Shown here one piece after another: positions 1-64,000 of a DNA stretch of 64,000 nt. The stretch comes from Acidobacteriaceae bacterium. Its GTDB lineage: Bacteria > Acidobacteriota > Terriglobia > Terriglobales > Acidobacteriaceae. Location of the stretch: positions 1 to 64,000 of the forward strand of contig PMHV01000005.1 of the NCBI GenBank assembly GCA_003156805.1, read 5' to 3'. Under the pieces are notes generated by a model. It made no database searches, was not told where the DNA came from, and was given only the letters and a program-made list of their open reading frames with translations. The position numbers were made by a program, and so were the translations under genes. Position 1 is the first letter of the stretch; each line of letters starts with the position of its first letter.

Positions 1-393
1 CGCTACCTGATCGTCGACGACTCCGTCTTCGCGCGCAAGAACCTGGCCCGCATGATCGAGACTTTTGGCGGCCAGGTGGCGGCGGAAGCCGGCGATGGTC
101 TCACCGCCATCAGCGAGTTCGACCGCACTTTTCCCGACATCGTGCTCATGGACATCACCATGCCGCAGATGGAAGGCATCGAGGCGGCCGAGAAAATTGT
201 CCAGGCGCATCCTGAGGCGCGCATTGTGATGGTCTCCTCCGTGGGCTACCAGGAAAACATCGTGGCGGCGTTGCAGCGTGGCGCTCGCCATTTCGTGCAG
301 AAGCCGGTGAAACCGGAAGTGCTGTACGAGGTCATCAAATACGTGCTGGGAGAAGATGGTTCGGTCGCCAACTCTGCCGCTGCGGGAGTCTAG
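1..393 (+). CDS. CheY-like response regulator (5' partial)
   Basis: Single receiver domain whose first codons lie before the window; the reading frame is open from base 1. Visible are the paired acidic residues (IVDDS), the phosphoacceptor Asp in VLMDITMP, the switch Ser pair in MVSSVG and the conserved Lys in VQKPVKP, so the phosphorylation site is complete. There is no output domain, as expected for a CheY/CheB-type diffusible regulator of motility or a related pathway. The next gene, a CheX-like phosphatase, starts 5 bp after the stop, so the two are almost certainly one operon: a phosphorylated regulator and the enzyme that dephosphorylates it. The last residues after the receiver are a short Ala-rich tail. 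The family call is firm; the pathway controlled is not visible here. Confidence 0.9.
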   Translation, partial: RYLIVDDSVFARKNLARMIETFGGQVAAEAGDGLTAISEFDRTFPDIVLMDITMPQMEGIEAAEKIVQAHPEARIVMVSSVGYQENIVAALQRGARHFVQKPVKPEVLYEVIKYVLGEDGSVANSAAAGV

Positions 394-397
394 TCAC

Positions 398-895
398 ATG
401 AAGATGGACCTGATCCAGCCTTTCATCAACTCGGCGGACGCCGTCCTGTCGCAAGGGCTGCATTGCACGACCAAGGTGGGCAACCTCTCCATGGAGGAAA
501 AAGCCTACCGCCGTAAAGGCGTGGCCGGCATGGTGGCGCTCACCGGCGACATTGAAGGACGCATCATCCTCGATCTCGACCCTCAGACCGCGGTGCGCGT
601 GGCCAGCCACTATGCGGGAGCCGAATTGCCCGAGTCCGACGCCCTGGTGCGCGAAACCGTTTTTGAGCTCGCCAATCAGGTGGTGGGCAACGCCATCTCC
701 GCGCTCAACGATCAGGGGTTCCATTTCCGCGTGCATCCTCCTCTGCTGCTCACCGCCGATGAAGGTGACAAAAGCAGCGAAGATGTGGAAGCCTTGATGA
801 TCTGCTTTGAGACTCCCATGGGCAATGTGTTTATGAACGTGGCCCTGCGCCACAATAAGCGCCGCATGTCCGACCACGCGGTGGCGGGAGTTTAG
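398..895 (+). CDS. CheX-like chemotaxis phosphatase
   Basis: 165-residue cytoplasmic protein of the CheC/CheX family, which dephosphorylates CheY-P. The ELANQVVGNA segment (residues 90-99) matches the family ExxN active-site helix, with Glu90 and Asn93 as the expected catalytic pair and the usual GN that follows. The N-terminal MKMDLIQPFINS is typical for CheX. An upstream in-frame ATG at 356 would overlap the CheY gene, so the ATG at 398, just after the CheY stop, is preferred. Only one ExxN motif is present, as in CheX rather than the two in CheC. It is co-transcribed with the upstream receiver. No downstream chemotaxis gene follows; the cluster ends in repeats. Confidence 0.85.
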   Translation: MKMDLIQPFINSADAVLSQGLHCTTKVGNLSMEEKAYRRKGVAGMVALTGDIEGRIILDLDPQTAVRVASHYAGAELPESDALVRETVFELANQVVGNAISALNDQGFHFRVHPPLLLTADEGDKSSEDVEALMICFETPMGNVFMNVALRHNKRRMSDHAVAGV

Positions 896-896
896 C

Positions 897-973
897 GGCT
901 CAGTTGTCAGTTTCCAGTTGTCAGCTTCCAGTTTCCGGTTTTCAGTTTCAGTTCCGGTCTTCAGTTTTCAGTC
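897..973 (+). repeat. Word-like intergenic repeat (CAGTTTCCAGTTGTCAG type)
   Basis: Directly after the CheX stop, the words CAGTTGTCAG, TTTCCAG and TTTTCAG recur imperfectly about eight times over 75 bp. It is low-complexity, non-coding and made of 7-10 bp units. It is one of several such word-like patches in this window, each with its own vocabulary, at gene borders. No gene or terminator is seen in it. Confidence 0.6.
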
Positions 974-1055
974 GCGGCGGCACGGCGCTTTGCCTTATCC
1001 ACAGGTGAGTTTCGAACTGCCGGCGCCGTATCGGGTGTTGATCTTTTGGTTGTCG

Positions 1056-1300
1056 TGTACCCTCCCCCTCCCTATTAGGATCATCATTAGAATCATCGAG
1101 TTAGCGCGAAATTCCTTCTAAATCCGAAGGTCTAAAGGACTTAGAGGTCAAACTCTAGACATCAAAGGACTTGCGGCCCGATTTTTGGTCGGGAGCTGCC
1201 GTGTTGTCCCTGGTATGCAATGCCTGTGCTGGGGCAATGATTCAACGGATTGGGGCCTGTGCGCAAGGTTAGATGTCACATGGGAGCTGTGGATTTCGCC
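1056..1300 (+). repeat. Dispersed bipartite element, copy A
   Basis: Left end: a C-rich block (GTACCCTCCCCCTCCC) followed by TTAGAATCATCGAGTTAGCG. Middle: short phrases such as AAAGGACTTGCGG. Right end: GCAATGATTCAACGG, then GCGCAAGGTTAGATGTCACA and CTGTGGATTTCGCC. The same ordered parts occur at 3677-3917 (reverse), 22687-22895 and 52207-52422. Copy A is the most degenerate at its left end, where the GGGGTATACCCC palindrome is reduced. No convincing ORF is inside. This fills the gap of more than 300 bp between the CheX gene and the small ORF at 1339. Confidence 0.7.
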
Positions 1301-1338
1301 GGTGCCCACGGCCTTGAGGTTGAGCTTGCGGGGGGCAT

Positions 1339-1536
1339 CTACGCCCCACAGATTGCATCGCTGATGGCCTTCTTCAATTCTTGAGCGCGGGTTTCGCTCT
1401 TGGTGTCGCGAAGTTCTTCCAGGGCGCGACGCAGATCACGGCCCTGCAGCCGGTCCGGGCGTCCTTTGCGGGCAGGGGCAGCCGCGGCAGACGCACGCTT
1501 GTGACGACTTTGCCTGGTTACCGCCATACTCATCAT
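1339..1536 (-). CDS. Small basic helical protein, function unknown
   Basis: 65 residues, Ala/Arg/Lys-rich N-terminus, then a predicted amphipathic helix (LRRALEELRDTKSE...). I do not recognise a family. Support for a real gene comes from a perfect TATAAT on the minus strand (1538-1543) right before the start. A TTGTCC hexamer lies 16 bp upstream, inside the element end at 1555-1613. With such a short distance, the transcript would begin at about codons 2-3, so translation would be leaderless from Met2 (1533) or start at Met4 (1527). No Shine-Dalgarno is seen. It lies between element copy A and an orphan element end. It could also be a chance ORF in a GC-rich stretch. Confidence 0.4.
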   Translation of the reverse strand: MMSMAVTRQSRHKRASAAAAPARKGRPDRLQGRDLRRALEELRDTKSETRAQELKKAISDAICGA

Positions 1537-1537
1537 T

Positions 1538-1565
1538 ATTATACCAAGGGCGTAAAGCGGGACAA
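1538..1565 (-). promoter_or_regulatory. Candidate promoter for the 65-residue ORF
   Basis: On the minus strand TTGTCC (1560-1565), a 16 bp spacer and a perfect TATAAT (1538-1543) point at the start codon at 1536/1533. The -35 hexamer lies in the outermost bases of the dispersed-element end, so the element may have supplied part of the promoter. Confidence 0.45.
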
Positions 1566-1613
1566 TGATGGAACGAAGTGGAGGGTGTGCGCAAGGTTAG
1601 ATGTCACGGGAAG
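1555..1613 (+). repeat. Orphan right end of the dispersed element
   Basis: GGGACAATGATGGAACG followed by GTGCGCAAGGTTAGATGTCAC matches the right ends of the full copies (best match 3690-3750, reverse strand), but there is no left end in the 200 bp before it. It ends about 50 bp from the stop of the pentapeptide-like gene and points towards it. Confidence 0.65.
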
Positions 1614-1660
1614 TCTTGGGGAAACCTGGGCTGCTTCAACACAAAGCCAGCCGCCCAGAA

Positions 1661-3520
1661 CTAGGCCTTGAACCGATTGGTGAGTGCAAAGCCAAGGACA
1701 ATCGCCTGGAACCATCCGGAGAGGTTGAGAAAAATCCGCAGCCCGGACAGGAACGCATAGCTGGAGAGCCAGGCGGTCCATGACAAGCAGGAACTCCGCG
1801 GAAACCAGCTCAGAGGTCTGTAATGCGGATCTGGTGCCCAAGTGTCGTTCTGTCCAAGTTTGAAAATCGGCAAGGAATTTTCTAGGGTATAAATTATGCC
1901 GCTAAACTTAGGATACGCCTCATTTGGAAGACCGTTCTGAGTCCAAGCCGCGTATGCGTCACTTGCGGTTGGTGCCATTGCTCGCATTTGCCAGCCCCGC
2001 GAAAAGAACAATGACCCGAGTAAAAGGCAGATGCAAATGGACACGAATATCCATGAAGGCCGTTCTTCGAGAGCAGCGAATATAATCCGAGAAGTGCGAA
2101 TCGGTAGCCGCGATGAAGCTGCTTTTACACGTCTGAAAACATAGACGACATGCTTGGCGTTGCCGTCGTGGCCGATTTCCTTCTGATGTTTGGCGAGTTG
2201 GAGCCAAGGCTGTGGTTTTAGTTGATCCTCGGGTTTTTGAAGCTTCAGCCATTCAATCCGCTTTTTGAGATCGAACGCGATACTCGGTGGCAGCGAGGCA
2301 GTATTACCTTGACTTGTATCCTGACGCATGCGCAGATCAATATCCCGATAAGTGAGCCCGTTGAGAAAGAGATTTCCCTTGGCCGGCCAACTCACCTCAT
2401 CGTCGAAGATGTCCTGAACGGCTGCGCCCGAAATGTTCAGGTACCGTTTCGCGTGCGGCGCGTCTTGAACGTTGGTCCATATTAAATCCCCGCCTATCCT
2501 CGCACCTTCACCGATAATCCGTCCTATACGAGACCCGTTGAAGTTGAGGTCATTCTTTACTTGAATATTGCTTAAGTTCGTGTCGCCTGACGCTTGAAAA
2601 CCTGAATCAAGGAAAGCAGAACCCCCAATTTGCGCGCGATTGAGGTTCAGTGCCGTCCCATTTTCCGCCAAGCGCGCGCCTCGGCATTGAAGACTATTCC
2701 TAATGGACGCGTCAACAGCACGAACCGCGCGATTGGCTTGAAAGCCCGAGGCAAGATCCAAAGACCCGCCTATTGTGGTCCTGTCAAGACATAATGCTGA
2801 CTCCTCATTATTCTCCGAGCCCAATTCAAGAACCGCCCCGGTGCAATCGACATCGCCCTGCACCGAGGCGCCGTTCATGTGAATGCACCCAGATGAATGG
2901 AACTGCGTACAAATCGTGCCGTCTCTCGCAGCTCTTATCAGAACCATACCCTGCACGGCCGCTTGGTCAAGCGTAATTCCGTTTCCGGTGGTCACGATTC
3001 GCGATCCCACGCATTCAAAATTGCCGTTTATCCTTGCTCCATGTAATCGAATCTCGCCAGCTGACTCGACCCATCGCATCACGAACGCACCATGAATAAC
3101 CACCCGATCAGCCTTGATCCCCTTCCTAACGATGCATCCCACCAGGCTGACCTGACGCGTTTCCGCGGCTACAAGTGAGAGAGGCTCAGCAAAATCGCAT
3201 TTGCGAAAATCTAAAGGGAAGGGTATGAGGCAATCCGAAAGGCTGACTTCCTCCGCTATAGCTGCGCACCAGATGCGGATGCCCCGCGGGTCGATGAATC
3301 TGTGCGCCTCTTCGTCGCCGACCATCCAGCGGATGAATTTTGCGCGAACAAGAGGAAGCCGGCAATTGTCATCCGCGATGGCGGGAAACGTTGAGCTTGC
3401 AGAGTCCTTTAGGACTCTCTCTTCCGCTTCATTTAGGTGGTCCGAGAATCGTTGATGGGCGAGTTCAATGAGCTTCTGCCCACGAATCGCATCTAGCTTC
3501 GGGATCAGTTCGATCGACAT
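1661..3520 (-). CDS. Pentapeptide-like repeat protein with C-terminal membrane segments
   Basis: 619 residues from the ATG at 3520 (MSIELIPKLDAIRG). The central part, roughly residues 100-420, is a loose repetitive pattern of short hydrophobic strands with recurring phrases such as GARINGNFEC, AAVQGMVLI, ASVQGDVDC, TTIGGSLDL and AQIGGSAFL, spaced about 20-35 residues apart, as in right-handed beta-helix or pentapeptide-like proteins. The C-terminal 130 residues contain one clear membrane helix (WIFVSICICLLLGSLFF) and one or two more near the end, so it is probably anchored in the inner membrane. Similar proteins are sometimes labelled membrane-associated oxidoreductase, but I see no cofactor motif. 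The gene is visibly more AT-rich than the chemotaxis and kinase genes and lies between two inward-facing ends of the dispersed element. Function is unknown. Confidence 0.7.
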   Translation of the reverse strand: MSIELIPKLDAIRGQKLIELAHQRFSDHLNEAEERVLKDSASSTFPAIADDNCRLPLVRAKFIRWMVGDEEAHRFIDPRGIRIWCAAIAEEVSLSDCLIPFPLDFRKCDFAEPLSLVAAETRQVSLVGCIVRKGIKADRVVIHGAFVMRWVESAGEIRLHGARINGNFECVGSRIVTTGNGITLDQAAVQGMVLIRAARDGTICTQFHSSGCIHMNGASVQGDVDCTGAVLELGSENNEESALCLDRTTIGGSLDLASGFQANRAVRAVDASIRNSLQCRGARLAENGTALNLNRAQIGGSAFLDSGFQASGDTNLSNIQVKNDLNFNGSRIGRIIGEGARIGGDLIWTNVQDAPHAKRYLNISGAAVQDIFDDEVSWPAKGNLFLNGLTYRDIDLRMRQDTSQGNTASLPPSIAFDLKKRIEWLKLQKPEDQLKPQPWLQLAKHQKEIGHDGNAKHVVYVFRRVKAASSRLPIRTSRIIFAALEERPSWIFVSICICLLLGSLFFSRGWQMRAMAPTASDAYAAWTQNGLPNEAYPKFSGIIYTLENSLPIFKLGQNDTWAPDPHYRPLSWFPRSSCLSWTAWLSSYAFLSGLRIFLNLSGWFQAIVLGFALTNRFKA

Positions 3521-3676
3521 GGCACACACTTTCGGGAGCGATCGAGCAATGATAACGCTTGTACTTTGCCCGTGCGTGGCCCACCCGTTGCGCCTTTCGC
3601 AAAGGGCGGGCACTCCCAATCTGAGGATGTTTGGTGGTTCGCCTTCGACTTTACACACCCAAAGCGACCGCCGAAA

Positions 3677-3917
3677 GAAATCCACAGCCCGCGTGTGACA
3701 TCTGACCTTGCGTATAGGCCCAGCTGCGTTCCATCATTGTCCCAGCAAAGGGAGTACATCGAGCAGGACGCCGTCGGCCAGGAGTCCGCCCGTAAGCCCT
3801 TTGCCGTCAAGATTTTGCCTGTAACTCCTTTATCGGGAGTATTTTGCCATCCAACCATGCCTAACTTCATGATTCTAATATACCGGGGGGGCAGGGGTGC
3901 AGGGGTACCCCCCCTTA
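3677..3917 (-). repeat. Dispersed bipartite element, copy B
   Basis: Read on the minus strand: GGGGGGGTACCCC, then CCCCCCCGGTATATTAGAATC, then AAGTTAGG. Two internal phrases follow of the type AAAGGAGTTACAGGCAAAATC and GGCAAAGGGCTTACGGGC. The right end is GGGACAATGATGGAACGCAG, then ACGCAAGGTCAGATGTCACA and GCTGTGGATTTC. It lies upstream of, and co-oriented with, the pentapeptide-like gene (start 3520). Open frames through it are artefacts of the repeat. Confidence 0.75.
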
Positions 3918-4044
3918 TCTAAAAGATATACCTACGGCCCGGAATGTGACGGCCAAGCGCACCTGAAAATAATTCCACGAACATTCCGAACCGGGAACCG
4001 CGCGGCTCTTCGAATTGTAGAGATCATGAGGTCAAAACCCCCAC

Positions 4045-4100
4045 CCTAACGTCGCAGAACAAGAGTGAGCTTCGGATCGGACTATTTTCGCGACGTTAGG
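4045..4100. repeat. Inverted repeat, 11 bp perfect arms
   Basis: CCTAACGTCGC (4045-4055) and GCGACGTTAGG (4090-4100) can form a hairpin with a 34-nt loop. The flanks CCACCC...GGATGAGCGCCC resemble those of the hairpin at 23546-23576, suggesting one REP-like family. It lies just downstream of the DUF72 gene, where it could act at the mRNA 3' end, but there is no U-tract. Confidence 0.55.
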
Positions 4101-4127
4101 ATGAGCGCCCGAGGATGGCGCAACCCG

Positions 4128-5135
4128 CTACGAAAACAACGAAACTGAGTCCGCTTCCCCGGTATCTTCGGCGGGGTCGGCGATGTTTCGCAACTCGGGA
4201 TATTTTTCGATCAGCGTTGGCGGGGCCAGCACCCGCTTGCCGCTCAGCATCGCCTTCAATTCCAGAGCATTGACGCCCGCTTTGCTCTCGAAGTGATTAT
4301 TGGTGATGACGTAGGTCGTCTGCGCTTTCTCGGCCACGTTTTGGATTCGCGCTTTCCAGCCGGCAAGTTCCTTCGCGTTGTAAAGATAGTTGTAACGGTC
4401 ATTGACACTGCCATTACGATCGCGATTGTCGGAATCGAACCACTGGTCGTAGTTGCGTCCGTGCAGGCGAACGTAGGCCAGCGGCGCGGTCACATGTTCG
4501 GTTGGCGCCAGCGAGCGGCCGAGCAGCGGCTGGTCGATGTTGCAGAAGCCGACATTTTTCTGCGTGAAGGCGGCCAAGGTTGCGGCGTCGTTCCAACTGG
4601 CGTGACGCACCTCCACCACGCGCGGATATTCGATGAACTGCCGCAATAGCTGGTCGAGATATTCGCGGTTGAGCGCAGTGTTCTTGAATGAAACTGGAAA
4701 CTGAATGAGCAGCGCGCCCAACTTGCCTTCGGCGGCAATGGCGTCGAGGCCCTCGCGGGTGCGAGCTTCATCTTCGTCGGTGGCGCGAATGGTCGCAGCG
4801 GAGGTCGGCTCCATCACCGCGATGGGCGAGTGCGTGAACGCACGATAGAGTTTGGCCGTAAACAGAAATCGCGGATTCACCGCCGCCACTTTGCGGCACC
4901 ACAGCTTGGCCAGTTCCGGCTTGATCGGGCCATAAAACGACGTATTGATTTCCGTGGTGTCGAAGAAGCGCGCCAGATACTCCAGCGGATGCTGCTTGCG
5001 GCGCGACATGCCCGAAGGATAGAAAACGCCTTCCCAGTCTTTGTAAGACCATCCTGCGGTGCCGATGCGAACCTGGTGCGAGTGAACTTCGCCTGAACGT
5101 GCTTTGTCTGGACGAACTTGGCCGGAAGTTTCCAT
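4128..5135 (-). CDS. DUF72 (YecE-like) family protein
   Basis: About 335 residues. The start of the fold, VRIGTAGWSYKDWEGVFYP, is the family hallmark, followed by the ETSFYG-type segment (here INTSFYGPIKP) and a C-terminal NNHFESKAGVNALELK segment. DUF72 proteins adopt a TIM-barrel and are soluble; their reaction is not established. The ATG at 5135 (METSGQ) is taken as start; an ATG at 5174 is in frame but gives an unlikely MLTFPCPPSAV leader, and neither has a clear Shine-Dalgarno. The gene is divergent from the secreted NTF2-like protein, with only about 110 bp between the starts. The product family is secure; the biological role is open. Confidence 0.85.
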   Translation of the reverse strand: METSGQVRPDKARSGEVHSHQVRIGTAGWSYKDWEGVFYPSGMSRRKQHPLEYLARFFDTTEINTSFYGPIKPELAKLWCRKVAAVNPRFLFTAKLYRAFTHSPIAVMEPTSAATIRATDEDEARTREGLDAIAAEGKLGALLIQFPVSFKNTALNREYLDQLLRQFIEYPRVVEVRHASWNDAATLAAFTQKNVGFCNIDQPLLGRSLAPTEHVTAPLAYVRLHGRNYDQWFDSDNRDRNGSVNDRYNYLYNAKELAGWKARIQNVAEKAQTTYVITNNHFESKAGVNALELKAMLSGKRVLAPPTLIEKYPELRNIADPAEDTGEADSVSLFS

Positions 5136-5245
5136 GCGCGGAACCGCAGACGGAGGGCAGGGGAAGGTTAGCACATGGGGGTGAGGGCTGGTTGGTGCCC
5201 AGACTAGGAACTTGTCGCAGCCGGCTAATTGTGCGACACAGAAAT

Positions 5246-5755
5246 ATGCGCGCTCGCATGTTCTCCGCAGTCATGTTCTCCGCCGTGATCCTTTGTCCGC
5301 TGGTGTTTCTGGCAATTCCCCTGGTCGCACAAGAAAGAGTTGCGCAAGAAAAAGTTGCGCAAGACAAAGTTGCCCAGGACAAGGCGGATGCCGCGGCCAA
5401 TATTCGCTCTCTGGAATTGAAGTGGACCGAATCCTATAAGCAGCGGCAGGTCGATATTCTCTCTTCGCTGCTGGCCGAAGATTTCGTCATTACCATTGAG
5501 GATGGCAGCACGTACAGCAAGACTGGCTACATAAGCCACAGCGCCGAGCCTTCGGTTCATGTGGAGGTTGCGGAAATGTCAGACCTCAAGGTTCGTCTGC
5601 ACGGGAACACGGCCGTGGTCACCGGCGCGTATCACGAGAGAGGCAAGTCCGACGGAAAAGGCTACGAATATCACGACCGGTTCACCGACGTCTGGATGAA
5701 AACCAGCGGCAGATGGCAAGTGGTGGCGTCGCATTACAGCGTGCCGGTGAAGTAG
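5246..5755 (+). CDS. Secreted NTF2-like / DUF4440 domain protein
   Basis: 169 residues from the ATG at 5246: a signal peptide (MRARMFSAVMFSAVILC... to about residue 28), a linker of four VAQ(E/D)K-type pentapeptides encoded by a 15-bp tandem repeat, and an SnoaL/NTF2-like domain (IRSLELKWTESYKQRQVDIL... to VVASHYSVPVK). The domain pattern, an N-terminal helix with a W, LLAEDFV and a final WQVVASHYS, is that of DUF4440, a small cone-shaped pocket fold that may bind or isomerise small ligands; no catalytic residues can be assigned. The protein should be periplasmic. A longer frame starting at 5099 would overlap the divergent DUF72 gene and lacks a signal sequence at its start, so it is rejected. 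Confidence 0.8.
   Translation: MRARMFSAVMFSAVILCPLVFLAIPLVAQERVAQEKVAQDKVAQDKADAAANIRSLELKWTESYKQRQVDILSSLLAEDFVITIEDGSTYSKTGYISHSAEPSVHVEVAEMSDLKVRLHGNTAVVTGAYHERGKSDGKGYEYHDRFTDVWMKTSGRWQVVASHYSVPVK
5324..5383 (+). repeat. 15-bp tandem repeat, 4 copies, in coding DNA
   Basis: Units at 5324, 5339, 5354 and 5369 follow GTTGCGCAAGAAAAA with few changes and encode VAQ(E/D)(R/K). It makes a charged linker just after the signal peptide. Copy number could vary by slippage without a frameshift. Confidence 0.8.
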
Positions 5756-5836
5756 CGTGCAAGTTCAATCCGGCGACAAGACCGTCGGCGAAGCGCTGTG
5801 GGTCGCGGGGCCGGAATCTTGATTTCTACGCTATCG

Positions 5837-5880
5837 ATTATGCTTTACGTAACGCATAATTCGCCCTATACTGAATTGTG
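5837..5880 (+). promoter_or_regulatory. higBA promoter with overlapping operator; leaderless start
   Basis: A near-perfect 24-bp palindrome (5837-5860) has arms ATTATGC / GCATAAT and core TTACGTAA. Inside it lies a -35 hexamer TTTACG (5844-5849), then a 17 bp spacer and -10 TATACT (5867-5872). The expected transcription start coincides with the GTG start codon of higB at 5878, so the mRNA should be leaderless. HigA-type antitoxins bind palindromes in their own promoter; that this one is the HigA operator is an inference. Confidence 0.7.
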
Positions 5881-6162
5881 ATTCTCGGTTACCGTGACAA
5901 GCGCACGAGAGATTTCGCGCTAGGGAAAAGGGTCAAGGCCCTTTCTGGCATCGACCGTCCGGCGCGTCTAAAGCTGGACCGTCTGGAGGCGGCAGTCACG
6001 CTGCGGGATCCTGCCGTTTTGCCCGGCAACCGTCTTGAAACGTTGAGGGGAACCAGGAAAGGGCAATACAGCATCCGCATCAATGACCAGCGGAGGATCT
6101 GCTTCGACTGGACGGGAGACATGCCCGGTCCGTCGAACGTAGAGATTGTCGATTACCATTAG
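5878..6162 (+). CDS. higB: HigB-family toxin (RelE-like mRNA interferase)
   Basis: 94 residues, GTG start. The sequence YRDKRTRDFALGKRVKAL...RLEAAVTLRDPAVLPGN...QYSIRINDQRRICFDW matches the plasmid-maintenance-killer / HigB family, including the GKR(V) near the N-terminus and the RINDQ-RICF strand that forms the RNase site. These toxins cut mRNA on the ribosome when not held by their antitoxin. The toxin comes first and the antitoxin gene follows after 9 bp, the inverted order typical of higBA. No Shine-Dalgarno is present and the promoter places the transcript start at the GTG itself. The toxin looks intact in length and motifs. Confidence 0.9.
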   Translation: MILGYRDKRTRDFALGKRVKALSGIDRPARLKLDRLEAAVTLRDPAVLPGNRLETLRGTRKGQYSIRINDQRRICFDWTGDMPGPSNVEIVDYH

Positions 6163-6171
6163 GAGAATGCC

Positions 6172-6474
6172 ATGGCCGCAACTGCAATCCACCCGGGGGA
6201 ACATTTGGCCGAAGAGCTCAACGAGTTACGAATGAGCGCTGCCGAACTGGCGCGGCAACTCGATGTTCCGACCAACCGCGTCACTGAAATCCTCAATGGA
6301 CAGCGCTCTATTACCGGCGACACCGCGCTGCGCCTGGCCCATTTTTTTGGCACGACCGCAGAATTCTGGCTCAATCTGCAAAGCCTGTATGAGATTCGGC
6401 TTGCCCAGCAAAAATCGGGCAAGTCCATCAAGGGACTGCCCACGCTGAAGCACCTCGAAAACATTCATGCCTAG
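6172..6474 (+). CDS. higA: HigA-family antitoxin (XRE helix-turn-helix)
   Basis: 100 residues. An XRE-type helix-turn-helix at about 14-62 (LAEELNELRMSAAELARQLD...NRVTEILNGQRSITGDTALR) is followed by the HigA signature FGTTAEFWLNLQSLYEIRLA. It neutralises HigB by direct binding and normally represses its own operon. Unlike higB it has a good Shine-Dalgarno (AGGAGAATGCC before the ATG), so its translation does not depend on a leaderless transcript. This could help keep antitoxin in excess. The palindrome at 5837-5860 is the likely binding site. Confidence 0.92.
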   Translation: MAATAIHPGEHLAEELNELRMSAAELARQLDVPTNRVTEILNGQRSITGDTALRLAHFFGTTAEFWLNLQSLYEIRLAQQKSGKSIKGLPTLKHLENIHA

Positions 6475-6663
6475 ACCCTTGCGAACCAATCTCCCGCGTG
6501 ACAGAACTTTACATTTTCGTCCGTGACCTTGGTTACAACCCAGCGGGCGGTTTTCGGCTCCAACCCGGTAGTGTGTAGCGTACTCTCGGTCTAGCGCTCT
6601 GCTCTGGCGTCCGCGAAATAGGGGGATTCGAAACTGCGCTTATTCCTGATCCGCATTGTAGGG

Positions 6664-7386
6664 GTGGTTCTCACGCCGTGTATCTTCGCGCCATCTCTTC
6701 CCGCTCAGAGCAACTTAAATGCGGGTACGGCGGATCAAGCGACTGAAAAACCGTCGAATCAAGATACGGAAGCGCCACCCAAGCGCATGTTCGGCATGAT
6801 CCCGGACTTTGAAAACACGAACGATACGCCAGCCAACCGGAAACCTTTGACGGTGCGCGAAAAGTACATACTTTCGCTGCATCAGTCATTCGACATCAGC
6901 GCGCACGTCGGGAATGCGTTTGGGGCGGGTTTGCAGCAGGCCGCAAACGGCCAGCCGCGTTACGGCCAAGGCTGGGGCGCCTACGGAGAACGTTTTGCGG
7001 CCAACGAAGGCGATCAGATTACAAGCAGCATTCTGATCTATGGATTTCTGCCCTCGATGCTGCACGACGACCCGCGGTATTTTCGGCAGGGCCGGGGATC
7101 GGCAATGTCTCGAATGTGGTACGCGGTCAATCGCACGTTTGTGACCCGCAGAGATAAAGGCACATACGGATTTAATACCTCGCAATCGCTAGGCCAGTTG
7201 ATCTCCTGCGGTATTTCGACCAGCTATTATCCACCGCAGGACCGCAGCGTCAGCCGCGTCTTCTCCAATTGGGCGGTCAATCTGGGCGGCAACAGTGCCT
7301 ACAACGTGCTCTCGGAATACTATCCCGACCTGATGCGTGCGCTGTTTCACCGCCGTGGAAAAACCGCGGGGCCAGGCGGAAATTGA
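6664..7386 (+). CDS. Secreted protein of unknown function
   Basis: About 240 residues, of a type common in Acidobacteriota but without an assigned function as far as I know. From the GTG at 6664 the signal peptide is short. An in-frame CTG at 6634 would give LRLFLIRIVGVVLTPCIFAPSLPAQS, a complete signal peptide, and has TAGGGGGA 7 nt before it, so the true start may be this CTG. The mature part has a charged linker, then YILSLHQSFDISAHVGNAFGAG, GYGQGWGAYGERFAANEGD, LPSMLHDDPRYFRQGRG and a glycine/asparagine-rich end. Alternating hydrophobic and small residues with many Tyr/Gly suggest a membrane-associated or outer-membrane role, but no barrel can be proved. There is no obvious operon partner. 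Confidence 0.65.
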   Translation: MVLTPCIFAPSLPAQSNLNAGTADQATEKPSNQDTEAPPKRMFGMIPDFENTNDTPANRKPLTVREKYILSLHQSFDISAHVGNAFGAGLQQAANGQPRYGQGWGAYGERFAANEGDQITSSILIYGFLPSMLHDDPRYFRQGRGSAMSRMWYAVNRTFVTRRDKGTYGFNTSQSLGQLISCGISTSYYPPQDRSVSRVFSNWAVNLGGNSAYNVLSEYYPDLMRALFHRRGKTAGPGGN

Positions 7387-7452
7387 ATTTTGCCGGCGGC
7401 TCCGGCGAAAAAGCTAAAGCAAGTCCGGGCGCACTTCCTTCTACGCGAGCGG

Positions 7453-7755
7453 CTACCTCAGAACAGAAGGAAGATCGCGGGCACCGTGGAGGATTCGGAT
7501 AATCTGCAACGGCTTGCTTTCCGGATCGTAAACGATCAGGTAGCTAGAATAGGGACGCACAACCCAAAAGCGAAGAGGTAAGGGAGTCACATCCTTTCGC
7601 ATTCGTCCGGCGAGAGGAGACTCGGCGAGAAGATCACAAGCGCGAAACACTGCTGCCTCAACCCGGTCGGCAGCTTCAGGATTGTCTTCGGCTATGAAGC
7701 TCCAAATCTCTAAGAGGTCGAGCGCCGCTTGCGGCGTGAACCGATATCTGCTCAT
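7453..7755 (-). CDS. parE: ParE-type toxin (RelE/ParE superfamily)
   Basis: 100 residues: YRFTPQAALDLLEIWSFIAEDNPEAADRVEAAVFRACDLLAESPLAGRMR...LRFWVVRPYSSYLIVYD....LQIIRILHGARDL is a full-length ParE/RelE-like toxin with the typical two N-terminal helices and beta-sheet ending in RILHGARD. ParE members poison DNA gyrase and RelE members cut mRNA; the sequence fits ParE better, but the target is inferred. It is the second gene of the operon, 5 bp after the antitoxin stop. The usual partner order (antitoxin first) is seen, opposite to the higBA module 1.3 kb away. Confidence 0.88.
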   Translation of the reverse strand: MSRYRFTPQAALDLLEIWSFIAEDNPEAADRVEAAVFRACDLLAESPLAGRMRKDVTPLPLRFWVVRPYSSYLIVYDPESKPLQIIRILHGARDLPSVLR

Positions 7756-7760
7756 CCTCG

Positions 7761-8024
7761 CTACTGTTCGCCGAGACGCGCTCGCTTCCGTTCGTTAAGC
7801 CTTGCACGCACTTCATCGGCTTCGAGCAATTCTCCGCGCTGGGCGGCGGCGTAGCCTTCGTCAATCTGGCCTTCGATCTCATAACGGTGCGCAGCCAACC
7901 AGGCCTCTTGCTCGTGGAGCATCGAAACGGCGTGCTCGACGTATTCGTCTACGGTTTGGTAGGGCCCGCGCTGGACGTCTTGCCGAATCAGTACCTCAAG
8001 TTCGGGCGGCAGTCGAATCTCCAT
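7761..8024 (-). CDS. parD: ParD-like antitoxin
   Basis: 87 residues. The N-terminus MEIRLPPELEVLIRQDVQRGPYQTVDEYVEHAVSML fits a ribbon-helix-helix DNA-binding domain, and the acidic C-terminal half is expected to bind the toxin. It precedes the ParE gene by 5 bp, so it is co-translated and autoregulated in the usual way. On the minus strand TAGAAT (8031-8036) ends 6 nt before the ATG and there is no Shine-Dalgarno, so this start also looks leaderless. Family certain; partner assignment from adjacency. Confidence 0.88.
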   Translation of the reverse strand: MEIRLPPELEVLIRQDVQRGPYQTVDEYVEHAVSMLHEQEAWLAAHRYEIEGQIDEGYAAAQRGELLEADEVRARLNERKRARLGEQ

Positions 8025-8030
8025 TTCGAT

Positions 8031-8036
8031 ATTCTA
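8031..8036 (-). promoter_or_regulatory. Candidate -10 element of parDE (leaderless)
   Basis: TAGAAT on the minus strand ends 6 nt before the parD ATG at 8024. No convincing -35 is seen and there is no ribosome-binding site in the 6 nt between, so transcription would start at about the A of the ATG. Confidence 0.4.
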
Positions 8037-8074
8037 CATGCCTGGCGGAAACGGGGGAAAACATGGGCAAGAAA

Positions 8075-8983
8075 TCAGTCCAGCGACAACACCACCCAAT
8101 ACACACCCGTGGGATAGGTGTCGGTGCGGGCGTAGCATGCGCCCACGGAGAAGGTGCTCAGATTGACGCCGGTGATGGCCTGCGCCGCGCCCGCGGGCAG
8201 AGCTTCCGGATGCAGGCTGGTGAAGGTCAATACCGTGTAGCGTTGCGCCAGTTCATGCACGGCGAGGGTGCCGAGTTTGTCGGCTTTGGCCATCGAGCAG
8301 GCGGCATCGTCCGCGGTGGCGAGATCGCGGCGCAGCAATTCTGGCTGCTGGGCCTGCCTGCGCATTGCACTGACTTCAGTGGCGATGCGGTCTTTCACTT
8401 CTGCCGCGGAATAATTGGGGAGGGCGTGGCCGAAATCCTGCACGATGTACAACCGGTCTCCGCTGCGCACCACGCCCATTCCGATCACGTTATAAGCCGG
8501 GTTGAGCAGGTTGGCGCGATGCGGCGCAGAAAGCATCAAGTGCTGATGTCCATGTTCGGCGTCGTAATCGAGGGCAACGTTTTCCCCTTCCTGGTCAAGC
8601 TGCAGGCGGGTTGCGGCGGCAAGGCGTTGGGGCAGGGAGGGCTCACCATCAAACTGATGCGAAATCTGCCGCGCCTCGAACATCGCCTGGGCGTGGACTC
8701 GCGCCGCCCGCGAAAGCCCGGCGTCCATAGTCAGCGCCGGCGCGCCGGCCTTCGCCCGTGACTGGTTGGCGAGGTCCAGAAGCAGTTGCTCAGCCTGCAA
8801 ATCAAAATCGTCGAAAGGAATGTCGGCAACCGCTGCCGACGCCGGTTTCAGGGCAGCATTCTGAGTATTGTCCGCCGCACCCGGTTCTTCCCAGGAGATT
8901 GCCATCACGCGTGCCGACGGCTGCACCGAGACGGCGCCCGTACCCAGCAGGAACGCCAACAACAGTCGAGGGGCCCTAAGCAT
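8075..8983 (-). CDS. Secreted CAP (SCP/PR1-like) domain protein
   Basis: 302 residues from the ATG at 8983 (MLRAPRLLLAFLLGTG), which begins a clear signal peptide; a longer start at 9010 adds nine residues with no signal character. The CAP domain spans about residues 80-200: LLDLANQSRAKAGAPAL, ARVHAQAMFEARQISHQFDG, GENVALDYDAEHGHQHLMLSAPHRANLLNP, IGMGVVRSGDRLYIVQDFG. The arrangement LLxLxNxxRxxxGxPxL, then H...GEN...H and the late HR/NLLNP is the bacterial YkwD-type pattern. These proteins are exported; their biochemical role is poorly known. The last 90 residues are a separate Ala-rich domain of unknown type. It is divergent from rmuC. Confidence 0.85.
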   Translation of the reverse strand: MLRAPRLLLAFLLGTGAVSVQPSARVMAISWEEPGAADNTQNAALKPASAAVADIPFDDFDLQAEQLLLDLANQSRAKAGAPALTMDAGLSRAARVHAQAMFEARQISHQFDGEPSLPQRLAAATRLQLDQEGENVALDYDAEHGHQHLMLSAPHRANLLNPAYNVIGMGVVRSGDRLYIVQDFGHALPNYSAAEVKDRIATEVSAMRRQAQQPELLRRDLATADDAACSMAKADKLGTLAVHELAQRYTVLTFTSLHPEALPAGAAQAITGVNLSTFSVGACYARTDTYPTGVYWVVLSLD

Positions 8984-9083
8984 CCGTTTGTACCCGCACA
9001 CCCAAACCAACTGCCGTCCAGACAGCTCAAACTTGCTTGCAGGTGCTAGGCTAGAGGCAGCAATTCAGCGGGAGTAGTTACCT

Positions 9084-10487
9084 TTGTCTATGGAACTGGC
9101 GACCAGTGGGGTCCTTGGCCTATTGTTTGGCAGCCTGATTGCTTGGCTCGCGCTGCGCTCGCGAGAGTCCGCGCTCCATGTGCGTTTGTCCTTGATGGAG
9201 AAGGAATTAACCGACGAGAAGGCCCATCTGGCGCGGCTTTTGCAGGCTCAGACCGATCTCATAACAGGCCGGGCCCGGCTGGAATCCACGCTCGAAGCGG
9301 AACGAAAGGCCAGCAACGATAAGATTGAATTACTCGCCCGGGCCGGCGAAGAATTGCGCAATGCCTTCAAAGCGCTCGCCGCCGACGCGCTCAAAAGCAA
9401 CAACCAGTCCTTTCTCGTGGTAGCCAGAGAAACCCTGGAGCGCTTCCAGTCCCAGGCCCGCGGCGATCTCGAAAACCGCCACAAAGCCGTGGCCGAGTTG
9501 GTCGCACCGGTGCGCGAATCACTCAATAAAGTGGACGCGCAAATCCAGCAGTTGGAAGTGGCGCGCGGCCAAGCCTATGGCGCGCTGCACGCTCAGGTGC
9601 AATCGCTTATCGTCACGCAAAAAGAATTGCAATCGGAAACCGGCAATCTGGTGCGCGCTCTGCGCACGCCCAACGTTCGCGGCCGCTGGGGCGAAATCCA
9701 GCTCCGCCGCGTCGTCGAGATCGCCGGCATGCTTTCTTATTGCGATTTCGACGAGCAGGAAACCGTAAGCTCCGGCAGTGGCCGCCTGCGCCCCGATCTG
9801 GTCGTGAAGTTGCCCGGCGGAAAAAACGTAGTGGTCGATGCGAAAACCCCGCTGCAGGCGTTTCTCGATGCCTTCGAGACCACGGACGAAGAAACGCGGC
9901 GCACATGTTTGGCCAGTCACGCGCGCCAGGTTCGCGATCATATCGATACTCTGAGTGACAAGAAATATTGGGCGCAGTTTGATGCCACGCCAGAGTTCGT
10001 CGTTATGTTCCTTCCCGGAGAAACGTTTTTCAGCGCCGCGCTCGAACAAGATCCCGGTTTGATCGAGCACGGCGTTCTGAACCGTGTAATTCCCTCTTCA
10101 CCCACCACGCTGATCGCACTGCTGAAGGCCGTGGCCTACGGATGGAACCAGGAGAAACTGGCGCGCAACGCGCAGCAGATCAGCAACTTAGGCAAGGAAC
10201 TGCACGACCGCCTTCGCCATCTCGCGGGCCACATCACATCGGTCGGCACCAGTCTCGATCATGCCGTCGAGTCGTATAACAGAGCCGTCGGATCGCTGGA
10301 AAACCGCGTGCTAGTCTCGGCCCGCAAGTTTTCTGAGCTGGGCGCATCGGTCGCCGAAGACATCCCCGAACTCGAACCCATCGAAACCAGCGCCCGGACA
10401 CTCTCGTTTGACTGGGACGAAGAACACCCCGTGCCGGAAGTCGCGAAGCCAGAAGTTCCCATAAATGACGAGCGAAAAGCCGGCTAG
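9084..10487 (+). CDS. rmuC: DNA recombination protein RmuC
   Basis: 467 residues. A TTG at 9084 has GGGAG nine nt upstream and is favoured; an ATG at 9090 is two codons later. There is one N-terminal membrane helix (GVLGLLFGSLIAWLAL), then a coiled coil of about 150 residues. The RmuC nuclease-like domain follows: RTPNVRGRWGEIQLRRVVE, DLVVKLPGGKNVVVDAKTPL, VVMFLPGETFFSAAL, TTLIALLKAVAYGW. The RG-WGE, D...DAK and LP-E motifs are family hallmarks, and the D-AK motif is that of a PD-(D/E)XK-type fold. RmuC limits rearrangements at inverted repeats in E. coli, a relevant point in a window rich in such repeats. The terminal 60 residues are acidic and variable. Confidence 0.95.
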   Translation: MSMELATSGVLGLLFGSLIAWLALRSRESALHVRLSLMEKELTDEKAHLARLLQAQTDLITGRARLESTLEAERKASNDKIELLARAGEELRNAFKALAADALKSNNQSFLVVARETLERFQSQARGDLENRHKAVAELVAPVRESLNKVDAQIQQLEVARGQAYGALHAQVQSLIVTQKELQSETGNLVRALRTPNVRGRWGEIQLRRVVEIAGMLSYCDFDEQETVSSGSGRLRPDLVVKLPGGKNVVVDAKTPLQAFLDAFETTDEETRRTCLASHARQVRDHIDTLSDKKYWAQFDATPEFVVMFLPGETFFSAALEQDPGLIEHGVLNRVIPSSPTTLIALLKAVAYGWNQEKLARNAQQISNLGKELHDRLRHLAGHITSVGTSLDHAVESYNRAVGSLENRVLVSARKFSELGASVAEDIPELEPIETSARTLSFDWDEEHPVPEVAKPEVPINDERKAG

Positions 10488-10693
10488 TTTTTCGGCTTGG
10501 GCATCCTCAAACCTGCTAGCCCTATCAAACAAAAGTGGATACTGAATTTCACATAACCATCCAAAAAGCCGTAGTGGATGTTCAGAAACCCATCTATAAT
10601 CTCGGAAGTTACTTCATCTGCTGGACTTACGAGTTCTGTAAGGGTACCGAAAATGGCAGCGAAGTTGCTCATTGATAATCGGCGGGTGCGATT

Positions 10694-13555
10694 TTGACGC
10701 CCATCCAGCCCCCTCAGGGTTCGGGGCCGCTGCCGAAACCCATGAACCGAGAAAGCCAAGTCCGCTTTGTCGCCGTCCTCTTGTCTCTGTTGACGGTCGC
10801 CGCCGTAGTTTTGGCGGTCTTCAATCTCAAGCAGGAACGCGAGTTTCAGGTTGCGGCCGACGGCGTCTGGTGGATGGAGTCGAGTGGCCACCTGGTCGCC
10901 GACCGGGTCGAGCCCAACGGCTCCGGCGCAAAAAGCGGCATCAAGTCCGGCGATCAATTGGTTTCCGTCAACGGGCGCGACATCCATGACGTCCCTCAGC
11001 TGCAGCACCAACTCGACCGCACCGGCGTCTGGTCCAAGGCCGCATATTCGCTCCTGCGGCAGTCGGTCCCGCTCGATTCCAGCGTCATTCTGGTCCCCGC
11101 CGAACGCTCTCTGAACAATTGGCTGCGGCTGATCGCACTGATCTATCTCGGCATCGGCCTGTATGTTCTGTTGCGCCGCTGGACCGCCCCGGGCTCCACG
11201 CAGTTCTACATCTTTTGCCTGGTCTCGTTCGTTTCCTATTCGTTCAAATACACCGGCAAGCTGAATGATTTTGACTGGACGGTTTACTGGAGCAACATCG
11301 TCGCCGGCGCGCTGCAGGCGGCCCTGTTTCTGCACTTCGTCCTGACTTTCCCGGAGAAGCGCCAGTTCGTGCGCAAGCGTCCCTGGCTGCTGGCGTTGGC
11401 TTATGTGCCGGGGGCTGCGCTGGTGGCGATCCGCGTGGCCGCAATGCGCTGGCTCCCCGCCAGTGAGCGGCTGAACTGGAACCTCGACCGCATAGACATG
11501 TTTTACGGCGCCGTGTTCTCGTTGATCGCGGCCGGCGTGCTCTGGTATAGCTACCGCCGGGCCAGCACCACCATTCTGCGGCAGCAATTGAAGTGGGTCA
11601 CGCGCGGCACCATCCTCGCGGTTGTTCCTTATACGTTGTTTTACGTGATCCCTTACCTGCTCGGAGGAACCGGGATCAAGCTTTCGGTGCTCTTTCTCGG
11701 CTTGCTGCCACTGACCTTCGGATATGCAATCTTCCGCTATCGCCTGATGGACGTGGACCTGATCTTCAAGCGCGGCGTGGTTTACACGCTGGCTGCGGCC
11801 GCCGTCATCGGAATGTATTTCGCGCTGGTGGCCGGCGTGGCCGAACTGGTGCACATGCGCCAGCCCAGCAGCGGCCCTATGGGATTGATTCTTGCCGTGG
11901 TGGTCACCGCTCTTCTGTTTGACCCGGTGCGCAAGTGGATTCAGGACCGCGTCGATCACTTCTTCTACCGAACCCGCTACGACTACCGGCGCACTCTGCT
12001 CGAGTTTGGCCGCGAGCTGAGCTCCGAGACCAACCTGAACGCCATGCTCTCTTCGGTCATCGAGCGGCTTTCGCGCACTTTGGCCGTCGACCGCATCGCC
12101 ATTTTTCTCGGCACAGGCTCTGACCCCGCGGGCTTTGTCCTTTCCAAGTCCTGCGGCTTCGCGCCGCCCGGAGCCCTCGATCTCAGCTTCCTCAGCGCGC
12201 CTCGCACCGGACACGCCGCGCACCTGTTCTTTGAGAATACCCATCAGCTTCCCCGCGAAACCCCGGGCGCGCAGGGAACCATTTCGCGGCTCGATCTCAA
12301 CTACTACATTCCCTGCCACGCCCAGCAGAAGACCATCGCCGTGCTGGGCCTGGGCAAAACCGCGCAGGGCGATTTTCTCTCCAGCGAAGACGTCGAACTG
12401 CTCGAAACGCTGGGCGACTATCTCGGCATCGCCATTCAAAATGGACAGCTCTATGCCTCGCTGCAACAGAAAGTCGCCGAGTACGAGCGCCTCAAGGATT
12501 TCAACGAAAACATCGTCGAGTCCATCAACGTGGGCGTCATGGCCCTCGACATGGAAGACCGCATCGAGAGCTGGAACGCGCAGATGGAAGTCATGTATGC
12601 CCTGCCGCGCTGGCAAACTCTGACCCAGCCGCTGCGCGCCATTTTCCCCAAGGAGTTCGTCGAAGAGTTCTATCGCGTGCGGCCCAACGCCGGCATTCAC
12701 AATCTGTACAAATTCCGCCTGCACACTCCCGCCGGCGAAACTCGCACCGTAAACGTGGCCATTGCCCCGCTGGTAACGCGCAAGTTCGAAGTCGCCGGGC
12801 GGCTCGTCATCATGGACGACATCACCGAGCGCGTGGAGCTCGAAGCTCAACTCTCGCAGGCCGATAAGCTCTCCTCCATCGGCCTGCTTGCCGCCGGCGT
12901 CGCCCACGAGGTGAACACGCCCCTGGCTGTGATCTCCTCCTACACTCAGATGCTGGCCAAGCAACTGCAGGGCGATGCGCAGAAATCCGGACTGCTGGAA
13001 AAAATCACGCGCCAGACTTTCCGTGCCTCGGAAATCGTCAACAACCTGTTGAACTTCTCGCGCACGAGCGGCAGCGAGTTCAGCGACGTCGACGTGAACC
13101 AGATTATCGACGATACTTTGGCGCTGCTCGCCCACCAGTTCAAGACAGCCAAGGTCGAAGTGCAGCACGAACTTGCGCCCAAGCTTCCCGCCATTCAAGG
13201 CAACCCCGGCCGGCTGCAGCAGGTGTTCTTGAACCTGTTTCTCAACGCCAAGGATGCCATGCCGGGCGGGGGCACGCTGCGGGTCTCGACCCGCAACGGA
13301 GACAGCGTCAGCGTTAACGTATCGGACACCGGCTCGGGCATCGCCGCCGAAAACATCCAGCGTATTTACGATCCATTTTTCACCACCAAGAGTTCGCCTC
13401 GCGAGGGCCAGAACCGCGGCACCGGCCTCGGCCTCTCCGTCACTTACGGCATCATCCAGGAACATGCGGGCAAGATTCGCGTGGAGAGCCGGCACGGTGA
13501 AGGCACAACCTTCATCCTGGATTTTCCCTTGAGCAGGAAGGTGGTTCATGTCTGA
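10694..13555 (+). CDS. Membrane sensor histidine kinase with PDZ, 7-8 TM, GAF and PAS domains
   Basis: 953 residues (TTG start; an ATG at 10742, residue 17, is an alternative). Order: TM helix about 24-44; PDZ domain about 50-135 (VADRVEPNGSGAKSGIKSGD, LVSVNGRDI); about eight membrane helices between 143 and 410; GAF domain about 440-585; PAS domain about 605-715; HisKA with phospho-His738 (GVAHEVNTPL); HATPase with N box Asn851 (FLNLFLNAKDAM), DTGSG at 878-882 and GTGLGLS. The kinase is complete. A periplasmic PDZ fused to a multi-helix sensor suggests sensing of misfolded or C-terminal peptides, but that is inference. Its stop overlaps the start of the NtrC-type regulator by 8 bp, so the two form a coupled two-component system. 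Confidence 0.92.
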   Translation: MTPIQPPQGSGPLPKPMNRESQVRFVAVLLSLLTVAAVVLAVFNLKQEREFQVAADGVWWMESSGHLVADRVEPNGSGAKSGIKSGDQLVSVNGRDIHDVPQLQHQLDRTGVWSKAAYSLLRQSVPLDSSVILVPAERSLNNWLRLIALIYLGIGLYVLLRRWTAPGSTQFYIFCLVSFVSYSFKYTGKLNDFDWTVYWSNIVAGALQAALFLHFVLTFPEKRQFVRKRPWLLALAYVPGAALVAIRVAAMRWLPASERLNWNLDRIDMFYGAVFSLIAAGVLWYSYRRASTTILRQQLKWVTRGTILAVVPYTLFYVIPYLLGGTGIKLSVLFLGLLPLTFGYAIFRYRLMDVDLIFKRGVVYTLAAAAVIGMYFALVAGVAELVHMRQPSSGPMGLILAVVVTALLFDPVRKWIQDRVDHFFYRTRYDYRRTLLEFGRELSSETNLNAMLSSVIERLSRTLAVDRIAIFLGTGSDPAGFVLSKSCGFAPPGALDLSFLSAPRTGHAAHLFFENTHQLPRETPGAQGTISRLDLNYYIPCHAQQKTIAVLGLGKTAQGDFLSSEDVELLETLGDYLGIAIQNGQLYASLQQKVAEYERLKDFNENIVESINVGVMALDMEDRIESWNAQMEVMYALPRWQTLTQPLRAIFPKEFVEEFYRVRPNAGIHNLYKFRLHTPAGETRTVNVAIAPLVTRKFEVAGRLVIMDDITERVELEAQLSQADKLSSIGLLAAGVAHEVNTPLAVISSYTQMLAKQLQGDAQKSGLLEKITRQTFRASEIVNNLLNFSRTSGSEFSDVDVNQIIDDTLALLAHQFKTAKVEVQHELAPKLPAIQGNPGRLQQVFLNLFLNAKDAMPGGGTLRVSTRNGDSVSVNVSDTGSGIAAENIQRIYDPFFTTKSSPREGQNRGTGLGLSVTYGIIQEHAGKIRVESRHGEGTTFILDFPLSRKVVHV

Positions 13556-14978
13556 GGCAGCGGTGATTTCGCGAGCATTGAACGGCGGCCCGGGCTCCGC
13601 CGGAGCCGTGCTCATCATCGACGATGAAGCCGAAATCCGCGAATCGCTGCAGACCCTGCTCGAGTTGGAAGGCTTCGTGGTGGAAACTGCGTCCAGCGGC
13701 GAGGAAGGCTTGCAGCGCGTTGGCGAACATCCCTTTGACCTGGTTCTGCTGGATTTAGCGCTCCCCGGCCGCAATGGTATGGAGATCCTTGCCGAGATTC
13801 GCTCCCACGACCTGCACTTGCCGGTGATCATGATCACCGCCTACGGCACCGTGGAAAACGCCGTACGCGCCATGCAGTCGGGCGCCGCCAACTTTGTCCA
13901 GAAACCCTGGGACAACGAAAAGCTGGTCGCCGATCTGCGCGCCGCCGTGGGCTGGCGCCGCGCCGCCGAAGAGAACGTTCAGCTCAAACGCGCCCTCAAG
14001 CAACGCTACAACTTCGAAAACATCGTCGGCAAGAGCGAACCGATGTTGAAGATCTTCGACCTGGTGGCGCAGGTGGCCAACAGCCGTTCCACCGTGCTCT
14101 TGCAGGGGGAAAGCGGCACTGGCAAAGAAGTAATTGCCAAAGCGATTCATTTGAACTCGCCGCGCAACGAGCGGCCATTCGTTCCGGTGAACACCGGTTC
14201 CATGCCCACCGACCTGCTCGAATCCACACTCTTCGGCCACGTCAAGGGCGCATTTACCAGCGCCATCGCTTCGAAAAAAGGCCTGTTTGAAGTCGCCGAT
14301 AAGGGCACGCTGTTTCTCGACGAGATCGCTACCATGGGCATGGAGACGCAGGCGAAGATTCTGCGCGTGCTGCAGGACCGCAAGTTCATGCATCTGGGCG
14401 GAATTCAGGAAGTCCAGGTGGATGTGCGCATCGTCGCCGCCACCAACGTTGACCTCCGCCAGATGGTGCGCGAGGGCCGCTTCCGCGAAGATTTGTTCTA
14501 TCGCCTCAACGTCATCTCGATCGAACTGCCGCCCCTGCGCCAGCGTAAGGAAGATGTGCCTCTGCTGGCGGAACACTTCCTGAAAAAGTATGCCGAGGAA
14601 AACGATCGGCCAGTGCGCCGTATCACTCCCGAAGCGCTGCGCCCGCTGATGGCATATTCCTGGCCGGGCAATGTGCGTGAACTGGAAAATGTGATTGAAC
14701 GGGCTGTGGTTCTTTCCTTGGGTCCGGAGATCACTCTGGATCTGCTTCCCGATTCTCTGCTCGGCCGTGGTTCGGCGTTTACCTTGCACGATCCTCCGCC
14801 CGAGGCCTCGCTGTTTGAAATCGTGGAAGATGTGGAACGGCGCGTCATCACCGACATGCTTGAAAAATGCAACTGGAACCAGACCGAAGCCGCCGAGCAC
14901 TTCAAAGTCCCGCTCTCCACGCTGAATCAGAAAATCCGCCGCCTGAATATCGAGATCAAGAAAAAGGGACGAGGATAG
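13548..14978 (+). CDS. Sigma-54-type (NtrC family) response regulator with altered GAFTGA loop
   Basis: 476 residues. The receiver has D25/D26, phosphoacceptor D69 and K119; the AAA+ domain has Walker A GESGTGKE at 187-194 and Walker B FLDEI at 256-260; a Fis-type helix-turn-helix closes the protein (WNQTEAAEHFKVPLSTLNQK). The L1 loop that normally reads GAFTGA and contacts sigma-54 is GAFTSA here (234-239), and the DEIGEM motif that follows is DEIATM. A Gly-to-Ser change in the loop may weaken or change sigma-54 remodelling. Some NtrC-family members act with sigma-70 instead. It is the cognate partner of the upstream PDZ kinase by overlap. The other two sigma-54 activators in the window keep GAFTGA. 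Confidence 0.93.
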   Translation: MSEAAVISRALNGGPGSAGAVLIIDDEAEIRESLQTLLELEGFVVETASSGEEGLQRVGEHPFDLVLLDLALPGRNGMEILAEIRSHDLHLPVIMITAYGTVENAVRAMQSGAANFVQKPWDNEKLVADLRAAVGWRRAAEENVQLKRALKQRYNFENIVGKSEPMLKIFDLVAQVANSRSTVLLQGESGTGKEVIAKAIHLNSPRNERPFVPVNTGSMPTDLLESTLFGHVKGAFTSAIASKKGLFEVADKGTLFLDEIATMGMETQAKILRVLQDRKFMHLGGIQEVQVDVRIVAATNVDLRQMVREGRFREDLFYRLNVISIELPPLRQRKEDVPLLAEHFLKKYAEENDRPVRRITPEALRPLMAYSWPGNVRELENVIERAVVLSLGPEITLDLLPDSLLGRGSAFTLHDPPPEASLFEIVEDVERRVITDMLEKCNWNQTEAAEHFKVPLSTLNQKIRRLNIEIKKKGRG

Positions 14979-14988
14979 AAGAAGCCAT

Positions 14989-15167
14989 CAGACCTCAGAC
15001 GTCGGACCTCAGACCCCAGCCCTCAGACCTTAGGCGTCATCAAACAGTTCCTGGAGCGACCTAGTTGCGCCCCGAAGAAACAAAATGCTTTCTTTTCAGT
15101 CGGCAAGGTATTCAACATCCTGATGAGGCCTGCAAGCTGAGGTCTGAGGTCCGACGTCTGAGGTCTG
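14989..15167. repeat. 27-bp perfect inverted repeat, 125 bp apart
   Basis: The 27 bases at 14989-15015 (CAGACCTCAGACGTC and 12 more) are the exact reverse complement of 15141-15167. The arms themselves are built from the word CAGACCTC repeated. Outside the perfect arms the words continue (GGCGTCA near both ends). This fills the gap of about 300 bp between the NtrC-type regulator and the Mla permease; no gene is seen in it. It could fold as a long hairpin at the end of the regulator mRNA. Confidence 0.85.
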
Positions 15168-15275
15168 AAGCCTGACGCCTGATACCTAGCCGCTGACAGC
15201 ACCCAGCTTTCTGTTATAGTTCGTCAAGTAATCCGGTCGTTTGCCCCAACCCGCAGCGCCCGGCTCCGCAAATCG

Positions 15276-16058
15276 ATGGAACTGACCTCGCCCACGGAGT
15301 TCGCCAAAGAAAAGATCCTGGCAGTCCAGGATTACACCCTGCTGGCTGCGCAATCGGTGGCGAATTTGTTTCGCAAGCCGCTTTATTTCGCCGACATGAT
15401 GCAGCAGGCCGATCTGATCGGCGTCGGTTCGCTGCCCATTGTCATCCTCACCGGATTTTTTACCGGCGGCGTGCTGGCGCTGCAAACCGCCAACACTTTG
15501 GAGCGCTTTGGCTCGATCACGCTGGTGGGACAATTGGTTTCCACCTCCATGGTGCGCGAGTTGGGACCGGTGCTTACCGGCCTCATGGTGGCGGGGCGGA
15601 ATGCCTCGGGCATCGCCAGCGAACTGGGATCCATGGTAGTGACCGAGCAGATTGACGCCATGCGCGCTCTCGGCACCGACCCGATGAAGAAACTGGTGAC
15701 GCCGCGGGTCACGGCCACGGTCTTCATGCTGTTTTTTCTGAGCGTGATCTCCGATCTGGTGGGCCTCGCCGGCGGATTGGTCGTGGCCAAGCTGTTGCTG
15801 AACCTCGACGCGCGCCAGTACTGGAGCAACGCGGTGCAGACGCTGGGGTTCGCGGACATTCTTATGGGCCTGATGAAGCCCGCGCTGTTCGGCCTCATCA
15901 TCGCCACCGTCGGTTGCTACTACGGCATGAACGCGCGCGGCGGCACGCAGGGCGTGGGCCGCGCCACTACTCAAGCCATGGTTGCGGCCTCGGTTCTGAT
16001 TCTGGTGACGGATTTTTTCGTCACCCGCTTTTTGATGCTCGTGCTTTCTTACCGCTGA
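15276..16058 (+). CDS. mlaE: MlaE-type ABC transporter permease
   Basis: 260 residues with five to six membrane helices. Family hallmarks are visible: LPIVILTGFFTGGVLALQTA, the VRELGPVLTGLMVAGR(N)ASGIASELGSM core, EQIDAMRALGTDPMKKLVTPR and GCYYGMNARGGTQGVGRATT. MlaE permeases with their ATPase move phospholipids between the inner and outer membrane leaflets through a periplasmic MCE protein. Here the ATPase gene follows after 13 bp; no MCE-domain gene (mlaD) is adjacent, so that subunit must be elsewhere. The start is the ATG at 15276; no strong Shine-Dalgarno is seen. Confidence 0.93.
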   Translation: MELTSPTEFAKEKILAVQDYTLLAAQSVANLFRKPLYFADMMQQADLIGVGSLPIVILTGFFTGGVLALQTANTLERFGSITLVGQLVSTSMVRELGPVLTGLMVAGRNASGIASELGSMVVTEQIDAMRALGTDPMKKLVTPRVTATVFMLFFLSVISDLVGLAGGLVVAKLLLNLDARQYWSNAVQTLGFADILMGLMKPALFGLIIATVGCYYGMNARGGTQGVGRATTQAMVAASVLILVTDFFVTRFLMLVLSYR

Positions 16059-16071
16059 AACCGGTAACCTC

Positions 16072-16920
16072 ATGTCGGCGCCGACTTTACCGCTCGATTC
16101 CGCCACTATTGCGACGCGCGATTCTTCCCCATCCGCTATCGTGTTCGACGACGTGCACCTGTCATTTTCAGAAAACGCCGTGCTGCGCGGAATTTCGTTC
16201 CGCCTGGCGCTGGGCGAGACCAAGGCTTTGTTCGGCGTGGCGGGATCGGGCAAGAGCCTGATTCTAAAGCTGGCTATGGGCTTGTTGAAGCCGGACTCCG
16301 GCCGCATCACCGTGCTCGGCCACGACGTAGTTGCAATGAGCGAAGAAGCTCTATTTGCCTTGCGGGGCAGAATTGGAATGGTTTTTCAGGAGAGCGCGCT
16401 CTTCGATTCGCTCACCGTGCGCGAAAACGTGGCTTTCCGCCTGACCGAAGAACACGGAGCTTCCGACGAAGAGATCGAACGGCGGGTGCGCGAGGCCCTG
16501 CGCTTCGTAGAACTCGAGCACACGCTCGATCTGTTCCCCTCCGAACTGTCAGGAGGCATGCGGCGGCGCGTAGCCATCGCCCGCGCCATGATCACGCAGC
16601 CGGAACTTTTACTTTACGACTCACCCACCGGCGGTCTCGATCCCGTGACTTCCAATACCATCATCGAACTGATCGTGAAGCAGCGCGACGTTTATAAAAC
16701 CAGTTCTCTGCTGGTTACTCACCGGCTCCAGGATGCATTCACCATGGCCACTCACCAGTTCGACACGCAAACCAGTCAGATGCGGCTGCTGCCGCCAGGC
16801 CAGCATTGCGACGTGCCCATGAGTTTTCTGATCCTGCGCGATGGCAAAGTAATTTTCGACGGCGACCTTCACGAACTCGCCCAGACAGAGGATGAGTACA
16901 TAAAGGAATACATTTCGTAG
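16072..16920 (+). CDS. mlaF: MlaF-type ABC transporter ATP-binding protein lacking the Walker B glutamate
   Basis: 282 residues. The ABC motifs are in place: Walker A GVAGSGKS (55-62), Q-loop Gln106, signature LSGGM (159-163), Walker B LLLYDSPTGGLD (179-190) and an H-loop in LLVTHRLQDA. At the position after the Walker B Asp the catalytic Glu is replaced by Ser184 (DSPT instead of DEPT), read clearly as TCA. An Asp-Ser pair would be expected to slow ATP hydrolysis sharply unless another residue takes over. The protein is otherwise full length with an extended C-terminus and is coupled to the MlaE gene, so it is unlikely to be a pseudogene. Confidence 0.92.
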   Translation: MSAPTLPLDSATIATRDSSPSAIVFDDVHLSFSENAVLRGISFRLALGETKALFGVAGSGKSLILKLAMGLLKPDSGRITVLGHDVVAMSEEALFALRGRIGMVFQESALFDSLTVRENVAFRLTEEHGASDEEIERRVREALRFVELEHTLDLFPSELSGGMRRRVAIARAMITQPELLLYDSPTGGLDPVTSNTIIELIVKQRDVYKTSSLLVTHRLQDAFTMATHQFDTQTSQMRLLPPGQHCDVPMSFLILRDGKVIFDGDLHELAQTEDEYIKEYIS

Positions 16921-17003
16921 GAATTGAGCAATTGGGACACATTCCGCGGGTATTCAAATTGCCCAATTACCCGATCACTCAATCGCTCAATCGCTCAATC
17001 TTT
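16921..17003. repeat. Word-like intergenic repeat (ATTGAGCAATTG / GCTCAATC)
   Basis: Between the convergent mlaF and pepP-type stops, ATTGAGCAATTGGG (16923-16936) is partly mirrored by CCCAATTACCCGATCACTCAAT, then TCAATCGC is repeated in tandem with 8-bp period near 16977-17001. The same vocabulary (ATTGAG words) recurs at 34199-34288. No standard terminator U-tract. Confidence 0.6.
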
Positions 17004-17004
17004 T

Positions 17005-18342
17005 CTACTTCCCCGTCATTGCTTTCTCCACGTCTTCGGCTTTTGAAGGCAGAGCGCCGCTGAGCTTGATCAGCTTGCCATCCTGATCGACGAGATAGTC
17101 GTCCTCGATTCGCACGCCGATCTTTTCTTCGGGAATGTAAATGCCGGGCTCGATGGTGAAGACCGCGCCCGGGCCGAGCGGTACGGTGTAATCGCCGGGA
17201 TCGTGAACGTTCAGTCCGAGGTAGTGGCCGAGGCCGTGAATAAAATATTGGCCGAGCGGCTGGCCGTGCAGGTCTTTGCCGTGGCTGTTGATGTAATCGT
17301 AGGCGACCTGAAAAAGCGAATTGTCGCCGCTGCGTGTGAGGCTCGACTTGCCCGACTGAAACGCGGCCATAGCGGCCTCTTGCGCGCCCAGAACGATGTC
17401 GTAAATCTCGCGCTGCCGCGCCGTGAAATGTCCGTTGATGGGAAGCGTGCGGGTAATGTCGGCGGCGTACATCGAGTATTCGCCGGCCGCGTCAATGACG
17501 ACCACGTCTCCGGCCTTCATCACATTGGTATCTTCCGAGTAGTGCAGCACAGTGGAAAAGTATCCCGAGCCGACGATGGGAGCATACGACGGCCGCTCGC
17601 AGCCGCGCTTGTCCCACTCGTATTCCATGAGCGCGGCGATTTCGTGTTCGTTCACATTCGGCTTCACCGCCTTGAAAGCTGCGAAATGTGCGGCCACCGA
17701 GGCATCCACGGCTTTGCGCAACAAGCCGATTTCGCCCGCATCTTTGAACGTGCGCAGCGAAGACAACATCGGTTTCGCGTCCAGAAAATTCAGGGCCAGG
17801 CTGGTCCGCTTCAGGAACGCGAGTGGCTGCGTGCTGGCCGAGGTTTCATCGTGCGAGGCCACGTCGGTGTAAATCGCGGGACGGCCTCCGGCGATGAGCC
17901 GCGAAACTTCATCGGGAAGCTTGCCCATTTCCTCGACATGATCGAAGCCGGTGATCTGCGGCGCTTCGGGATTTTCCGGGCCCAGCTTGGGTCCGGTCCA
18001 TTTCTCCTGTGTCATGTTGCGCGGTGGCAGAAAAAGAATTTCCGTGTAGGGCCGCGCCGGGGAGTCGCTTTTGGACTCAGCCGCAGCCGCGACCAGCAGC
18101 GCGGAGCCCGGCTCGCTCAAGCCGGAGAGATAAAAGAAATTGTTTTCCTGGCGAAAGCCGTAAACCTCATCGGGCGCCTCGAGCGGCGCGAACAGCACCA
18201 CCACTCCGTTGGCCTTCTTGGCCAGCGCTTCGCGGCGGGCGTGATAGTCGGCATTAGGCTGGCGATCGAGAGCTCCGGCAGCGGAAACTAAGACGGCAAT
18301 CAGCAACGGCAGCAGAAAAAACGAGAGCAGCGGCTTGCGCAT
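17005..18342 (-). CDS. pepP: Secreted aminopeptidase P-type Xaa-Pro peptidase (M24B)
   Basis: 445 residues from the ATG at 18342, which has GGAG close upstream and starts a signal peptide (MRKPLLSFFLLPLLIAVLVSAAGA). The creatinase N-terminal domain (about 35-180) is followed by the pita-bread catalytic domain. The five metal ligands are all visible: D284 (VVVIDAAGEY), D295 (ADITRTLP), H373 (HGLGHYLG), E398 (FTIEPGIY) and E413 (VRIEDDYLV), so a dinuclear metallopeptidase is expected. It removes N-terminal residues before proline and, because of the signal peptide, probably works in the periplasm rather than in the cytosol like E. coli PepP. A 31-residue upstream extension is in frame but has no signal character. 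Confidence 0.93.
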   Translation of the reverse strand: MRKPLLSFFLLPLLIAVLVSAAGALDRQPNADYHARREALAKKANGVVVLFAPLEAPDEVYGFRQENNFFYLSGLSEPGSALLVAAAAESKSDSPARPYTEILFLPPRNMTQEKWTGPKLGPENPEAPQITGFDHVEEMGKLPDEVSRLIAGGRPAIYTDVASHDETSASTQPLAFLKRTSLALNFLDAKPMLSSLRTFKDAGEIGLLRKAVDASVAAHFAAFKAVKPNVNEHEIAALMEYEWDKRGCERPSYAPIVGSGYFSTVLHYSEDTNVMKAGDVVVIDAAGEYSMYAADITRTLPINGHFTARQREIYDIVLGAQEAAMAAFQSGKSSLTRSGDNSLFQVAYDYINSHGKDLHGQPLGQYFIHGLGHYLGLNVHDPGDYTVPLGPGAVFTIEPGIYIPEEKIGVRIEDDYLVDQDGKLIKLSGALPSKAEDVEKAMTGK

Positions 18343-18463
18343 GAAGGCTCCGTGATGGAATTGCTTTGCTGGAACTAGATTCGGCGGCTGCCGCGAGTTC
18401 GCGCAGAAAGTTTTCTTGCAACATTCTTCTTTCAACGCAGTCTCTTGAAAAAAAACTTCCCGC

Positions 18464-19465
18464 TCACTTCGCCGCGCCGGTCAAGCTCTTCTTCGCCTGA
18501 AGGAAGGAATCGACATTGCTCTTATCGATCAGGGCAGAACCAGTATCTACGAAGGCAGGGATCGGCGCAAAGCTATCTTTTGACCAATCGGTTTCCAGCG
18601 ACGGGGGCTTATGGTGATAGAGGTTGTCGAGCATCTGCAGGCCCACAAAGGCCATGGTGTAAGGCTTCTGCGCGATGGTGGCGGCGATGCCGCCCTTCTG
18701 GACCCATGCCAGAGTCTCGGCATCAGTGTCCATCGCCATGACGACTTTGCCCGTGACGTGATAGCTATCGAGCACGCCCGCGACTTCCTTGCCCGACTGC
18801 GCTTCAAGGCAGACAAAGGCATCGACCTTGTCTTTTTCTTTTCCGATAATTTGCGTGGTCGTGTCGAAGGCAATGCGTGGATCGCCCTGAATATCGACGA
18901 CGCGGCTGATTTTGATTCCGGGCGAGCGATCGAGAGCATCCTTGTAGCCGCGGAGACGTTCCTGCAAATTGGATTGTTCGGGCATGGAGAATACAACAAC
19001 GATGCCTTTGCCTTTGAGTTCCTGCGCCAGGCGCTGGCCGCCGGTGAAACCGGCTTCATAGTTATTGGTGCCGATGAAGAACAGGCGCTTGCTGGCGGGA
19101 GCGTCGGAATCGATGGTGATCACCGGAATGCCCGCGGCCACGGCTTTGTCGATGCTGTCTTTGAGCAGGGCGGGGTCAGTCACGCCCAGCAGGATGCCGG
19201 TGGCTTTCTTCTGCACCGCGTCGTCCAGAGCATCGCGCTCGGCCTTAGGGTCGTAGGTTTGCGGCCCGGAGAAATCGGCTCGCACTTTCAATTGCGACAC
19301 GGCGTTGGAAAAACCCGCTCCCGCGGCCTGCCAGTAAGGCACTTGCAGGTTCGCCGAGATCAAGACGTAGTATTCGCCGGAGTCGTGCGCGGAACCGCAA
19401 CTGAGGAACGGCACGAGCAGGACCGCAAGGCAAATCGAGTGGGAGAGCTTCCGCGTGAGGAACAT
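18464..19465 (-). CDS. Sugar-type ABC transporter substrate-binding lipoprotein (RbsB-like)
   Basis: 333 residues from the ATG at 19465, preceded by GGAGG. A lipobox (VPFLSC, Cys23) marks it as a lipoprotein. The remaining sequence is a type-1 periplasmic-binding fold of the ribose/galactose family: YYVLISANLQVPYWQAAGAGF, ATGILLGVTDP, AAGIPVITIDSDA, FIGTNNYEAGFTGGQRLAQEL, VDAFVCLEAQSGKEVAGVLD, VVMAMDTDAETLAWVQKG, ATIAQKPYTMAFVGLQMLD. The IDSD and AQKP segments are standard for sugar binding. No permease or ATPase of such a system is nearby, so it is an orphan that may pair with a distant transporter or act as a sensor. The substrate cannot be read. Confidence 0.9.
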   Translation of the reverse strand: MFLTRKLSHSICLAVLLVPFLSCGSAHDSGEYYVLISANLQVPYWQAAGAGFSNAVSQLKVRADFSGPQTYDPKAERDALDDAVQKKATGILLGVTDPALLKDSIDKAVAAGIPVITIDSDAPASKRLFFIGTNNYEAGFTGGQRLAQELKGKGIVVVFSMPEQSNLQERLRGYKDALDRSPGIKISRVVDIQGDPRIAFDTTTQIIGKEKDKVDAFVCLEAQSGKEVAGVLDSYHVTGKVVMAMDTDAETLAWVQKGGIAATIAQKPYTMAFVGLQMLDNLYHHKPPSLETDWSKDSFAPIPAFVDTGSALIDKSNVDSFLQAKKSLTGAAK

Positions 19466-19657
19466 CGAATCCTCCGTCGAATCCTGAGATCGGACCACCA
19501 CAATCCAGCGCAGCAAAATGCTTTGGCCCGATGAGAACTTCCGCCAAGGGATTGTAAACGACGGGTCAAGCCAAAACCTAAAGCGGGACGTTTTGTCGAG
19601 CAGCCCGGAGAGTCGCTCTCCTCAACGCGCCCGCCCTCGAACTGGCGATCGCCGAAC

Positions 19658-21289
19658 CTACACGCCCACGGGAAACGGCTTGGTGTGCGTGGTGCTCCGC
19701 AGCGAGACGCCTCCGAACCGGCCCTGCAATAGCGACATCAATCCCGTGTACCAGTAGCCGACCACGAACAGCAGCAGGAAGGGAACGGTAATGAAATTTT
19801 CGTTCTCCACGGCATAGTAAACGGTCAGCGCAAAGTAGGTGCCAATCAGCAGTTCGAGCCACGGCACCCAGCCCAGGCGCTTGCGGTACTTGGTGGCGCC
19901 GACTTTGTCTTTCCTGGATTCAACGTTGTATTTGGGCGTGCGCGCGAAGGCGCTCTCTTTGCCGACGAGCGCTTCGATCACGGCCTTGGTGTTGGTGATG
20001 GTCAGCCCGATGCCTAGCGCCATGAGAAACGGCAGATACAAGAGCGCGCGCGGCCACGAGCGGGGAAATAATTCTTTTTGCGATACCAGGTAAAAACTTG
20101 AAATCGAAAACGTCGACGCCATGAACAGAGGCAGATCGATGTAAAGCATCTGGAACCAGCCTTGATAAAACCGGATCATCATGGCCGGCAACAGCAGAAC
20201 GGAAAGCACAATCATCAGCGGATAGCTGAGGTTGGCCGTCAGGTGATACCAGGCTTCAATCTTGGTATGCAGAGGCGCATCGCTGCGCAGCACGCGCGGC
20301 AAAATTTTCTTTCCCGTCTGGATCAGTCCTTTGGCCCAGCGCGCCTGCTGGGTTTTGAATGCCGTCATCTCTACCGGCAATTCGGCGGGGCACTCGACAT
20401 CCTGCAGGTAGATGAACTTCCATCCCTTGAGCTGCGCGCGATAAGAAAGATCGGTATCTTCGGTGAGCGTGTCGTGCTGCCAGCCGCCGGCTTCATCAAT
20501 CGCGCGGCGCCGCCAAACGCCCGCGGTGCCGTTGAAGTTGAAAAAGACGCCGCTGCGCGCGCGTCCCGAATGCTCGAGCACGAAGTGGCCATCGAGCAGA
20601 ATGGCTTCCACCTGGGTGAGAAACGAATAGCTGCGGTTGATGTGCGTCCAGCGCGTTTGCACCATGCCGATCTTCGGGTCGGTGAAATGATGGATGGTCA
20701 GCAGCAGAAAATCTTCCGGCGGAGTGAAGTCGGCGTCGAAAATGGCAATGAATTCGCCCTTCGCGGTCTTCATGCCTTCGGCCAGTGCGCCCGCCTTGAA
20801 GCCTTCGCGATTGATGCGGTGATGATAGGTAATGGGATTGCCCAGCGCGGCGTAGCGTTCCACCAGATTGCGCGCCACTTCAACGGTTTCGTCGGTGGAA
20901 TCGTCGAGCACCTGAATATCGAGCTTCTCACGCGGATACTTCAGCTTGCAGATCGCTTCGAGCAACCGCTCCACCACGTATTGCTCATTGAAGATGGGCA
21001 GCTGCACGGTGACGCGCGGAAAATCCTCGAAGTAGGAAGCCGGCTCAGTGGTGCGGTTCTTCTTGTGCTTGTAATACAGGTAAACCAGCACGTAGCGATG
21101 CATTCCGTAACCGGCTAGCAGGATGAGCACAATGAAATACGGAATCAGCAGCGCGAGATCAAACCCGTTGACGTGGTAAAGACCCTGAAAAGTCTTGTCG
21201 AGAAAGTGCTGGCGCAAGTAGGGCATAACGCCCTTGGGGGCAGCCCACGCGGCCAGCGGCGAAAACAAGATGAGATCAGAATGCAGCAA
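19658..21289 (-). CDS. Cellulose-synthase-like membrane glycosyltransferase (GT2)
   Basis: 543 residues. An N-terminal membrane helix (LALLIPYFIVLILLAGYGM) is followed by a GT2 catalytic domain: VQLPIFNEQYVVERLLEAI, DIQVLDDSTDET (first Asp), IAIFDADFTPP (DAD), LTEDTDLSYRAQLKGW (TED base) and QQARWAKG (QxxRW-type acceptor motif). Three to four membrane helices follow (SYPLMIVLSVLLLPAMM, ALLYLPFLMALGIGLTI, and two near the end). This is the architecture of processive glycosyltransferases that make an extracellular polysaccharide or glycolipid; mannan- and glucomannan-synthase-like members are closest in style. The sugar donor is not identifiable. No cellulose (bcs) partner genes lie nearby. Confidence 0.93.
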   Translation of the reverse strand: MLHSDLILFSPLAAWAAPKGVMPYLRQHFLDKTFQGLYHVNGFDLALLIPYFIVLILLAGYGMHRYVLVYLYYKHKKNRTTEPASYFEDFPRVTVQLPIFNEQYVVERLLEAICKLKYPREKLDIQVLDDSTDETVEVARNLVERYAALGNPITYHHRINREGFKAGALAEGMKTAKGEFIAIFDADFTPPEDFLLLTIHHFTDPKIGMVQTRWTHINRSYSFLTQVEAILLDGHFVLEHSGRARSGVFFNFNGTAGVWRRRAIDEAGGWQHDTLTEDTDLSYRAQLKGWKFIYLQDVECPAELPVEMTAFKTQQARWAKGLIQTGKKILPRVLRSDAPLHTKIEAWYHLTANLSYPLMIVLSVLLLPAMMIRFYQGWFQMLYIDLPLFMASTFSISSFYLVSQKELFPRSWPRALLYLPFLMALGIGLTITNTKAVIEALVGKESAFARTPKYNVESRKDKVGATKYRKRLGWVPWLELLIGTYFALTVYYAVENENFITVPFLLLFVVGYWYTGLMSLLQGRFGGVSLRSTTHTKPFPVGV

Positions 21290-21295
21290 AGAGTT

Positions 21296-21665
21296 ATGGT
21301 CAAAACTCTTATTCTACTGGATTCGGCGGCTTCGGCTCCTTCTTGCCAGCGACTGGACGTTGGGCGGGCGATCACGGGCGGAGCCTGCCTGCTGATGGCG
21401 CTGCTGGGCAATGTTCTGGGCACAGTGCGGCGCAACTTTTATGTGGGTGCGCACACCCTGGACCATCGCCAACGAGCAGGTGTGGAATGCGACCCATCGC
21501 TTCGCCGCGAGGACGCTGTTTGCGGGAGGATTGGCTGGCCTGACGCTGGTGCTGATGGGAGCTTCGTTCTGGCTTTCGATGGCGGCGATTCTGGCGGCGT
21601 CGCTGGCGCCGGTGGCGTATTCGCTGATTCTCTACAAACAACTTGAACGGCGCGGCGAATTGTGA
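21296..21665 (+). pseudogene. SdpI-family membrane protein, frameshifted
   Basis: Two frames together give one SdpI-like protein of about 120 residues. The first frame reads VGRAITGGACLLMALLGNVLG TVRRNFYVG up to about base 21446. The second frame reads on with VRTPWTIANEQVWNATHR, then two membrane helices and a charged tail. RTPWT(L/I) directly after NFYVG(I/V) is the SdpI hallmark, so the shift lies in the G-run at 21443-21450. Either two bases are missing or one is extra. SdpI proteins protect against a secreted toxin in Bacillus; relatives elsewhere are of unknown role. It starts divergently over the 5' end of the glycosyltransferase gene. A sequencing or assembly error in the G-run cannot be excluded. 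Confidence 0.7.
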
Positions 21666-21700
21666 AAAGGTGTCTCGCGGCGACAGGAGGTCGCGAAAGA

Positions 21701-22435
21701 ATGAAGAAGGCGATGGCGGTTGCGGTGCTGGCTCTGGCGGCAGCGTGCGTGGCGCAGGGTCAGGATGTTGCGGGAGACTGGCAGGGAACTCTTAGCACCG
21801 GCACGGGTGCGCTACGTATCGTGCTGCACATCACAAAATCGGCCGAGGGACTCAAGGCCACCTTGGACAGCCCCGATCAAGGCGTCGGGGGCATGCCCGT
21901 GGATTCAATTACGCTCGACGGCGCTAAGTTAAAGTTCACCGTAAACCTGGTCAAGGGATCTTACGAGGGCACGGTGAAGACTGCCAGCTTAATCACCGGG
22001 AACTGGACACAACCACAGAAGCTACCGCTGGATTTCAAAAGAACCACCACGCCCCTCAAGCTGGAGCATCCACCTGCACCGCCTTCCGACATCGACGGCA
22101 GATGGGAAGGGACCCTGGACATGCCGTCCCAAGGGAAGCTGCGCCTCGTCTTCCATCTCAAAAATACGGGGGACGGTCTGACCGCCACGATGGACAGCCC
22201 GGACCAGAACCTGAAGGGCTGGCCTGCAACTTCGGTAACGCGCAAGGGATCGTCGGTCAAGATCGAGATGATGCAAATCGGAGGCATGTTTCAAGGCAAG
22301 CTCAACAAGGAGCTCAACGTGATAAGTGGGGATTGGAGCCAAGGCCCAAATTATGCGTTGACTCTCAGGCGCGCGAAGGAAGAACCGGCAGACTCGCAGA
22401 AGCAAACTCCGGCTGCCCCGCCCGCTAAGAACTGA
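21701..22435 (+). CDS. Secreted protein with two tandem beta domains, function unknown
   Basis: 244 residues from the ATG at 21701, which follows AGGAGG by 10 nt and starts a signal peptide (MKKAMAVAVLALAAACVAQG). Two homologous domains of about 105 residues each follow: DVAGDWQGTLS...GLKATLDSPDQGVGGMP...ITGNWTQ and DIDGRWEGTLD...GLTATMDSPDQNLKGWP...ISGDWSQ. The domain (GxWxGTL start, TxDSPDQ centre, GxW-Q end) looks like a small beta-barrel. In Acidobacteriota a similar domain often precedes an alpha/beta hydrolase; here it is free-standing and doubled. A longer start at 21662 would overlap the broken SdpI gene and lacks a ribosome-binding site. It should be periplasmic; no enzymatic motif is seen. 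Confidence 0.8.
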   Translation: MKKAMAVAVLALAAACVAQGQDVAGDWQGTLSTGTGALRIVLHITKSAEGLKATLDSPDQGVGGMPVDSITLDGAKLKFTVNLVKGSYEGTVKTASLITGNWTQPQKLPLDFKRTTTPLKLEHPPAPPSDIDGRWEGTLDMPSQGKLRLVFHLKNTGDGLTATMDSPDQNLKGWPATSVTRKGSSVKIEMMQIGGMFQGKLNKELNVISGDWSQGPNYALTLRRAKEEPADSQKQTPAAPPAKN

Positions 22436-22686
22436 TGCTGAAGGAAATGACGAAGCGGAGATCGAAGAAACCATCTCACGGGTGACGCTGGAGAAAATGG
22501 CGAACTGGATCTTGAAAACAGAAATCTCGTCCGAATGATCGCGCTAGACCGCGCCGCCCGCGTCAACAACCGCGTCGCGCGGAAAGAGTTCCGCTTCGAC
22601 GGCAGTCCTTCCTCACTTGACGGAGGCCGTTCTATCCTCGCTCTGCTTTCCGGTTTCGGGAAAATGCTAGTGACTCTCTTAACTGT

Positions 22687-22895
22687 GGGGTATACCCTCC
22701 CACCCCCCCGGTCTATTGGAATCATCAGGTTAGCGGCGATTTGCGAAGTAATCCTAGGGCTGCAATCACTTACGGGCAAAATATTGATAATAAACAACTT
22801 AGCGGCGGTGTGGGGCGAGCCAGATTCACCCTGCCTCCGCTTTGACGATGATCAGCTGACGGGCCTGTGGATAGCAAGGTTGGATGTCACACAGG
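22687..22895 (+). repeat. Dispersed bipartite element, copy C
   Basis: Left end: GGGGTATACCC (22687-22697), then CCCCCCCGGTCTATTGGAATC and AGGTTAGCGG. Middle: GGGCTGCAATCACTTACGGGCAAAAT, shared in pattern with copy D. Right end: GACGATGATCAGCTGACGGG, then AGCAAGGTTGGATGTCACAC. It sits 160 bp upstream of, and co-oriented with, the tRNA-Gly gene. An ORF through this region (22535-23140) runs over the element and the tRNA and is not a gene. Bases 22436-22686 hold nothing recognisable. Confidence 0.75.
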
Positions 22896-23054
22896 TTTGC
22901 TGGGCCTTGGAAAGACTTGCGGCGGTGGCATCGCTCACCCCTCGCAAAGGACGCCAGAAATGGGCGCCGGCCTGTTCCAAAACGAAACTCTGCGTCGATA
23001 AATGCGGGATAGATGCCCGAAGCCTTACCGTAACTGAAGTAAGCTTTGGTTCGT

Positions 23055-23125
23055 GGGCCTGTGGTGTAATGGCAGCACAGTTCCCTGCCAAGGTAACGGT
23101 GAGGGTTCGAATCCCTCCAGGTCCA
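23055..23125 (+). tRNA. tRNA-Gly (anticodon GCC)
   Basis: 71 nt. Acceptor arms GGGCCTG / CAGGTCC pair fully (one G-U), D stem GTGT / GCAC, T arm GAGGG-TTCGAAT-CCCTC and discriminator A fit. The anticodon loop CTGCCAA gives GCC. The anticodon stem GTTCC / GGTAA has a T-T mismatch in the middle, or a bulged T if it is shifted to GGTAAC. The variable loop is short (4 nt). CCA is not encoded. The mismatch makes it worth asking whether it is a fully functional glycine tRNA. Confidence 0.8.
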
Positions 23126-23275
23126 TTCCTTCTTTGCTGAAGGATTGTCTCTCAGGGACGAGTGGAGGGTTCGCTGGGCAGGGTGCGACCCTCCTTAAAG
23201 TAACTTGATTTACTGGGCCGGCAGTACGACAATAACGGTGTTACCTTGGCGGGGTACCAATTATCGGTTCTCGCG

Positions 23276-23300
23276 ACGGCCTCGGGATTTCCGGGGCCGT
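23276..23300 (+). terminator. Possible terminator hairpin after tRNA-Gly
   Basis: ACGGCC(T)CGG-GATTT-CCG(G)GGCCGT forms a GC-rich stem of about 9 bp followed by TTTGCATTTT. It points away from the tRNA (150 bp upstream) and towards the end of the minus-strand DUF433 gene, so it could serve both. The U-tract is interrupted, hence the modest confidence. Confidence 0.4.
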
Positions 23301-23308
23301 TTGCATTT

Positions 23309-23512
23309 TCAGACGGCGAAATCGAGGGCGGCTTGAACTTGCTTGCGGGTAAGTCCGTCGAACATCTGGGCGATTTCGTCAATCGTGAGGCCGTCTTCCA
23401 AGTTCTCGAAGACGGCAGAGACGGGAATGCGCGTGCCGCGGAACACCCATGCGCCGCTGAACTTGCCGGGGACGCTTTCGACTGCGGGGCAGGTTGACCA
23501 GTCTAGGGGCAT
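23309..23512 (-). CDS. DUF433 protein, copy 1 (orphan)
   Basis: 67 residues: WSTCPAVESVPGKFSGAWVF, RGTRIPVSAVFENLEDG, LTIDEIAQMFDGLTRKQVQ AALDFAV. DUF433 is a small helix-turn-helix-like domain usually encoded next to a DUF5615 PIN-like partner and treated as an antitoxin-type protein. Here the partner gene is missing: after the stop there is only a hairpin and the tRNA. The protein differs from copy 2 (24809-25042) at about five of the first 57 positions and ends earlier. The start ATG is preceded by AGAGGAG with 7 nt spacing. The two copies and their promoters look like a recent duplication. Confidence 0.85.
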   Translation of the reverse strand: MPLDWSTCPAVESVPGKFSGAWVFRGTRIPVSAVFENLEDGLTIDEIAQMFDGLTRKQVQAALDFAV

Positions 23513-23530
23513 CGGCGAACTCCTCTGGTA

Positions 23531-23571
23531 ATAGTAAAGAACTTCCCCACTTCTCGCAAAAAACGCGAGAA
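23531..23571 (-). promoter_or_regulatory. Promoter of DUF433 copy 1 with palindrome
   Basis: Minus strand: -35 TTGCGA (23554-23559), spacer 17 bp, -10 TACTAT (23531-23536). A palindrome TTCTCGC-N7-GCGAGAA (23551-23571) covers the -35 and extends as CCCCA/TGGGG on the outside after one mismatch. The same layout is conserved at copy 2, where the loop and outer arms differ, so the 7-bp arms and hexamers are what is kept. It may be the operator of the module, or a REP-like hairpin that happens to sit there (compare 4045-4100). Confidence 0.6.
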
Positions 23572-23739
23572 ATGGGGCACCCGGCGAAATCCGAGATCAC
23601 GACCACCATTCCCGCGGCGCCACCACTGGCAAGGTCCAGGTGACGAAAGCGGGCGGCAGGCTAACCAGCAACATGAAATTCCGGGTGGCGCCATGGGGGA
23701 GGGCCGCACCGAACCCTCCCGCCACGCGGCTCCTATCCC

Positions 23740-24519
23740 CTACGACTGCTTCTCCATGGTGTACGCGCTCTTGGTCCCGTGCAGCTTATCGGTGTAATCA
23801 ACCTGGATAGACTTGCCGTCCTTGGATACCGCCATGTGGGCGACTCCAACCACTTTCCCGTCCCGCTTGTCGGTCTCCTCAATCGTGTCGTTTCCGATCC
23901 GCTTCAGCGAAACCATCGTGTGGCCTGGGTCGCCCTCGATCGGATAGTCTTTGCCGTCGAACTTTGCGTCGTAGCTGTTCCCGTTCGGGTCTGACATCTT
24001 CAGCCCATCGGCCGTGCCTTTATAGGTCACGGTGAGCCCGTTGCTGGAGACGCTGTCCACCTTCGATGTGCGCCACGCTCCCGACAACGCGTGCGAACTG
24101 GCCGGTCCTGGTCCCACCCGCGTAGACGTGACCTCTCCGGTTACCGGCTGAGTTCCAGTCATATCCGTGAACTTGTCGTTCATCATCTTTCCGTCGGACG
24201 AGACGGTCTCGGTGTCGGTGAACATGACCTTCCCGTCTTTCTTGTGAATGATCTCGACCGCACTGGCATTCACCACTTTCACGGCGACCGTGTCGTAATA
24301 CGGATGCCCTGTAACCTTTTGATCGTTCCCATCGGCCTTCACCGCTACCTTCGGAACGCAGGTCAGGCACTCATACATGTTGTCGCTCAATGTGTACTTG
24401 TCAGGTTTGGTGGGGAACTTGGCCGTGTCCAGCTTGGTCAGCCAGGTTCCATCGAACGGACTCTGCGCAAACAATGTCGCGGACGCCATCAGCACCGCAG
24501 CTAATAGCAATTTTTTCAT
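23740..24519 (-). CDS. Secreted protein of unknown function
   Basis: 259 residues with a clear signal peptide (MKKLLLAAVLMASATLFAQS) and CGGAGG upstream of the ATG at 24519. The mature part is rich in Thr, Asp, Lys and Gly and appears to hold two related beta-domains: SPFDGTWLTKLDTAKFP...EIIHKKDGKVMFTDTETVSSDGK and HALSGAWRTSKVDSVSSNG...TIEETDKRDGKVVGVAHMAVSKDGKSIQV. Each begins GxW and ends KDGK(V/S) followed by a strand. Two Cys (YECLTC) are near residue 51-54. This type is frequent in Acidobacteriota without an assigned function. It lies between two DUF433 copies on the same strand, an odd place for a housekeeping gene; it may have been carried in by the rearrangement that duplicated DUF433. 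Confidence 0.75.
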   Translation of the reverse strand: MKKLLLAAVLMASATLFAQSPFDGTWLTKLDTAKFPTKPDKYTLSDNMYECLTCVPKVAVKADGNDQKVTGHPYYDTVAVKVVNASAVEIIHKKDGKVMFTDTETVSSDGKMMNDKFTDMTGTQPVTGEVTSTRVGPGPASSHALSGAWRTSKVDSVSSNGLTVTYKGTADGLKMSDPNGNSYDAKFDGKDYPIEGDPGHTMVSLKRIGNDTIEETDKRDGKVVGVAHMAVSKDGKSIQVDYTDKLHGTKSAYTMEKQS

Positions 24520-24599
24520 AAGAAACCTCCGTGTGAGATTCTGGCAGCCCAGTAGAAGGTTCGGCCCGGATTACACTTCGACGTAAATGCGCTGGGCTG

Positions 24600-24809
24600 T
24601 CAGTTGCGGGGAGCAATTGTAGCACCACCAGGCGGTTCTCCCCTTTCCGTCCCTCTCAACAGAAGGTCGAAGCCAGCCTCCTCGGCAACACGCAGCAGGT
24701 CTCCGTTGAGAAGAGTGCTCCATCCTTGCTGATACGCTGTTTTGACCTCATGACCTGAAAGGAATTTGCGAAGGGGGACTGGCGTCCCCTGATCGAACAG
24801 GATTCGCAT
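24600..24809 (-). pseudogene. DUF5615 PIN-like toxin, truncated
   Basis: The first 50 residues, MRILFDQGTPVPLRKFLSGHEVKTAYQQGWSTLLNGDLLRVAEEAGFDLLL, are a good DUF5615 start (Asp6 is the expected first PIN-like acidic residue). The protein then continues into RGTERGEPPGGATIAPRN, which does not fit; the family normally goes on with TTD(T/Q)NLxxQQN, carrying the later catalytic acidic residue. So the catalytic half is lost by deletion or frameshift. The ATG overlaps the DUF433 stop (TGATG), showing that the pair was once one operon. It is probably inactive as a nuclease. Confidence 0.75.
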
Positions 24810-25042
24810 CAGCGCGCCGCAGTCGGGAGTTGCAAGCTTTGGGCAGCGAAATCCAGAACGTCTACCACCTGTTCGCGAGTGAGACCGTCGAACATCTGCG
24901 CGATTTCGTCAATCGTGGGCCCGTCTTCCAGGTTCTCGAAAACGGCAGAGACGGGAATGCGCATGCCGCGGAATACCCAGGCACCGCTGACTTTGCCGGG
25001 GACGCTTTCGACTGCCGGGCAGGTTGACCAGTCTAGGGGCAT
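24809..25042 (-). CDS. DUF433 protein, copy 2
   Basis: 77 residues, near-identical to copy 1 up to LTR(E/K)QV, then VDVLDFAAQSLQLPTAAR. It overlaps the truncated DUF5615 gene by one base (TGATG), the usual arrangement of this antitoxin/toxin-like pair. The start has GAGGGGAG upstream and the same promoter layout as copy 1. With the partner truncated, the protein may now act only as a regulator of the shared promoter, possibly in trans on copy 1. That is a hypothesis from sequence identity. Confidence 0.87.
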   Translation of the reverse strand: MPLDWSTCPAVESVPGKVSGAWVFRGMRIPVSAVFENLEDGPTIDEIAQMFDGLTREQVVDVLDFAAQSLQLPTAAR

Positions 25043-25059
25043 TGCAGGCTCCCCTCACA

Positions 25060-25100
25060 ATAGTAAAGAACTTCTTCGGTTCTCGCAAAGGAAGCGAGAA
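25060..25100 (-). promoter_or_regulatory. Promoter of DUF433 copy 2 with palindrome
   Basis: Minus strand: -35 TTGCGA (25083-25088), spacer 17 bp, -10 TACTAT (25060-25065). Palindrome TTCTCGC-N7-GCGAGAA at 25080-25100. Hexamers and arms are identical to copy 1, while most of the spacer and loop has changed, which suggests selection on these bases. Confidence 0.6.
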
Positions 25101-25201
25101 GCGGGCCACAAGCATAAAAATGTCTGGAACTAAGGATGGTTCCAATCCAGGCTGAGGGATTGTGCCTTCGGCCTCCCCGTTCCGTAAAAATGTAGGATGC
25201 A

Positions 25202-26233
25202 ATGAAACGTCTTCCACGCAACCCAATTCGATTCGATGTGTTTAATGCATTCGCTGAGTTCGGACGCTTGGAAAAAGTCTCGCTGCGCGATCCCGTGGCA
25301 GCCACGGACGGTTTTGTGGAGCACATGCGGGCGTCGGTGCGTCGTTCAATTTCAAACGAGGCGATGCTTCACGGGGTCAGAACGGAGTCAATGTTTGAGG
25401 CCTTGGTCGTGAGCCTCGGCACGATTCAATTACTCAAGCAGGAGGATTCAGGCGAAGTTTACGCGTCCGACGAGGCTCTAAAGGTGCCAGATCTTAAGAT
25501 GATTCTGTCGGATGGATCACAGATAATGGTCGAGGTAAAGAACTTTTACCAAGCTAATGATGCGACGCAGTTGTTCGAGCTAGGCCATGAATATTTGGAG
25601 GGCCTCGATCGCTATTCGAGGATGATGGGTTGCGATCTGTTTCTAGCTATCTATTGGGCGAAGTGGAATCTTTGGACGCTGGTGCCACCAGAGGCCTTTG
25701 AGATGCAGGGAAGGAAGAAAATGATCGACCTTCCGAGTGCAATGAAGGCTAACAACATGGTGATCGTTGGCGACTACGGCATAGGTACTAAGTTTCCTCT
25801 TGTGCTGTTAATGCATGCGGACAAGACTAAGCCGCGGTCCATTGGGCCCGACCAGACTGGCGAGTTCACAATTTCAGATGTTGAGATTTACTGTGCGGGA
25901 CGTCTGATAACGGATCCTGTCGAAACGCGAATCGCCAGCTATCTCATGTTCTATGGCAAATGGGAGTACGAATCCGAGCCGAAGTTGGTGGGCGATGAAA
26001 TTGAGGCCGTTGAGCATCGCTGGACTCCTCCCGAAGATCACCAGCAAGGATTTGAAATTGTGGGCTGGCTGAGTGAAATGTTTTCTACGTTTTACAGGTT
26101 CGCAACCCAAGACGATGGCAGGCTAGCGAGACTAAAGCTCGACCTCACCACAGGTTTTCTGGGTAGGCTCATTCCTGAAGATTTTAAGGGCGCCAATCTT
26201 CCTCTTTGGCGATTCCGGCTACAGCCGCGATAG
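25202..26233 (+). CDS. Putative PD-(D/E)XK-type nuclease, family unknown
   Basis: 343 residues, cytoplasmic, no recognised family. Residues 95-113 (VPDLKMILSDGSQIMVEVK) have the spacing of a PD-(D/E)XK nuclease core: Pro96-Asp97, a beta-hairpin, then Glu111-Val-Lys113. An upstream helix with acidic residues (TESMFEALVV, Glu62/Glu66) could be the alpha-1 helix of that fold. A strand follows (CDLFLAIYWAKWNLWTLV), as in restriction-type folds. The rest is without known motifs. The gene is clearly more AT-rich and has different codon use from mqnC and others next to it, suggesting transfer. It lies between the DUF433 remnants and mqnC, with AGGATGCA before its ATG. A role in defence or DNA repair would be inference. 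Confidence 0.6.
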   Translation: MKRLPRNPIRFDVFNAFAEFGRLEKVSLRDPVAATDGFVEHMRASVRRSISNEAMLHGVRTESMFEALVVSLGTIQLLKQEDSGEVYASDEALKVPDLKMILSDGSQIMVEVKNFYQANDATQLFELGHEYLEGLDRYSRMMGCDLFLAIYWAKWNLWTLVPPEAFEMQGRKKMIDLPSAMKANNMVIVGDYGIGTKFPLVLLMHADKTKPRSIGPDQTGEFTISDVEIYCAGRLITDPVETRIASYLMFYGKWEYESEPKLVGDEIEAVEHRWTPPEDHQQGFEIVGWLSEMFSTFYRFATQDDGRLARLKLDLTTGFLGRLIPEDFKGANLPLWRFRLQPR

Positions 26234-26245
26234 CATCCCACGAAC

Positions 26246-27292
26246 CTAGTTGAGGAAGTATTGCCGGTACAACGTATCCCTCTGCGCCGGCCGAAATCCC
26301 GCGTCGCGGATGATCCTGCGCAACTCTTCTTCTGTCGTGCAGTTATTCACGCCGGCGGCCCGCACTACATTTTCTTCTAACATCACCGAGCCGACGTCGT
26401 TGCCGCCGAAGCGCAGGCCCATCTGGCAAACCTTTAAGCCTTGCGTGACCCAGCTCGATTGCACGTTGAGGAAGTTGGAAAGATAGAGGCGCGAGATGGC
26501 CAGGACTTTGAGGTATTCGACGGCGGTGGCTTCGTCCCAATGGCGGCCGCCTAGCGCGGTGTTGTGGGGCTGAAAGCTCCACGGGATGAAGGCTGTGAAG
26601 CCGCCGGTCTCTTCCTGCAAATCGTAGAGTTGCTGGAAGTGGTTGACGCGGTGCTCGTAGGTTTCGCCGACGCCGAACATCATGGTGGCGGTGGTGCGCA
26701 TACCGATCTGGTGGGCGGTGCGGTGGACGTTGATCCAGTCGCCGGTAAGGCACTTCAGGCGGGCGATTTTGTAGCGGACTTCGTCGTCGAGAATTTCGGC
26801 TCCGCCGCCGGGAATGGAATCGAGGCCGGCGTCGCGCAGGCGGAGAATCGTGTCGCGAATGCTGAGCTGGCTATATTCGGCGATGGCAATGATCTCGGAA
26901 GCGGAATAGCAGTGGAGATGAACCTGGGGAAAGCGCTGCTTGATGCCGCGCAGCATTTTCTCGTGCCAGTCGATTTTGAGGTCGGGATGCAGGCCGCCTT
27001 GCATCAGCACGCCGGTGCCGCCGAGTTCGACGGTCTCGCGGATTTTTTCGTAGATGGTGTCGAAATCGAGAATGTAGCCTTCTTTGGCCGCAGGACCCTT
27101 CAGCGGACGGTAGAAGGCGCAGAAAGTGCAGTACTCGGTGCAGAAGTTCGTGTAATTGATGTTGCGGTCGATGATGTAGGTGACCGTGCCCTCGGGATGA
27201 AGACTGCGCCTGACGGCGTCGGCTTCCATGCCGATGCCGATCAGGTCATCGGAGCGGAACAGGTCGAGGGCTTGGGGTTTGGTCAGGGACAT
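26246..27292 (-). CDS. mqnC: MqnC, dehypoxanthine futalosine cyclase (radical SAM)
   Basis: 348 residues. The radical-SAM motif CTEYCTFC (C51, C55, C58) is followed by the MqnC/MqnE/CofH-type segments ILDFDTIYEKIRETVELGGTG, LMQGGLHPDLKI, SASEIIAIAEYSQLS and GLDSIPGGGAEILDDEVR. The last fits MqnC better than CofH, and no coenzyme F420 genes are nearby. It cyclises dehypoxanthine futalosine in the futalosine route to menaquinone. The two other pathway genes found here are mqnA (28900-29736) and mqnD (35708-36595), so the pathway is supported by context. The gene is alone on its strand and converges with the putative nuclease (12 bp between the stops). Confidence 0.93.
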   Translation of the reverse strand: MSLTKPQALDLFRSDDLIGIGMEADAVRRSLHPEGTVTYIIDRNINYTNFCTEYCTFCAFYRPLKGPAAKEGYILDFDTIYEKIRETVELGGTGVLMQGGLHPDLKIDWHEKMLRGIKQRFPQVHLHCYSASEIIAIAEYSQLSIRDTILRLRDAGLDSIPGGGAEILDDEVRYKIARLKCLTGDWINVHRTAHQIGMRTTATMMFGVGETYEHRVNHFQQLYDLQEETGGFTAFIPWSFQPHNTALGGRHWDEATAVEYLKVLAISRLYLSNFLNVQSSWVTQGLKVCQMGLRFGGNDVGSVMLEENVVRAAGVNNCTTEEELRRIIRDAGFRPAQRDTLYRQYFLN

Positions 27293-27387
27293 GTGGGACT
27301 CAGAGAACCTGCTTCATTCTAGCGGAGTTTGCGGCTTGCTTCCAAACGGCTGAGCGTCGATTCGCGCTAACATATCTCGAAAATCCT

Positions 27388-28164
27388 ATGACTCAGACTG
27401 AAAACTTTGCCCGCTATCCGAGCCTGCGTGGTGCGGTGGTGTTGGTAACCGGCGGGGGCTCGGGAATTGGCGCGGCGCTTGTGGAACAGTTCGGACTCCA
27501 GGACGCGAGGGTTGCATTTCTCGACGTGGCCGACGAAGCTTCGGGCAGGCTGGTGGAAGATCTCAGATCCCGGTGCCTTCATGCGCCGGTGTTCATGCAT
27601 TGCAACCTGCTGGATATTCCAGCGCTGCGGGCTGCGGTCGCTCAGGTGGAGGCGCAGCTCGGGGCGGTGCGGGTTCTGGTCAACAACGCTGCCAGCGATG
27701 ACCGGCACAAGTTTGCGGACGTCACGCCTGAATACTGGGATGAACGGATGGCGGTGAACCTGCGACATCAGTTTTTCGCAACGCAAGCGGTGGCGCCGGG
27801 CATGGCGGCGGCCGGCGGCGGATCGGTCATCAACATGAGTTCGATCGCGTGGATGATTCCGTCAACGGGCCTGCCGGCTTATGTAACTGCCAAGGCGGGA
27901 ATCGTTGGCCTCACGCGCACACTTGCACGGGAACTTGGCGAGGCGAATATTCGCGTCAATTGCGTGCTGCCGGGCGCCATCATGACGGAACGCCAGCGGC
28001 GCATGTGGATGACGCCGGATTATCTGGCCGAGATCATGCAGCGCCAAAGCCTGAAGCGTGAACTGCTGCCGGAGGAGGTTGCGCGATTGGTATTGTTCCT
28101 GGCCGCTGACGACAGCGCGGGAATTACCAATCAGAGCTTTGTCATCGACGGGGGTTGGGTTTGA
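27388..28164 (+). CDS. Short-chain dehydrogenase/reductase (SDR)
   Basis: 258 residues, classical SDR. The Rossmann motif TGGGSGIG is at 21-28, NNAA at 99-102 and the catalytic triad is Ser151/152, Tyr165 and Lys169 (YVTAK). FLDVAD with an Asp at the end of the second strand suggests NAD(H) preference. The C-terminal NQSFVIDGGWV is typical. Substrate unknown; many members of this size act on sugars or beta-hydroxy acids. It is divergent from mqnC with about 95 bp between and has no operon partner on its strand. Confidence 0.92.
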   Translation: MTQTENFARYPSLRGAVVLVTGGGSGIGAALVEQFGLQDARVAFLDVADEASGRLVEDLRSRCLHAPVFMHCNLLDIPALRAAVAQVEAQLGAVRVLVNNAASDDRHKFADVTPEYWDERMAVNLRHQFFATQAVAPGMAAAGGGSVINMSSIAWMIPSTGLPAYVTAKAGIVGLTRTLARELGEANIRVNCVLPGAIMTERQRRMWMTPDYLAEIMQRQSLKRELLPEEVARLVLFLAADDSAGITNQSFVIDGGWV

Positions 28165-28183
28165 GTTGACGGCATGGGATGGC

Positions 28184-28792
28184 TTACTTCTTCCTATAGC
28201 GAAGATATTGAATGACTGTAATCGCAGCACCAATCACTGCTAAACCGATCAGAATGGCGAGCGCCGGTTTGTAGTATCGAGAGAAGAAACGCAGGATGTG
28301 CCGGCCATAATGGAATCCGCAGTAGGCCTCGATGAAGTAGCGAAGCCCGCGGCCGAGCACCAATGCGGCTAAGAATTTTTTTCGCGAGTACTGCATGGCG
28401 CCCGCGGCTAACAGAGACGGGAGAAATGGAAATGGCGGAGGCAGCAGGGCAGGGACAACGACTGCGCTGAATCCCCAGCGTTCAAATGCTTTGCAAACCT
28501 GGGCGGCTCTTTTTTTCGAGAGCTTGCGCTCCATAGTTTCTTTGCCGCCCTTGCGGGCCAAGCTGTAAGTGATGTAGCCGCCGATGACCGCGCCCAGCGT
28601 GGCCATCAGGGCATAGTAGGGCCACGGTTCGCGATGACGGGCGGCCAGCCAGATGGTGAGAACGTCCATGCTGCCGGTGAGCGGAACCACGGAGTTGTCG
28701 GCAAGTCCCAACAGGATGAGACCCACTCCGCCGAGATGGCGCAGTTGCCGCCAGATAGGAACTGCAAGCAGGGGATGAAGATGTGGCAGCAT
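28184..28792 (-). CDS. VTT (DedA/YqaA-like) membrane protein
   Basis: 202 residues with about five hydrophobic segments. VTT-domain landmarks: LADNSVVPLTGSMDVLTIWLA (re-entrant loop region), GAVIGGYITYSLARKGG (G-xxx-G-YxxxRxxG), ERWGFSAVVVPALLPPPFPFLPSLLAAGAMQYSRKKFL (the second re-entrant loop with the PxP motif) and GRGLRYFIEAYCG. DedA-family proteins flip lipids such as undecaprenyl phosphate or phospholipids in some bacteria; assigning that here is family-based. It faces mqnA head to tail on the minus strand with about 100 bp between. Confidence 0.85.
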   Translation of the reverse strand: MLPHLHPLLAVPIWRQLRHLGGVGLILLGLADNSVVPLTGSMDVLTIWLAARHREPWPYYALMATLGAVIGGYITYSLARKGGKETMERKLSKKRAAQVCKAFERWGFSAVVVPALLPPPFPFLPSLLAAGAMQYSRKKFLAALVLGRGLRYFIEAYCGFHYGRHILRFFSRYYKPALAILIGLAVIGAAITVIQYLRYRKK

Positions 28793-28861
28793 TCTTTTTT
28801 GAAGTTTGGAGGAATCTACGTGCCAAGCATGAGATGCGCGAAACGATGCTTGTGTTCAACA

Positions 28862-28906
28862 ATGCTGCGTTAGACGATGCTGCGCTAAACGATGCTCCGC
28901 TAAACA
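28862..28906 (-). repeat. 15-bp tandem repeat, 3 copies, across the mqnA stop codon
   Basis: Units ATGCTGCGTTAGACG, ATGCTGCGCTAAACG and ATGCTCCGCTAAACA at 28862, 28877 and 28892. On the minus strand each carries TTTAG or a variant, and the mqnA stop (28900-28902) lies in the third. The number of copies does not change the protein as the stop is in the copy nearest the gene. Confidence 0.75.
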
Positions 28907-29736
28907 AGTGCCGCTTTCGCGGCTTCTAGAAAGCAAATCTGCGGCGCGGAAGGCAGAGCACCGATCTCTGCCGCATAACGATAAAACAGTTGCAGACCGT
29001 CGAGGCAGCCGGCGTCGAGCTGATAGTGGATATTTTCCGTCAGATAACTGCGGACGCCGGCTTCGCCGATATGCAAACGCGGCGCCCACTCGCGAGCGAT
29101 CGCGTCGAGGCTTTCGGGACGAAGTCCGTGATCGCGGGATTGCTGAAATATCGCCGGCAAATCGAGCGCAGAATCGGCCTCCTGCAGGGCTTGCCCGCAA
29201 ATCGCCCAGAAGGCGAAAACGAAGGGCTTGCCGGTGTGGCGAATCCACTCTTCGGCGAGGTCGAGAGTGTGATAGCGGGAGCGGTCGATTTGCAACGCGG
29301 GATCGCCGATCACGAGTGCGGCGTCGTGCTGGGCGAGCATCTTTTCGATATCCGGCTCCATCGCGCTGAAAACTCTTCCGCCGCCCAGCCATTTTTCAAA
29401 CAAGACTTTGGCCAAAGCCACCGAGGTCATCGAGGAGGTGTCGAGCGCCACGCTGCGGATTTCTTCCACGGGCACTTTGCTGACCAGAAGAATGGAACGA
29501 ACGGCGCGGCGCGAAGCGATGGCTACGCCGGGAAGCACATGCAGCCCGGGAATCTGCGCGTAGGCTGCGGCCGGGATGATGCCAATGTCGGCGGCTCCGG
29601 CTTCAAGCGACCGGGCGCAGTCTGAAGGCAGCGTGTAAGAAATCTCGAATTTGCTGCCTATGTTGCCGTGTTCGAAATCCCACATCAGCGGAGCGGTGTT
29701 GAGGTAGGAAATGGCCGAAATGCGCAGACGTCTCAT
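28900..29736 (-). CDS. mqnA: MqnA, chorismate dehydratase
   Basis: 278 residues, MqnA/MqnD fold of the periplasmic-binding-protein type but cytoplasmic. Hallmarks: ISYLNTAPLMWDFEHG at the N-terminus (SYLN.xP is the MqnA signature), ADIGIIPAAAYAQIPGL, IRSVALDTSSMTSVALAKVLF, AALVIGDPALQ, TGKPFVFAFWAICG and ENIHYQLDAGCLDGLQLFYRYA. It converts chorismate to 3-(1-carboxyvinyl)oxybenzoate, the first step of the futalosine route. It is about 1.6 kb from mqnC and on the same strand, but separated by an SDR on the other strand. Confidence 0.95.
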   Translation of the reverse strand: MRRLRISAISYLNTAPLMWDFEHGNIGSKFEISYTLPSDCARSLEAGAADIGIIPAAAYAQIPGLHVLPGVAIASRRAVRSILLVSKVPVEEIRSVALDTSSMTSVALAKVLFEKWLGGGRVFSAMEPDIEKMLAQHDAALVIGDPALQIDRSRYHTLDLAEEWIRHTGKPFVFAFWAICGQALQEADSALDLPAIFQQSRDHGLRPESLDAIAREWAPRLHIGEAGVRSYLTENIHYQLDAGCLDGLQLFYRYAAEIGALPSAPQICFLEAAKAALV

Positions 29737-29956
29737 TGCTCGTCGATTCTAGCAGAGCGGCGTTTTCAACAGCCCCCTGTGACGGCTTCCCTTGACACCG
29801 GTTTCCGGCAGCGATTACAGTCCGCGAGTTCGGCAAGACGCTTGGACGCCGCGGTCCGTTATTCGCGCGATCTGACTTGTGCGAGCTGATTCGAGCGATG
29901 CGCCCATCGCGGTTGCGCATCCTCGAAAGTTGTGGGCGAGGATTGGAGTGAATGCT

Positions 29957-31120
29957 GTGTCTAACGCCGTCGCTGTTTCCCCTTCTGCTACGCATCTCCT
30001 CGAGTGGCTTGGCCTTTGGCTTACCCCCGGACTGGGGCCGACCAGAGCACGCAAGCTGGTGGAGCATCTGGGCACACCCGAAGCGGTTTTCCGCGCCTCG
30101 CTCACCGAACTCGAAAGCGCTGGAATTCAAGCGGTGTCGGCGCAATCAATCGCCACGGGGAAATCAGCAGAGTTGGCGCGCGAGGAGATTGCGCGAGTCG
30201 CTGGGGCAGGCGCGACTTTGCTTTCGCTCGACGACCCTTCTTATCCTCCGCGTTTGAAGGAAATCTACGATCCGCCGTTAGTTCTCTACGTGCGTGGGGC
30301 GGCTGAAGTGTTGGTGCGGCCGGGTCTCGCGGTGGTGGGCACGCGCCATCCCACGCCGTATGGCTCAGGAATGGCGGAGCGGCTGGCGTGCGACCTGGCG
30401 GCGCAGGGACTGGTCATTATTAGTGGCATGGCGCGAGGCGTAGACACGGCTGCACATCGGGGCGCAATCTCGGCCAAAGGCAAGACGGTTGCCGTTTTCG
30501 GCACGGGCGTGGATGTGATCTATCCCAAAGAAAATTCTCGTTTGGCCGAGCAGATTCTGGCGCTGGGAGGCGCGATTATTTCGGAGTTTCCGTTGGGGAC
30601 ATTTGCCGCGCCGCAGAATTTTCCCATCCGCAACCGGATACTCAGCGGCATGGCGGTGGGCGTGCTGGTGGTCGAAGCAGCGGAATATTCCGGCACGCGC
30701 ATCACGGCGCGCTGCGCGCTCGAGCAAAATCGCGACGTGTTCGCCGTTCCGGGCAACGTCACCAACAAGAATTCCTGGGGGCCGAACACGCTGATCAAGC
30801 AGGGCGCGAAGCTGGTGGCCACATGGGAAGACGTATGGGAAGATCTGCCGGCGTCAGTGAAACTTGCGCTGACGCCGCCGCCGGGGCCTGAATCCGGGAG
30901 CGGCTCGTCGGCATCTCTATTTCCAGACGAAGGGCTTCCGCCCCACGAGAAGCGAATCCTGGGCCTGCTCAAGGCCGACGAAGCCACGCACATCGATGAA
31001 ATCGTGGAACGTCTGGAGACGGAATTGTCTTCTTCAGAAATCTTTGCGGCGTTGTTTGAGCTGGAGCTGAACGGCAAGGTGCGGCAGATGCCGGGGAAGA
31101 ATTTTGTGAAGAGCTTTTGA
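29957..31120 (+). CDS. dprA: DNA-processing protein DprA
   Basis: About 387 residues. A GTG at 29957 with GGAG eight nt upstream is taken as start; in-frame codons exist from 29879 but encode no conserved sequence. Domains: SAM-like N-terminal helices (LTPGLGPTRARKLVEHLG), then the Rossmann-like DprA core: YPPRLKEIYDPPLVLYVRG, VVGTRHPTPYGSGMAERLA, ISGMARGVDTAAHRGAI, AVFGTGVDVIYPKENSRLA, SEFPLGTFAAPQNFPIRNRI, DVFAVPGNV. A winged-helix DprA C-terminal domain follows (IDEIVERLETELSSSEIF...). DprA loads RecA on single-stranded DNA that enters in natural transformation. The neighbouring topA gene on the same strand is frequent next to dprA. Confidence 0.95.
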   Translation: MSNAVAVSPSATHLLEWLGLWLTPGLGPTRARKLVEHLGTPEAVFRASLTELESAGIQAVSAQSIATGKSAELAREEIARVAGAGATLLSLDDPSYPPRLKEIYDPPLVLYVRGAAEVLVRPGLAVVGTRHPTPYGSGMAERLACDLAAQGLVIISGMARGVDTAAHRGAISAKGKTVAVFGTGVDVIYPKENSRLAEQILALGGAIISEFPLGTFAAPQNFPIRNRILSGMAVGVLVVEAAEYSGTRITARCALEQNRDVFAVPGNVTNKNSWGPNTLIKQGAKLVATWEDVWEDLPASVKLALTPPPGPESGSGSSASLFPDEGLPPHEKRILGLLKADEATHIDEIVERLETELSSSEIFAALFELELNGKVRQMPGKNFVKSF

Positions 31121-31618
31121 GCTGCGAGTTGCGGGCTGCGAGCTTCGACAGAGCCGGGATACCGTTAAGGAGGAGAAGTGAAAGATTTTAAGGAGCTCAA
31201 GGTACGGAGCAAAGCTCACGAAGTGACGTTGGCCGTCTATGAACAGACGCGTCGGTTTCCGAAAGAAGAGCTGTACGGATTGACCAGTCAGATCAGGCGT
31301 TCGGCAGCTTCAGTTGGCGCGAACATCGCCGAAGGCTGTGGCAGGCGTTCCGACGGAGAGATGTGCCGTTTTCTGCAGATCGCATACGGCTCGGCGACCG
31401 AGCTTGAATATCATCTGTTGCTCGCACGCGACTTGCACTTGCTGGAGGATGGGAGATTTCAGTCAATGGCAGGTCAGGTGGATGAGGTGCAACGCATGCT
31501 GACTGCGCTGATTCAGCGCGTTAGATCCGTTTCCACCGTCGGACTTGTACCTCGTAGGGAACCCGCCAACCGAGCCGATTCTAACCCCCAGCCCGGAGCT
31601 CGCAGCTCGAAGCTTTCA
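31119..31618. repeat. Inverted word-repeat pair bracketing the four-helix-bundle gene
   Basis: Left arm 31119-31147 (GAGCTGCGAGTTGCGGGCTG...) and right arm 31589-31618, which reads as its reverse complement at 17 of 20 core positions (GAGCTGCGAGCTCCGGGCTG). The left arm overlaps the dprA stop codon; the right arm is translated as the last residues of the four-helix-bundle protein. The gene at 31178-31627 lies between them. Confidence 0.6.
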
Positions 31619-31627
31619 GGCCGGTAA
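31178..31627 (+). CDS. Four-helix-bundle protein (S23 / 23S rRNA IVP family)
   Basis: 149 residues. KELKVRSKAHEVTLAVYEQTRRFPKEELYGLTSQIRRSAASVGANIAEGCGR is the family signature (W/V-xxAxxL...YxxTxxFPxxExYGLxxQ-RRAxxSVxxNIAEG). The protein folds as a four-helix bundle forming a pentamer. Relatives are found as genes in 23S rRNA intervening sequences and as free-standing copies; function is unknown. The family part ends near residue 120, and the tail (PANRADSNPQPGARSSK...) is encoded by the right arm of an inverted word-repeat, so it has probably been altered by the repeat. AGGAGAAGTG precedes the start codon region. Confidence 0.87.
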   Translation: MKDFKELKVRSKAHEVTLAVYEQTRRFPKEELYGLTSQIRRSAASVGANIAEGCGRRSDGEMCRFLQIAYGSATELEYHLLLARDLHLLEDGRFQSMAGQVDEVQRMLTALIQRVRSVSTVGLVPRREPANRADSNPQPGARSSKLSGR

Positions 31628-31688
31628 CTTGTTGCCGCCGTCGCATTCGTGCTAGCTTCAAAACAAAATCTGAAGAACTGAGGGAACA

Positions 31689-34187
31689 TTGAAGGGTTTA
31701 GTCATTGTCGAATCGCCCGCCAAGGCGAAGACCATCCAGAAGTATCTGGGGAAGGGCTTCACGGTCGAGGCTTCGCTCGGCCACGTCAAGGATCTACCCA
31801 AGAGCAATCTTGGCGTGGATACCGACAATGATTTTGAAACCGAATATGTCGTCATTCCCGGCAAAGAAAAGGTGCTGATCAGGCTGAAGAAGCTGGCGGC
31901 TTCGATGGATGCGATCTATCTGGCGCCTGACCCGGACCGCGAAGGCGAGGCCATTGCCGCGCACCTGGCGTCGGAACTGGGCGGCAACGGCGCACCCTCG
32001 AAAAAGGGAAAAAAGAAGAAGAAAGAGAAAGAAGCGGACGGGCCTCCACGGATTCAGCGTGTCACGTTCAACGAGATCACCAAGCGCGCGGTGCAGGCGG
32101 CGTTCGAACATCCGCGGGCCATCGACCAGAATCTGGTAGACGCGCAGCAGGCAAGGCGCGTGCTCGACCGGCTGGTGGGATACCAGGTTTCGCCGCTGCT
32201 CTGGGATAAGGTTCGCCGCGGCCTTTCCGCAGGACGCGTGCAGACGGTTGCGCTTCGATTGATCGTGGAACGCGAACGCGAAATCAAGGCGTTCGAAAAG
32301 AAGGAATATTGGACGATCGATGCGCACCTCGCGGCAGCCAAGCCGCCGACCTTCGATGCGCGGTTTCTGGGCAAGGGCGAAGAGAAGATTGAAGTCACGA
32401 ACGGCGAGGACGCCGAAAAGATACGGGCTGCGGTGGAAACGGCGGAATGGATCGTCCGCTCCGCCGACAAGAAAGAGCGCCGCCGCAACGCCGCGCCGCC
32501 GTTCACCACCAGCAAGTTGCAGCAAGATTCTTCGCGCAAGCTGCGCTTCAGCGTGAAGCGCACGATGATGATCGCGCAACGGCTGTATGAAGGCGTGGAG
32601 CTGGGCGAAGAGGGCTTGGTCGGTCTGATCACTTACATGCGTACGGATTCGACCCGGGTTGCGCCTGAGGCGATCCAGGAAGTGCGCGAGTACATCGGCA
32701 AAGAATACGGCGCGCCTTACCTGCCCGAGACGCCGAACACTTATAAAGAGAAGAAGGAAGCGCAGGCGGCGCACGAGGCCATTCGTCCGACGGCGGCGAT
32801 GCGGCATCCCGATCAGGTGAAGCAGTACTTGAAAGAAGATGAGTTCAAAGTCTACAAGCTGATCTGGCAGCGCTTCGTGGCGTCGCAAATCATGCCCGCA
32901 GTCTTCGACCAGACCACGGTCGACATCGATGCGAAAGCCAAGGCCAGCAACGAAGTGTTCTGGTTCCGCGTGACCGGCTCGGTGCTGAAGTTCGACGGCT
33001 TCCTGAGAGTTTACGAGGAATCGAAGGAAGGCAAAGACGAAGAAGATGAGGAACTGAAACACAAACTGCCTGCGCTCGAAGCCGGACAGAAACTCACACT
33101 CAAGGAATTGAAGCCGGAGCAGCACTTCACCGAGCCTCCGCCGCGCTACAACGAAGCCTCGCTGGTGAAGGAGCTAGAAGAACGCGGCATTGGCCGGCCT
33201 TCGACTTATGCGGCGATTCTGTCGACCATTCAGGAGCGGCAGTACGTGCAAAAACTCGGCGGAAAGTTCACGCCCACCGAGATTGGGCTGGTGGTCACTG
33301 ATCTGCTGGTGGAAAACTTCCGCGACATTTTTGACGTGGCATACACCGCGCGACTGGAAGAAGAACTCGACGAGATCGAAGAAGGCAAAGAGAAGTGGAC
33401 CGACGCGCTCGCCGACTTCTACAAGAAGTTCCAGAAAGATCTCAAGTATGCCGAAAAGCATATGGAGAACATCAAGCGGATGGAGAAGCCCACCGACGAG
33501 AAGTGCGAGCGCTGTGGGTCGCCGCTGGTGATCAAGTGGGGCAAGCACGGATCCTTCTACGCGTGCAGCACCTACGATAAAGAAGACCCCAACACGTGCA
33601 CGTTCACGAAGGAAAATCCCATCAACCTGCCGGACCTCGACTCTGCCGACCTGCAGGAGACCACGCAGGAGGAATACTGCGAGAATTGCGGGCGGGTGAT
33701 GGTGCTGAAGCGCGGACGCTTCGGCCAGTTCATGGCCTGCACCGGTTATCCCGACTGCAAGACAACACGGCGTCTCGACCAGGGCAAGAGAGTGCCCGAC
33801 ATTCCGCTCGACGAGCTGTGCCCGAAGTGCGGACGCAATATGATGATCCGGCACGGGCGATACGGCGAGTTCACCGCATGCAGCGGGTATCCGGATTGCA
33901 AGTACGTGAAGCAAAACTTCATCGGCGTGAAGTGTCCGGAGTGCAAAGACGGCGACTTGGTCGAGAAGAAGGCGCGCAAGGGCAATACGTTCTATGGCTG
34001 CGGAAATTATCCGAAGTGCAAGTTCACTTCGGCGCATAAGCCGATTCCGGAGAAATGTCCGAGCTGTGGCAGCGAATATCTGGTGGAGAAAAACCTGAAG
34101 GCTGGACCGGTGATCGCCTGCCCGAATAAGGAATGCGAATACGAGCGGGCGGCGCCGGTGACCGAGGCAGCTTCCACGACCGCATAG
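31689..34187 (+). CDS. topA: DNA topoisomerase I with five zinc ribbons
   Basis: 832 residues, TTG start with GAGGGA upstream. TOPRIM: Glu9 (IVESPAKAKTI) and DPDRE (81-85). The active-site Tyr is Y316 in GLITYMRTDSTR; RDVDPQ-type helices are present (VDAQQARRVLDRLVGYQVSP). Between TOPRIM strands there is a lysine-rich insert (105-118, KKGKKKKKEKEADG). After the core, five C4-type zinc ribbons run from about 620 to 825 (CERCG, CENCG, CPKCG, CPECK, CPSCG), with the repeated CTGYPDCK/CSGYPDCK/CGNYPKCK half-sites. It relaxes negative supercoils. It follows dprA with only the four-helix-bundle gene in between. Confidence 0.96.
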   Translation: MKGLVIVESPAKAKTIQKYLGKGFTVEASLGHVKDLPKSNLGVDTDNDFETEYVVIPGKEKVLIRLKKLAASMDAIYLAPDPDREGEAIAAHLASELGGNGAPSKKGKKKKKEKEADGPPRIQRVTFNEITKRAVQAAFEHPRAIDQNLVDAQQARRVLDRLVGYQVSPLLWDKVRRGLSAGRVQTVALRLIVEREREIKAFEKKEYWTIDAHLAAAKPPTFDARFLGKGEEKIEVTNGEDAEKIRAAVETAEWIVRSADKKERRRNAAPPFTTSKLQQDSSRKLRFSVKRTMMIAQRLYEGVELGEEGLVGLITYMRTDSTRVAPEAIQEVREYIGKEYGAPYLPETPNTYKEKKEAQAAHEAIRPTAAMRHPDQVKQYLKEDEFKVYKLIWQRFVASQIMPAVFDQTTVDIDAKAKASNEVFWFRVTGSVLKFDGFLRVYEESKEGKDEEDEELKHKLPALEAGQKLTLKELKPEQHFTEPPPRYNEASLVKELEERGIGRPSTYAAILSTIQERQYVQKLGGKFTPTEIGLVVTDLLVENFRDIFDVAYTARLEEELDEIEEGKEKWTDALADFYKKFQKDLKYAEKHMENIKRMEKPTDEKCERCGSPLVIKWGKHGSFYACSTYDKEDPNTCTFTKENPINLPDLDSADLQETTQEEYCENCGRVMVLKRGRFGQFMACTGYPDCKTTRRLDQGKRVPDIPLDELCPKCGRNMMIRHGRYGEFTACSGYPDCKYVKQNFIGVKCPECKDGDLVEKKARKGNTFYGCGNYPKCKFTSAHKPIPEKCPSCGSEYLVEKNLKAGPVIACPNKECEYERAAPVTEAASTTA

Positions 34188-34198
34188 TATATTGAGAG

Positions 34199-34288
34199 AT
34201 TGAGCCATTGAGTAATTGAGCGATTTAAACGCCGCTTCGACGTTGGCTTTGAAATCGCACAATCAGTGAATGGCTCAATTACTCAATT
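34199..34288. repeat. Inverted word-repeat pair (ATTGAG type)
   Basis: Left arm 34199-34226 (TTGAGCCATTGAGTAATTGAG...) and right arm 34250-34288, the reverse complement of which contains GAGTAATTGAGCCATT and ...GCGATTT. A hairpin of about 90 nt would form between topA and the next gene; the Shine-Dalgarno of that gene (34305) lies just after the right arm. Confidence 0.6.
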
Positions 34289-34304
34289 CCCTCGAGGTGC
34301 TTAC

Positions 34305-34766
34305 ATGCCCAAGAAACCGACCGCTACGGATGCTCAATTGATTTTGCAACTTTACGATCTGCGCCGTGAAGCGGAGATGCGCAAGGCGCGCCACTGGTGG
34401 GTCGCCGAATTCTGGCCGCAGAGTGCCGACGATTGCATGAAAATTGTCGCGGCCATGGGCACGCAGGAAAACAACTGGCTGCGCCAGGTCGGCGGCTACT
34501 GGAGCATGGCCGCGTCGTTCGTGCTGCACGGGGCATTGAATGAGGAGCTGTTCATCCAGCCGGCGGTGAGCGGAGAAATGTTTCTGATTTTTGCGAAGGT
34601 CCATCCCTTTCTCAAGGACCTGCGCGAAAAGATGGGGGACCCGCAAATGTTCGGGAACATCGAGAAGGTCATCACGAATTCCAAGTTCGGACGGGAACGG
34701 CTAAAGCTCACGCTGAAGCGAGTGCAAACGATGCGCGAGAAAAGAAGCGCCGCGAAGGCAAGTTAG
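34305..34766 (+). CDS. Conserved-looking cytoplasmic protein, function unknown
   Basis: 153 residues from the ATG at 34305 (MPKKPTATDAQLI), with GAGGTGC upstream. An upstream in-frame ATG at 34266 lies within the word-repeat and is rejected. The sequence is mostly helical and soluble: LQLYDLRREAEMRKARHWWVAEFWPQSADD, NNWLRQVGGYWSMAASFVLHGALNEELFI, MFGNIEKVITNSKFGRERLKLTLKRV. Charged and aromatic residues are well balanced, with two WW/FWP aromatic patches that look conserved. I do not recognise the family. The next genes (a small membrane protein and bioY) are on the same strand. Confidence 0.7.
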   Translation: MPKKPTATDAQLILQLYDLRREAEMRKARHWWVAEFWPQSADDCMKIVAAMGTQENNWLRQVGGYWSMAASFVLHGALNEELFIQPAVSGEMFLIFAKVHPFLKDLREKMGDPQMFGNIEKVITNSKFGRERLKLTLKRVQTMREKRSAAKAS

Positions 34767-34907
34767 AGAAGCCTGGAAGCGCGGTCCGTATTCTCGCTGG
34801 CCATGATGTACTTTTGTTCTGCGGCGATTGATCCCAGGCAACGAACCGACCCCGCTGTGACCTCCGTGCCACGACCAGATCATCTGTTATCCTAGTCGGC
34901 TGTGCGG

Positions 34908-35075
34908 ATGATCTGGTGGTTTCTGATCCTGGGCGTAAGCACGCTTGCTGTGGTGTGCGTTGCCATCGCTCTGTATATGCGTCTGCGCCGCCACTTGCGC
35001 AAGACGCATACATCGCAAGAAAGCCCCCAGACGGAAGCGGAACGCGAGCGCCGGTCAGGCAGTATCGAGCACTGA
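34908..35075 (+). CDS. Small single-span membrane protein upstream of bioY
   Basis: 55 residues: an N-terminal membrane helix (MIWWFLILGVSTLAVVCVAI, residues 1-23), then a basic stretch (MRLRRHLRKTHTS) and a charged soluble tail ending SIEH. The N-in/out pattern with positive charges after the helix suggests N-terminus outside, tail in the cytoplasm. A GTG two codons earlier (34902) is also possible; no strong ribosome-binding site is seen. It ends 35 bp before the bioY start and is on the same strand, so it may share its transcript. No family is recognised; it could be a small transporter accessory protein. The GC-skewed codon pattern and the clear transmembrane profile support it. Confidence 0.5.
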   Translation: MIWWFLILGVSTLAVVCVAIALYMRLRRHLRKTHTSQESPQTEAERERRSGSIEH

Positions 35076-35110
35076 TCTCAGGTCCTCGGGATACGATACG
35101 GAGACTCTTC

Positions 35111-35704
35111 ATGACAAAATCGGCAATTGGGACCCTAAACAGCCCGCAGGATCGGACTTTCGGAGCGATGTGGCAAGTTGCGTTGGTGGTTAGCGCCAGC
35201 TTGTTCGTAGCCTTGTGCGCGCGCATCACGATTCCATTGCCGTTTACACCGGTGCCGCTGACGGTTCAGAACTTTGGCGTGTTGCTGGTGGGCTTGCTGC
35301 TGGGCAGCCGGCGCGGGTTTGCGGCGCTGGCGCTGTATCTGGCGGAGGGAGCGATGGGGTTGCCGGTTTTCAGTCCCATGGGCCCGGGAGGAATTGCTCA
35401 ACTAATCGGCCCCACGGGTGGATATCTAATGGTCTATCCCCTGGTCGCGGCTTTGGCCGGATACATTGTGGAACGCGGCGCAAAGAGTTTCGCACGCGCA
35501 GCTATCGCCAGCCTGCTGGGCGAGATTCTGCTGTTCGCCGGCGGCCTCACGTGGCTTTACATGCTTACCCATTCGCTGGCGAAAGCTGCATATCTCGGGT
35601 TGTACTGGTTTATTTCCGCCGAAGTGATCAAGGTTCTGTGCGCGGCCGCGATCGCGACCCGCAGGCGCCGTGAGCGGATAGTCCCCAACGAGTTTGGAGT
35701 TTAG
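35111..35704 (+). CDS. bioY: Biotin transporter BioY (substrate-binding S component)
   Basis: 198 residues from the ATG at 35111; a longer frame from 34916 encodes no membrane protein and overlaps the small ORF in another frame. Six hydrophobic segments. Hallmarks: CARITIPLPFTPVPLTVQNFGVLLVGLLLG (the biotin-site loop), RRGFAALALYLAEGAMGLPVFS, GPTGGYLMVYPLVAALAGYIVER and the final helices. BioY binds biotin in the membrane and works alone or with an energy-coupling factor. It ends 3 bp before mqnD, so these genes are probably one unit. A biotin uptake protein may indicate partial biotin auxotrophy, which cannot be judged here. Confidence 0.93.
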   Translation: MTKSAIGTLNSPQDRTFGAMWQVALVVSASLFVALCARITIPLPFTPVPLTVQNFGVLLVGLLLGSRRGFAALALYLAEGAMGLPVFSPMGPGGIAQLIGPTGGYLMVYPLVAALAGYIVERGAKSFARAAIASLLGEILLFAGGLTWLYMLTHSLAKAAYLGLYWFISAEVIKVLCAAAIATRRRRERIVPNEFGV

Positions 35705-35707
35705 AAG

Positions 35708-36595
35708 ATGACTGCAGTTTCAGAACAAGAAGCCAGGAACGCCGGAAGCAACGCTCCATCGCCGGTGCGCGAGATCAGTGTGGCCCACAGCTCGGACTCC
35801 GACGATGCCTTTATGTTCTACGGCCTGGCAACCAACAAGGTTCGCGTTCCGGGACTGCGCTTCACTCACGCGCTTTGCGACATCGAAACTCTCAATCAGA
35901 AGGCGCGCGAAGAAGTCTATGACGTAACCGCGATCTCTTTCCACGCCTATCCTTACATTCAAGACAAATACGCGCTGATGGCCTGCGGCGGCAGCGTGGG
36001 CGAGGGCTACGGTCCGATGGTCGTTGCGAATCGCCTGTTTTCGCAGAGCGAAATTAAGGAAAAACGCATCGCCGTACCGGGCACACTCACCACAGCTTAC
36101 CTTGCGCTTCAGCTTTTTGCGCCCGGAGTTGAGACAGCAGTCGTACCTTTCGACCAGATCATTCCGCAAGTCCTCGAAGGCAAATACGAGGCGGGACTCA
36201 TTATTCACGAGGGGCAATTGACCTATGACAAGTCCGGCCTGCACCGGGTTGTGGATCTTGGCCGTTGGTGGCAGAAGATGACCGGTTTGCCGCTGCCCCT
36301 GGGAGGAAACGCCATCCGGCGCACGCTGGGGCCGGAGTTAACGGCGGCGGTCACGACCGCGTTACGCGAAAGCATTCAGTACGCGCTCGACCACCGCGAA
36401 GAAGCCTTGTCGTATGCGATGCAGTTCGCTCGCGATCTCGACGCGCAGACCGCCGATCGGTTCGTAGGCATGTACGTGAACGAGCGCACGCTGGACTACG
36501 GTTCCGACGGCCGAGAAGCCGTTCGCCGCCTGCTCGACATGGGCCACAAAGCGGGAATCATCGGGCCGGAAGCGCGCGTGGACTGGGTCGGGTGA
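35708..36595 (+). CDS. mqnD: MqnD, 1,4-dihydroxy-6-naphthoate synthase
   Basis: 295 residues of the MqnA/MqnD fold. Hallmarks: [41 protein letters not shown] (DxDDAFM with IETLN), [64 protein letters not shown] and the C-terminal [10 protein letters not shown]. It produces 1,4-dihydroxy-6-naphthoate from cyclic dehypoxanthine futalosine, the step after MqnC. The N-terminal 20 residues are an extra, probably disordered, start. It follows bioY by 3 bp. Together with mqnA and mqnC it shows menaquinone made through futalosine; an mqnB gene is not in the window. Confidence 0.95.
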
Positions 36596-36899
36596 AGCTT
36601 CTAGCTGCTGGCTTCTAGCTATAAAGCTGAGTCAATGAAACGAGTTTTGCGGCTACAGGCACTGGTCATGGCCACCGTTTACGGAATGTCCTTCCTGCTG
36701 CACGTATGCTCTTATCCGAAAGAGGACGTGCCGGCAGAAATTTGGGCTGAGCAGTTTTCTTCTGCTCCAGTGCTCTTTATTTCTACCTGGATTTCTACCT
36801 GGCGCGGAGTAAGAGTTCAATTCCGCAATAGTCCCGCTATTGAGTCACGACGTGCATGAGCGGCTTCGCTAGAAGCTGGCAGCTAGGAGCTATAAGCTT
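36595..36899. repeat. Inverted word-repeat pair (AGCTTCTAGCTG type) bracketing a small ORF
   Basis: Left arm 36595-36631 and right arm 36869-36899; CTAGCTGCTGGCTTCTAG in the left matches the reverse complement of the right at 16 of 18 positions. The right arm carries AGGAG (36885-36889), which serves as Shine-Dalgarno for the HAD gene (TTG at 36898). The ORF at 36635-36859 lies between the arms. The same words recur at 41398-41481. Confidence 0.6.
36635..36859 (+). CDS. Small ORF between word-repeats, doubtful
   Basis: 74 residues, MKRVLRLQALVMATVYGMSFLLHVCSYP... with one possible membrane or signal segment. It has no clear Shine-Dalgarno and no recognised family. The codon pattern is poorer than in its neighbours, and ISTWISTW is a local duplication. 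It would overlap the longest version of the HAD gene (ATGA at 36856). Listed because it is bracketed by inverted repeats in the same way as the four-helix-bundle gene. Confidence 0.3.
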   Translation: MKRVLRLQALVMATVYGMSFLLHVCSYPKEDVPAEIWAEQFSSAPVLFISTWISTWRGVRVQFRNSPAIESRRA

Positions 36900-37590
36900 G
36901 TCCCCCCAAACCCTGTTGATCGACGCCGACGACACGCTCTGGGAAAACAACATCTACTTTGAACGGGCCATCGCCCAGTTCATTTCGTTTCTGAATCACC
37001 ACGAGTTTTCTCCCGAGCAAGTCCGCGAAGTGCTCAATGATGTGGAGCGCGAGTGCATCGTAACTCACGGTTATGGTCTGCACAGCTTCGCGCACGCGCT
37101 GGTCGACACATTCGAACGGCTCAGCGTGGGGCCGGTCACGCCGGACCTGCACGCTCAGATTCAAGGCTTTGCGCACGCCATTGCCGACCGTCCGTTGGAG
37201 ATTATTTCTGAAGTGCCCGACACGCTGCAATATCTTGCGGCCCGGCACCGCCTGATCCTCATGACCAAGGGAGCGCTGGCCGAACAATCAGGAAAAGTCG
37301 AACGCTCAGGATTGAAAAATTATTTCGCCGCGGTCGAGATCGTAGCTGAGAAGGACATATCCGTCTACGCCGCTGTGACGGCAAAGCACAAACTTGACCG
37401 CGCTACCACGTGGATGATCGGCAACAGCCCGAAGTCGGACATCAACCCGGCGCTGGCTGCGGGCTTGAACGCGATCTTCGTCCCGCATGGCAACACGTGG
37501 ATTCTCGAGCATGACGAAGTCAACGCCGCCTCACCGCCGCAGCGCCTGCTCATCGTGGGACGCTTCGCCGAGTTGCGCGAACACTTTTGA
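36898..37590 (+). CDS. HAD-superfamily hydrolase (phosphatase)
   Basis: 230 residues from the TTG at 36898, which has AGGAG eight nt upstream; an ATG at 36856 is in frame but its first 14 residues are translated from the repeat. Catalytic motifs: LLIDADDTLWENNIYF (DxDxT, Asp9 nucleophile and Asp11), LMTKGA (motif II Thr), Lys in VAEKD (motif III) and IGNSPKSDINPALAAGL (motif IV Asp). The helical cap lies between residues 16 and 100, typical of subclass I phosphatases acting on small phosphorylated metabolites. Substrate is not readable. It is followed by an HD-GYP gene on the same strand, about 185 bp away. Confidence 0.88.
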   Translation: MSPQTLLIDADDTLWENNIYFERAIAQFISFLNHHEFSPEQVREVLNDVERECIVTHGYGLHSFAHALVDTFERLSVGPVTPDLHAQIQGFAHAIADRPLEIISEVPDTLQYLAARHRLILMTKGALAEQSGKVERSGLKNYFAAVEIVAEKDISVYAAVTAKHKLDRATTWMIGNSPKSDINPALAAGLNAIFVPHGNTWILEHDEVNAASPPQRLLIVGRFAELREHF

Positions 37591-37774
37591 GTGAGCATCG
37601 TCTCCTGAGCCACTCTCCTCTTCATTTTCATTGGCGGCGGCGGGAATCACACTCATCAACGTGCTTCCGTCTCCGCGACACCACAGCACCAAACTAACCA
37701 ACAAGCTGCTCTCGCAGCGCGCTTGGCTGCGTGTTACGCTCATTTTGCTCTGCGTTCCTCGCTACCACTTCTTC

Positions 37775-39028
37775 GTGGCGGTCGAGACCAACAATTTCCG
37801 GCGGCTGTTGCGGACAGTCGAAGCGCTTTCTGAACTCGGGCCCGCCCTGACGGCCGAGCGCGAGTTCAGCGAGACCTCGCGCCTTATGCTCTCGGCGGTC
37901 ATGGAGGCCGCGGGCGCGCGTGAGGGTGCGCTTTTTCTTTTCCACGATAAGCCCGCCATGCTGAGTTCCGTGGCCGCCAACGGATTCGCGTTGATGCCCG
38001 ACCCGGCCTTCGTTCCTCTCCTGCCCAAGCACGTTCACGTGCTGGCCGCGGCGCGCGGACCGATTGTGCTAAATGCTTCCACCTATTCGGTGTTTCTCAG
38101 TTCCAACGGAAACGTAGCGCCCGAGCTCTTCAAATGTCTGGCTCCCCTCAAAGCGGCGGGCAAGCTGGCCGGAGTGGTGGCCCTTGGCCGTCGTCCCGGC
38201 GACGCGCTTTATGAGGATGCCGAACTCGATGCCATGGAACTGCTGTGCAGCTACGTCGGACTTGCCGTGCACAACCATACGCTGACGCAGACTCTCGCTC
38301 AGCGTGTGTCCGACAACCTGCGCCTGATGGCTTCGCTGCACGGTTTCTACGACAATGCGCTCGAAGCTTTTGCCACCGCCATCGACGTGAAACACGTCAA
38401 CATTCATGGCCACTCTTTGCGGGTAGGCCGTTATGCGGCAGCCATCGGCGAAGCCATGAGCCTGGAGCCGGCCGAAGTTGCGGCTCTGCGCAGCGCCGGA
38501 TACCTGCACGACATTGGAAAAGTAGCCGTCGACCGCCGGCTGTTCGGCAAGCCGGGAGCGCTCGATCCCGAAGAATTCCGCGAGATGGCCGACCACACTT
38601 TGGTCGGCCACCAGATCGTCAGCAGCGTGCAATTCCCCTGGCCGAAGATTCCCGAGGCCGTGCGCTGGCATCATGAGCGCAGCGACGGCTCGGGCTATCC
38701 CGATGCGCTGGGCAATGACGAAATGCCTATGCCGGTGCGGATCGTAGCGTTGGCCGACACCTTCGACGCCATGACCAGCGCCCGCCCTTATCGCGAGCCG
38801 CTTTCGCTGGGCAGCGCCCTCAGCGATCTGGTGCGCATGTCGCCGCAGAAGTACGATCCCAGCGTGGTGCAGGCCTTGCTGATTCAGGTGCGGCGCGATG
38901 CTGTGGGCAGCAATCGCGCACCTCTGCTCGCCGACCGGATTTCGGTAAATATAGCTGCCGGCGATATCGACCAGCTCGCCGCGACATTGCAACACAAAGT
39001 CTCGCGGGGAAAGATGTATTTGACCTAG
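37775..39028 (+). CDS. GAF + HD-GYP domain protein (c-di-GMP phosphodiesterase candidate)
   Basis: About 417 residues from the GTG at 37775 (VAVETNNFRRLLRTVEALS); a TTG at 37631 gives a 48-residue extension without conserved sequence. The GAF-like sensor covers about 10-170 (LTAEREFSETSRLMLSAVMEAAGAREGALFLF). The HD-GYP domain has all the metal residues: HxxxH (HGHSLRVGRYAAAI), HD (245-246, GYLHDIGKVAV), H in DHTLVGHQIV, HH (WHHER) and DGSGYP, i.e. the GYP is intact. Such proteins hydrolyse c-di-GMP to GMP. No membrane segment. The PilZ gene at 57082 is a potential c-di-GMP receptor in the same organism. Confidence 0.9.
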   Translation: MAVETNNFRRLLRTVEALSELGPALTAEREFSETSRLMLSAVMEAAGAREGALFLFHDKPAMLSSVAANGFALMPDPAFVPLLPKHVHVLAAARGPIVLNASTYSVFLSSNGNVAPELFKCLAPLKAAGKLAGVVALGRRPGDALYEDAELDAMELLCSYVGLAVHNHTLTQTLAQRVSDNLRLMASLHGFYDNALEAFATAIDVKHVNIHGHSLRVGRYAAAIGEAMSLEPAEVAALRSAGYLHDIGKVAVDRRLFGKPGALDPEEFREMADHTLVGHQIVSSVQFPWPKIPEAVRWHHERSDGSGYPDALGNDEMPMPVRIVALADTFDAMTSARPYREPLSLGSALSDLVRMSPQKYDPSVVQALLIQVRRDAVGSNRAPLLADRISVNIAAGDIDQLAATLQHKVSRGKMYLT

Positions 39029-39192
39029 GTTTTTCTCTCTTTCGTTTCCCGCCAAGTCGTTTCCCGCCAAGTCCCCTGAAATACTGCCTTTGTCAACCTG
39101 TGCGGTCACTTCCGTAACCACCTCGGGCAGCAACTTTTTCCTCAGTTCGGGTTCATAATAAGAAGGCCGTTTGTCCTTCCCGGGAGTCCTCC

Positions 39193-41397
39193 ATGCGATC
39201 GGGCCGTGCCAAGTTCGCGCTTCTTTTCCTGTCGCTCAGCCTGGCGTGTGCGGTTCCGCAATTGCTGGCCAAGAAAAAAGACATAGGCGCTCCTGGCCAG
39301 AATGACCAGAAGCGCGCTTCCCATGCGCTCAATCGCCTGACCTTCGGCCCGCGCCCGGGCGACCTGCAGCAAGTCATGGCGATGGGCGTCGACAAATGGA
39401 TCGATCTGCAACTGCATCCCGACAAGATCAGCGATAGCGCGCTCGACGCGCGCCTGGAGCCGTTTCGCACCGCTCGCATGAGCACGCGGGAAATCGCAGA
39501 AGATTTTCCCGACCCGCAAGAGATCAAGGACGTGATGAACGGCAAGAAGCCGATGCCGTCGGATGCGGCGAAACGCGCGATTTTTCAGGTGCAGGTCGCG
39601 CGCCAGCAAGACAAGCAAGAGAAGAAGGAAAGCAACAAGGAGGCGAACGCGCGCGTTACCGCTTCGCCGGATAAAGCCTCCATCGCCTCGCCTGGGGATT
39701 CGATGATGATGATGCCGCCAGATGCGGCAGCCAACACCGCAGCAGCGGACAACTCCGCCGCGAACGCGGGCACGGCCACCAACGATTCCGCTATGAATAC
39801 AGCGCTGGCCGACGACAAGGCGATGGCGAACGTAGTCCCTCCGCCCAAGCCGACGCCCGAAGAAGAAGCCGAGGCTCGCCGCCGCGAGCAGCAACTCTAC
39901 GCCGACCTCGAGGTGCAGCAGTTGCCCAGCCTGCCTCCGGACCAGCGCTTCAAAAAGATTCTCAACATGTCCGTGGAGCAGAAAGTTGCATTCGCCGATT
40001 CTCTGCGCGGCGGCAAAGGGCAGGAGTTTCTCGAAGGCCTGGACGCCAAGCAGAAAGAAATTCTGCTGGCCATGAACAATCCGCCAGCGGTGGTTACGGA
40101 CGAACTGGCGCAAGCCAAGCTGCTGCGGGCCATCTACAGCGAGCGTCAACTCGAAGAAGTGATGACCGATTTCTGGTTCAACCACTTCAACGTGTTCGTG
40201 GGAAAGGGCGTGGAACGGCTGCTGCTCACCAGCTACGAGCGCGATGTCATCCATCCGCGCGCTCTGGGCAAGTTCGAAGACCTGCTGGTGGCTACGGCGA
40301 AGAGCCCCGCCATGCTTTTCTATCTCGACAACTGGCTTAGCGTCGGCCCGGATTCACCGCAGGCCCTGGGCATTCCTGCGCATCCCGGTCCGTACGGGCG
40401 CGGTTACCCTCGCGGGATGACTCGTCCCAATCAGGGCAGACGCAACGGCTTGAACGAAAACTACGGCCGTGAATTGCTGGAGTTGCACACCCTCAGCGTG
40501 AACGGCGGCTACTCGCAGCGCGATGTCACGGAAGTCGCGAAAGTCTTCACCGGCTGGACCATCGAAAAACCATATGAAGGCGGCGGTTTCAAATTTGAGC
40601 CGCGCACGCATGAGCCCGGCCCCAAATTCGTGCTCGGTCATCGCATCAAACCGAAGGGCGAGGGCGAAGGTCTGGAAGTGCTTCACCGGCTGGCAACCAG
40701 CCCGCAGACTGCGCATTTCATTTCGCTGAAGCTGGCCGAGCGCTTCGTTTCCGACGATCCGCCGCCAGCCCTTGTCGACCGCATGGCGAAAACTTTCTTG
40801 AAGAAAAAGGGCGACATTCGCGAGGTGCTCAGCACGCTCTTCCACTCGCCCGAGTTCTGGGCTGACGGCTCTTACCGCGCCAAAGTGAAAACTCCGCTCG
40901 AGTTCGTGGCGTCTGCCGTGCGCGCCACGGGCGCCGATGTAACCGAGGCATCGCAACTGGTGCGGCAACTCAATAATTTCGGTATGCCTCTGTATGGCGC
41001 GCAGCCGCCGACCGGCTACTCGATGAAAGCGGAGACATGGGTCAGTTCGTCGGCGCTGCTCAGCCGCATGAATTTTGCCCTCGCATTGAGCGCAGGAAAA
41101 GTAAAAGGCGTGAATGTCGCGGTGGCGCAATTATCCGGGAACGGGCCACCGGCCGATTCAGGGCAGGCTTTGTCTGAGATGGAGACCGTGCTGCTGGCAG
41201 GCGACGTTTCGAAGCAGACGCACGACTCGATCGCCGCGCAGATCGACTCTGCCGGAAAGCCGGCAGCGCCAAGCAATGGCATGCCGCAGAAGCAAGGCAA
41301 CAAGGCCGGCCGCAAGCCCGACGACGCAGCTCACCCTCCGGATGAGAGCACCATCGCGGGCCTGCTGCTGGGTTCGCCGGAGTTTCAGAAAAGATAG
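39193..41397 (+). CDS. DUF1800 secreted protein
   Basis: 734 residues with a signal peptide (MRSGRAKFALLFLSLSLACAVPQLLA). DUF1800 begins with ASHALNRLTFGPRPGDLQQVMAMGVDKWIDLQL. The core follows after an insert: QLEEVMTDFWFNHFNVF, LGKFEDLLVATAKSPAMLFYLDN, GLNENYGRELLELHTLSVNGGYSQRDVTEVAKVFTGWT, FHSPEFW. An insert of about 80 residues (155-235) is rich in Ala, Asn, Asp and Met (DSMMMMPPDAAANTAAADN), low in complexity and probably disordered. The function of DUF1800 is not established, but it is nearly always next to a DUF1501 gene as here (start 90 bp after the stop), so the two are thought to act together outside the cytoplasm. Confidence 0.93.
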   Translation: MRSGRAKFALLFLSLSLACAVPQLLAKKKDIGAPGQNDQKRASHALNRLTFGPRPGDLQQVMAMGVDKWIDLQLHPDKISDSALDARLEPFRTARMSTREIAEDFPDPQEIKDVMNGKKPMPSDAAKRAIFQVQVARQQDKQEKKESNKEANARVTASPDKASIASPGDSMMMMPPDAAANTAAADNSAANAGTATNDSAMNTALADDKAMANVVPPPKPTPEEEAEARRREQQLYADLEVQQLPSLPPDQRFKKILNMSVEQKVAFADSLRGGKGQEFLEGLDAKQKEILLAMNNPPAVVTDELAQAKLLRAIYSERQLEEVMTDFWFNHFNVFVGKGVERLLLTSYERDVIHPRALGKFEDLLVATAKSPAMLFYLDNWLSVGPDSPQALGIPAHPGPYGRGYPRGMTRPNQGRRNGLNENYGRELLELHTLSVNGGYSQRDVTEVAKVFTGWTIEKPYEGGGFKFEPRTHEPGPKFVLGHRIKPKGEGEGLEVLHRLATSPQTAHFISLKLAERFVSDDPPPALVDRMAKTFLKKKGDIREVLSTLFHSPEFWADGSYRAKVKTPLEFVASAVRATGADVTEASQLVRQLNNFGMPLYGAQPPTGYSMKAETWVSSSALLSRMNFALALSAGKVKGVNVAVAQLSGNGPPADSGQALSEMETVLLAGDVSKQTHDSIAAQIDSAGKPAAPSNGMPQKQGNKAGRKPDDAAHPPDESTIAGLLLGSPEFQKR

Positions 41398-41481
41398 CTG
41401 GGCTAGCTTCTAGCTACTTGCGTCCAGCCAAGACGATCCTGCGTATCGCGAAGTATCAGCTAGAAGCTAGCAGCCAGGAGC
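41398..41481. repeat. Inverted word-repeat pair before the DUF1501 gene
   Basis: Left arm 41398-41419 (CTGGGCTAGCTTCTAGCTACTT) and right arm 41451-41481 (reverse complement contains GGCTGCTAGCTTCTAGCTGATACTT). A hairpin of about 84 nt is possible. AGGAG at 41477-41481, six nt before the DUF1501 ATG, lies at the base of the stem, so the hairpin could affect translation of that gene. Confidence 0.65.
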
Positions 41482-41487
41482 TTTTTT

Positions 41488-42732
41488 ATGTCCATTACTC
41501 GCCGCGTTTTTCTTCGCAACAGCGGACTCGCCGTAGTAGGCACGGCCGCGGTGCCGAGCTTCCTCACTCGCGCCGCGTTTGGTGCGGTTCAGGGCGGCGC
41601 ATCCAATAAGCGACTGGTGGTGATCTTCCAGCGCGGAGCGGCCGACGGGCTGAACATCGTGGTGCCCCATGGCGAGCCGCAGTATTACGCAATGCGGCCC
41701 AGCATCAACATTCCGCGCAAGGCCGTGATTGATCTGAATGGCTTCTTCGGATTGCATCCGGCGCTCGAATCGTTTCAGCCTTTGTGGCAGCAGCGCCAGC
41801 TTGCCATCGTCCACGCGGCGGGATCGCCAGACACCACCCGCTCTCATTTCGACGCGCAGGATTTCATGGAATCGGGTACGCCCGGCGTAAAGGCCACCGA
41901 AGACGGATGGCTCAACCGCTCGCTTCGCGCTATGCCGGAGACCGCCGCGAATTCGGCGTTTCGCGCCATCGCCATGGGACCGTCGTTGCCCCGCATTCTG
42001 AGCGGTTCTCAACCCGCGGTTGCACTCAACAACATCAGCGATTTCGGCATCGGAGGGCGCAATCCCAAGGCTTCGCCGGTGGCCAGCACTTTCGAAGCCA
42101 TGTACGACAATTCGGTCGACACCGTGCTGCACGGCACCGGCGAAGAAACTTTCGACGCGGTGAAGATGCTGAAGGCCGCCGACCCGTCGAAGTACAAGCC
42201 CGCACCCGGCGCCGATTATCCCAAGGGACGCTTCGGCGACAGCCTGCGCCAACTGGCGCAGCTTATCAAGGCCAATCTCGGCGTGCAGGTTGCATTTGCC
42301 GATATCGGCGGCTGGGATCATCACGTCAACGAAGGTTCCACCGACGGCCAGATTGCCAATGTGCTGCGCGAGTTCTCGCAATCTCTAGCCGCTTTCTGGA
42401 CCGACCTCGGCGATCTCGGAGAAGATACGGTGGTGGTCACCATGTCCGAGTTCGGCCGCACCGCGCGCGAAAACGGCAATCGCGGCACCGACCACGGCCA
42501 CGCCAACGTAATGTTCGTCCTCGGCGGGCCGGTGAAAGGCGGTAAAGTTTACGGCCGCTGGCCGGGCCTCGATCAGTCGCAACTTTACGAAGGCCGCGAT
42601 CTGGCGTTGACCACGGATTTCCGCCAGGTGATCGGAGAAGCCGTCGCGCGCCACATGGGCAACAAGAATTTGAATGATGTGTTTCCGGGGTACGAGAATC
42701 AGCCTTCAAAGTTTTTGAGATTTCTTGGATAG
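41488..42732 (+). CDS. DUF1501 secreted protein (Tat signal)
   Basis: 414 residues. The N-terminus SITRRVFLRNSGLAVVGTAAVP is a twin-arginine (Tat) signal, so the protein is exported folded. DUF1501 core: LVVIFQRGAADGLNIVVPHGE, RPSINIPRKAVIDLNGFFGLHPALESF, SHFDAQDFMESGTPG, DIGGWDHHVNEG, VTMSEFGRTARENGNRGTDHGHANVMFVLGG. It resembles the alkaline-phosphatase/sulfatase superfamily (GWDxH, SEFGRT, GTDHGH metal-site motifs), so a metal-dependent hydrolase is likely, but activity is not known. Its partner DUF1800 lies upstream; AGGAG in the word-repeat is the ribosome-binding site. The 3' end overlaps the convergent DUF457 gene by 34 bp. Confidence 0.93.
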   Translation: MSITRRVFLRNSGLAVVGTAAVPSFLTRAAFGAVQGGASNKRLVVIFQRGAADGLNIVVPHGEPQYYAMRPSINIPRKAVIDLNGFFGLHPALESFQPLWQQRQLAIVHAAGSPDTTRSHFDAQDFMESGTPGVKATEDGWLNRSLRAMPETAANSAFRAIAMGPSLPRILSGSQPAVALNNISDFGIGGRNPKASPVASTFEAMYDNSVDTVLHGTGEETFDAVKMLKAADPSKYKPAPGADYPKGRFGDSLRQLAQLIKANLGVQVAFADIGGWDHHVNEGSTDGQIANVLREFSQSLAAFWTDLGDLGEDTVVVTMSEFGRTARENGNRGTDHGHANVMFVLGGPVKGGKVYGRWPGLDQSQLYEGRDLALTTDFRQVIGEAVARHMGNKNLNDVFPGYENQPSKFLRFLG

Positions 42733-43277
42733 CGCCGCCGCAGAGCAGCAACGAACGCACGATCCGCTCGTGCCGAGACCATCTCTACCGGAGAGAATCC
42801 TCTTCGCCATGCCAGCCAGAGCGTGATCAGCAGGAGCGCGAGCGTAATCGCCGCATTCGGCCAAGCGTTCAGACCCCATTGTCCTTGCCAGATAAGTTGC
42901 AGCGACGAGGAGAACGGCGCGAGATATGGAATCGGCCACTGATAACCATCGGGACCACGGGAACCCAGCACATCCTCAAACAGATGCACATGGAAACTTA
43001 TGAGGGCGAGCAGCCCCGTCTTCCACTTCTGGCTGGCCAGCGCAAATCCAATCACGGCAATTACCAATGCGAACATCAAGTTGTGAAGCGAGTGGTGGTA
43101 CAGAGAAAACCACAATAGGGGATGATCCGAGTTTCTTGTGAGCAACTCCGGAATTATGCCCAGACCGTCGATATCGGGTACGACGCACGCGAGCGTGACG
43201 ATGGCGCGGTCTCTTCGCTGTAGGTCGAAACAGTTCGCGAAGATCCATCCGGTGAAAAAGTGCGTAACCGGACTCAT
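42699..43277 (-). CDS. DUF457 (YdjM-like) membrane protein, possible metal-dependent hydrolase
   Basis: 192 residues with three to four membrane helices. Family residues: SPVTHFFTGWIFANCF at the start (His near the N-terminus), VVPDIDGLG, YHHSLHNLMFALVIAVIGFALA, ISFHVHLFEDVLGSRGPDGYQWPIPYLAP. The conserved His and Asp (H6, PDIDG, YHHS, HLFEDVL) correspond to the metal-binding set of the LexA-regulated YdjM/DUF457 group. Enzymatic role is unproven. The gene converges on the DUF1501 gene and overlaps its end; upstream are a Rieske ferredoxin and nuoB on the same strand, so it may be co-transcribed with them (22 bp from the Rieske stop). Confidence 0.85.
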   Translation of the reverse strand: MSPVTHFFTGWIFANCFDLQRRDRAIVTLACVVPDIDGLGIIPELLTRNSDHPLLWFSLYHHSLHNLMFALVIAVIGFALASQKWKTGLLALISFHVHLFEDVLGSRGPDGYQWPIPYLAPFSSSLQLIWQGQWGLNAWPNAAITLALLLITLWLAWRRGFSPVEMVSARADRAFVAALRRRYPRNLKNFEG

Positions 43278-43298
43278 GAGGGCGGGCCAGCCATGCCG

Positions 43299-43607
43299 CT
43301 AGATCTCAATCATCACGTCGCCATTCTCAATCTTCAGCGGATACACGGCAAGCTTCATGCTGGGATCCTGCGTGGCTTCGCCGGTCTTCGCGTCCCACTC
43401 CCAGCCATGCCACGGGCAGACAACTTTGCTACCCTCGATCATGCCTTGCCCCAACGGCCCGCCGCGATGCAGGCAGACATTGTCCATGGCGCTGTAGGCG
43501 CCGTTCACGTTGGCGACGCAGATGGTCTTCGCGCCGCAGGGAAATTCCTTGGCTTCGTCGGCGGCGGGGAGTTCGGATTCGGTGGTGAGCTTGGCGAAGT
43601 TGGGCAT
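43299..43607 (-). CDS. Rieske-type [2Fe-2S] ferredoxin
   Basis: 102 residues. The cluster motif is complete: Cys45-x-His47 (CLHRGG) and Cys64-xx-His67 (CPWHGW), with flanking GGPLGQG and the WDAKTGEA and YPLKIENGDVMIEI tail. It belongs with the small NirD/biphenyl-dioxygenase ferredoxin type, soluble and without a membrane helix. It carries electrons to or from an oxygenase or reductase, but no such partner is adjacent. It is in a minus-strand row with the isolated nuoB and a DUF457 membrane protein. Confidence 0.92.
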   Translation of the reverse strand: MPNFAKLTTESELPAADEAKEFPCGAKTICVANVNGAYSAMDNVCLHRGGPLGQGMIEGSKVVCPWHGWEWDAKTGEATQDPSMKLAVYPLKIENGDVMIEI

Positions 43608-43615
43608 TTAGGCCT

Positions 43616-43654
43616 TGCTGATGGCCGACAGCTGACGGCTGACAGCTACTTCGG
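43616..43654. repeat. Word-like intergenic repeat (CTGACAGCTGACGG type)
   Basis: TGATGGCCGACAGCTGACGGCTGACAGCTACTT holds three variants of the word (G/A)CAGCTGACGG in about 35 bp between the Rieske gene and nuoB, overlapping the last codons of nuoB. It is the short, unpaired version of the word-repeats seen elsewhere. Confidence 0.45.
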
Positions 43655-44206
43655 CTGCAGCGTCTGCGCGATCATGACCTGTTTCTTAAAATTCTCCACC
43701 ATGTTCGGGTCGAGGCGAACTTCGGTGGGCTTCTTGGCCAGGGTCATGGTGTCGATCTTGTCCTGCAGTTTGAGCAGCGCGTAGAAAAGATTCTCGGGGC
43801 GCGGCGGGCAGCCGGTAACGTAAACATCCACTGGTACGACCTTGTCCACGCCCTGCAACACGGCGTAAGTATTGAACGGCCCGCCCACTGAGGAACACGC
43901 GCCCATCGAGATCACCCACTTCGGGTCCGGCATTTGATCGTAGATGCGCTTCACCACCGGAGCCATCTTCAGCGTGACCGTGCCGGCAACGATCATCAGA
44001 TCGCTTTGCCGCGGGCTGGGACGAAACACTTCCGAACCGAAGCGCGCAATGTCGAAACGCGCCGTCGAAGAAGCGATCATTTCGATGGCGCAGCAGGCCA
44101 GGCCGAAAGTCATCGGCCAAACGGCAGACTTGCGCGCCCAGTTGAACACGTAGTCGACCGTGCTGATCATGAAATTCTTTTCGAACTTGTTTTGCAGCCA
44201 GCCCAT
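43646..44206 (-). CDS. nuoB: NADH-quinone oxidoreductase subunit B (NuoB), isolated
   Basis: 186 residues. The N2 cluster ligands are all present: Cys38-Cys39 (LACCAIEM), Cys104 ([10 protein letters not shown]) and Cys133 (GCPPRPENL). [21 protein letters not shown] and [28 protein letters not shown] are standard. NuoB holds the last iron-sulfur cluster, which passes electrons to quinone (here presumably menaquinone). Usually it is in a nuoA-N operon; here none of the other subunits is near, only a Rieske protein downstream. The start is the ATG at 44206, divergent from a membrane glycosyltransferase. Confidence 0.95.
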
Positions 44207-44285
44207 GAGGTGACCTCAGTCCGCACCATTATAGTTCGCGGCACGAGTTGCCCGCCAGCCTGCACTCAGCTACAAATAGACTTTC

Positions 44286-45593
44286 ATGCACTCAACCAAC
44301 GAGGCGGCTGCGTCTGACCGCCATGCCCGCGGATGGCTCAATCTGTGGAGCCGCATCCGCGCGTCGCAGTTTTGGATGGTGGCCATCGCCCTGTTTCTGC
44401 GCGTGGGCTGGATCATCGCCGGCCACACCTACAAGTTCAAACCGGCGGAAGACAACTTCGGCTTCGGCTGGGAGATGGGACGCATCGGCGCGGCCATCGC
44501 GTCTGGACACGGCTTCAGCAACCCATTCGGCGCAGCCACCGGCCCCACCGCGTGGGAACCACCGCTTTACCCCTGCCTCACCGCGGCAGTGTTCAAAATC
44601 TTCGGCATTTATTCGCACGCATCGGCCTTCGTGCTTCTCAGCATCAACAGCGTTTTCTCTGCGCTGACGTGCATTCCGATCTTTCTGATCGCCAAGCGAG
44701 TCTTTTCCGAAAAAGTTGCCGTGGGCGCAGCATGGACGTGGGCCGTTCTGCCTTACGTAATGTTTTGGTGCACGCGCTGGGTCTGGGAAACAAGTCTTTC
44801 CGCGCTGCTGATGGCATTGATTCTATGGCTGGCGCTCACACTGGGACTTACCCTGGAAGATCGCGACGGCCTCAAGCCCTGGCTCACATTCGGATTGCTC
44901 TGGGCAATCGCCGCGCTCAACAGCACCGTGCTGCTCGCGTTCCTGCCGGCTTCGGGATTGTGGGCCTGGTATCGGCGGTGGAAACGCGGCAAGAAATCCT
45001 TCGCGGGCGTGGTGCTTGCGTCAGTGGTCTTCTTTGCCTGCATCGCGCCCTGGCTGGTCCGCAACTATGAGACTTTCGGCCAGTTCATTTTCATTCGCGA
45101 TAATTTCGGCGCTGAGCTTCGCCTCGGCAACGGCAACGGCGCCGACGGCACATGGATGCAGTATCTGCACCCCACGCAAGACGTCTACGCCATGCGCCAG
45201 TACACAACTATGGGCGAGCTCGCCTACATCGCCATGCGCAAGCGGCAGGCGCTCGACTATATTGAGGCCGACTACCCGCGCTTTGCCCTGCTTTGCCTCA
45301 AGCGCTTTGTCTACTACTGGGCTGGACCGCCGCGACTGGCACAAACCTGGTGGCTGGCGCAGGTGAAGAACTCGCTGTTTCTTGCTTCCTCCGTGCTGGT
45401 GTTCTGGGGACTGGGCCGCGCACTGCGCCAGCACAGGCCGGGCGCGTGGCTGCTCTTCTGGATGATCTTGTCTTATACCGCGATTTACTACGTGGTTTTC
45501 CCCAATCAGCGCTACCGGCATCCGATTGAGCCAGAGATAGCAATCCTGGGAGTATTTGTGTTAACCGAGGCAGGCAAGAAAGGCAGTCGATAA
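44286..45593 (+). CDS. Membrane glycosyltransferase (GT39/ArnT-like)
   Basis: 435 residues and about ten membrane helices. The first periplasmic loop is typical of the GT-C superfamily (FWMVAIALFLRVGWIIAGHTYKFKPAEDNFGFGWEMGRIGAAIASGHGFSNPFG...TAWEPPLYP), with acidic residues (AEDN) near the first helix as expected for the catalytic loop. Similar acidobacterial proteins are called glycosyltransferase family 39. They use a lipid-linked sugar and act at the periplasmic face. The C-terminal FPNQRYRHPIEPEIAILG is also a recurring family motif (YRHP-EP). The acceptor is unknown. It is divergent from nuoB and convergent with the small secreted-protein gene. Confidence 0.85.
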   Translation: MHSTNEAAASDRHARGWLNLWSRIRASQFWMVAIALFLRVGWIIAGHTYKFKPAEDNFGFGWEMGRIGAAIASGHGFSNPFGAATGPTAWEPPLYPCLTAAVFKIFGIYSHASAFVLLSINSVFSALTCIPIFLIAKRVFSEKVAVGAAWTWAVLPYVMFWCTRWVWETSLSALLMALILWLALTLGLTLEDRDGLKPWLTFGLLWAIAALNSTVLLAFLPASGLWAWYRRWKRGKKSFAGVVLASVVFFACIAPWLVRNYETFGQFIFIRDNFGAELRLGNGNGADGTWMQYLHPTQDVYAMRQYTTMGELAYIAMRKRQALDYIEADYPRFALLCLKRFVYYWAGPPRLAQTWWLAQVKNSLFLASSVLVFWGLGRALRQHRPGAWLLFWMILSYTAIYYVVFPNQRYRHPIEPEIAILGVFVLTEAGKKGSR

Positions 45594-45599
45594 CCCGGC

Positions 45600-45974
45600 T
45601 TACTGTTTCTCGTCCAATTCAACCTTCAGCACATGAATCCGCTTGGCCTTGGCGTCGAGCACTCCCGAAATTCTCACCCTCTGGCCCTCGAAGCCATGCA
45701 CCAGATCCGGACGATCGAGCCAGAACACGTCCTGCCCCGAAGCCAGCACCAGCTCGCCTCCCAAATGCTCAATGCAATACACCGAGCAGGTGTTCGCAGT
45801 CCCGCCCATGGATTTGGATTTGAGCATCTCCTGATGAGACCGCGTCAGTGAATGAATATTCAGCGCGCACTGGCTGTCGGAAACTTCTCCGCGGAAGACC
45901 TTTGTACTCTGGCTGTATGCGGCGCCGGCCAATGCCAGAATCCCTGCCGCGCACCAGGTCGCGTTTCGATTCAT
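45600..45974 (-). CDS. Secreted protein of unknown function, last gene of the CuA-cytochrome operon
   Basis: 124 residues from the ATG at 45974, which has AAGGGAG five nt upstream. Signal peptide MNRNATWCAAGILALAGAAYSQ. The mature part, VFRGEVSDSQCALNIHSLTRSHQEMLKSKSMGGTANTCSVYCIEHLGGELVLASGQDVFWLD, is seen in many Acidobacteriota (inferred), usually with the three Cys. DSQCAxNxHSxT-H and CS-YCIE- might form a metal or disulfide site: two His and three Cys are near each other. It ends with a strand-rich OB-like half (VRISGVLDAKAKRIHVLKVEL). It is 18 bp from the CuA gene on the same strand. Confidence 0.75.
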   Translation of the reverse strand: MNRNATWCAAGILALAGAAYSQSTKVFRGEVSDSQCALNIHSLTRSHQEMLKSKSMGGTANTCSVYCIEHLGGELVLASGQDVFWLDRPDLVHGFEGQRVRISGVLDAKAKRIHVLKVELDEKQ

Positions 45975-45992
45975 AACCACTCCCTTTAGTCC

Positions 45993-46421
45993 TCAAGGCA
46001 GCACGGTGAACTTCATGTGCATGCCTTCGTGGTCTTCACTGCAAATCACCGTGCAGACCACTTCGTACTCGCCCGGCTCAGCCGGAGCCGTGAGTTGGAA
46101 TTCCTGTCTGCCCGGCTTGAACAGCAGGTTCCAGCCTTCCACCTTGGTCCGATCCCTGGCCCGCAGCAGGGTGAAGCCGTGGATCGATCCATCCCGATTC
46201 CAGGTTTTGCCCCGGCGCGCCGTCACTCGCAGAAGCACTTGCTCTCCAGCCTTGACGGTGATCTCCGGGGTGCGTTCTCCGGCGATCTTGTAGCGGCTGT
46301 CGCTGTCCGCCAGCAGTTCGATGACATGCACCTGCGCATTGGCATGAGGTATGCCGGCTAACAGAGCGCCCGACACGGCGATTACAACAAGAGTACGACA
46401 AAACCTCGCTGATCTCGTCAT
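45993..46421 (-). CDS. Periplasmic CuA-type cupredoxin (COX2-like)
   Basis: 142 residues: signal peptide (to about residue 29, HANA-Q) and one cupredoxin domain. The CuA ligands of cytochrome oxidase subunit II and nitrous oxide reductase are all present in order and spacing: His81 (SIHGF), then Cys123-x3-Cys127-x3-His131-x2-Met134 (CTVICSEDHEGM). There is no membrane anchor or other COX2 part, so this is a soluble dinuclear-copper electron carrier or copper-binding protein. It is in a row with a cytochrome c (37 bp upstream) and an outer-membrane barrel. The order suggests delivery of electrons or copper in the periplasm, but no terminal oxidase lies nearby. Confidence 0.88.
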   Translation of the reverse strand: MTRSARFCRTLVVIAVSGALLAGIPHANAQVHVIELLADSDSRYKIAGERTPEITVKAGEQVLLRVTARRGKTWNRDGSIHGFTLLRARDRTKVEGWNLLFKPGRQEFQLTAPAEPGEYEVVCTVICSEDHEGMHMKFTVLP

Positions 46422-46458
46422 CAGTTATCTTTTATCTTCGGGGTTGTTATTTCCGGGG

Positions 46459-46803
46459 TTACTGCGTCATATAGAAGAGCACCAGGCGCATGTCTTCGTC
46501 GGTAATCGTGGCCCGCACCCGCATGTGCCGCAGAACTGTCGCCATCATGCGCGGAGGAAATTTCCGTGGAGCGGCATGACAACGGCCGCAGTTGGCGCGA
46601 TAGCGCTGCTCGCCCTGCACGCGCATGGCGTCCGCGTCGTAGCTGGGAACGACCGGGGAACTGGTTGCATCCTTCTTGCCGGAGGGCCCTGCGGCCTGAA
46701 CCACCGAGCCCTGGATCAAGGAAAGCTGGGTTAACGGAGTATCGACCAATGAGCCGAGCGCGAGCGCGCAGACCAAAACTGCGATTCTCATTTTCATCTT
46801 CAT
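46459..46803 (-). CDS. Small periplasmic c-type cytochrome
   Basis: 114 residues from the ATG at 46803 (MKMKMRIAVLVCALALG), which overlaps the stop of the barrel gene (ATGA), so it is translationally coupled. A heme-binding CGRCH is at 72-76 and possible axial Met residues at 86/87 or 94; the closing TITDEDMRLVLFYMT fits a class I mono-heme fold. A 34-residue linker between the signal peptide and the domain is disordered (GPSGKKDATSSPVVPS). It is exported and should be matured by a cytochrome c maturation system. The neighbours are the CuA protein and a barrel, suggesting a shared electron-transfer task. Confidence 0.88.
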   Translation of the reverse strand: MKMKMRIAVLVCALALGSLVDTPLTQLSLIQGSVVQAAGPSGKKDATSSPVVPSYDADAMRVQGEQRYRANCGRCHAAPRKFPPRMMATVLRHMRVRATITDEDMRLVLFYMTQ

Positions 46804-47846
46804 TGCGCGCGCCCCAGCGGGATCAGGAACCGGTAGGCAATTCCTACGGTCCAAAGATTGAGATTTCCGGCCGAACTGAATTGCCGTCCGTAACTGGCTA
46901 CCGCTTTAAGCCCGTCCTTCAAGTAATAGTTCAGCCCGAATTCACCTTCGCGGGTGCTCGCAGGCTGCAGTCCAAGGGCCGCGGCCTCATCTGCGCCGAT
47001 CGAGCCGCTGAAGAATTGCTCCGCCCGCCCCGCGAATTCGGTGTGGCGCATCGCCTTCTGCCAGAACCGGACTTGGCTCAAGCGGTAGGCGCCGTCGATC
47101 CAGTATCCGCTCCCCTGGTTCGACCGGGCATACTCGGAGTGCACGTTGAGCGGAAGCCGCGCCGGTTGCCACGCAAAATGAAATCCAAAAGCGTTCGAAC
47201 GCTCGTCCTGCAACAGCTTCTGCCAGGAAGCACCCACCTCAACCCGCGGACCCGGCAGAAAGACGCCGATGCGCCCGCCGACGTTGCGATCCGATTGCAG
47301 GTTGTTGTGGTCTGTGCTCACTGCCGAAACATAGACCGCATAGTTCAGGTTGGCCTTGGTACCGGCGGCGACCGGGAATCCGCCGCGCAGCATCATGCCG
47401 TCGCTCGATTCGGCGGAGAGCGGCAAGATTAGAGGATCCTGTTGCAAGCTCCGGATCCAGATGGGATACAAGCGCTCGTTGAAGATTCCAAACGGCGTGA
47501 GAAACCGTCCCAAGGTGACGGTAACGTATGGGTTGGCGATGTAGTCGGCTTGCAGATAATCGAGATTCTTGCTCACCTCGCCGCCGTAAGGGCCGCCACC
47601 GGCAGGACGCTGAAACGCTCCTTCGCACTCCATTCTCCCTTCCACCAGCCACCGGTCGCCCAGCGGCAGCAGAAGCACAGGATTGATCTGTTCATCAATC
47701 TGGTTTTGCCCGGCGGTGACAAAGTTGAAATAGCCGGCAGTTCCGGTAAGAATGGGGACTGGCTTCTCCGTATCCGGCGACTGAGCGGCCACCAGACCCA
47801 GCATGAAGCCTAAAACGCATAAAAGAACGCATAACCTTGCCGGCAT
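46800..47846 (-). CDS. Outer-membrane beta-barrel protein (porin-like)
   Basis: 348 residues from the ATG at 47846 (MPARLCVLLCVLGFML), signal peptide to about 22. Alternating hydrophobic strands with aromatic girdles fill the mature part (INPVLLLPLGDRWLVEGRMECEG, YIANPYVTVTLGRFLTPFG, GTKANLNYAVYVSAVS, VEVGASWQKLL, AFGFHFAWQ, LNVHSEYARS, EFGLNYYLKDGLKAVASYGRQF), and the last residues LWTVGIAYRFLIPLG fit a barrel-closing strand. It looks like a phosphate-selective or OprO-type porin in style, e.g. FGIFNERLYPIW. A 23-residue extension is in frame upstream. As first gene of the operon it has AGAGGA upstream. It may hold or feed the cytochrome and CuA protein encoded after it. Confidence 0.78.
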   Translation of the reverse strand: MPARLCVLLCVLGFMLGLVAAQSPDTEKPVPILTGTAGYFNFVTAGQNQIDEQINPVLLLPLGDRWLVEGRMECEGAFQRPAGGGPYGGEVSKNLDYLQADYIANPYVTVTLGRFLTPFGIFNERLYPIWIRSLQQDPLILPLSAESSDGMMLRGGFPVAAGTKANLNYAVYVSAVSTDHNNLQSDRNVGGRIGVFLPGPRVEVGASWQKLLQDERSNAFGFHFAWQPARLPLNVHSEYARSNQGSGYWIDGAYRLSQVRFWQKAMRHTEFAGRAEQFFSGSIGADEAAALGLQPASTREGEFGLNYYLKDGLKAVASYGRQFSSAGNLNLWTVGIAYRFLIPLGRAQ

Positions 47847-48072
47847 AGGCAGAACAGTCCTCTGCCAGCGCGGCAAACTCGCTTTTTGGAAGAAATACAA
47901 CACACCGAACTCCACTCAAGCCTTTGATGGGATTGTCCTTCAGTTAAGTTAAAGAGGGGAACATCACGGAGGTAACTTCCGTATCTATCAGGGTGGAAAT
48001 GGGTCTTTTCCGGTTTTGGCCTCTCACCAATCCCGGTTTGGAAAGTCTAAGAGTTTTGAAAAGGAGGGAATC

Positions 48073-48945
48073 ATGCATCGCCAACTCCGGTCTTCCGCCT
48101 GGTGGGGAACCATTCTCGGGACTATCTGTGCGCTTCTATTCTTCGCCGCAGCTTCCGACGCGTCCGACCATCGCGGCGCGTTTACCGAAGAGTTTCATCA
48201 GACCTACGCTCTCACTCCTGACGGCCGCGTAGAACTCGACAACATCAACGGCGATGTCCACATCACCGCCTGGGACCGCAATGAAGTCAAAGTTGACGCC
48301 GTGAAGTACGCCGACAACAAAGAAAGGCTTGACGAGGCCAAGATCGAGGTCGACTCCGGCAAAGACGATCTTTCGATTCGCACCAAGTATCCCGATCACG
48401 ATCACACTTTCAATTGGGGATCGCATAATAATCCCGCGGGCGTTGAATACACTCTCACGGTTCCGCGCCGCGTCCGGCTCGACGAAATCAAACTGATCAA
48501 CGGCGCGCTCGACATTGCCGGCGTCAGCGGCGAGGTGCACGCTTCGTGCATCAATGGCCGGCTGGAAGCGCACAATCTCGCCGGCCGCGCCGAGCTCTCC
48601 ACCATCAACGGCCATCTGGATGCGCGCTTTGACAAACTTGCCGGATCTTCGATCGAGTTGAATTCGGTGAACGGTTCCTTGGACTTGACCATTCCTTCGG
48701 ATTCGAAAGCCCGCATCGAGGCCAGCACGGTTTCCGGAGGAATCGATAACGACTTCGGCTTGCATGTGAACCATCGCAGTTTCGTCGGCCATGACCTGCG
48801 TGGCGAGTTGGCCAGCGGCGGCACGCGCATCAAGTTGGCAAATGTGAACGGCCACATCAATATTCATCACGCCTCCGACGGTCGCGCTCTCAGCCCGGTC
48901 AAAGATTTGAGCGGCCGCGATGACGATGACGATTCCAAAATCTGA
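48073..48945 (+). CDS. Secreted DUF4097 beta-solenoid-like protein
   Basis: 290 residues from the ATG at 48073, preceded by AAGGAGGG. Signal peptide up to about residue 32. DUF4097 pattern of recurring short beta segments: GRVELDNINGDVHITAWDRNEVKVDAVKY, LDEIKLINGALDIAGVSGEVHASCINGRLEAHNLAGRAELSTINGHLDARF, SIELNSVNGSLDLTIPSDSKARIEASTVSGGI, TRIKLANVNGHINI. Family proteins resemble adhesin/polymer-binding folds and have been linked to envelope stress; no function is proven. The tail (GRDDDDDSKI) is strongly acidic. The divergent barrel operon starts 226 bp away; the space holds an ACGGA-N7-TCCGT hairpin. Confidence 0.88.
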   Translation: MHRQLRSSAWWGTILGTICALLFFAAASDASDHRGAFTEEFHQTYALTPDGRVELDNINGDVHITAWDRNEVKVDAVKYADNKERLDEAKIEVDSGKDDLSIRTKYPDHDHTFNWGSHNNPAGVEYTLTVPRRVRLDEIKLINGALDIAGVSGEVHASCINGRLEAHNLAGRAELSTINGHLDARFDKLAGSSIELNSVNGSLDLTIPSDSKARIEASTVSGGIDNDFGLHVNHRSFVGHDLRGELASGGTRIKLANVNGHINIHHASDGRALSPVKDLSGRDDDDDSKI

Positions 48946-48957
48946 AGAGAAACAACG

Positions 48958-49707
48958 CTAGTAAATCGTGTATCCCGGCGCGGGCGTACGTAGGTCGGGC
49001 TTTGAGGCCATCAGCAGCAGCGCGCCCACACGCTTGAAAGCCCGCAGATCGTCGAGCCTGTGAAACGACTTCGTCTGGTAGTCGTCGGGAGTGGGCGTGT
49101 CATCGGGAATTCGCTGCGCCTCTACATTTTCGAAGGCATGTTTCTTCAGCAGCTCGATGTACTCCGCCTCCGACCGCACGTGTACCGGAACCTTCAGCTT
49201 ATCGACCCACTGCAGCGAATACTGGTTGTCTTTGTAGAGATTGATCAGAATGAATAACCGGCCGCGCGGCGCCATCACGCGAAACAGTTCCATCAAAGCG
49301 CGATCCTGATCGGGATAATAATAGAAAGACTCGACCGACAAAACTTTGTCAAAGAAATTTTCTTCCCACGGAATCTGCATCGCCGATCCGCAAACGTATA
49401 ACACATTCTCGAAATCCCTCGACGCGGCTCGCGCAACGCGGATCATCTCGTCGGCAACATCGAGTCCCACGACCTGTCCGAAACCTTCCGGGCCTTCGCC
49501 CACCAAACGCGCCAGCAACCGCGTCGCCCAACCCGAGCCGCAACCCAGGTCAAGAATGCGTTCCCCGGCGCGGAGGTTCATCAGGCGAATGGTTTTGGCC
49601 GTAATGTCGAGATGATGGCTCTCCATCTTCTCGCCTTCGCCGGCAGCGGCCCAGCGGTTGAATTCCTGTTGCAGCTTCTCGTCGGGAGTAAGGGATTTTT
49701 CTGGCAT
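48958..49707 (-). CDS. Class I SAM-dependent methyltransferase
   Basis: 249 residues. Motif I ILDLGCGSG (51-59), acidic motif II VVGLDVADEMI, post-I SAMQIPWEENFFDKVLSVESFYYYPD and LFRVMAPRGRLFIL define the UbiE/Coq5-like fold. The substrate is not fixed, and menaquinone methylation (MenG) is only one possibility; a YYY patch and the late insertions argue for a small lipid or quinone acceptor, but this is weak. Soluble. It converges with the DUF4097 gene (12 bp between stops). Confidence 0.88.
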   Translation of the reverse strand: MPEKSLTPDEKLQQEFNRWAAAGEGEKMESHHLDITAKTIRLMNLRAGERILDLGCGSGWATRLLARLVGEGPEGFGQVVGLDVADEMIRVARAASRDFENVLYVCGSAMQIPWEENFFDKVLSVESFYYYPDQDRALMELFRVMAPRGRLFILINLYKDNQYSLQWVDKLKVPVHVRSEAEYIELLKKHAFENVEAQRIPDDTPTPDDYQTKSFHRLDDLRAFKRVGALLLMASKPDLRTPAPGYTIY

Positions 49708-49894
49708 GAGTAAGATTTTATCGTGTCGCCGAGTGCTGCGGCTGCTCCCAGTCTATCCGTGAGTATCCGGACCAATCCCTTCTCAGAGGTGAGTGCTATC
49801 GCCCTGTTTGTGTAAATTGAGTAGCGGCAGGGCGATTCGATACCGCTGGTAGCTCCGTACTCTCCTAGGTTTACAATGTCCAAAGGAGATCGCC

Positions 49895-50287
49895 GTGAAC
49901 CGGTTCTGGGCCTTCATCGTCCTCCTGTCCGCAGCTTCCTTGACTCTGGCTTGCGGAAGCAGCAGCAATCGGCAGCTTCAATCCATCACCATTAGTTCGG
50001 TTGCGAACGGTCAGCAGATTCAATTTGTCGCGACTGGCACTTTTTCCGCGCCACCGACCACCGTCAGTCCGCTCGCGGCCGACTGGGGCATTGGACCTTT
50101 TGCGCCACCGCCCCTGGGGAATGTGGAATATACGCTGACGACCCAGCCCTACACATTCGACTGCGCCGGTTCGGGGCCCTACTTGCCGGTCAGTACTCTT
50201 GCTCCCTCGGATCCAAACGCCCCGACCGCTGGCTCATTACCATTCGCGAAGATGGTTACGGCATCGGCTCCTATTCCCTGCCCGTAA
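49895..50287 (+). CDS. Small lipoprotein with bacterial Ig-like start, unknown
   Basis: 130 residues, GTG start with AAAGGAG upstream. Lipobox ASLTLAC (Cys20). The mature part starts QLQSITISSVANGQQIQFVATGTFSAPPTTVSPLAADWG, close to the start of acidobacterial Ig-like domains, then a Pro-rich stretch ending SAPIPCP. There is one probable domain and two to four Cys that could form disulfides (FDCAG, PIPCP). No enzymatic motif. It is anchored in an outer or inner membrane. The gene stands alone. Confidence 0.7.
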   Translation: MNRFWAFIVLLSAASLTLACGSSSNRQLQSITISSVANGQQIQFVATGTFSAPPTTVSPLAADWGIGPFAPPPLGNVEYTLTTQPYTFDCAGSGPYLPVSTLAPSDPNAPTAGSLPFAKMVTASAPIPCP

Positions 50288-50453
50288 GAAACTGTTTCGG
50301 GGCACGCAGCGATGGTTGGCGTAACATCGCCATTACACTCACGATGCCAGAACGGCTCGTCACGGGACGGCTGCTTGGCAATCCGGAAACTGAGCTAACG
50401 CCTCGTCTCACGGCTACCGCTGCTTTCACGGCTGTGTTACAGTTTCCCTCCGC

Positions 50454-50624
50454 ATGGCGACTCGCTCTCAGAATCCGACGCCAGAACCCGGTCCCGGCTC
50501 TCTCTATTGCCCGAACTGCGCCGAAGAAGTAACCGATCCGCTGACCTGCGGCGATTGTTCTGCTGTGCTCTGCCGGCGCTGCGGCACGCCGCTGGAATCT
50601 TCCGACGAACTCGGCATCGGATAA
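50454..50624 (+). CDS. Tiny zinc-ribbon protein upstream of the permease
   Basis: 56 residues, a Pro-rich start and a compact zinc-binding core with three CxxC pairs: Cys19-xx-Cys22 (YCPNC), Cys32-xx-Cys35 (TCGDC) and Cys40-xx-Cys43 (LCRRC). Six Cys in 25 residues point to one or two zinc ions. The frame is intact and ends 2 bp before the ATG of the amino-acid permease (50627), so the two genes are translationally coupled. No strong Shine-Dalgarno precedes it. I do not know the family; the pattern resembles small zinc ribbons and rubredoxin-like knuckles. It may regulate or assist the transporter. Confidence 0.65.
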   Translation: MATRSQNPTPEPGPGSLYCPNCAEEVTDPLTCGDCSAVLCRRCGTPLESSDELGIG

Positions 50625-50626
50625 GC

Positions 50627-52093
50627 ATGGAGCCAACCACCGCGCCGCCGGCAGCCGAAGCCGCATCTTCCAGCTCGCAGCCTACACTCATCCGCGGACT
50701 TGGCCTGCTGGATTCCGTATTGCTATTGGTAAGCGGCATCATCGGCTCGTCGATTTTTCTCACTGCCAAAGACATCGCGGCGCCGCTGCCACAACCGGCG
50801 CTGTTTCTGCTGGTTTGGGTGCTGGGCGGATTGATTTCTCTCTGCGCCTGCTTCGCCTTCGCCGAACTGGGCTCGATGTTTCCCGACTCCGGCGGACAAT
50901 ACATTTACCTGCGCGAAGCCTACGGCGATCTCATTGCTTTCCTCTACGGCTGGATGCTCTTCAGCGTCGCCAACGGGGGCAGCATCGCCGCTCTTTCGGT
51001 GGCCGCGGCCGCATATGCGGGACAGGTTTTTCCGATCGTCTCGCAGGAGCACGTTGTTCTTTCCATCGCGGGCATCACGCTTACGCGCGCGCATGTGTTC
51101 GGTGTGCTGCTGATCGCGATTCTGACTTACGTGAATGTGGTGGGATTGCGCTGGGGCACGCTGCTGCAGAATCTTTCCACTTGGACCAAGTTTGCCGCGA
51201 TGGCCGCGTTCGTGGTTCTCGGATTCGCCATCGGCAAAGGCAACTGGTCGCACTTTCACTCGTACGGGCATTCATATGGCCAGTTGCACGGCCAATTGCA
51301 CGGCGCTGGCCTCACGATGGGACTTCACCCTGCGCAGTTGATCTCGGCGATGGGCGTCGCACTGATCGCCGTTTTCTGGGCCTACGACGGATGGGTTTAC
51401 ATCACATGGGTTGCGGGCGAAGTGAAAGAGCCGCGGCGCAACGTGCCGCTGGCGATGGTGCTGGGCGTGCTTGTGGTGGGAGCGATCTACATTGGCATGA
51501 ACGTGACTTACGTCTACGCTCTGCCGCTGACTGAGATCGCCAAGCATGAGACCATCGCCGCTGCTGCCGCAGCTACGCTGTTTTCGCCTCGCGCTGCAGT
51601 GTGGCTTTCGCTGGTAATTGCGATTTCCTGCTTCAGCGCCGCCGCAACCTGCACGCTCTCTGGCGCACGCGTTTATCTGGCCATGGCGCAAGATGGCGTC
51701 TTCTTCAAGCGCATGGCGGTGATCCATCCAAAGTGGAGGACGCCCGCTTTCAGCCTTGTTGGCCAAGGCATCTGGGCGGCGCTGCTCACCGTCAGCGGAC
51801 GCTATGACCAGCTCTATACCTATGTCATTTACGGCATGGTGCTGTCGTATACGCTCACTGTCATTGGCCTGTTCCTGCTGCGCTGGAAGCGTCCCGATAT
51901 TCCGCGGCCTTATCGCTGCACGGGTTATCCGTGGCTGCCGATGATCTACGTGCTGATCGGAACAGCGTGGACACTCAATACGATCCTCACGCGACCTGCT
52001 GAGGCGTTCTGGGGAACGACCATCGTGCTGGCCGGCGTTCCAGGATATCTGTACTGGAAGCGCAGCGGCCGAAAAGCTGCAGCGGTCGGCTAG
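50627..52093 (+). CDS. APC-superfamily amino-acid permease
   Basis: 488 residues from the ATG at 50627, twelve predicted helices. The first helices carry the APC signature: GLLDSVLLLVSGIIGSSIFLT (G-xIGSxIF) and PALFLLVWVLGGLISLCACFAFAELGSMFPDSGGQYIYLREAYGD (xxAELGxxxPxSGGxYxYLxxxxG). Similar to LAT-type and y+LAT-type exchangers. A loop after helix 6 has an unusual run of His and Gly (209-226, HFHSYGHSYGQLHGQLHG), built from the tetrads HSYG and QLHG. Substrate is an amino acid or amine, not identifiable. It is coupled to the zinc-ribbon gene. A 40-residue upstream extension overlaps that gene and is not likely to be used. Confidence 0.92.
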   Translation: MEPTTAPPAAEAASSSSQPTLIRGLGLLDSVLLLVSGIIGSSIFLTAKDIAAPLPQPALFLLVWVLGGLISLCACFAFAELGSMFPDSGGQYIYLREAYGDLIAFLYGWMLFSVANGGSIAALSVAAAAYAGQVFPIVSQEHVVLSIAGITLTRAHVFGVLLIAILTYVNVVGLRWGTLLQNLSTWTKFAAMAAFVVLGFAIGKGNWSHFHSYGHSYGQLHGQLHGAGLTMGLHPAQLISAMGVALIAVFWAYDGWVYITWVAGEVKEPRRNVPLAMVLGVLVVGAIYIGMNVTYVYALPLTEIAKHETIAAAAAATLFSPRAAVWLSLVIAISCFSAAATCTLSGARVYLAMAQDGVFFKRMAVIHPKWRTPAFSLVGQGIWAALLTVSGRYDQLYTYVIYGMVLSYTLTVIGLFLLRWKRPDIPRPYRCTGYPWLPMIYVLIGTAWTLNTILTRPAEAFWGTTIVLAGVPGYLYWKRSGRKAAAVG

Positions 52094-52206
52094 AGAACAG
52101 TTCGGCCTTCGCGATTCTGCCTGTGCATATTTGCCCGCACAATATTCTCGAATAGCTGCGTCAGGGCGGTGCCGGCGTTGAATCTTTGTTTCCCGAAATG
52201 GTTTGA

Positions 52207-52422
52207 GGGGTATACCCCTTACCCCCCCGGTATATTGGAATCATCGACTTAGCGAGAAAACGGCATTTGATCTATGGGGCTCAACAACTTGCGGGCAAAA
52301 TCTTGCGCGCAAAGGAGTTACGCGTGATTTTGTGCCCGGGCCTCTACCGCCTCGCCTTGTGATGATGGACTCATTTCACAAGTGGGGCAAGGTCAGATGT
52401 CACAGGGATGTGTGGATTTCGC
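52207..52422 (+). repeat. Dispersed bipartite element, copy D
   Basis: Left end: GGGGTATACCCC palindrome, then CCCCCCCGGTATATTGGAATC and GACTTAGCG. Middle: GGGCTCAACAACTTGCGGGC, then AAAATCTTGCGCGCAAAGG and AGTTACGCG. Right end: GTGATGATGGAC, then GGGCAAGGTCAGATGTCACA and GTGTGGATTTCGC. It fills the interval of about 400 bp between the permease and the DUF4160 gene and is co-oriented with that gene (start 73 bp further). Confidence 0.75.
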
Positions 52423-52481
52423 GAGCTTCGTGACGCGATAGCGCAGGTTTTCGCGAGGCGTTCCAGGCTGCGTTCCTCTGC

Positions 52482-52487
52482 TACAAT
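52482..52487 (+). promoter_or_regulatory. Candidate -10 element of the DUF4160 operon (leaderless)
   Basis: TACAAT ends 7 nt before the ATG at 52495, so transcription would begin at about the start codon. The 7 nt (CCCGCGC) hold no Shine-Dalgarno. No good -35 is seen, so an activator may be needed. Confidence 0.4.
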
Positions 52488-52494
52488 CCCGCGC

Positions 52495-52740
52495 ATGCCG
52501 ACGGCTCTGCGATCGGGCCCGTATCGATTCTATTTCTATAGCCATGAGCCGAATGAGCCGCCACATATTCATGTGGACCGCGATGACTCTTCTGCCAAGT
52601 TCTGGCTCGATCCGGTCCAACTGGCGGCAAACTTTGGGTTTCGTGCTCACGAACTGCGCGAGATACAATTGATGGTGATCGAGCATAGGGCACGGTTTCT
52701 GGAGAGTTGGAATGGGTTTTTTGGCATCGGCGGCGGATGA
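52495..52740 (+). CDS. DUF4160 protein (toxin-antitoxin-like module)
   Basis: 81 residues: MPTALRSGPYRFYFYSHEPNEPPHIHVDRDDSSAKFWLDPVQLAANFGFRAHELREIQLMVIEHRARFLESWNGFFG, the full DUF4160 domain with the PPHIHV and W motifs. DUF4160 genes are commonly paired with DUF2442 genes, as here (29-bp overlap with the next). The pair is treated as a TA-like module in many genomes; biochemical activity is not known to me. A -10-like TACAAT ends 7 nt before the ATG and there is no Shine-Dalgarno, so the mRNA may be leaderless. Confidence 0.88.
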   Translation: MPTALRSGPYRFYFYSHEPNEPPHIHVDRDDSSAKFWLDPVQLAANFGFRAHELREIQLMVIEHRARFLESWNGFFGIGGG

Positions 52741-53170
52741 GCGCGTGTTGGGGGTGGAATTCACTGACGACGCGCTGAGTGTGTCCTTGCGCGATGGCCG
52801 CATTATCAGCGTGCCGCTGGTGTGGTATCCCCGCTTGCTGAGTGCCACCGCCGCGCAGCGTAAGAACTGGAAGATCGCTGGCGGCGGGTACGGGCTGCAC
52901 TGGCCCGATATTGACGAGGATCTGAGCACGGAAGGCTTGCTGCGTGGCGCGCCCGCCGCCAAGGCATTGCCCGCGGTCGTCGACGGACGCAAAGTCCAGG
53001 AGCGCGACCATCCCAGGATCATCCCTATAGCAGAACTGGAGAAGCAGACAATCCTGGATGCTATTTCCGAGCTCAACGGCGACAGGTTGGCAGCTGCGCG
53101 ACTTTTGGGAATCGGGAAGGCGGAGCTTTACCGCAAGTTAAAGGAGTACGGTGCGCAGGTTAAGCGGTAG
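52712..53170 (+). CDS. DUF2442 domain fused to a Fis-type helix-turn-helix
   Basis: 152 residues. The N-terminal 10-83 is DUF2442: VLGVEFTDDALSVSLRDGRIISVPLVWYPRLLSATAAQRKNWKIAGGGYGLHWPDIDEDLSTEGLLRG. After a linker, residues 108-146 are a Fis-type helix-turn-helix: ELEKQTILDAISELNGDRLAAARLLGIGKAELYRKLKEYG, the same type as at the end of NtrC proteins. DUF2442 proteins are usually about 80-90 residues without a DNA-binding domain, so the fusion suggests direct autoregulation of the DUF4160-DUF2442 unit. The start overlaps the DUF4160 gene by 29 bp. The element copy D lies directly upstream of this operon. Confidence 0.87.
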   Translation: MGFLASAADERVLGVEFTDDALSVSLRDGRIISVPLVWYPRLLSATAAQRKNWKIAGGGYGLHWPDIDEDLSTEGLLRGAPAAKALPAVVDGRKVQERDHPRIIPIAELEKQTILDAISELNGDRLAAARLLGIGKAELYRKLKEYGAQVKR

Positions 53171-53206
53171 GCGGCTGAAGCAGGTGACGATGCACGCGAG
53201 ATCCTT

Positions 53207-53252
53207 CGCTCCGCCTGAAAGGCGGCTACGCTCAGGATGACGCCATAGGGAT
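53207..53252. repeat. REP-like hairpin (GATCCTTCGCTCCGCC type)
   Basis: AGATCCTTCGCTCCGCCT, then GAAAGGCGGCTACGCTCAGGATGACG, folds with CGCCT/AGGCG in the centre and GATCCT/AGGATG outside. This phrase looks like a common dispersed palindromic unit of GC-rich soil bacteria; only one copy is in the window. Confidence 0.5.
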
Positions 53253-53492
53253 GAAAACTTCCGCGGCTAGAACTGTGCCAAATCTCCATTTTCAACGGTT
53301 CGCCCAGAAATAACGGCCGTAACTTTAATTTGTACCCCGTCTTGCAGTACCTTTGTGTAGTGAGTGCGGGTGTGTGATCGTCGGCTCATTTTTCGCTTTT
53401 GCGCTTTTTTTATTCGCGCCTGCTTTGATTGCACCGTATTTATTCGCGCCTTCTTTTTTGGACATTCTGGTTAGGACATTCTTGGAGAAGAC
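53253..53492. other. Intergenic region before the TPR lipoprotein gene
   Basis: No gene seen. It contains a 30-bp-period direct repeat (TTTATTCGCGCCT at 53409 and 53439), and the word GGACATTCT twice just before the gene (53458-53485), the second merging with the ribosome-binding site GGAG. The repeats may come from local duplication; a regulatory role is only a guess. Confidence 0.4.
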
Positions 53493-55784
53493 ATGAGCCG
53501 TTCGGTTGTTGCCCGCGGTTTGCTGGTTGGGTGCCTGATGGCTGCGCTGTTCAGCGGATGTTCTCGCGATCCGAACGTGCGCAAGCAGAAGTATCTGGAA
53601 AGTGGAGACCGTTACTTCGCCAAAGCCAAGTACCGGGAAGCGGCCATTCAGTATGCCAATGCGGTGCAGCTCGATCCCCGCTTTGCCCAGGCTCATTATC
53701 AACTGGGGGAGACCTACCTGAAGCTGCGCGACTATCCCCGGGCGTATGCGGAACTCTCGCGAACCGTGGACCTGGAGCCGGACAACTATGCCGCCCACCT
53801 GGATCTGGCCAATCTGCTGATCTCCAGCCGCGACGCCAAGCAGGCGCAGGCCCATCTCGACATTCTGCGGGAGAAGCAGCCCAACAATCCGACTACGTTC
53901 GAGGCCTGGGCCAATCTGTATGCCTTGCAGGGCAATGTGGGCGCGGCGATTCAGGAGATGCAAAAGGGTATCGCGGCCGATCCGAACCGGTCCGAATCCT
54001 ATTTGAACCTGGCGCTGCTGCAATTCCGCAGCAACCTGTTCGATCAGGCCGAGATCAATTTCAAGAAGGCCGTCGAACTGGGTCCGACGGCGATGAATGC
54101 GCAGTTAGCGCTGGGCGGTTTCTACCAGTCGCGCAACCGGATGGCCGAAGCCGAACAGCAGTTCAAGCACGCCGTGGACGTGGACCCGGGAGATCCATCG
54201 CCGTATGAGGCCTATGTCCGTCTGCTGCTGGTGGAAAACAAGAAGGCCGAAACGGAAGCTTTCCTGCAGCAAAGCAAGCACAATTTTCCCGACAGCTCGG
54301 AAGGCTACCGCATGCTGGGCGACTTTTATTTTGCCACCGGCAATCTCGACAAGGCCACCGGCGAGTACGCCACGCTGTATCACGATCATCCCAGGGACGT
54401 GCAAGTAAAGAAAAACTATATTCAGCTTCTCATCCTGAAGAACCGCGTCGAGGAAGCGGCCAAACTCGACAACGACATTCTGGCCGCCAATGCGCACGAT
54501 GCCGACGCGCTGGATTATCGCGGCCAGATGCAGATCCGCCGCAACGACGCCAGCGGGGCCGTGGACTCCCTGCAGCAAGCGCTCAAGAACGATCCCGACA
54601 ACGGTGTTGCGCACTACCATCTGGGCGTGGCCTTCGACATGCAGCACAGCGACGCGCGCGCCGAATCGGAATGGCGCGAAGCCATCCGGCTGCGTCCCGA
54701 TCTCACCGATGCGCAGCGCGCCCTGGCCGGCCTGCAGGTGCGCCGCGGCGATGTGGATGGTCTTTTGCAGACCGCAGAGTCCATCATCAGCAACGCGCCT
54801 TACGCTCCCGACGGCTACCTGCTGCGGGCTCTGGCCGAGATGAATCGCCAAAAGTATTCCGACGCGGATCAGGACTTGCGCAAAGCTTCCGAGATCGAGC
54901 CGCAGGATCCTGCGCCGTATGTGCAGATGGGAAATCTTCACCTGGTGCAGAAGGAGTATGCCGAAGCCGTGAAGTTTTACCAGGAAGCACTGGAGAAAAA
55001 TCCCGCATCCACCGATGCCGTGCAGGGCATCATGAACACCTATCTGGCCGAGAAGCAGCCCGGTCAGGCGGTGGCCGCGGCCGCAGCCCAGATTGCGAAA
55101 TCGCCCAATACCAGCGGACTCTACGATCTGCTGGGCACGGCGCTGTTCCAGAATAAGAAGGATTTGAAAGGCGCCGAAACCGCATTCCGAAAAGCGGTCG
55201 AGCTCGACGCCAACAACTCAGACGCGGTGTTGAAGCTGGGCCAAGTGCAGGCCGCGCAAGGCTCGGTGAGCCAAGCGCTCGCCACTTACCAGCAGTCCAT
55301 CAAGGACCATCCGCGCGAGATCGCTCTTTACCTGCTGGCCGGCGAGATGTACGAATCCCAGCGCAACTGGGAGCAAGCGCGGGGCATGTATCAGAAAGCG
55401 CTCGAGATCCAGGCCGACAATCCCCTGGCCTCGAACAACCTCGCCTACGTGATGCTGCAGCAGGGAGGCAACATCGACGTGGCGCTGGCCATGGCGCAAA
55501 CCGCGCGCCGCGGCATGCCCGATTCGCCGAATGCAGCCGACACGCTGGGCTGGGCCTACTATCAGAAGGGTATTTACAAAACCGCCATAGAAATGTTCCA
55601 GGAATCGCTGCGACTCAACGAGCAAAGAGGCGGCGCAGACGATGCAAGTGTGCACTATCATCTGGGCCTGGCCTACCAGAAAGCCAACCAGCCCTTGCAG
55701 GCTCGCCAACAACTGGAGCGAGTGTTAAAGATCGACCCCAACTACTCCGACGCCCGGAAGGCGCTGACCGAACTGCGCGGGTAG
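53493..55784 (+). CDS. TPR-repeat lipoprotein
   Basis: 763 residues. Lipobox LFSGC (Cys23), so it is a lipoprotein. The mature part is nearly all tetratricopeptide repeats, about 18-20 units of 34 residues (e.g. RYFAKAKYREAAIQYANAVQLDPRFAQAHYQLGETYLKL, ALEIQADNPLASNNLAYVMLQQ). Such proteins are scaffolds for complexes and, in exosortase or polysaccharide-export systems, outer-membrane-attached partners (PrsT-like); whether this is one cannot be decided as no exosortase gene is here. Three signalling proteins follow (sigma-54 activator, PilZ, kinase-regulator pair), which also occur beside such systems. It is convergent with the sigma-54 activator gene (23 bp). Confidence 0.88.
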   Translation: MSRSVVARGLLVGCLMAALFSGCSRDPNVRKQKYLESGDRYFAKAKYREAAIQYANAVQLDPRFAQAHYQLGETYLKLRDYPRAYAELSRTVDLEPDNYAAHLDLANLLISSRDAKQAQAHLDILREKQPNNPTTFEAWANLYALQGNVGAAIQEMQKGIAADPNRSESYLNLALLQFRSNLFDQAEINFKKAVELGPTAMNAQLALGGFYQSRNRMAEAEQQFKHAVDVDPGDPSPYEAYVRLLLVENKKAETEAFLQQSKHNFPDSSEGYRMLGDFYFATGNLDKATGEYATLYHDHPRDVQVKKNYIQLLILKNRVEEAAKLDNDILAANAHDADALDYRGQMQIRRNDASGAVDSLQQALKNDPDNGVAHYHLGVAFDMQHSDARAESEWREAIRLRPDLTDAQRALAGLQVRRGDVDGLLQTAESIISNAPYAPDGYLLRALAEMNRQKYSDADQDLRKASEIEPQDPAPYVQMGNLHLVQKEYAEAVKFYQEALEKNPASTDAVQGIMNTYLAEKQPGQAVAAAAAQIAKSPNTSGLYDLLGTALFQNKKDLKGAETAFRKAVELDANNSDAVLKLGQVQAAQGSVSQALATYQQSIKDHPREIALYLLAGEMYESQRNWEQARGMYQKALEIQADNPLASNNLAYVMLQQGGNIDVALAMAQTARRGMPDSPNAADTLGWAYYQKGIYKTAIEMFQESLRLNEQRGGADDASVHYHLGLAYQKANQPLQARQQLERVLKIDPNYSDARKALTELRG

Positions 55785-55806
55785 CTCAAGAAAGTTGTGG
55801 TTGTGA

Positions 55807-56874
55807 CTAGTCGGCGGCCGCGCTCTGATTGGTTGGGCTCTCGGCCGGCTGCCGGCGCGCGGTGCGGTTCGAAGGCAAACCGGCATCGCGAATCTTGTAG
55901 AGCAGCGCGCGGTAGCTGATGCTGAGAGAACGCGCCGCTTGTTTGCGGTTCCAGCGATGATTCTGCAGCACTTTCAAAATAATCTTGCGTTCCAGTTCGC
56001 GCACCGCTTGCCGAGTCACCTTTTTCAGCGAGATCTGGCCATCCAGAGGAATCTCGGCGCTAAAGAAATCCGGCTCCCGCGGTTTCAAGTCTGCGGAGAT
56101 GACATCTTCGCTGCCCAGGATCACATAGCGCTTCATCAGGTTTTCCAACTCGCGAACGTTACCCGGCCAATGATATTTGGCGAACGCGCCGATCAGGTCC
56201 GCGGAGAGCGGCTTGGCCCGGGCGTTGAACTTGCGATTGTAATACTCGAGGAAATAATCGACCAGCTCGGGAATGTCGGCAGCCCGCTCGCGCAGAGGCG
56301 GCAGCTGGAGATTCACCACGTTGATGCGGTAGAACAGGTCGGCGCGGAAGGTACCGTTTTCAATCTCCTGCTCCAGCTTGCGATTGGTGGCACACACGAC
56401 GCGGACTTCGACTTTCTTATCTTCCTGCGCTCCGATGCGGCAGAACTGGCCATCCTGCAGCAGTTGCAACAACTTGGATTGCAAGGCCAGATCGAGTTCG
56501 GAAATCTCGTCCAAGAAAAGAGTGCCGCGGTGAGCCATCTCGACGCGGCCGGGCTTCATGCCATAAGCGCCGGTGAATGCGCCCTTCTCGTAGCCGAATA
56601 GTTCGCTCTCCAACAATGTTCCGGGAATCGCGGGGCAATTCACCTTGACCCAAGGGCCGGTCCTCCACGGCGAGGCGGTGTGAATCATGCGCGCGATGAT
56701 GTCTTTGCCGGTGCCGCTCTCGCCCTGGATGAGGACGGGAACGTTGGCTCCGGCCAGCTTGGTCAGACGCTCCCGGACCGCCTGCATAACATCGGTGCGG
56801 CCAAAAACTACGCTTTCGGGAGGCATCTCCCCAAGGGGCTGAACTAGCGAATTCACTGGATTAATAACGCTCAT
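55807..56874 (-). CDS. Sigma-54 activator without receiver domain
   Basis: 355 residues from the ATG at 56874 (a GTG at 56907 is the alternative). No receiver or other sensor domain before the AAA+ part: FGRTDVMQAVRERL starts it at about residue 25. Walker A GESGTGKD (51-58), intact GAFTGA loop (98-103), Walker B FLDEI, sensor motif RVVCATNRKLEQEI and a Fis-type helix-turn-helix near the end (HRWNRKQAARSLSISYRALLYK). It should drive sigma-54 promoters in an unregulated way or through an unseen partner, as in PspF-type activators. The helix-turn-helix is close to that of the regulator at 58731, so they may share sites. Confidence 0.92.
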   Translation of the reverse strand: MSVINPVNSLVQPLGEMPPESVVFGRTDVMQAVRERLTKLAGANVPVLIQGESGTGKDIIARMIHTASPWRTGPWVKVNCPAIPGTLLESELFGYEKGAFTGAYGMKPGRVEMAHRGTLFLDEISELDLALQSKLLQLLQDGQFCRIGAQEDKKVEVRVVCATNRKLEQEIENGTFRADLFYRINVVNLQLPPLRERAADIPELVDYFLEYYNRKFNARAKPLSADLIGAFAKYHWPGNVRELENLMKRYVILGSEDVISADLKPREPDFFSAEIPLDGQISLKKVTRQAVRELERKIILKVLQNHRWNRKQAARSLSISYRALLYKIRDAGLPSNRTARRQPAESPTNQSAAAD

Positions 56875-57081
56875 AGGTCGAGCCTGCAGCACAAGGCGCG
56901 GGCTCACAAGCTTGGGTGCACCCTGAGAACCAAACTGCCAGAGGAGAGGATGCAGACCATAGTAGGCTAGCTTATCTCATTGAAGAAAAGCAACTTACCA
57001 AAGATTCGATGGGGCGTATGCGGGTAATCGAGGGCAGAGAAGAGGGACTCCAAGGGAACGGCGGACTATAGGAAAAGTTTT

Positions 57082-57462
57082 TCACACATAAGAAGCCAGT
57101 TTCCTTCGACGGACTCTGGCAGCAGTGCCCGGCACGGAGAGCGGACGGGAGAACTTCAGGCCGACCAAGTCGTAGCCCCCGGCATGTTCCATGCGCAGAG
57201 CCTTGGCCCGCATGCTGCGAGAGGCTTTGGGCAGAGCCGCCAATGCAGCCAGGGGAGCGCTGGGGATTTCCAGCAAAACCTGCGCTGATGACGGCAAGGA
57301 GCGGCGCACCGCCACCAGCATGCCGCCCGCGCTCACGTTCAACGCGGTGGCAAATTCCAGGAACTCTTTGCCCCGGTCAGCGCCGCTGCGGATAAAAACA
57401 GGGACTGCCAAGGGCAGACGAGGCCACCGCCGACGCTCGGCAACTGCACGGTTACCGTTCAC
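57082..57462 (-). CDS. PilZ domain protein (c-di-GMP receptor candidate)
   Basis: 126 residues, GTG start with AAGGAG 7 nt upstream. PilZ motif: RRRWPRLPLAVPVFIRS near the N-terminus (RxxxR) and ALNVSAGGMLVAV ((D/N)xSxxG), then the closing strand DLVGLKFSRP. Both halves of the c-di-GMP binding site are present. Single-domain PilZ proteins are adaptor-type effectors. Near it are a sigma-54 activator and a histidine kinase, and an HD-GYP phosphodiesterase gene is at 37775, so c-di-GMP signalling is likely in this organism. A weakly supported small membrane ORF lies just upstream on the same strand. Confidence 0.88.
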   Translation of the reverse strand: MNGNRAVAERRRWPRLPLAVPVFIRSGADRGKEFLEFATALNVSAGGMLVAVRRSLPSSAQVLLEIPSAPLAALAALPKASRSMRAKALRMEHAGGYDLVGLKFSRPLSVPGTAARVRRRKLASYV

Positions 57463-57483
57463 GCAATCTCCTTCAACCGGTGT

Positions 57484-57687
57484 TTAACCCAACATTTCCA
57501 GCATCTTAGGGGCCAAATACACCAGTAAAGCCCGAGCAAACCCAAAAGTGTAGGGGACGAACAGCAAGGTTAGAACCCCAAAAGCCAGAAACACCTGAGT
57601 TTCCAGCCCCAAGGCGCGAGGCCAGCTGGCCCTTGCCCGAACCGGCGCGCCGCTGCAACGCCGCGGAAAAGTGCAAGTTTTTGCCAC
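57484..57687 (-). CDS. Possible small membrane protein (doubtful)
   Basis: 67 codons, GTG start. A hydrophobic helix near the C-terminus (QVFLAFGVLTLLFVPYTFGFARALLVYLAP) is the only notable part; the first 25 residues are unlike a protein start, so the true start may be an internal one. It ends 22 bp before the PilZ gene on the same strand and has no ribosome-binding site. Possibly a fragment or a chance ORF. Confidence 0.3.
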   Translation of the reverse strand: MAKTCTFPRRCSGAPVRARASWPRALGLETQVFLAFGVLTLLFVPYTFGFARALLVYLAPKMLEMLG

Positions 57688-57714
57688 ACTTGGGTAAGCG
57701 CCTTACATTTTTCG

Positions 57715-57743
57715 TTGACAAGGAAAACGGTCCGGATTACGAT
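57715..57743 (+). promoter_or_regulatory. Sigma-70-type promoter for the kinase-regulator operon
   Basis: Consensus TTGACA (57715-57720), a 17 bp spacer and TACGAT (57738-57743). The expected start at about 57750 gives a 5' leader of about 67 nt before the kinase ATG (57817). It is the best match to a housekeeping promoter in the window. Confidence 0.7.
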
Positions 57744-57816
57744 CCAATAACGGCATTCTTCCGCTGTAAGTTTGGTACGAATTACCCCTCCCCGTATCAC
57801 AATCACTGGTTTCCCT

Positions 57817-58734
57817 ATGGCCACCGTGCAAAAGAACACGTGTGCTTCCGAATCTCGCGAGGGGCAAGTGCCGGCGCCGCAGACGGCGCTTCCGGGGGAA
57901 CTGCCCGCCGCCGCCGACCTGCCGCAGGCATACTCAGAGTTGCGCGAGCGCTTCCAGCGGACCACTAACGCACTGGCTGCGGCTACGCACGATCTGAAAA
58001 CCCCGCTGGCCATTCTGAATGGCTATGTCGAACTGCTGCAAAGCGAAAAGCTGGGCGACTTGAACGCACGCCAGAAGGAAGTTCTGCGCGACATGCAGGC
58101 CAACGGCAAGCGCTTGCAGCAGTTCATTCAGGATTTCCTGACATTCAGCGCTCTGGAAACTGGCGGCTTGAAGATGCAGTTTGAGGCCGGCGACCTCAAC
58201 CAATGCTTGTCGGAAGTTTGCCGCCTGTGGTCGAACCGCTTTCAGGAAAAGGGACTGGCGCTCTATTTTCTGGCGAATGACAAGCTTCCGGTATTTCCCT
58301 TCGATTCGCCAAAGCTGGAACGAGTCATCTCAAACCTGTTAGAGAATGCTTTCAAGTTCACCCCCCAGGGCGGAACCGTGTGGCTGCACGCCGAAGCTTA
58401 CATGTGGGAGCGGCGCGCGGCGGCGCAGCCGGCGGCGGGCGGAGAGCGACGCCGGCAAAATGTTACGCAGCCCAATTCAGTGAAGGTCAGCGTGTCCGAC
58501 ACCGGGCCGGGAATTCCGGCGGAGTTTCATCTGGAAGTCTTCGACGATTTTTTCCGGCTGCCCTCGAACGAACAGGAAGGCGTGGGGCTGGGACTGGCCA
58601 TCGCGCGCAGGCTGGTGCAGGGCATGGGAGGAAAAATCTGGGTGGAGAGTGAAGCCGGCGTGGGCTGCAAGTTCTCGTTTCTAATCCCCTACAAGCCATC
58701 CGCAACCAGTTCGGGAAAAGGAAAGCATCGATGA
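57817..58734 (+). CDS. Soluble sensor histidine kinase
   Basis: 305 residues from the ATG at 57817 (MATVQKNTC); an upstream extension of 15 residues is possible. No membrane helix and no clear sensor domain. After a 40-residue Pro/Ala-rich start, HisKA has phospho-His58 (ATHDLKTPLAILNGYVELL) and HATPase has N box LERVISNLLENAFKFTPQGG, DTGPGIP and GVGLGLAIARRLV. A short variable insert (ERRAAAQPAAGGERRRQN) lies within the ATPase. The kinase is intact. It overlaps the NtrC-type gene that follows by 4 bp (ATGA), so that regulator is its cognate partner. It may receive its signal through another protein as it has no sensor domain. Confidence 0.93.
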   Translation: MATVQKNTCASESREGQVPAPQTALPGELPAAADLPQAYSELRERFQRTTNALAAATHDLKTPLAILNGYVELLQSEKLGDLNARQKEVLRDMQANGKRLQQFIQDFLTFSALETGGLKMQFEAGDLNQCLSEVCRLWSNRFQEKGLALYFLANDKLPVFPFDSPKLERVISNLLENAFKFTPQGGTVWLHAEAYMWERRAAAQPAAGGERRRQNVTQPNSVKVSVSDTGPGIPAEFHLEVFDDFFRLPSNEQEGVGLGLAIARRLVQGMGGKIWVESEAGVGCKFSFLIPYKPSATSSGKGKHR

Positions 58735-60131
58735 GTGAGGCCGCCAAGATACTGCTGGTAGATGACGAACCGGGCATGCTCCGCTATATCCGCACGCTGC
58801 TGGAGGTCGACGACTACAAGGTGGAAACCGCGTCGACCGGCGAAGAAGCCCTGCAGCGGTTGGAAAAAGGCATGGAGCCTGACTTGGTGCTGCTGGATGT
58901 TCTGATGCCGGGAATCGACGGCCTGGAGACCCTGGAGCGACTGCGGCAGATGCGGCCGAGCGCCAAGGTGGTAATGCTTTCCTGCGTCAACGATACGCGC
59001 AAGGTGGTGCAAGCGATGCGTCTGGGCGCGCAGGATTACATCACCAAACCGTTTGAGAAGGCCGAACTCGATGCGGTGCTTGACCTGTGCCTGGGGCAAG
59101 GGAAAGAAACTCTTCCCGGCGAAGTCGAGGAACTGGCCGATGACATGTTTTTCATTGCGGCCAGCCCGGCCATGCGCAAGATCCGCTCGCAGGCCGCTCT
59201 GGTCGCCCACGTGGACATTCCGGTGCTGCTGCTGGGGGAAAGCGGCACGGGCAAGGAGGTGCTGGCACGGCTGATTCACAAGCTCTCGCCGCGTGCCCAC
59301 CGCACTTTCCTGAAAGTGAATTGCGCGGCGGTGCCGGCCGATTTGCTGGAGAGCGAACTGTTCGGTTATGAGCCCGGCGCATTTACCGGCGCGACCCACG
59401 CCAAGCCGGGCAAGTTCGAATTGTGCAACAAGGGAACAATCCTGCTCGATGAAATCGGCGAGATGCCGCCGGGGCTGCAGGCCAAGTTGCTGCATGTATT
59501 GCAGGATCAGCAGTTCTCGCGGCTGGGCAGCCGTTCTGTGATCAAAGTGGACGTGCGCATTCTGGCGGCTACCAACATCGACATTCCGCAGGCGCTGGCC
59601 ACCAAGCGGCTGCGGGAAGATCTCTATTACCGTCTCAATGCCTTCACTTTGCAACTGCCGCCGCTGCGGGAACGGAAGGAAGAGATTCCCATCCTGCTGA
59701 AGCACTTCATGGCGCAGATGGCAGAGCGTTATGCGCGGCCCGCGCTGCCGCTTTCGCCTACGCTGCTGGAGGCCTGCCAGAGATACAACTGGCCGGGGAA
59801 TTTGCGCGAGTTGAACAACTTTCTTAAGCGCTACCTGATTCTGGCCGATGAGAAACTGGCCGCCGCCGAATTGCAGCCGCGCAACGACGGCTACGGCGGC
59901 GCTGGGGCAGAACCGGGAGCTAAGAGCGGCGAGAGCGGAGGGTTGAAATCGGTGGCCCGCGGCGCCAAAGATGAGGCCGAGGCAGAAGCCATCAAGCAGG
60001 CCCTGGACCAGACCAACTGGAATCGCAAACAGGCGGCCGCGCTGCTGCAGATCAGCTACAAGGCTTTGCTCTACAAGATCCGGCAATATGGCATCGCCGA
60101 GGCGCATCACAAGCTTTCGGCCGGAGCTTAG
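58731..60131 (+). CDS. NtrC-family sigma-54 response regulator
   Basis: 466 residues. Receiver with D11/D12, phosphoacceptor D56 and KP at about 106-107 (YITKPFEKAE); AAA+ with Walker A GESGTGKE (169-176), intact GAFTGA (216-221), Walker B LLDEIGEM; Fis-type helix-turn-helix at the end (NWNRKQAAALLQISYKALLYK). Coupled to the soluble kinase by ATGA overlap. Compared with the regulator at 13548, the L1 loop and DEIGEM are canonical, so this one should work with sigma-54. The next gene is on the other strand; a probable terminator follows. Confidence 0.95.
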   Translation: MSEAAKILLVDDEPGMLRYIRTLLEVDDYKVETASTGEEALQRLEKGMEPDLVLLDVLMPGIDGLETLERLRQMRPSAKVVMLSCVNDTRKVVQAMRLGAQDYITKPFEKAELDAVLDLCLGQGKETLPGEVEELADDMFFIAASPAMRKIRSQAALVAHVDIPVLLLGESGTGKEVLARLIHKLSPRAHRTFLKVNCAAVPADLLESELFGYEPGAFTGATHAKPGKFELCNKGTILLDEIGEMPPGLQAKLLHVLQDQQFSRLGSRSVIKVDVRILAATNIDIPQALATKRLREDLYYRLNAFTLQLPPLRERKEEIPILLKHFMAQMAERYARPALPLSPTLLEACQRYNWPGNLRELNNFLKRYLILADEKLAAAELQPRNDGYGGAGAEPGAKSGESGGLKSVARGAKDEAEAEAIKQALDQTNWNRKQAAALLQISYKALLYKIRQYGIAEAHHKLSAGA

Positions 60132-60158
60132 GAGGCCGGTTGAGAGTACGATCGGCCG

Positions 60159-60187
60159 AATTCCTCAAGCCCTCCGAGGGAATTTTT
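60159..60187 (+). terminator. Probable intrinsic terminator after the NtrC-type gene
   Basis: AATTCC-TC...GA-G-GGAATT followed by TTT (60181-60187 is AATTTTT). The stem is about 8 bp with one bulge and a 9-nt loop, 28 bp after the stop. It also lies close to the 3' end of the convergent SBBP gene and could serve both. Confidence 0.5.
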
Positions 60188-60198
60188 CCGGAGCTTGC

Positions 60199-63100
60199 CT
60201 ACTCCACCTGCAAAATAAAATTGGCGTTGTGGGTGTCGGTGCCTGAGGTTCCGGTCAGCGTAAGGGTATAGGTGCCGGCGGGAGTTCCACTCACGGTGGT
60301 AGTAGTGGCCTTGCTCTTGCAAGCTGGCAGGAAGGCAAGCAAGGCAAACAGAGCGCACAGCAACAGAACCCCTACGACGCGCCTTCTGCGGCGCCGGCTG
60401 CCCTTGCCGGCGGCAAATAACCCGATCCCGGGCACAATGAGCCAGATGGCATAGAGCGGAGCATGCCCAGCGGTTATGCTGGCTGTGTTCACGGGACGCG
60501 CCGTTGTCGTCAGTTCCAGAGCTGAGGACTGGGCGCTGCGGCTGTTGAGGGTTATGGTACTGGGTACCAGGGTGCAGGTGGCGCCGCCGGGAACGTTCGC
60601 GCTGCAGGCAAGGGTGATGCTGGCTCCGTATACGCCCTGCTGCGGGGTCACGGTCACGGTGTACTGCGCCGTGTTGCCGGCGGCCACAGTCTGGCTCGAA
60701 GGAGACACGGTGACGGCAAAGTCGGTGGCCTCAAACGAAACGGAAAAAGTATTGTTCCCTGGGTCGGGGTCGTTGTTGGTGACCGACGAGACCGAAGCGG
60801 ATGAGGTGAAGAATCCCGACGCATTGGGAGTCAGAACGATAGTGACCGTGACGGTCGAGCCGGACTGCAGAGCCGCGATGGTACAAGCGACGGTGAGGTC
60901 GGTCGCAGCCGTACTGCAGGTGCCGGAGCCGGCGCTGGCGCTGTTGAATGTGGTTCCGGACGGGATGATGCCGCTGACGATGACGTTGGTGGCGAGATCG
61001 GGACCGTTGTTGGTAATGGTGTAGGTGGTGGTGACCTGGTTCCCCGCGCTGACCGTGGTCTGCCCAGCGCCGAGCGTCAGCTCGCCTGTAATGGCCAGAT
61101 CGGCGGCCGTGCCCAGCTTGACGATAAAGTCATCGCTGGGGCCATTGAGAGTGTTCTGCAGCCAATTGGCAACCTGAAGATTGGTGGAAGTGGTATCGCC
61201 GACAAAGTAAGTGTTCGAGCTGGAATCGAGGGCGATGCCGGTTCCGCGATCCGTGCCGTTGCCGCCGAAATAAGTCGCATAGGAGCCGACGCCGGTTTCC
61301 CCGGAGGTCGTCGAAGTGTTGATGCGGGCAAAAAAGGCATTCTGTGGTCCGAGGAGCGCGCTCTGAATGGCACCCGTGGTGAAAGGAAAGTTGGGTGAAG
61401 TCGTCGAGCCGGTGATGAGTGCGCCGCTCGCCGTATCCACGGCGATGGCCAGCCCACTCTCGTTGGCGCTCCCACCCACATAGGAAAAGTAGGTAAGACC
61501 TACGTTTTCCGTAGTCGTTGAAGAGCTTTCCGCAGGATTGTTGAAGCGCGCTACGTAGGCATCGGTGAACGTGGTAGCCGCGGGACATGTTGTGGGATTG
61601 GGCGGCGGAACATTCAGGCAGAGCTGGAATGTCGCTGTGCCGGTAGGAATCGCCGAGACGAAAGGTTCAGAATTCGTGGCTCCGGTGACGTAGATGTTGA
61701 GCGCGCCGGGGTCGAGAGCAATCGCCACGCCCGAATCAGTTCCCGCGCCGCCGAGGTAGGTGGAGAACAGCAATTGCTGCGCGCCCACCGGTCCGTTGGG
61801 ATTGAGTTTGGCAACGAAGGCGTCGGTCGCGGTGGTGCCGGTGGTGTTGGCGCAAGTCACCGGATTAGTGATCACCGTGGGCGGAATCTGGTCCAGACAG
61901 GGCTGGTAGGGATTCAGGATGGGGAAGTCCGTGGCCGAATTCGTACCCGAGATGAAGTTCGTGGTACCGGTAAAATACACGATGCCGGAAATATCGACGG
62001 CAATGCCTCCGCCAACGGCGACGCCGTTGGCGGGCGAACCGCCGCCGAAATACGTGGAGTAGGAAATGCTGCCAATGCCGGCGGCGAGCGTGTTGACCTT
62101 GGTGACAAAAAACTGGACGGCGGCGAGAGGAGAGCTTTGGAAGGGCGTCTGCGCGGCCGGAGGCGCTTCGGCCGCGGGGAAAAGATCCTGCAGCGTGGGC
62201 GTGTCGTTCGAGGTTGTAGTACCGGTGACGAAAACGTTGCCCTTGGAGTCGGTGGCCATGCCGGTGGCGTCGTCATCGCCGTTACCGGAGAGGTAGGAAG
62301 AATAATTGAAGGCTGCGCCGGTCGAGTTCAGCACGCTCACGAATACCGATGTGCAGGTAACGGAAGCGCATTGCGGGCCTTTGGTCTCAGGCACGGTCTG
62401 ATAACCGAGGACGTTGGTGGCAGAGGTTGGAAAATCGCTGGACGTGGTGTTGCCCACGACGTAGGCATTACCGGCGCCATCGACCCCGATACCGACGCTG
62501 TTATCGGCGCCTGTGCCTCCAAAAAATGTGAGATAAGAAACCGACGGAGGATCGGTAGGATCGATCTTGGCGACGAAGACATTAGCCCCCGGGCCGATCT
62601 GAGTTACAGTGGGGAACGGGAAGCTGTTTGTCGGCGAATTCGTCGAACTGGCGAGATAGATATTGCCGGCAGTATCGACGGCGATAGAAGGATAAGTTTC
62701 AGAACCGCTGCCGCCGAAATAGGTGGAAAAATCCAGCTGGGGGTCGATAACCAGTTCGCGGCCGCGGTCATAATTGCCGATTTCGAATCCGACGCGGTTG
62801 GCGGCCCGAAGCACAAAGCGCCCTTCGACTGGCTGCCGGCTGCCAGCGTTGTCCTGATAGATGCGCGGGGCCTGCAGGCGCACGCTGCCCGCATCGCCGC
62901 GATCGAGGATGAGATCGCCATGCTGGAGCTGTAGCTTGGTGACGCCATCGAACTCGAGTTCGGCGCTGGACGGGTTCGCGCCAGGGCCAACCTTGAAGTC
63001 ATACTCCAGATGGCCCTGGTTTCCGTAGAAAAGCAGGTCGATTCCCGGGTAAATCTCCCGGTAGCGGACGCCCGCAAACTGAGGCACATTGCGATGCCAC

Positions 63101-63594
63101 CGGCGGGGGTCGTTGCCGATCAGATAATTGCTTTTGCCGGGCAGGGGATCCGCGCCCGCGATGGCTGCGCCGGGATTGGCACCCACCAGTTTCATGCGCA
63201 CCAAGGCTGGCTGCGAGCTGCGGGCGCTGGGAAGAGCCAGCACCGCACCGGCCGCGTCAAGAGACAGGCTGTAGCCGGCGCCGCGCGCCAGGTACTTTAC
63301 GCCCAGGTTCGATTGACCCAGGTTCGATTGACCCAGGTTCAACTGACCGAGGTTCGGTTCGAAGATCAGCGGCAGATGGCCCAGGACAGCCTGAACATTC
63401 GGCTTTCCGTTCGAGGAGGGCTGGTTGGCGGCGGTGAGCGGGAAACCTGAGACGCGAACCAGAGCATCAGCATCCCGGCCAGCGTGGCGGAAACTCGAAC
63501 CGAGCAGGAGGCAACCGGCTACCAGCAGCGCCAGTCCCGCTCCAAGAGCGCGAACTCGCGCCAGACTGCTTCCCGACTCACGGCCATTTCCCAT
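60199..63594 (-). CDS. Large surface protein with SBBP beta-propeller repeats and DUF11 domain
   Basis: 1131 residues from the ATG at 63594, with GGAGG eight nt upstream and a signal anchor (LGAGLALLVAGCLLLGSS). After an N-terminal domain (GHLPLIFEPNLGQ...VKYLARGAGYSLSL), a stretch with 15-bp repeats encodes NLGQS copies. Seven or more SBBP-type units follow, with recurring DFSTYFGGSGSETYPSIAVDTAGNIYLA, YFGGTGADNSVGIGVDGAGNAYVVGNT and TYFGGNGTDRGTGIALDSSSNTYFVGDT. A DUF11-like domain comes next (VSAGNQVTTTYTITNNGPDLATNVIVS), then an Ig-like domain. Near the end there are membrane segments around a Lys/Arg-rich run (GKGSRRRRRRVVGVLLLCALFALLAFLPAC), followed by one more beta domain. It is probably exposed at the cell surface. 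Confidence 0.88.
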   Translation of the reverse strand: MGNGRESGSSLARVRALGAGLALLVAGCLLLGSSFRHAGRDADALVRVSGFPLTAANQPSSNGKPNVQAVLGHLPLIFEPNLGQLNLGQSNLGQSNLGVKYLARGAGYSLSLDAAGAVLALPSARSSQPALVRMKLVGANPGAAIAGADPLPGKSNYLIGNDPRRWHRNVPQFAGVRYREIYPGIDLLFYGNQGHLEYDFKVGPGANPSSAELEFDGVTKLQLQHGDLILDRGDAGSVRLQAPRIYQDNAGSRQPVEGRFVLRAANRVGFEIGNYDRGRELVIDPQLDFSTYFGGSGSETYPSIAVDTAGNIYLASSTNSPTNSFPFPTVTQIGPGANVFVAKIDPTDPPSVSYLTFFGGTGADNSVGIGVDGAGNAYVVGNTTSSDFPTSATNVLGYQTVPETKGPQCASVTCTSVFVSVLNSTGAAFNYSSYLSGNGDDDATGMATDSKGNVFVTGTTTSNDTPTLQDLFPAAEAPPAAQTPFQSSPLAAVQFFVTKVNTLAAGIGSISYSTYFGGGSPANGVAVGGGIAVDISGIVYFTGTTNFISGTNSATDFPILNPYQPCLDQIPPTVITNPVTCANTTGTTATDAFVAKLNPNGPVGAQQLLFSTYLGGAGTDSGVAIALDPGALNIYVTGATNSEPFVSAIPTGTATFQLCLNVPPPNPTTCPAATTFTDAYVARFNNPAESSSTTTENVGLTYFSYVGGSANESGLAIAVDTASGALITGSTTSPNFPFTTGAIQSALLGPQNAFFARINTSTTSGETGVGSYATYFGGNGTDRGTGIALDSSSNTYFVGDTTSTNLQVANWLQNTLNGPSDDFIVKLGTAADLAITGELTLGAGQTTVSAGNQVTTTYTITNNGPDLATNVIVSGIIPSGTTFNSASAGSGTCSTAATDLTVACTIAALQSGSTVTVTIVLTPNASGFFTSSASVSSVTNNDPDPGNNTFSVSFEATDFAVTVSPSSQTVAAGNTAQYTVTVTPQQGVYGASITLACSANVPGGATCTLVPSTITLNSRSAQSSALELTTTARPVNTASITAGHAPLYAIWLIVPGIGLFAAGKGSRRRRRRVVGVLLLCALFALLAFLPACKSKATTTTVSGTPAGTYTLTLTGTSGTDTHNANFILQVE
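63302..63361 (-). repeat. 15-bp tandem repeat, 4 copies, in coding DNA
   Basis: CCCAGGTTCGATTGA at 63302 and 63317 (identical), CCCAGGTTCAACTGA at 63332 and CCGAGGTTCGGTTCG at 63347 (weaker). On the minus strand they encode NLGQS / NLGQL. The first two are exact copies, so this is a recent expansion; the unit length is the same as at 5324 and 28862. Confidence 0.8.
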
Positions 63595-63973
63595 TACAAG
63601 TTCCTCCGATTCGATCCCACCAGTTTTCCTCCGATTTGCTTCACGCAAGCCGATCTTTCGCTCTGATCGTCAGATCAAATGGAGAGACCGCAGAATACGG
63701 TGCAGGAGTCAGTTCTGTGCCTGACGCCGGCGAAGCCGCCCACTGCCTGCTAGTGACTGGAACTCATGGAAAATAAACAACTACTTAAACATCTGCCGGA
63801 TAGCATGTCAAGCGAGGCCCGGGCAAGTTGGTGCTGCGGCGCTCCGCAAAGGACATGCAGGCGCACGCAAAGCAGCTTGGCGCTCGCCAATTTCATATCC
63901 TTCCTGAGCTCAATCGTGGAACAAACCCGGGCCGCACATTAGAATCGTCAGATGCTAGGAGGCAGGCGGAAAG

Positions 63974-64000
63974 ATGCCGGTGGGTAGCACGAAAGTGGTT
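63974..64000 (+). CDS. Possible start of a gene cut by the window end
   Basis: ATG at 63974 with AGGAGG about 13 nt upstream opens a frame MPVGSTKVV that is open to the window end. Only nine codons can be seen, so nothing can be said of the product. Bases 63595-63950 hold no other recognisable gene. Confidence 0.3.

What the first reader, a model, noticed from the sequence alone, without database searches (positions are those of the whole stretch)
45600..47846. Barrel - cytochrome c - CuA protein - secreted protein operon
Four exported proteins are coded in a row, the first two coupled by ATGA. The third has a complete CuA ligand set (His81, Cys123, Cys127, His131, Met134) but no COX2 anchor or oxidase nearby; the second is a mono-heme cytochrome. 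An outer-membrane barrel plus heme and dinuclear copper carriers looks like a periplasm-to-surface redox or copper-handling unit that I cannot match to a described system.
Basis: partly seen in the sequence, partly recalled or inferred. Interest (0 to 1): 0.62.

Follow-up and report, generated by a model that had tools for sequence, protein, structure and literature searches.

The report
Split porin-cytochrome with copper electron carrier
Soil and peat Acidobacteria carry a conserved four-gene set for an outer-membrane pore, a tiny one-heme protein, a copper electron carrier and a small secreted helper; it looks like a two-piece version of the single-protein gate that iron-oxidizing bacteria use to move electrons through their outer membrane.

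Summary
On the minus strand, 47846 to 45600, lie a barrel (348 aa), a one-heme cytochrome c overlapping it by ATGA, a cupredoxin with all five CuA ligands, and a secreted protein. It is no chance row: 55 of 59 named public loci found with the cytochrome match all four families, all 55 in this order on one strand, and the flanks differ between genera. The ligands are invariant in 18 of 18 aligned relatives.
The barrel models as a 16-strand porin; OprO and OprP rank first by VIA-align, tied with other porins. A distant acidobacterial class encodes one protein whose front matches the cytochrome and back the barrel. That is the plan of Cyc2 and Cyt572, outer-membrane iron oxidases, here in two genes. 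The Cyc2 signature motif is absent, so it is not Cyc2.
Best reading: a split porin-cytochrome passing electrons across the outer membrane, with the CuA protein as periplasmic partner. Substrate and direction (Fe(II) oxidation, Fe(III) or humic reduction) are not shown. New variant of a known kind.

The parts
46800..47846 (-). Outer-membrane barrel, 348 aa with signal peptide; 16 predicted strands; conserved loop between strands 5 and 6 (about residues 114-138)
   Evidence: ORF; AF2 model pLDDT 75.4, pTM 0.69, 16 strands (residues 120-136 have pLDDT under 50); VIA-align first rows OprO 4rjw Z 24.4 and OprP 2o4v Z 24.3, tied with other porins; Foldseek's own first rows are OmpU, with OprP at rank 25; alignment A1, 19 sequences, 44-70% identity to the window
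46459..46803 (-). One-heme cytochrome c, 114 aa; CGRCH at residues 72-76; invariant Met94 as candidate distal heme ligand (inferred)
   Evidence: 35-row alignment: R74, C75, H76, R92, H93, M94, R95 and R97 in all rows, C72 in 34, the other row being truncated; starts inside the barrel stop (ATGA)
45993..46421 (-). CuA-like cupredoxin, 142 aa with signal peptide; ligands His81, Cys123, Cys127, His131, Met134
   Evidence: all five invariant in 18 of 18, 45-46 of 47 in a wider table with a wrong-frame row; profile A4 finds COX2/CuA chains of the PDB at E 0.0009-0.009; NosZ and CoxB models far below cut-off
45600..45980 (-). Secreted protein, DUF5818-like, predicted OB-like fold with conserved C38/H43/H49/M52/C65/C69; GTG start at 45980 or ATG at 45974
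   Evidence: conserved positions; DUF5818 at E 0.01 or better in 15 of 15 relatives, the window's own match (25.4 bits) under the cut-off of 27; model m06c2cdb56414; no significant PDB match

Best explanation
A two-gene porin-cytochrome with a dedicated copper carrier. The barrel (a 16-strand porin by prediction) sits in the outer membrane. The tiny one-heme cytochrome binds it, probably plugging its mouth or lumen (inferred from the fused relatives and from the plug model for Cyc2), so that one electron at a time crosses the outer membrane. The CuA cupredoxin takes electrons from, or gives them to, the heme in the periplasm and exchanges them with the respiratory chain (inferred); the genome has three COX2 matches. 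The fourth protein, found in the loci examined only where this CuA type is present, probably serves the CuA protein, for example in copper loading (inferred). The likeliest use is exchange with iron or humic substances outside the cell; Fe(II) oxidation feeding an oxidase is slightly favoured over Fe(III) or humic reduction.
For: Gene order and strand conserved in 55 of 59 loci; pairwise distances of the four families correlate over 55 loci (rho 0.54-0.64, permutation maximum 0.20). Ligands invariant in 18 of 18; heme motif and Met94 conserved. Single-chain fusions in another class: cytochrome to fusion N-terminus Prob 97.4, E 1.3e-11, 36% identity over 53 columns; barrel to fusion residues 128-409 Prob 96.3, E 1.7e-9. 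Barrel and cytochrome recur together in 12 of 12 examined loci of other genera of the family (12 of 24 such genomes with the cytochrome, chosen by cytochrome hit; in L171 an inserted ORF parts them); in 5 of the 12 another C-x3-C-x3-H-x2-M cupredoxin and a second heme-c motif follow directly. 16 strands, OprO/OprP first by VIA-align, the templates reported for Cyc2 (PMC8406198, passages). In 3 of 4 widely fetched loci of one genus (g68) the set lies near ctaA and ctaB; the rus operon of Acidithiobacillus also joins cyc2, copper proteins, cox and cta genes (PMC10654088, passages). Own genome: three COX2 matches, no MtrB/PioB.
Against: No electron transfer, copper or heme binding was measured. 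The Cyc2 signature motif is found in 0 of 35 cytochromes. Gene order is reversed relative to the fusion. In 15 loci with standalone porins related to the fusion, no heme-c ORF was found within about 1.5 kb (0 of 15, with a composition filter that may lose some), so the barrel superfamily includes ordinary porins. OprO/OprP are tied with general porins within 1 Z, and Foldseek puts OmpU first. The barrel model is poor in the conserved loop. Cta neighbours were seen in one genus, and no oxidase structural gene was recognised by eye further upstream there. 23 of 37 genomes of the genus lack the set, so it is an accessory function. Cyc2 carriers are mostly lithotrophs while cultivated Acidobacteriaceae are heterotrophs (recalled).
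Confidence: 0.55

Rival explanations
1. Copper-handling unit: the barrel passes copper, the cupredoxin and secreted protein bind or deliver it, and the cytochrome sets its redox state.
For: Two proteins with conserved Cys/His/Met sets; a porin in front.
Against: No pump, multicopper oxidase or CopC-like gene among nine flanking genes; 7 of 12 examined barrel+cytochrome pairs of other genera have no C-x3-C-x3-H-x2-M protein within 1.5 kb behind them, though L184 and three similar loci have a secreted fn3-like gene nearby, one with a faint cupredoxin match; a CuA ligand set is an electron-transfer site in COX2 and NosZ (established knowledge).
Confidence: 0.12
2. Ordinary porin co-transcribed with a periplasmic electron chain: the cytochrome and CuA protein pass electrons between periplasmic enzymes and a terminal oxidase, and the barrel only admits a substrate.
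For: Standalone porins of this superfamily without cytochrome neighbour exist (15 of 15 examined); ctaA/ctaB neighbours in one genus; more distant CuA homologues sit with FeS and NrfD-like genes.
Against: Barrel and cytochrome persist together where the CuA gene is missing, and are one chain in another class. A four-base overlap with the barrel stop is the nearest cytochrome start in 38 of 49 parsed junctions.
Confidence: 0.25
3. Porin-cytochrome run outward: Fe(III), humic substances or another surface acceptor is reduced during oxygen limitation, electrons flowing CuA to heme to surface. A directional version of the best explanation, so the two odds overlap.
For: Acidobacterium capsulatum and Acidicapsa type strains reduce ferric iron under oxygen limitation (PMC8790237, passages); the own genome has no MtrB/PioB; reverse use of Cyc2/rusticyanin is proposed for Acidithiobacillus in the same review.
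Against: CuA and one-heme carriers usually have high potentials (recalled), better suited to oxidation or to Fe(III) at low pH; whether the named iron reducers carry the genes was not tested.
Confidence: 0.25

Closest known systems
Cyc2 (fused cytochrome-porin Fe(II) oxidase)
   Same: One CXXCH, short conserved cytochrome domain, 16-strand porin with OprO/OprP among best matches (PMC8406198, passages); copper proteins (rusticyanin, Cup) as periplasmic partners in Acidithiobacillus (PMC10654088, passages)
   Different: Two separate genes, barrel first; no P-x-F-A-R-[QK]-[TY] motif (0 of 35); CuA-type ligands instead of type 1 copper; activity unknown
Cyt572 of Leptospirillum
   Same: One-heme N-terminal domain plus 16-strand barrel; homologues reported in Acidobacteria (PMC10654088 section 7, read)
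   Different: Fused and larger; its partner genes are reported not to be clustered; no Cyt572 sequence was at hand, so homology was not tested
MtrAB/MtoAB/PioABC porin-cytochrome conduits
   Same: Barrel plus cytochrome plus small periplasmic carrier
   Different: One heme instead of about ten, 16 strands instead of about 26; but distant relatives of the CuA protein do sit between an MtrB/PioB barrel and FeS/NrfD-like genes (L081, L087)
CuA domains of COX2 and NosZ; PmoD
   Same: Ligand set and spacing; weak profile matches to COX2 and NosZ
   Different: Stand-alone exported protein without oxidase or NosZ catalytic domain; PmoD known here only from a search listing (PMC6189053)

Membership tests
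Cyc2 | Single-chain N-terminal cytochrome fused to porin | tested here: not met
   Two genes with ATGA overlap
Cyc2 | AXPXFAR[QK][TY] motif upstream of CXXCH | tested here: not met
   P.FAR[QK][TY] in 0 of 35 cytochromes, 0 of 16 further proteins, 0 of 5 fusions
Cyc2 | 16-strand porin | tested here: met
   AF2 model, 16 strands; OprO/OprP first but tied
Cyc2 | Single CXXCH | tested here: met
   One CGRCH
Cyc2 | Fe(II) oxidation | not testable with these tools
   Needs expressed protein
Cyt572 | Sequence homology to Leptospirillum Cyt572 | not tested
   No Cyt572 sequence fetched
CuA site proteins | His plus C-x3-C-x3-H-x2-M | tested here: met
   18 of 18
CuA site proteins | Dinuclear mixed-valence copper (EPR) | not testable with these tools
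   Needs protein
Cytochrome oxidase subunit II | Family model over cut-off and oxidase subunit I partner gene | tested here: not met
   CoxB 19 bits against 147.7; no COX1 among nine flanking genes scanned
Cytochrome oxidase subunit II | Membrane anchor | tested here: inconclusive
   One N-terminal hydrophobic segment ending ANA-Q, read by eye as a cleaved signal; no predictor run
PcoAB/CopAB copper resistance | Multicopper oxidase beside the barrel | tested here: not met
   None among the four operon genes and nine flanking genes
MtrAB-type conduit | Multiheme cytochrome and MtrB/PioB barrel | tested here: not met
   No MtrB_PioB match in own genome; cytochrome has one heme motif

The most novel reading that the evidence does not exclude
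A third lineage of one-heme outer-membrane electron gates, separate from Cyc2 and possibly from Cyt572, built as two genes and wired to a CuA carrier, that gives soil and peat Acidobacteria a so far unrecognised route for exchanging electrons with iron or humics; the published account of SbA1-7 reports dissimilatory iron genes as absent but for one putative metal reductase in SbA2, while SbA1 carries the pair.
Probability: 0.4. Interest if true: 0.8.

Novelty: new variant of a known kind. Interest (0 to 1): 0.66.

Why it matters
Some cultivated Acidobacteria reduce ferric iron (PMC8790237, passages), and the window's genome has no MtrB/PioB barrel. A conserved porin plus one-heme plus CuA set would be a testable candidate for iron or humic redox chemistry in this phylum of acidic soils and peat, would give a split system in which the heme domain and pore of a Cyc2-like gate can be studied apart, and would add a stand-alone CuA electron carrier. 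It would also be a marker that a search for the Cyc2 motif misses.

Tried and rejected
Pfam and NCBIfam gave only weak, below-cut-off matches for the window's four proteins. A stand-alone oxidase subunit II was rejected because the CoxB model matches far under cut-off and no subunit I was found near. Cyc2 in the strict sense was rejected on the motif and the missing fusion. Foldseek with the secreted protein's model gave nothing significant, best E 0.057; weak OB-fold rows (among them CcmE) were not used. The gene opposite the operon in the ctaA/ctaB loci was first guessed to be SCO; Pfam found nothing in the copy tested, so the guess was dropped. A PDB search with the cytochrome profile gave only general cytochromes. 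I looked for cox genes further along the ctaA loci and recognised none by eye.

Paper searches, ten in all: (1 paper; 32, 12 listed; 0; 1; 1; 127, 12 listed; 6; 1; 4), 91 (20, 10 listed). None of the listings or passages I saw describes this operon; most listed papers were not opened. Passages only were seen of PMC8406198, PMC12442345, PMC6018796, PMC8790237, PMC10734462 and PMC5566968; of PMC10654088 passages and section 7. The library holds open-licence papers only.

Rows and limits: the 47-row CuA table holds one wrong-frame row (L070), one row with Arg at Cys123 (L063) and one copy in L083 with Gln at Met134; the 37-row barrel table holds fragments. One search printed wrong segments for the cytochrome in five loci; one search recounted with the best segment and gave 55 of 55 in order. 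The barrel lies in two frames in L109, L112 and L113. One search parsed 49 of 58 junctions. Of the 36 of 399 class genomes with a CuA match, I read 25 as four-gene sets; of the other 11, 7 showed FeS and NrfD-like genes beside the CuA gene, one (G143) cytochrome+CuA, one (G426) a multiheme gene, and two (G072, G175) were not examined. The correlation of distances also reflects shared descent. Within the genus the flanks are conserved too; unlike flanks are seen between genera.

Full report
What is there. On the minus strand the window encodes, in order, a 348-aa barrel (47846-46800), a 114-aa cytochrome with one CGRCH (46803-46459), a 142-aa cupredoxin (46421-45993) and a 126-aa secreted protein (45980-45600). 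The barrel stop and cytochrome start share ATGA; the later gaps are 37 and 12 bases. Flanking genes are a PMT_2 family protein and a DUF4097 protein, both on the other strand.

Conservation. In the 37 genomes of the genus searched (the window's own included) the CuA gene is in 13, the barrel in 13, both in 12; the two exceptions lie at contig edges, and 23 genomes have neither. Across the class, 36 of 399 genomes have a CuA homologue at E 1e-10 or better. A scan of named genomes with the cytochrome profile gave 59 loci; 55 match all four families in the same order on one strand, two match barrel and cytochrome only (L112 from Acidobacteriaceae bacterium SbA1, which ends at a contig end and has its barrel in two frames, and L147), one (L091) begins at a contig end inside the cytochrome, and one (Sphingopyxis, L149) is a false hit. 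Record titles name Candidatus Sulfotelmatobacter, Acidiferrales, gp1 and gp2 Acidobacteria among others; one titled Gammaproteobacteria (L136) is 99.85% identical to L137 of an acidobacterium over 5382 bases and is probably misbinned. Flanks are shared within the genus but differ between genera, so the set is a unit and not a by-product of general synteny. Identity to the window's proteins in the sets I aligned runs from about 33% to 79%.

Cofactor sites. In 18 aligned CuA homologues, including those of other gene settings, His81, Cys123, Cys127, His131 and Met134 never vary. In a wider 47-row table they hold in 45 or 46 rows, the exceptions being a wrong-frame row, one Arg at Cys123 and one Gln at Met134 in a duplicated copy. 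In 35 cytochrome rows Cys75, His76, Arg92, His93, Met94, Arg95 and Arg97 never vary and Cys72 is missing only in a truncated row; Met94 aligns with an invariant Met of the fused proteins and is my candidate for the distal heme ligand (inferred). A profile of the CuA family reaches COX2 and CuA chains of the PDB at E 0.0009 to 0.009.

The barrel. AlphaFold2 on 19 relatives gives 16 strands, pLDDT 75.4, pTM 0.69, with low confidence in the conserved loop after strand 5. VIA-align puts OprO (Z 24.4, 2.8 A over 280 residues, 16% identity) and OprP (Z 24.3) first, but general porins follow within 1 Z, so this is a tie; Foldseek's own ranking starts with OmpU and has OprP at rank 25. Keffer et al. 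(PMC8406198, passages read) report a 16-strand porin with OprO/OprP as structural matches for Cyc2.

The fusion. In a distant class of the phylum one gene encodes cytochrome and barrel together: six near-full-length matches in 5 of 119 genomes, five of them aligned (407-413 aa). The cytochrome profile matches its front (Prob 97.4, E 1.3e-11) and the barrel profile its back (Prob 96.3, E 1.7e-9). Two proteins made as one chain elsewhere usually work together. The other matches in that class cover the porin part only; in the 15 such loci I examined, no heme-c ORF was found within about 1.5 kb, which is evidence that the barrel superfamily also holds ordinary porins.

The pair without this CuA type. 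The cytochrome profile also matches 24 genomes of other genera of the family besides G192, which has the four-gene set. In the 12 of these 24 whose loci I fetched, the barrel lies with the cytochrome in all 12; in L171 a 468-aa ORF with helix-turn-helix matches (transposase-like by eye) parts them. In 5 of the 12 (L170, L171, L177, L184, L185) a different short cupredoxin with C-x3-C-x3-H-x2-M and then a second heme-c motif follow directly; in 7 nothing of that motif lies within 1.5 kb. In another acidobacterial family (L180, L181; L179 is cut by a contig end) the pair is followed by a CuA homologue and, further on, an AhpC-like gene. The secreted protein's profile gave no hit in these 17 loci (L170-L186), so in what I examined it goes with this CuA type.

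How it works, most likely. Shown: gene set, conservation, ligand residues, barrel fold by model, homology to a fusion. Inferred: the cytochrome sits in or at the barrel and carries electrons through the outer membrane; the CuA protein shuttles them in the periplasm; the fourth protein serves the CuA protein. He et al. (PMC5566968, passages) cite the view that the Cyc2 cytochrome domain forms a plug in its barrel. The own genome has three COX2 matches and no MtrB/PioB. In 3 of 4 widely fetched loci of one genus (L075, L077, L090, not L085) the set lies near ctaA and ctaB, a few genes away at most, which recalls the rus operon, where cyc2 and copper proteins lie with cox and cta genes (PMC10654088, passages); no oxidase structural gene was recognised by eye further upstream in two of these loci. 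Direction and substrate stay open: Fe(II) oxidation by analogy, or reduction, since some cultivated acidobacteria reduce ferric iron at low oxygen (PMC8790237, passages).

Against it. No function was measured. The Cyc2 motif was found in 0 of 35 cytochromes and 0 of 5 fusions. The gene order is the reverse of the fusion. The set is absent from 23 of 37 genomes of the genus. Cta neighbours were seen in one genus only. The correlated distances partly reflect common descent.

Known or new. It is not Cyc2 (two tested features not met) and not oxidase subunit II. Membership in Cyt572 could not be tested; a paper reports Cyt572 homologues in Acidobacteria (PMC10654088 section 7, read), so the fused relatives may belong there. 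The ten paper searches named in Tried and rejected showed me no description of the operon. A paper on SbA1-7 states that genes for dissimilatory iron metabolism are absent but for one putative metal reductase in SbA2 (PMC6018796, passages), while the SbA1 record carries the barrel (in two frames) and the cytochrome (L112). I file it as a new variant of the porin-cytochrome kind.

Noticed in passing
L081, L087 (also L083, L088, L028, L089, L074, L029): More distant CuA homologues sit directly before FeS and NrfD-like genes, and in L081 and L087 directly after a multiheme cytochrome and an MtrB/PioB-type barrel: a CuA protein built into an MtrAB-like conduit cluster.
   Followed up: partly
L187-L191 (L183:6347-7576): Single-chain one-heme cytochrome fused to a Porin_4/Porin_O_P-type barrel in another acidobacterial class, without the Cyc2 motif; FeS and NrfD-like genes lie upstream in L183.
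   Followed up: partly
L170, L171, L177, L184, L185: A different short cupredoxin with C-x3-CG-x2-HG-x-M followed by a second heme-c protein behind the barrel+cytochrome pair.
   Followed up: partly
L171:6708-8114: A transposase-like ORF (helix-turn-helix matches only) between a shortened barrel and the cytochrome.
   Followed up: partly
window 43299-44206: A NuoB-like gene and a Rieske ferredoxin gene in a row; the pair is also near the operon in some relatives.
   Followed up: no
window 39193-42732: DUF1800 and DUF1501 gene pair.
   Followed up: no
L136: A contig titled Gammaproteobacteria is 99.85% identical over 5382 bases to L137 of an acidobacterium; probably misbinned.
   Followed up: partly
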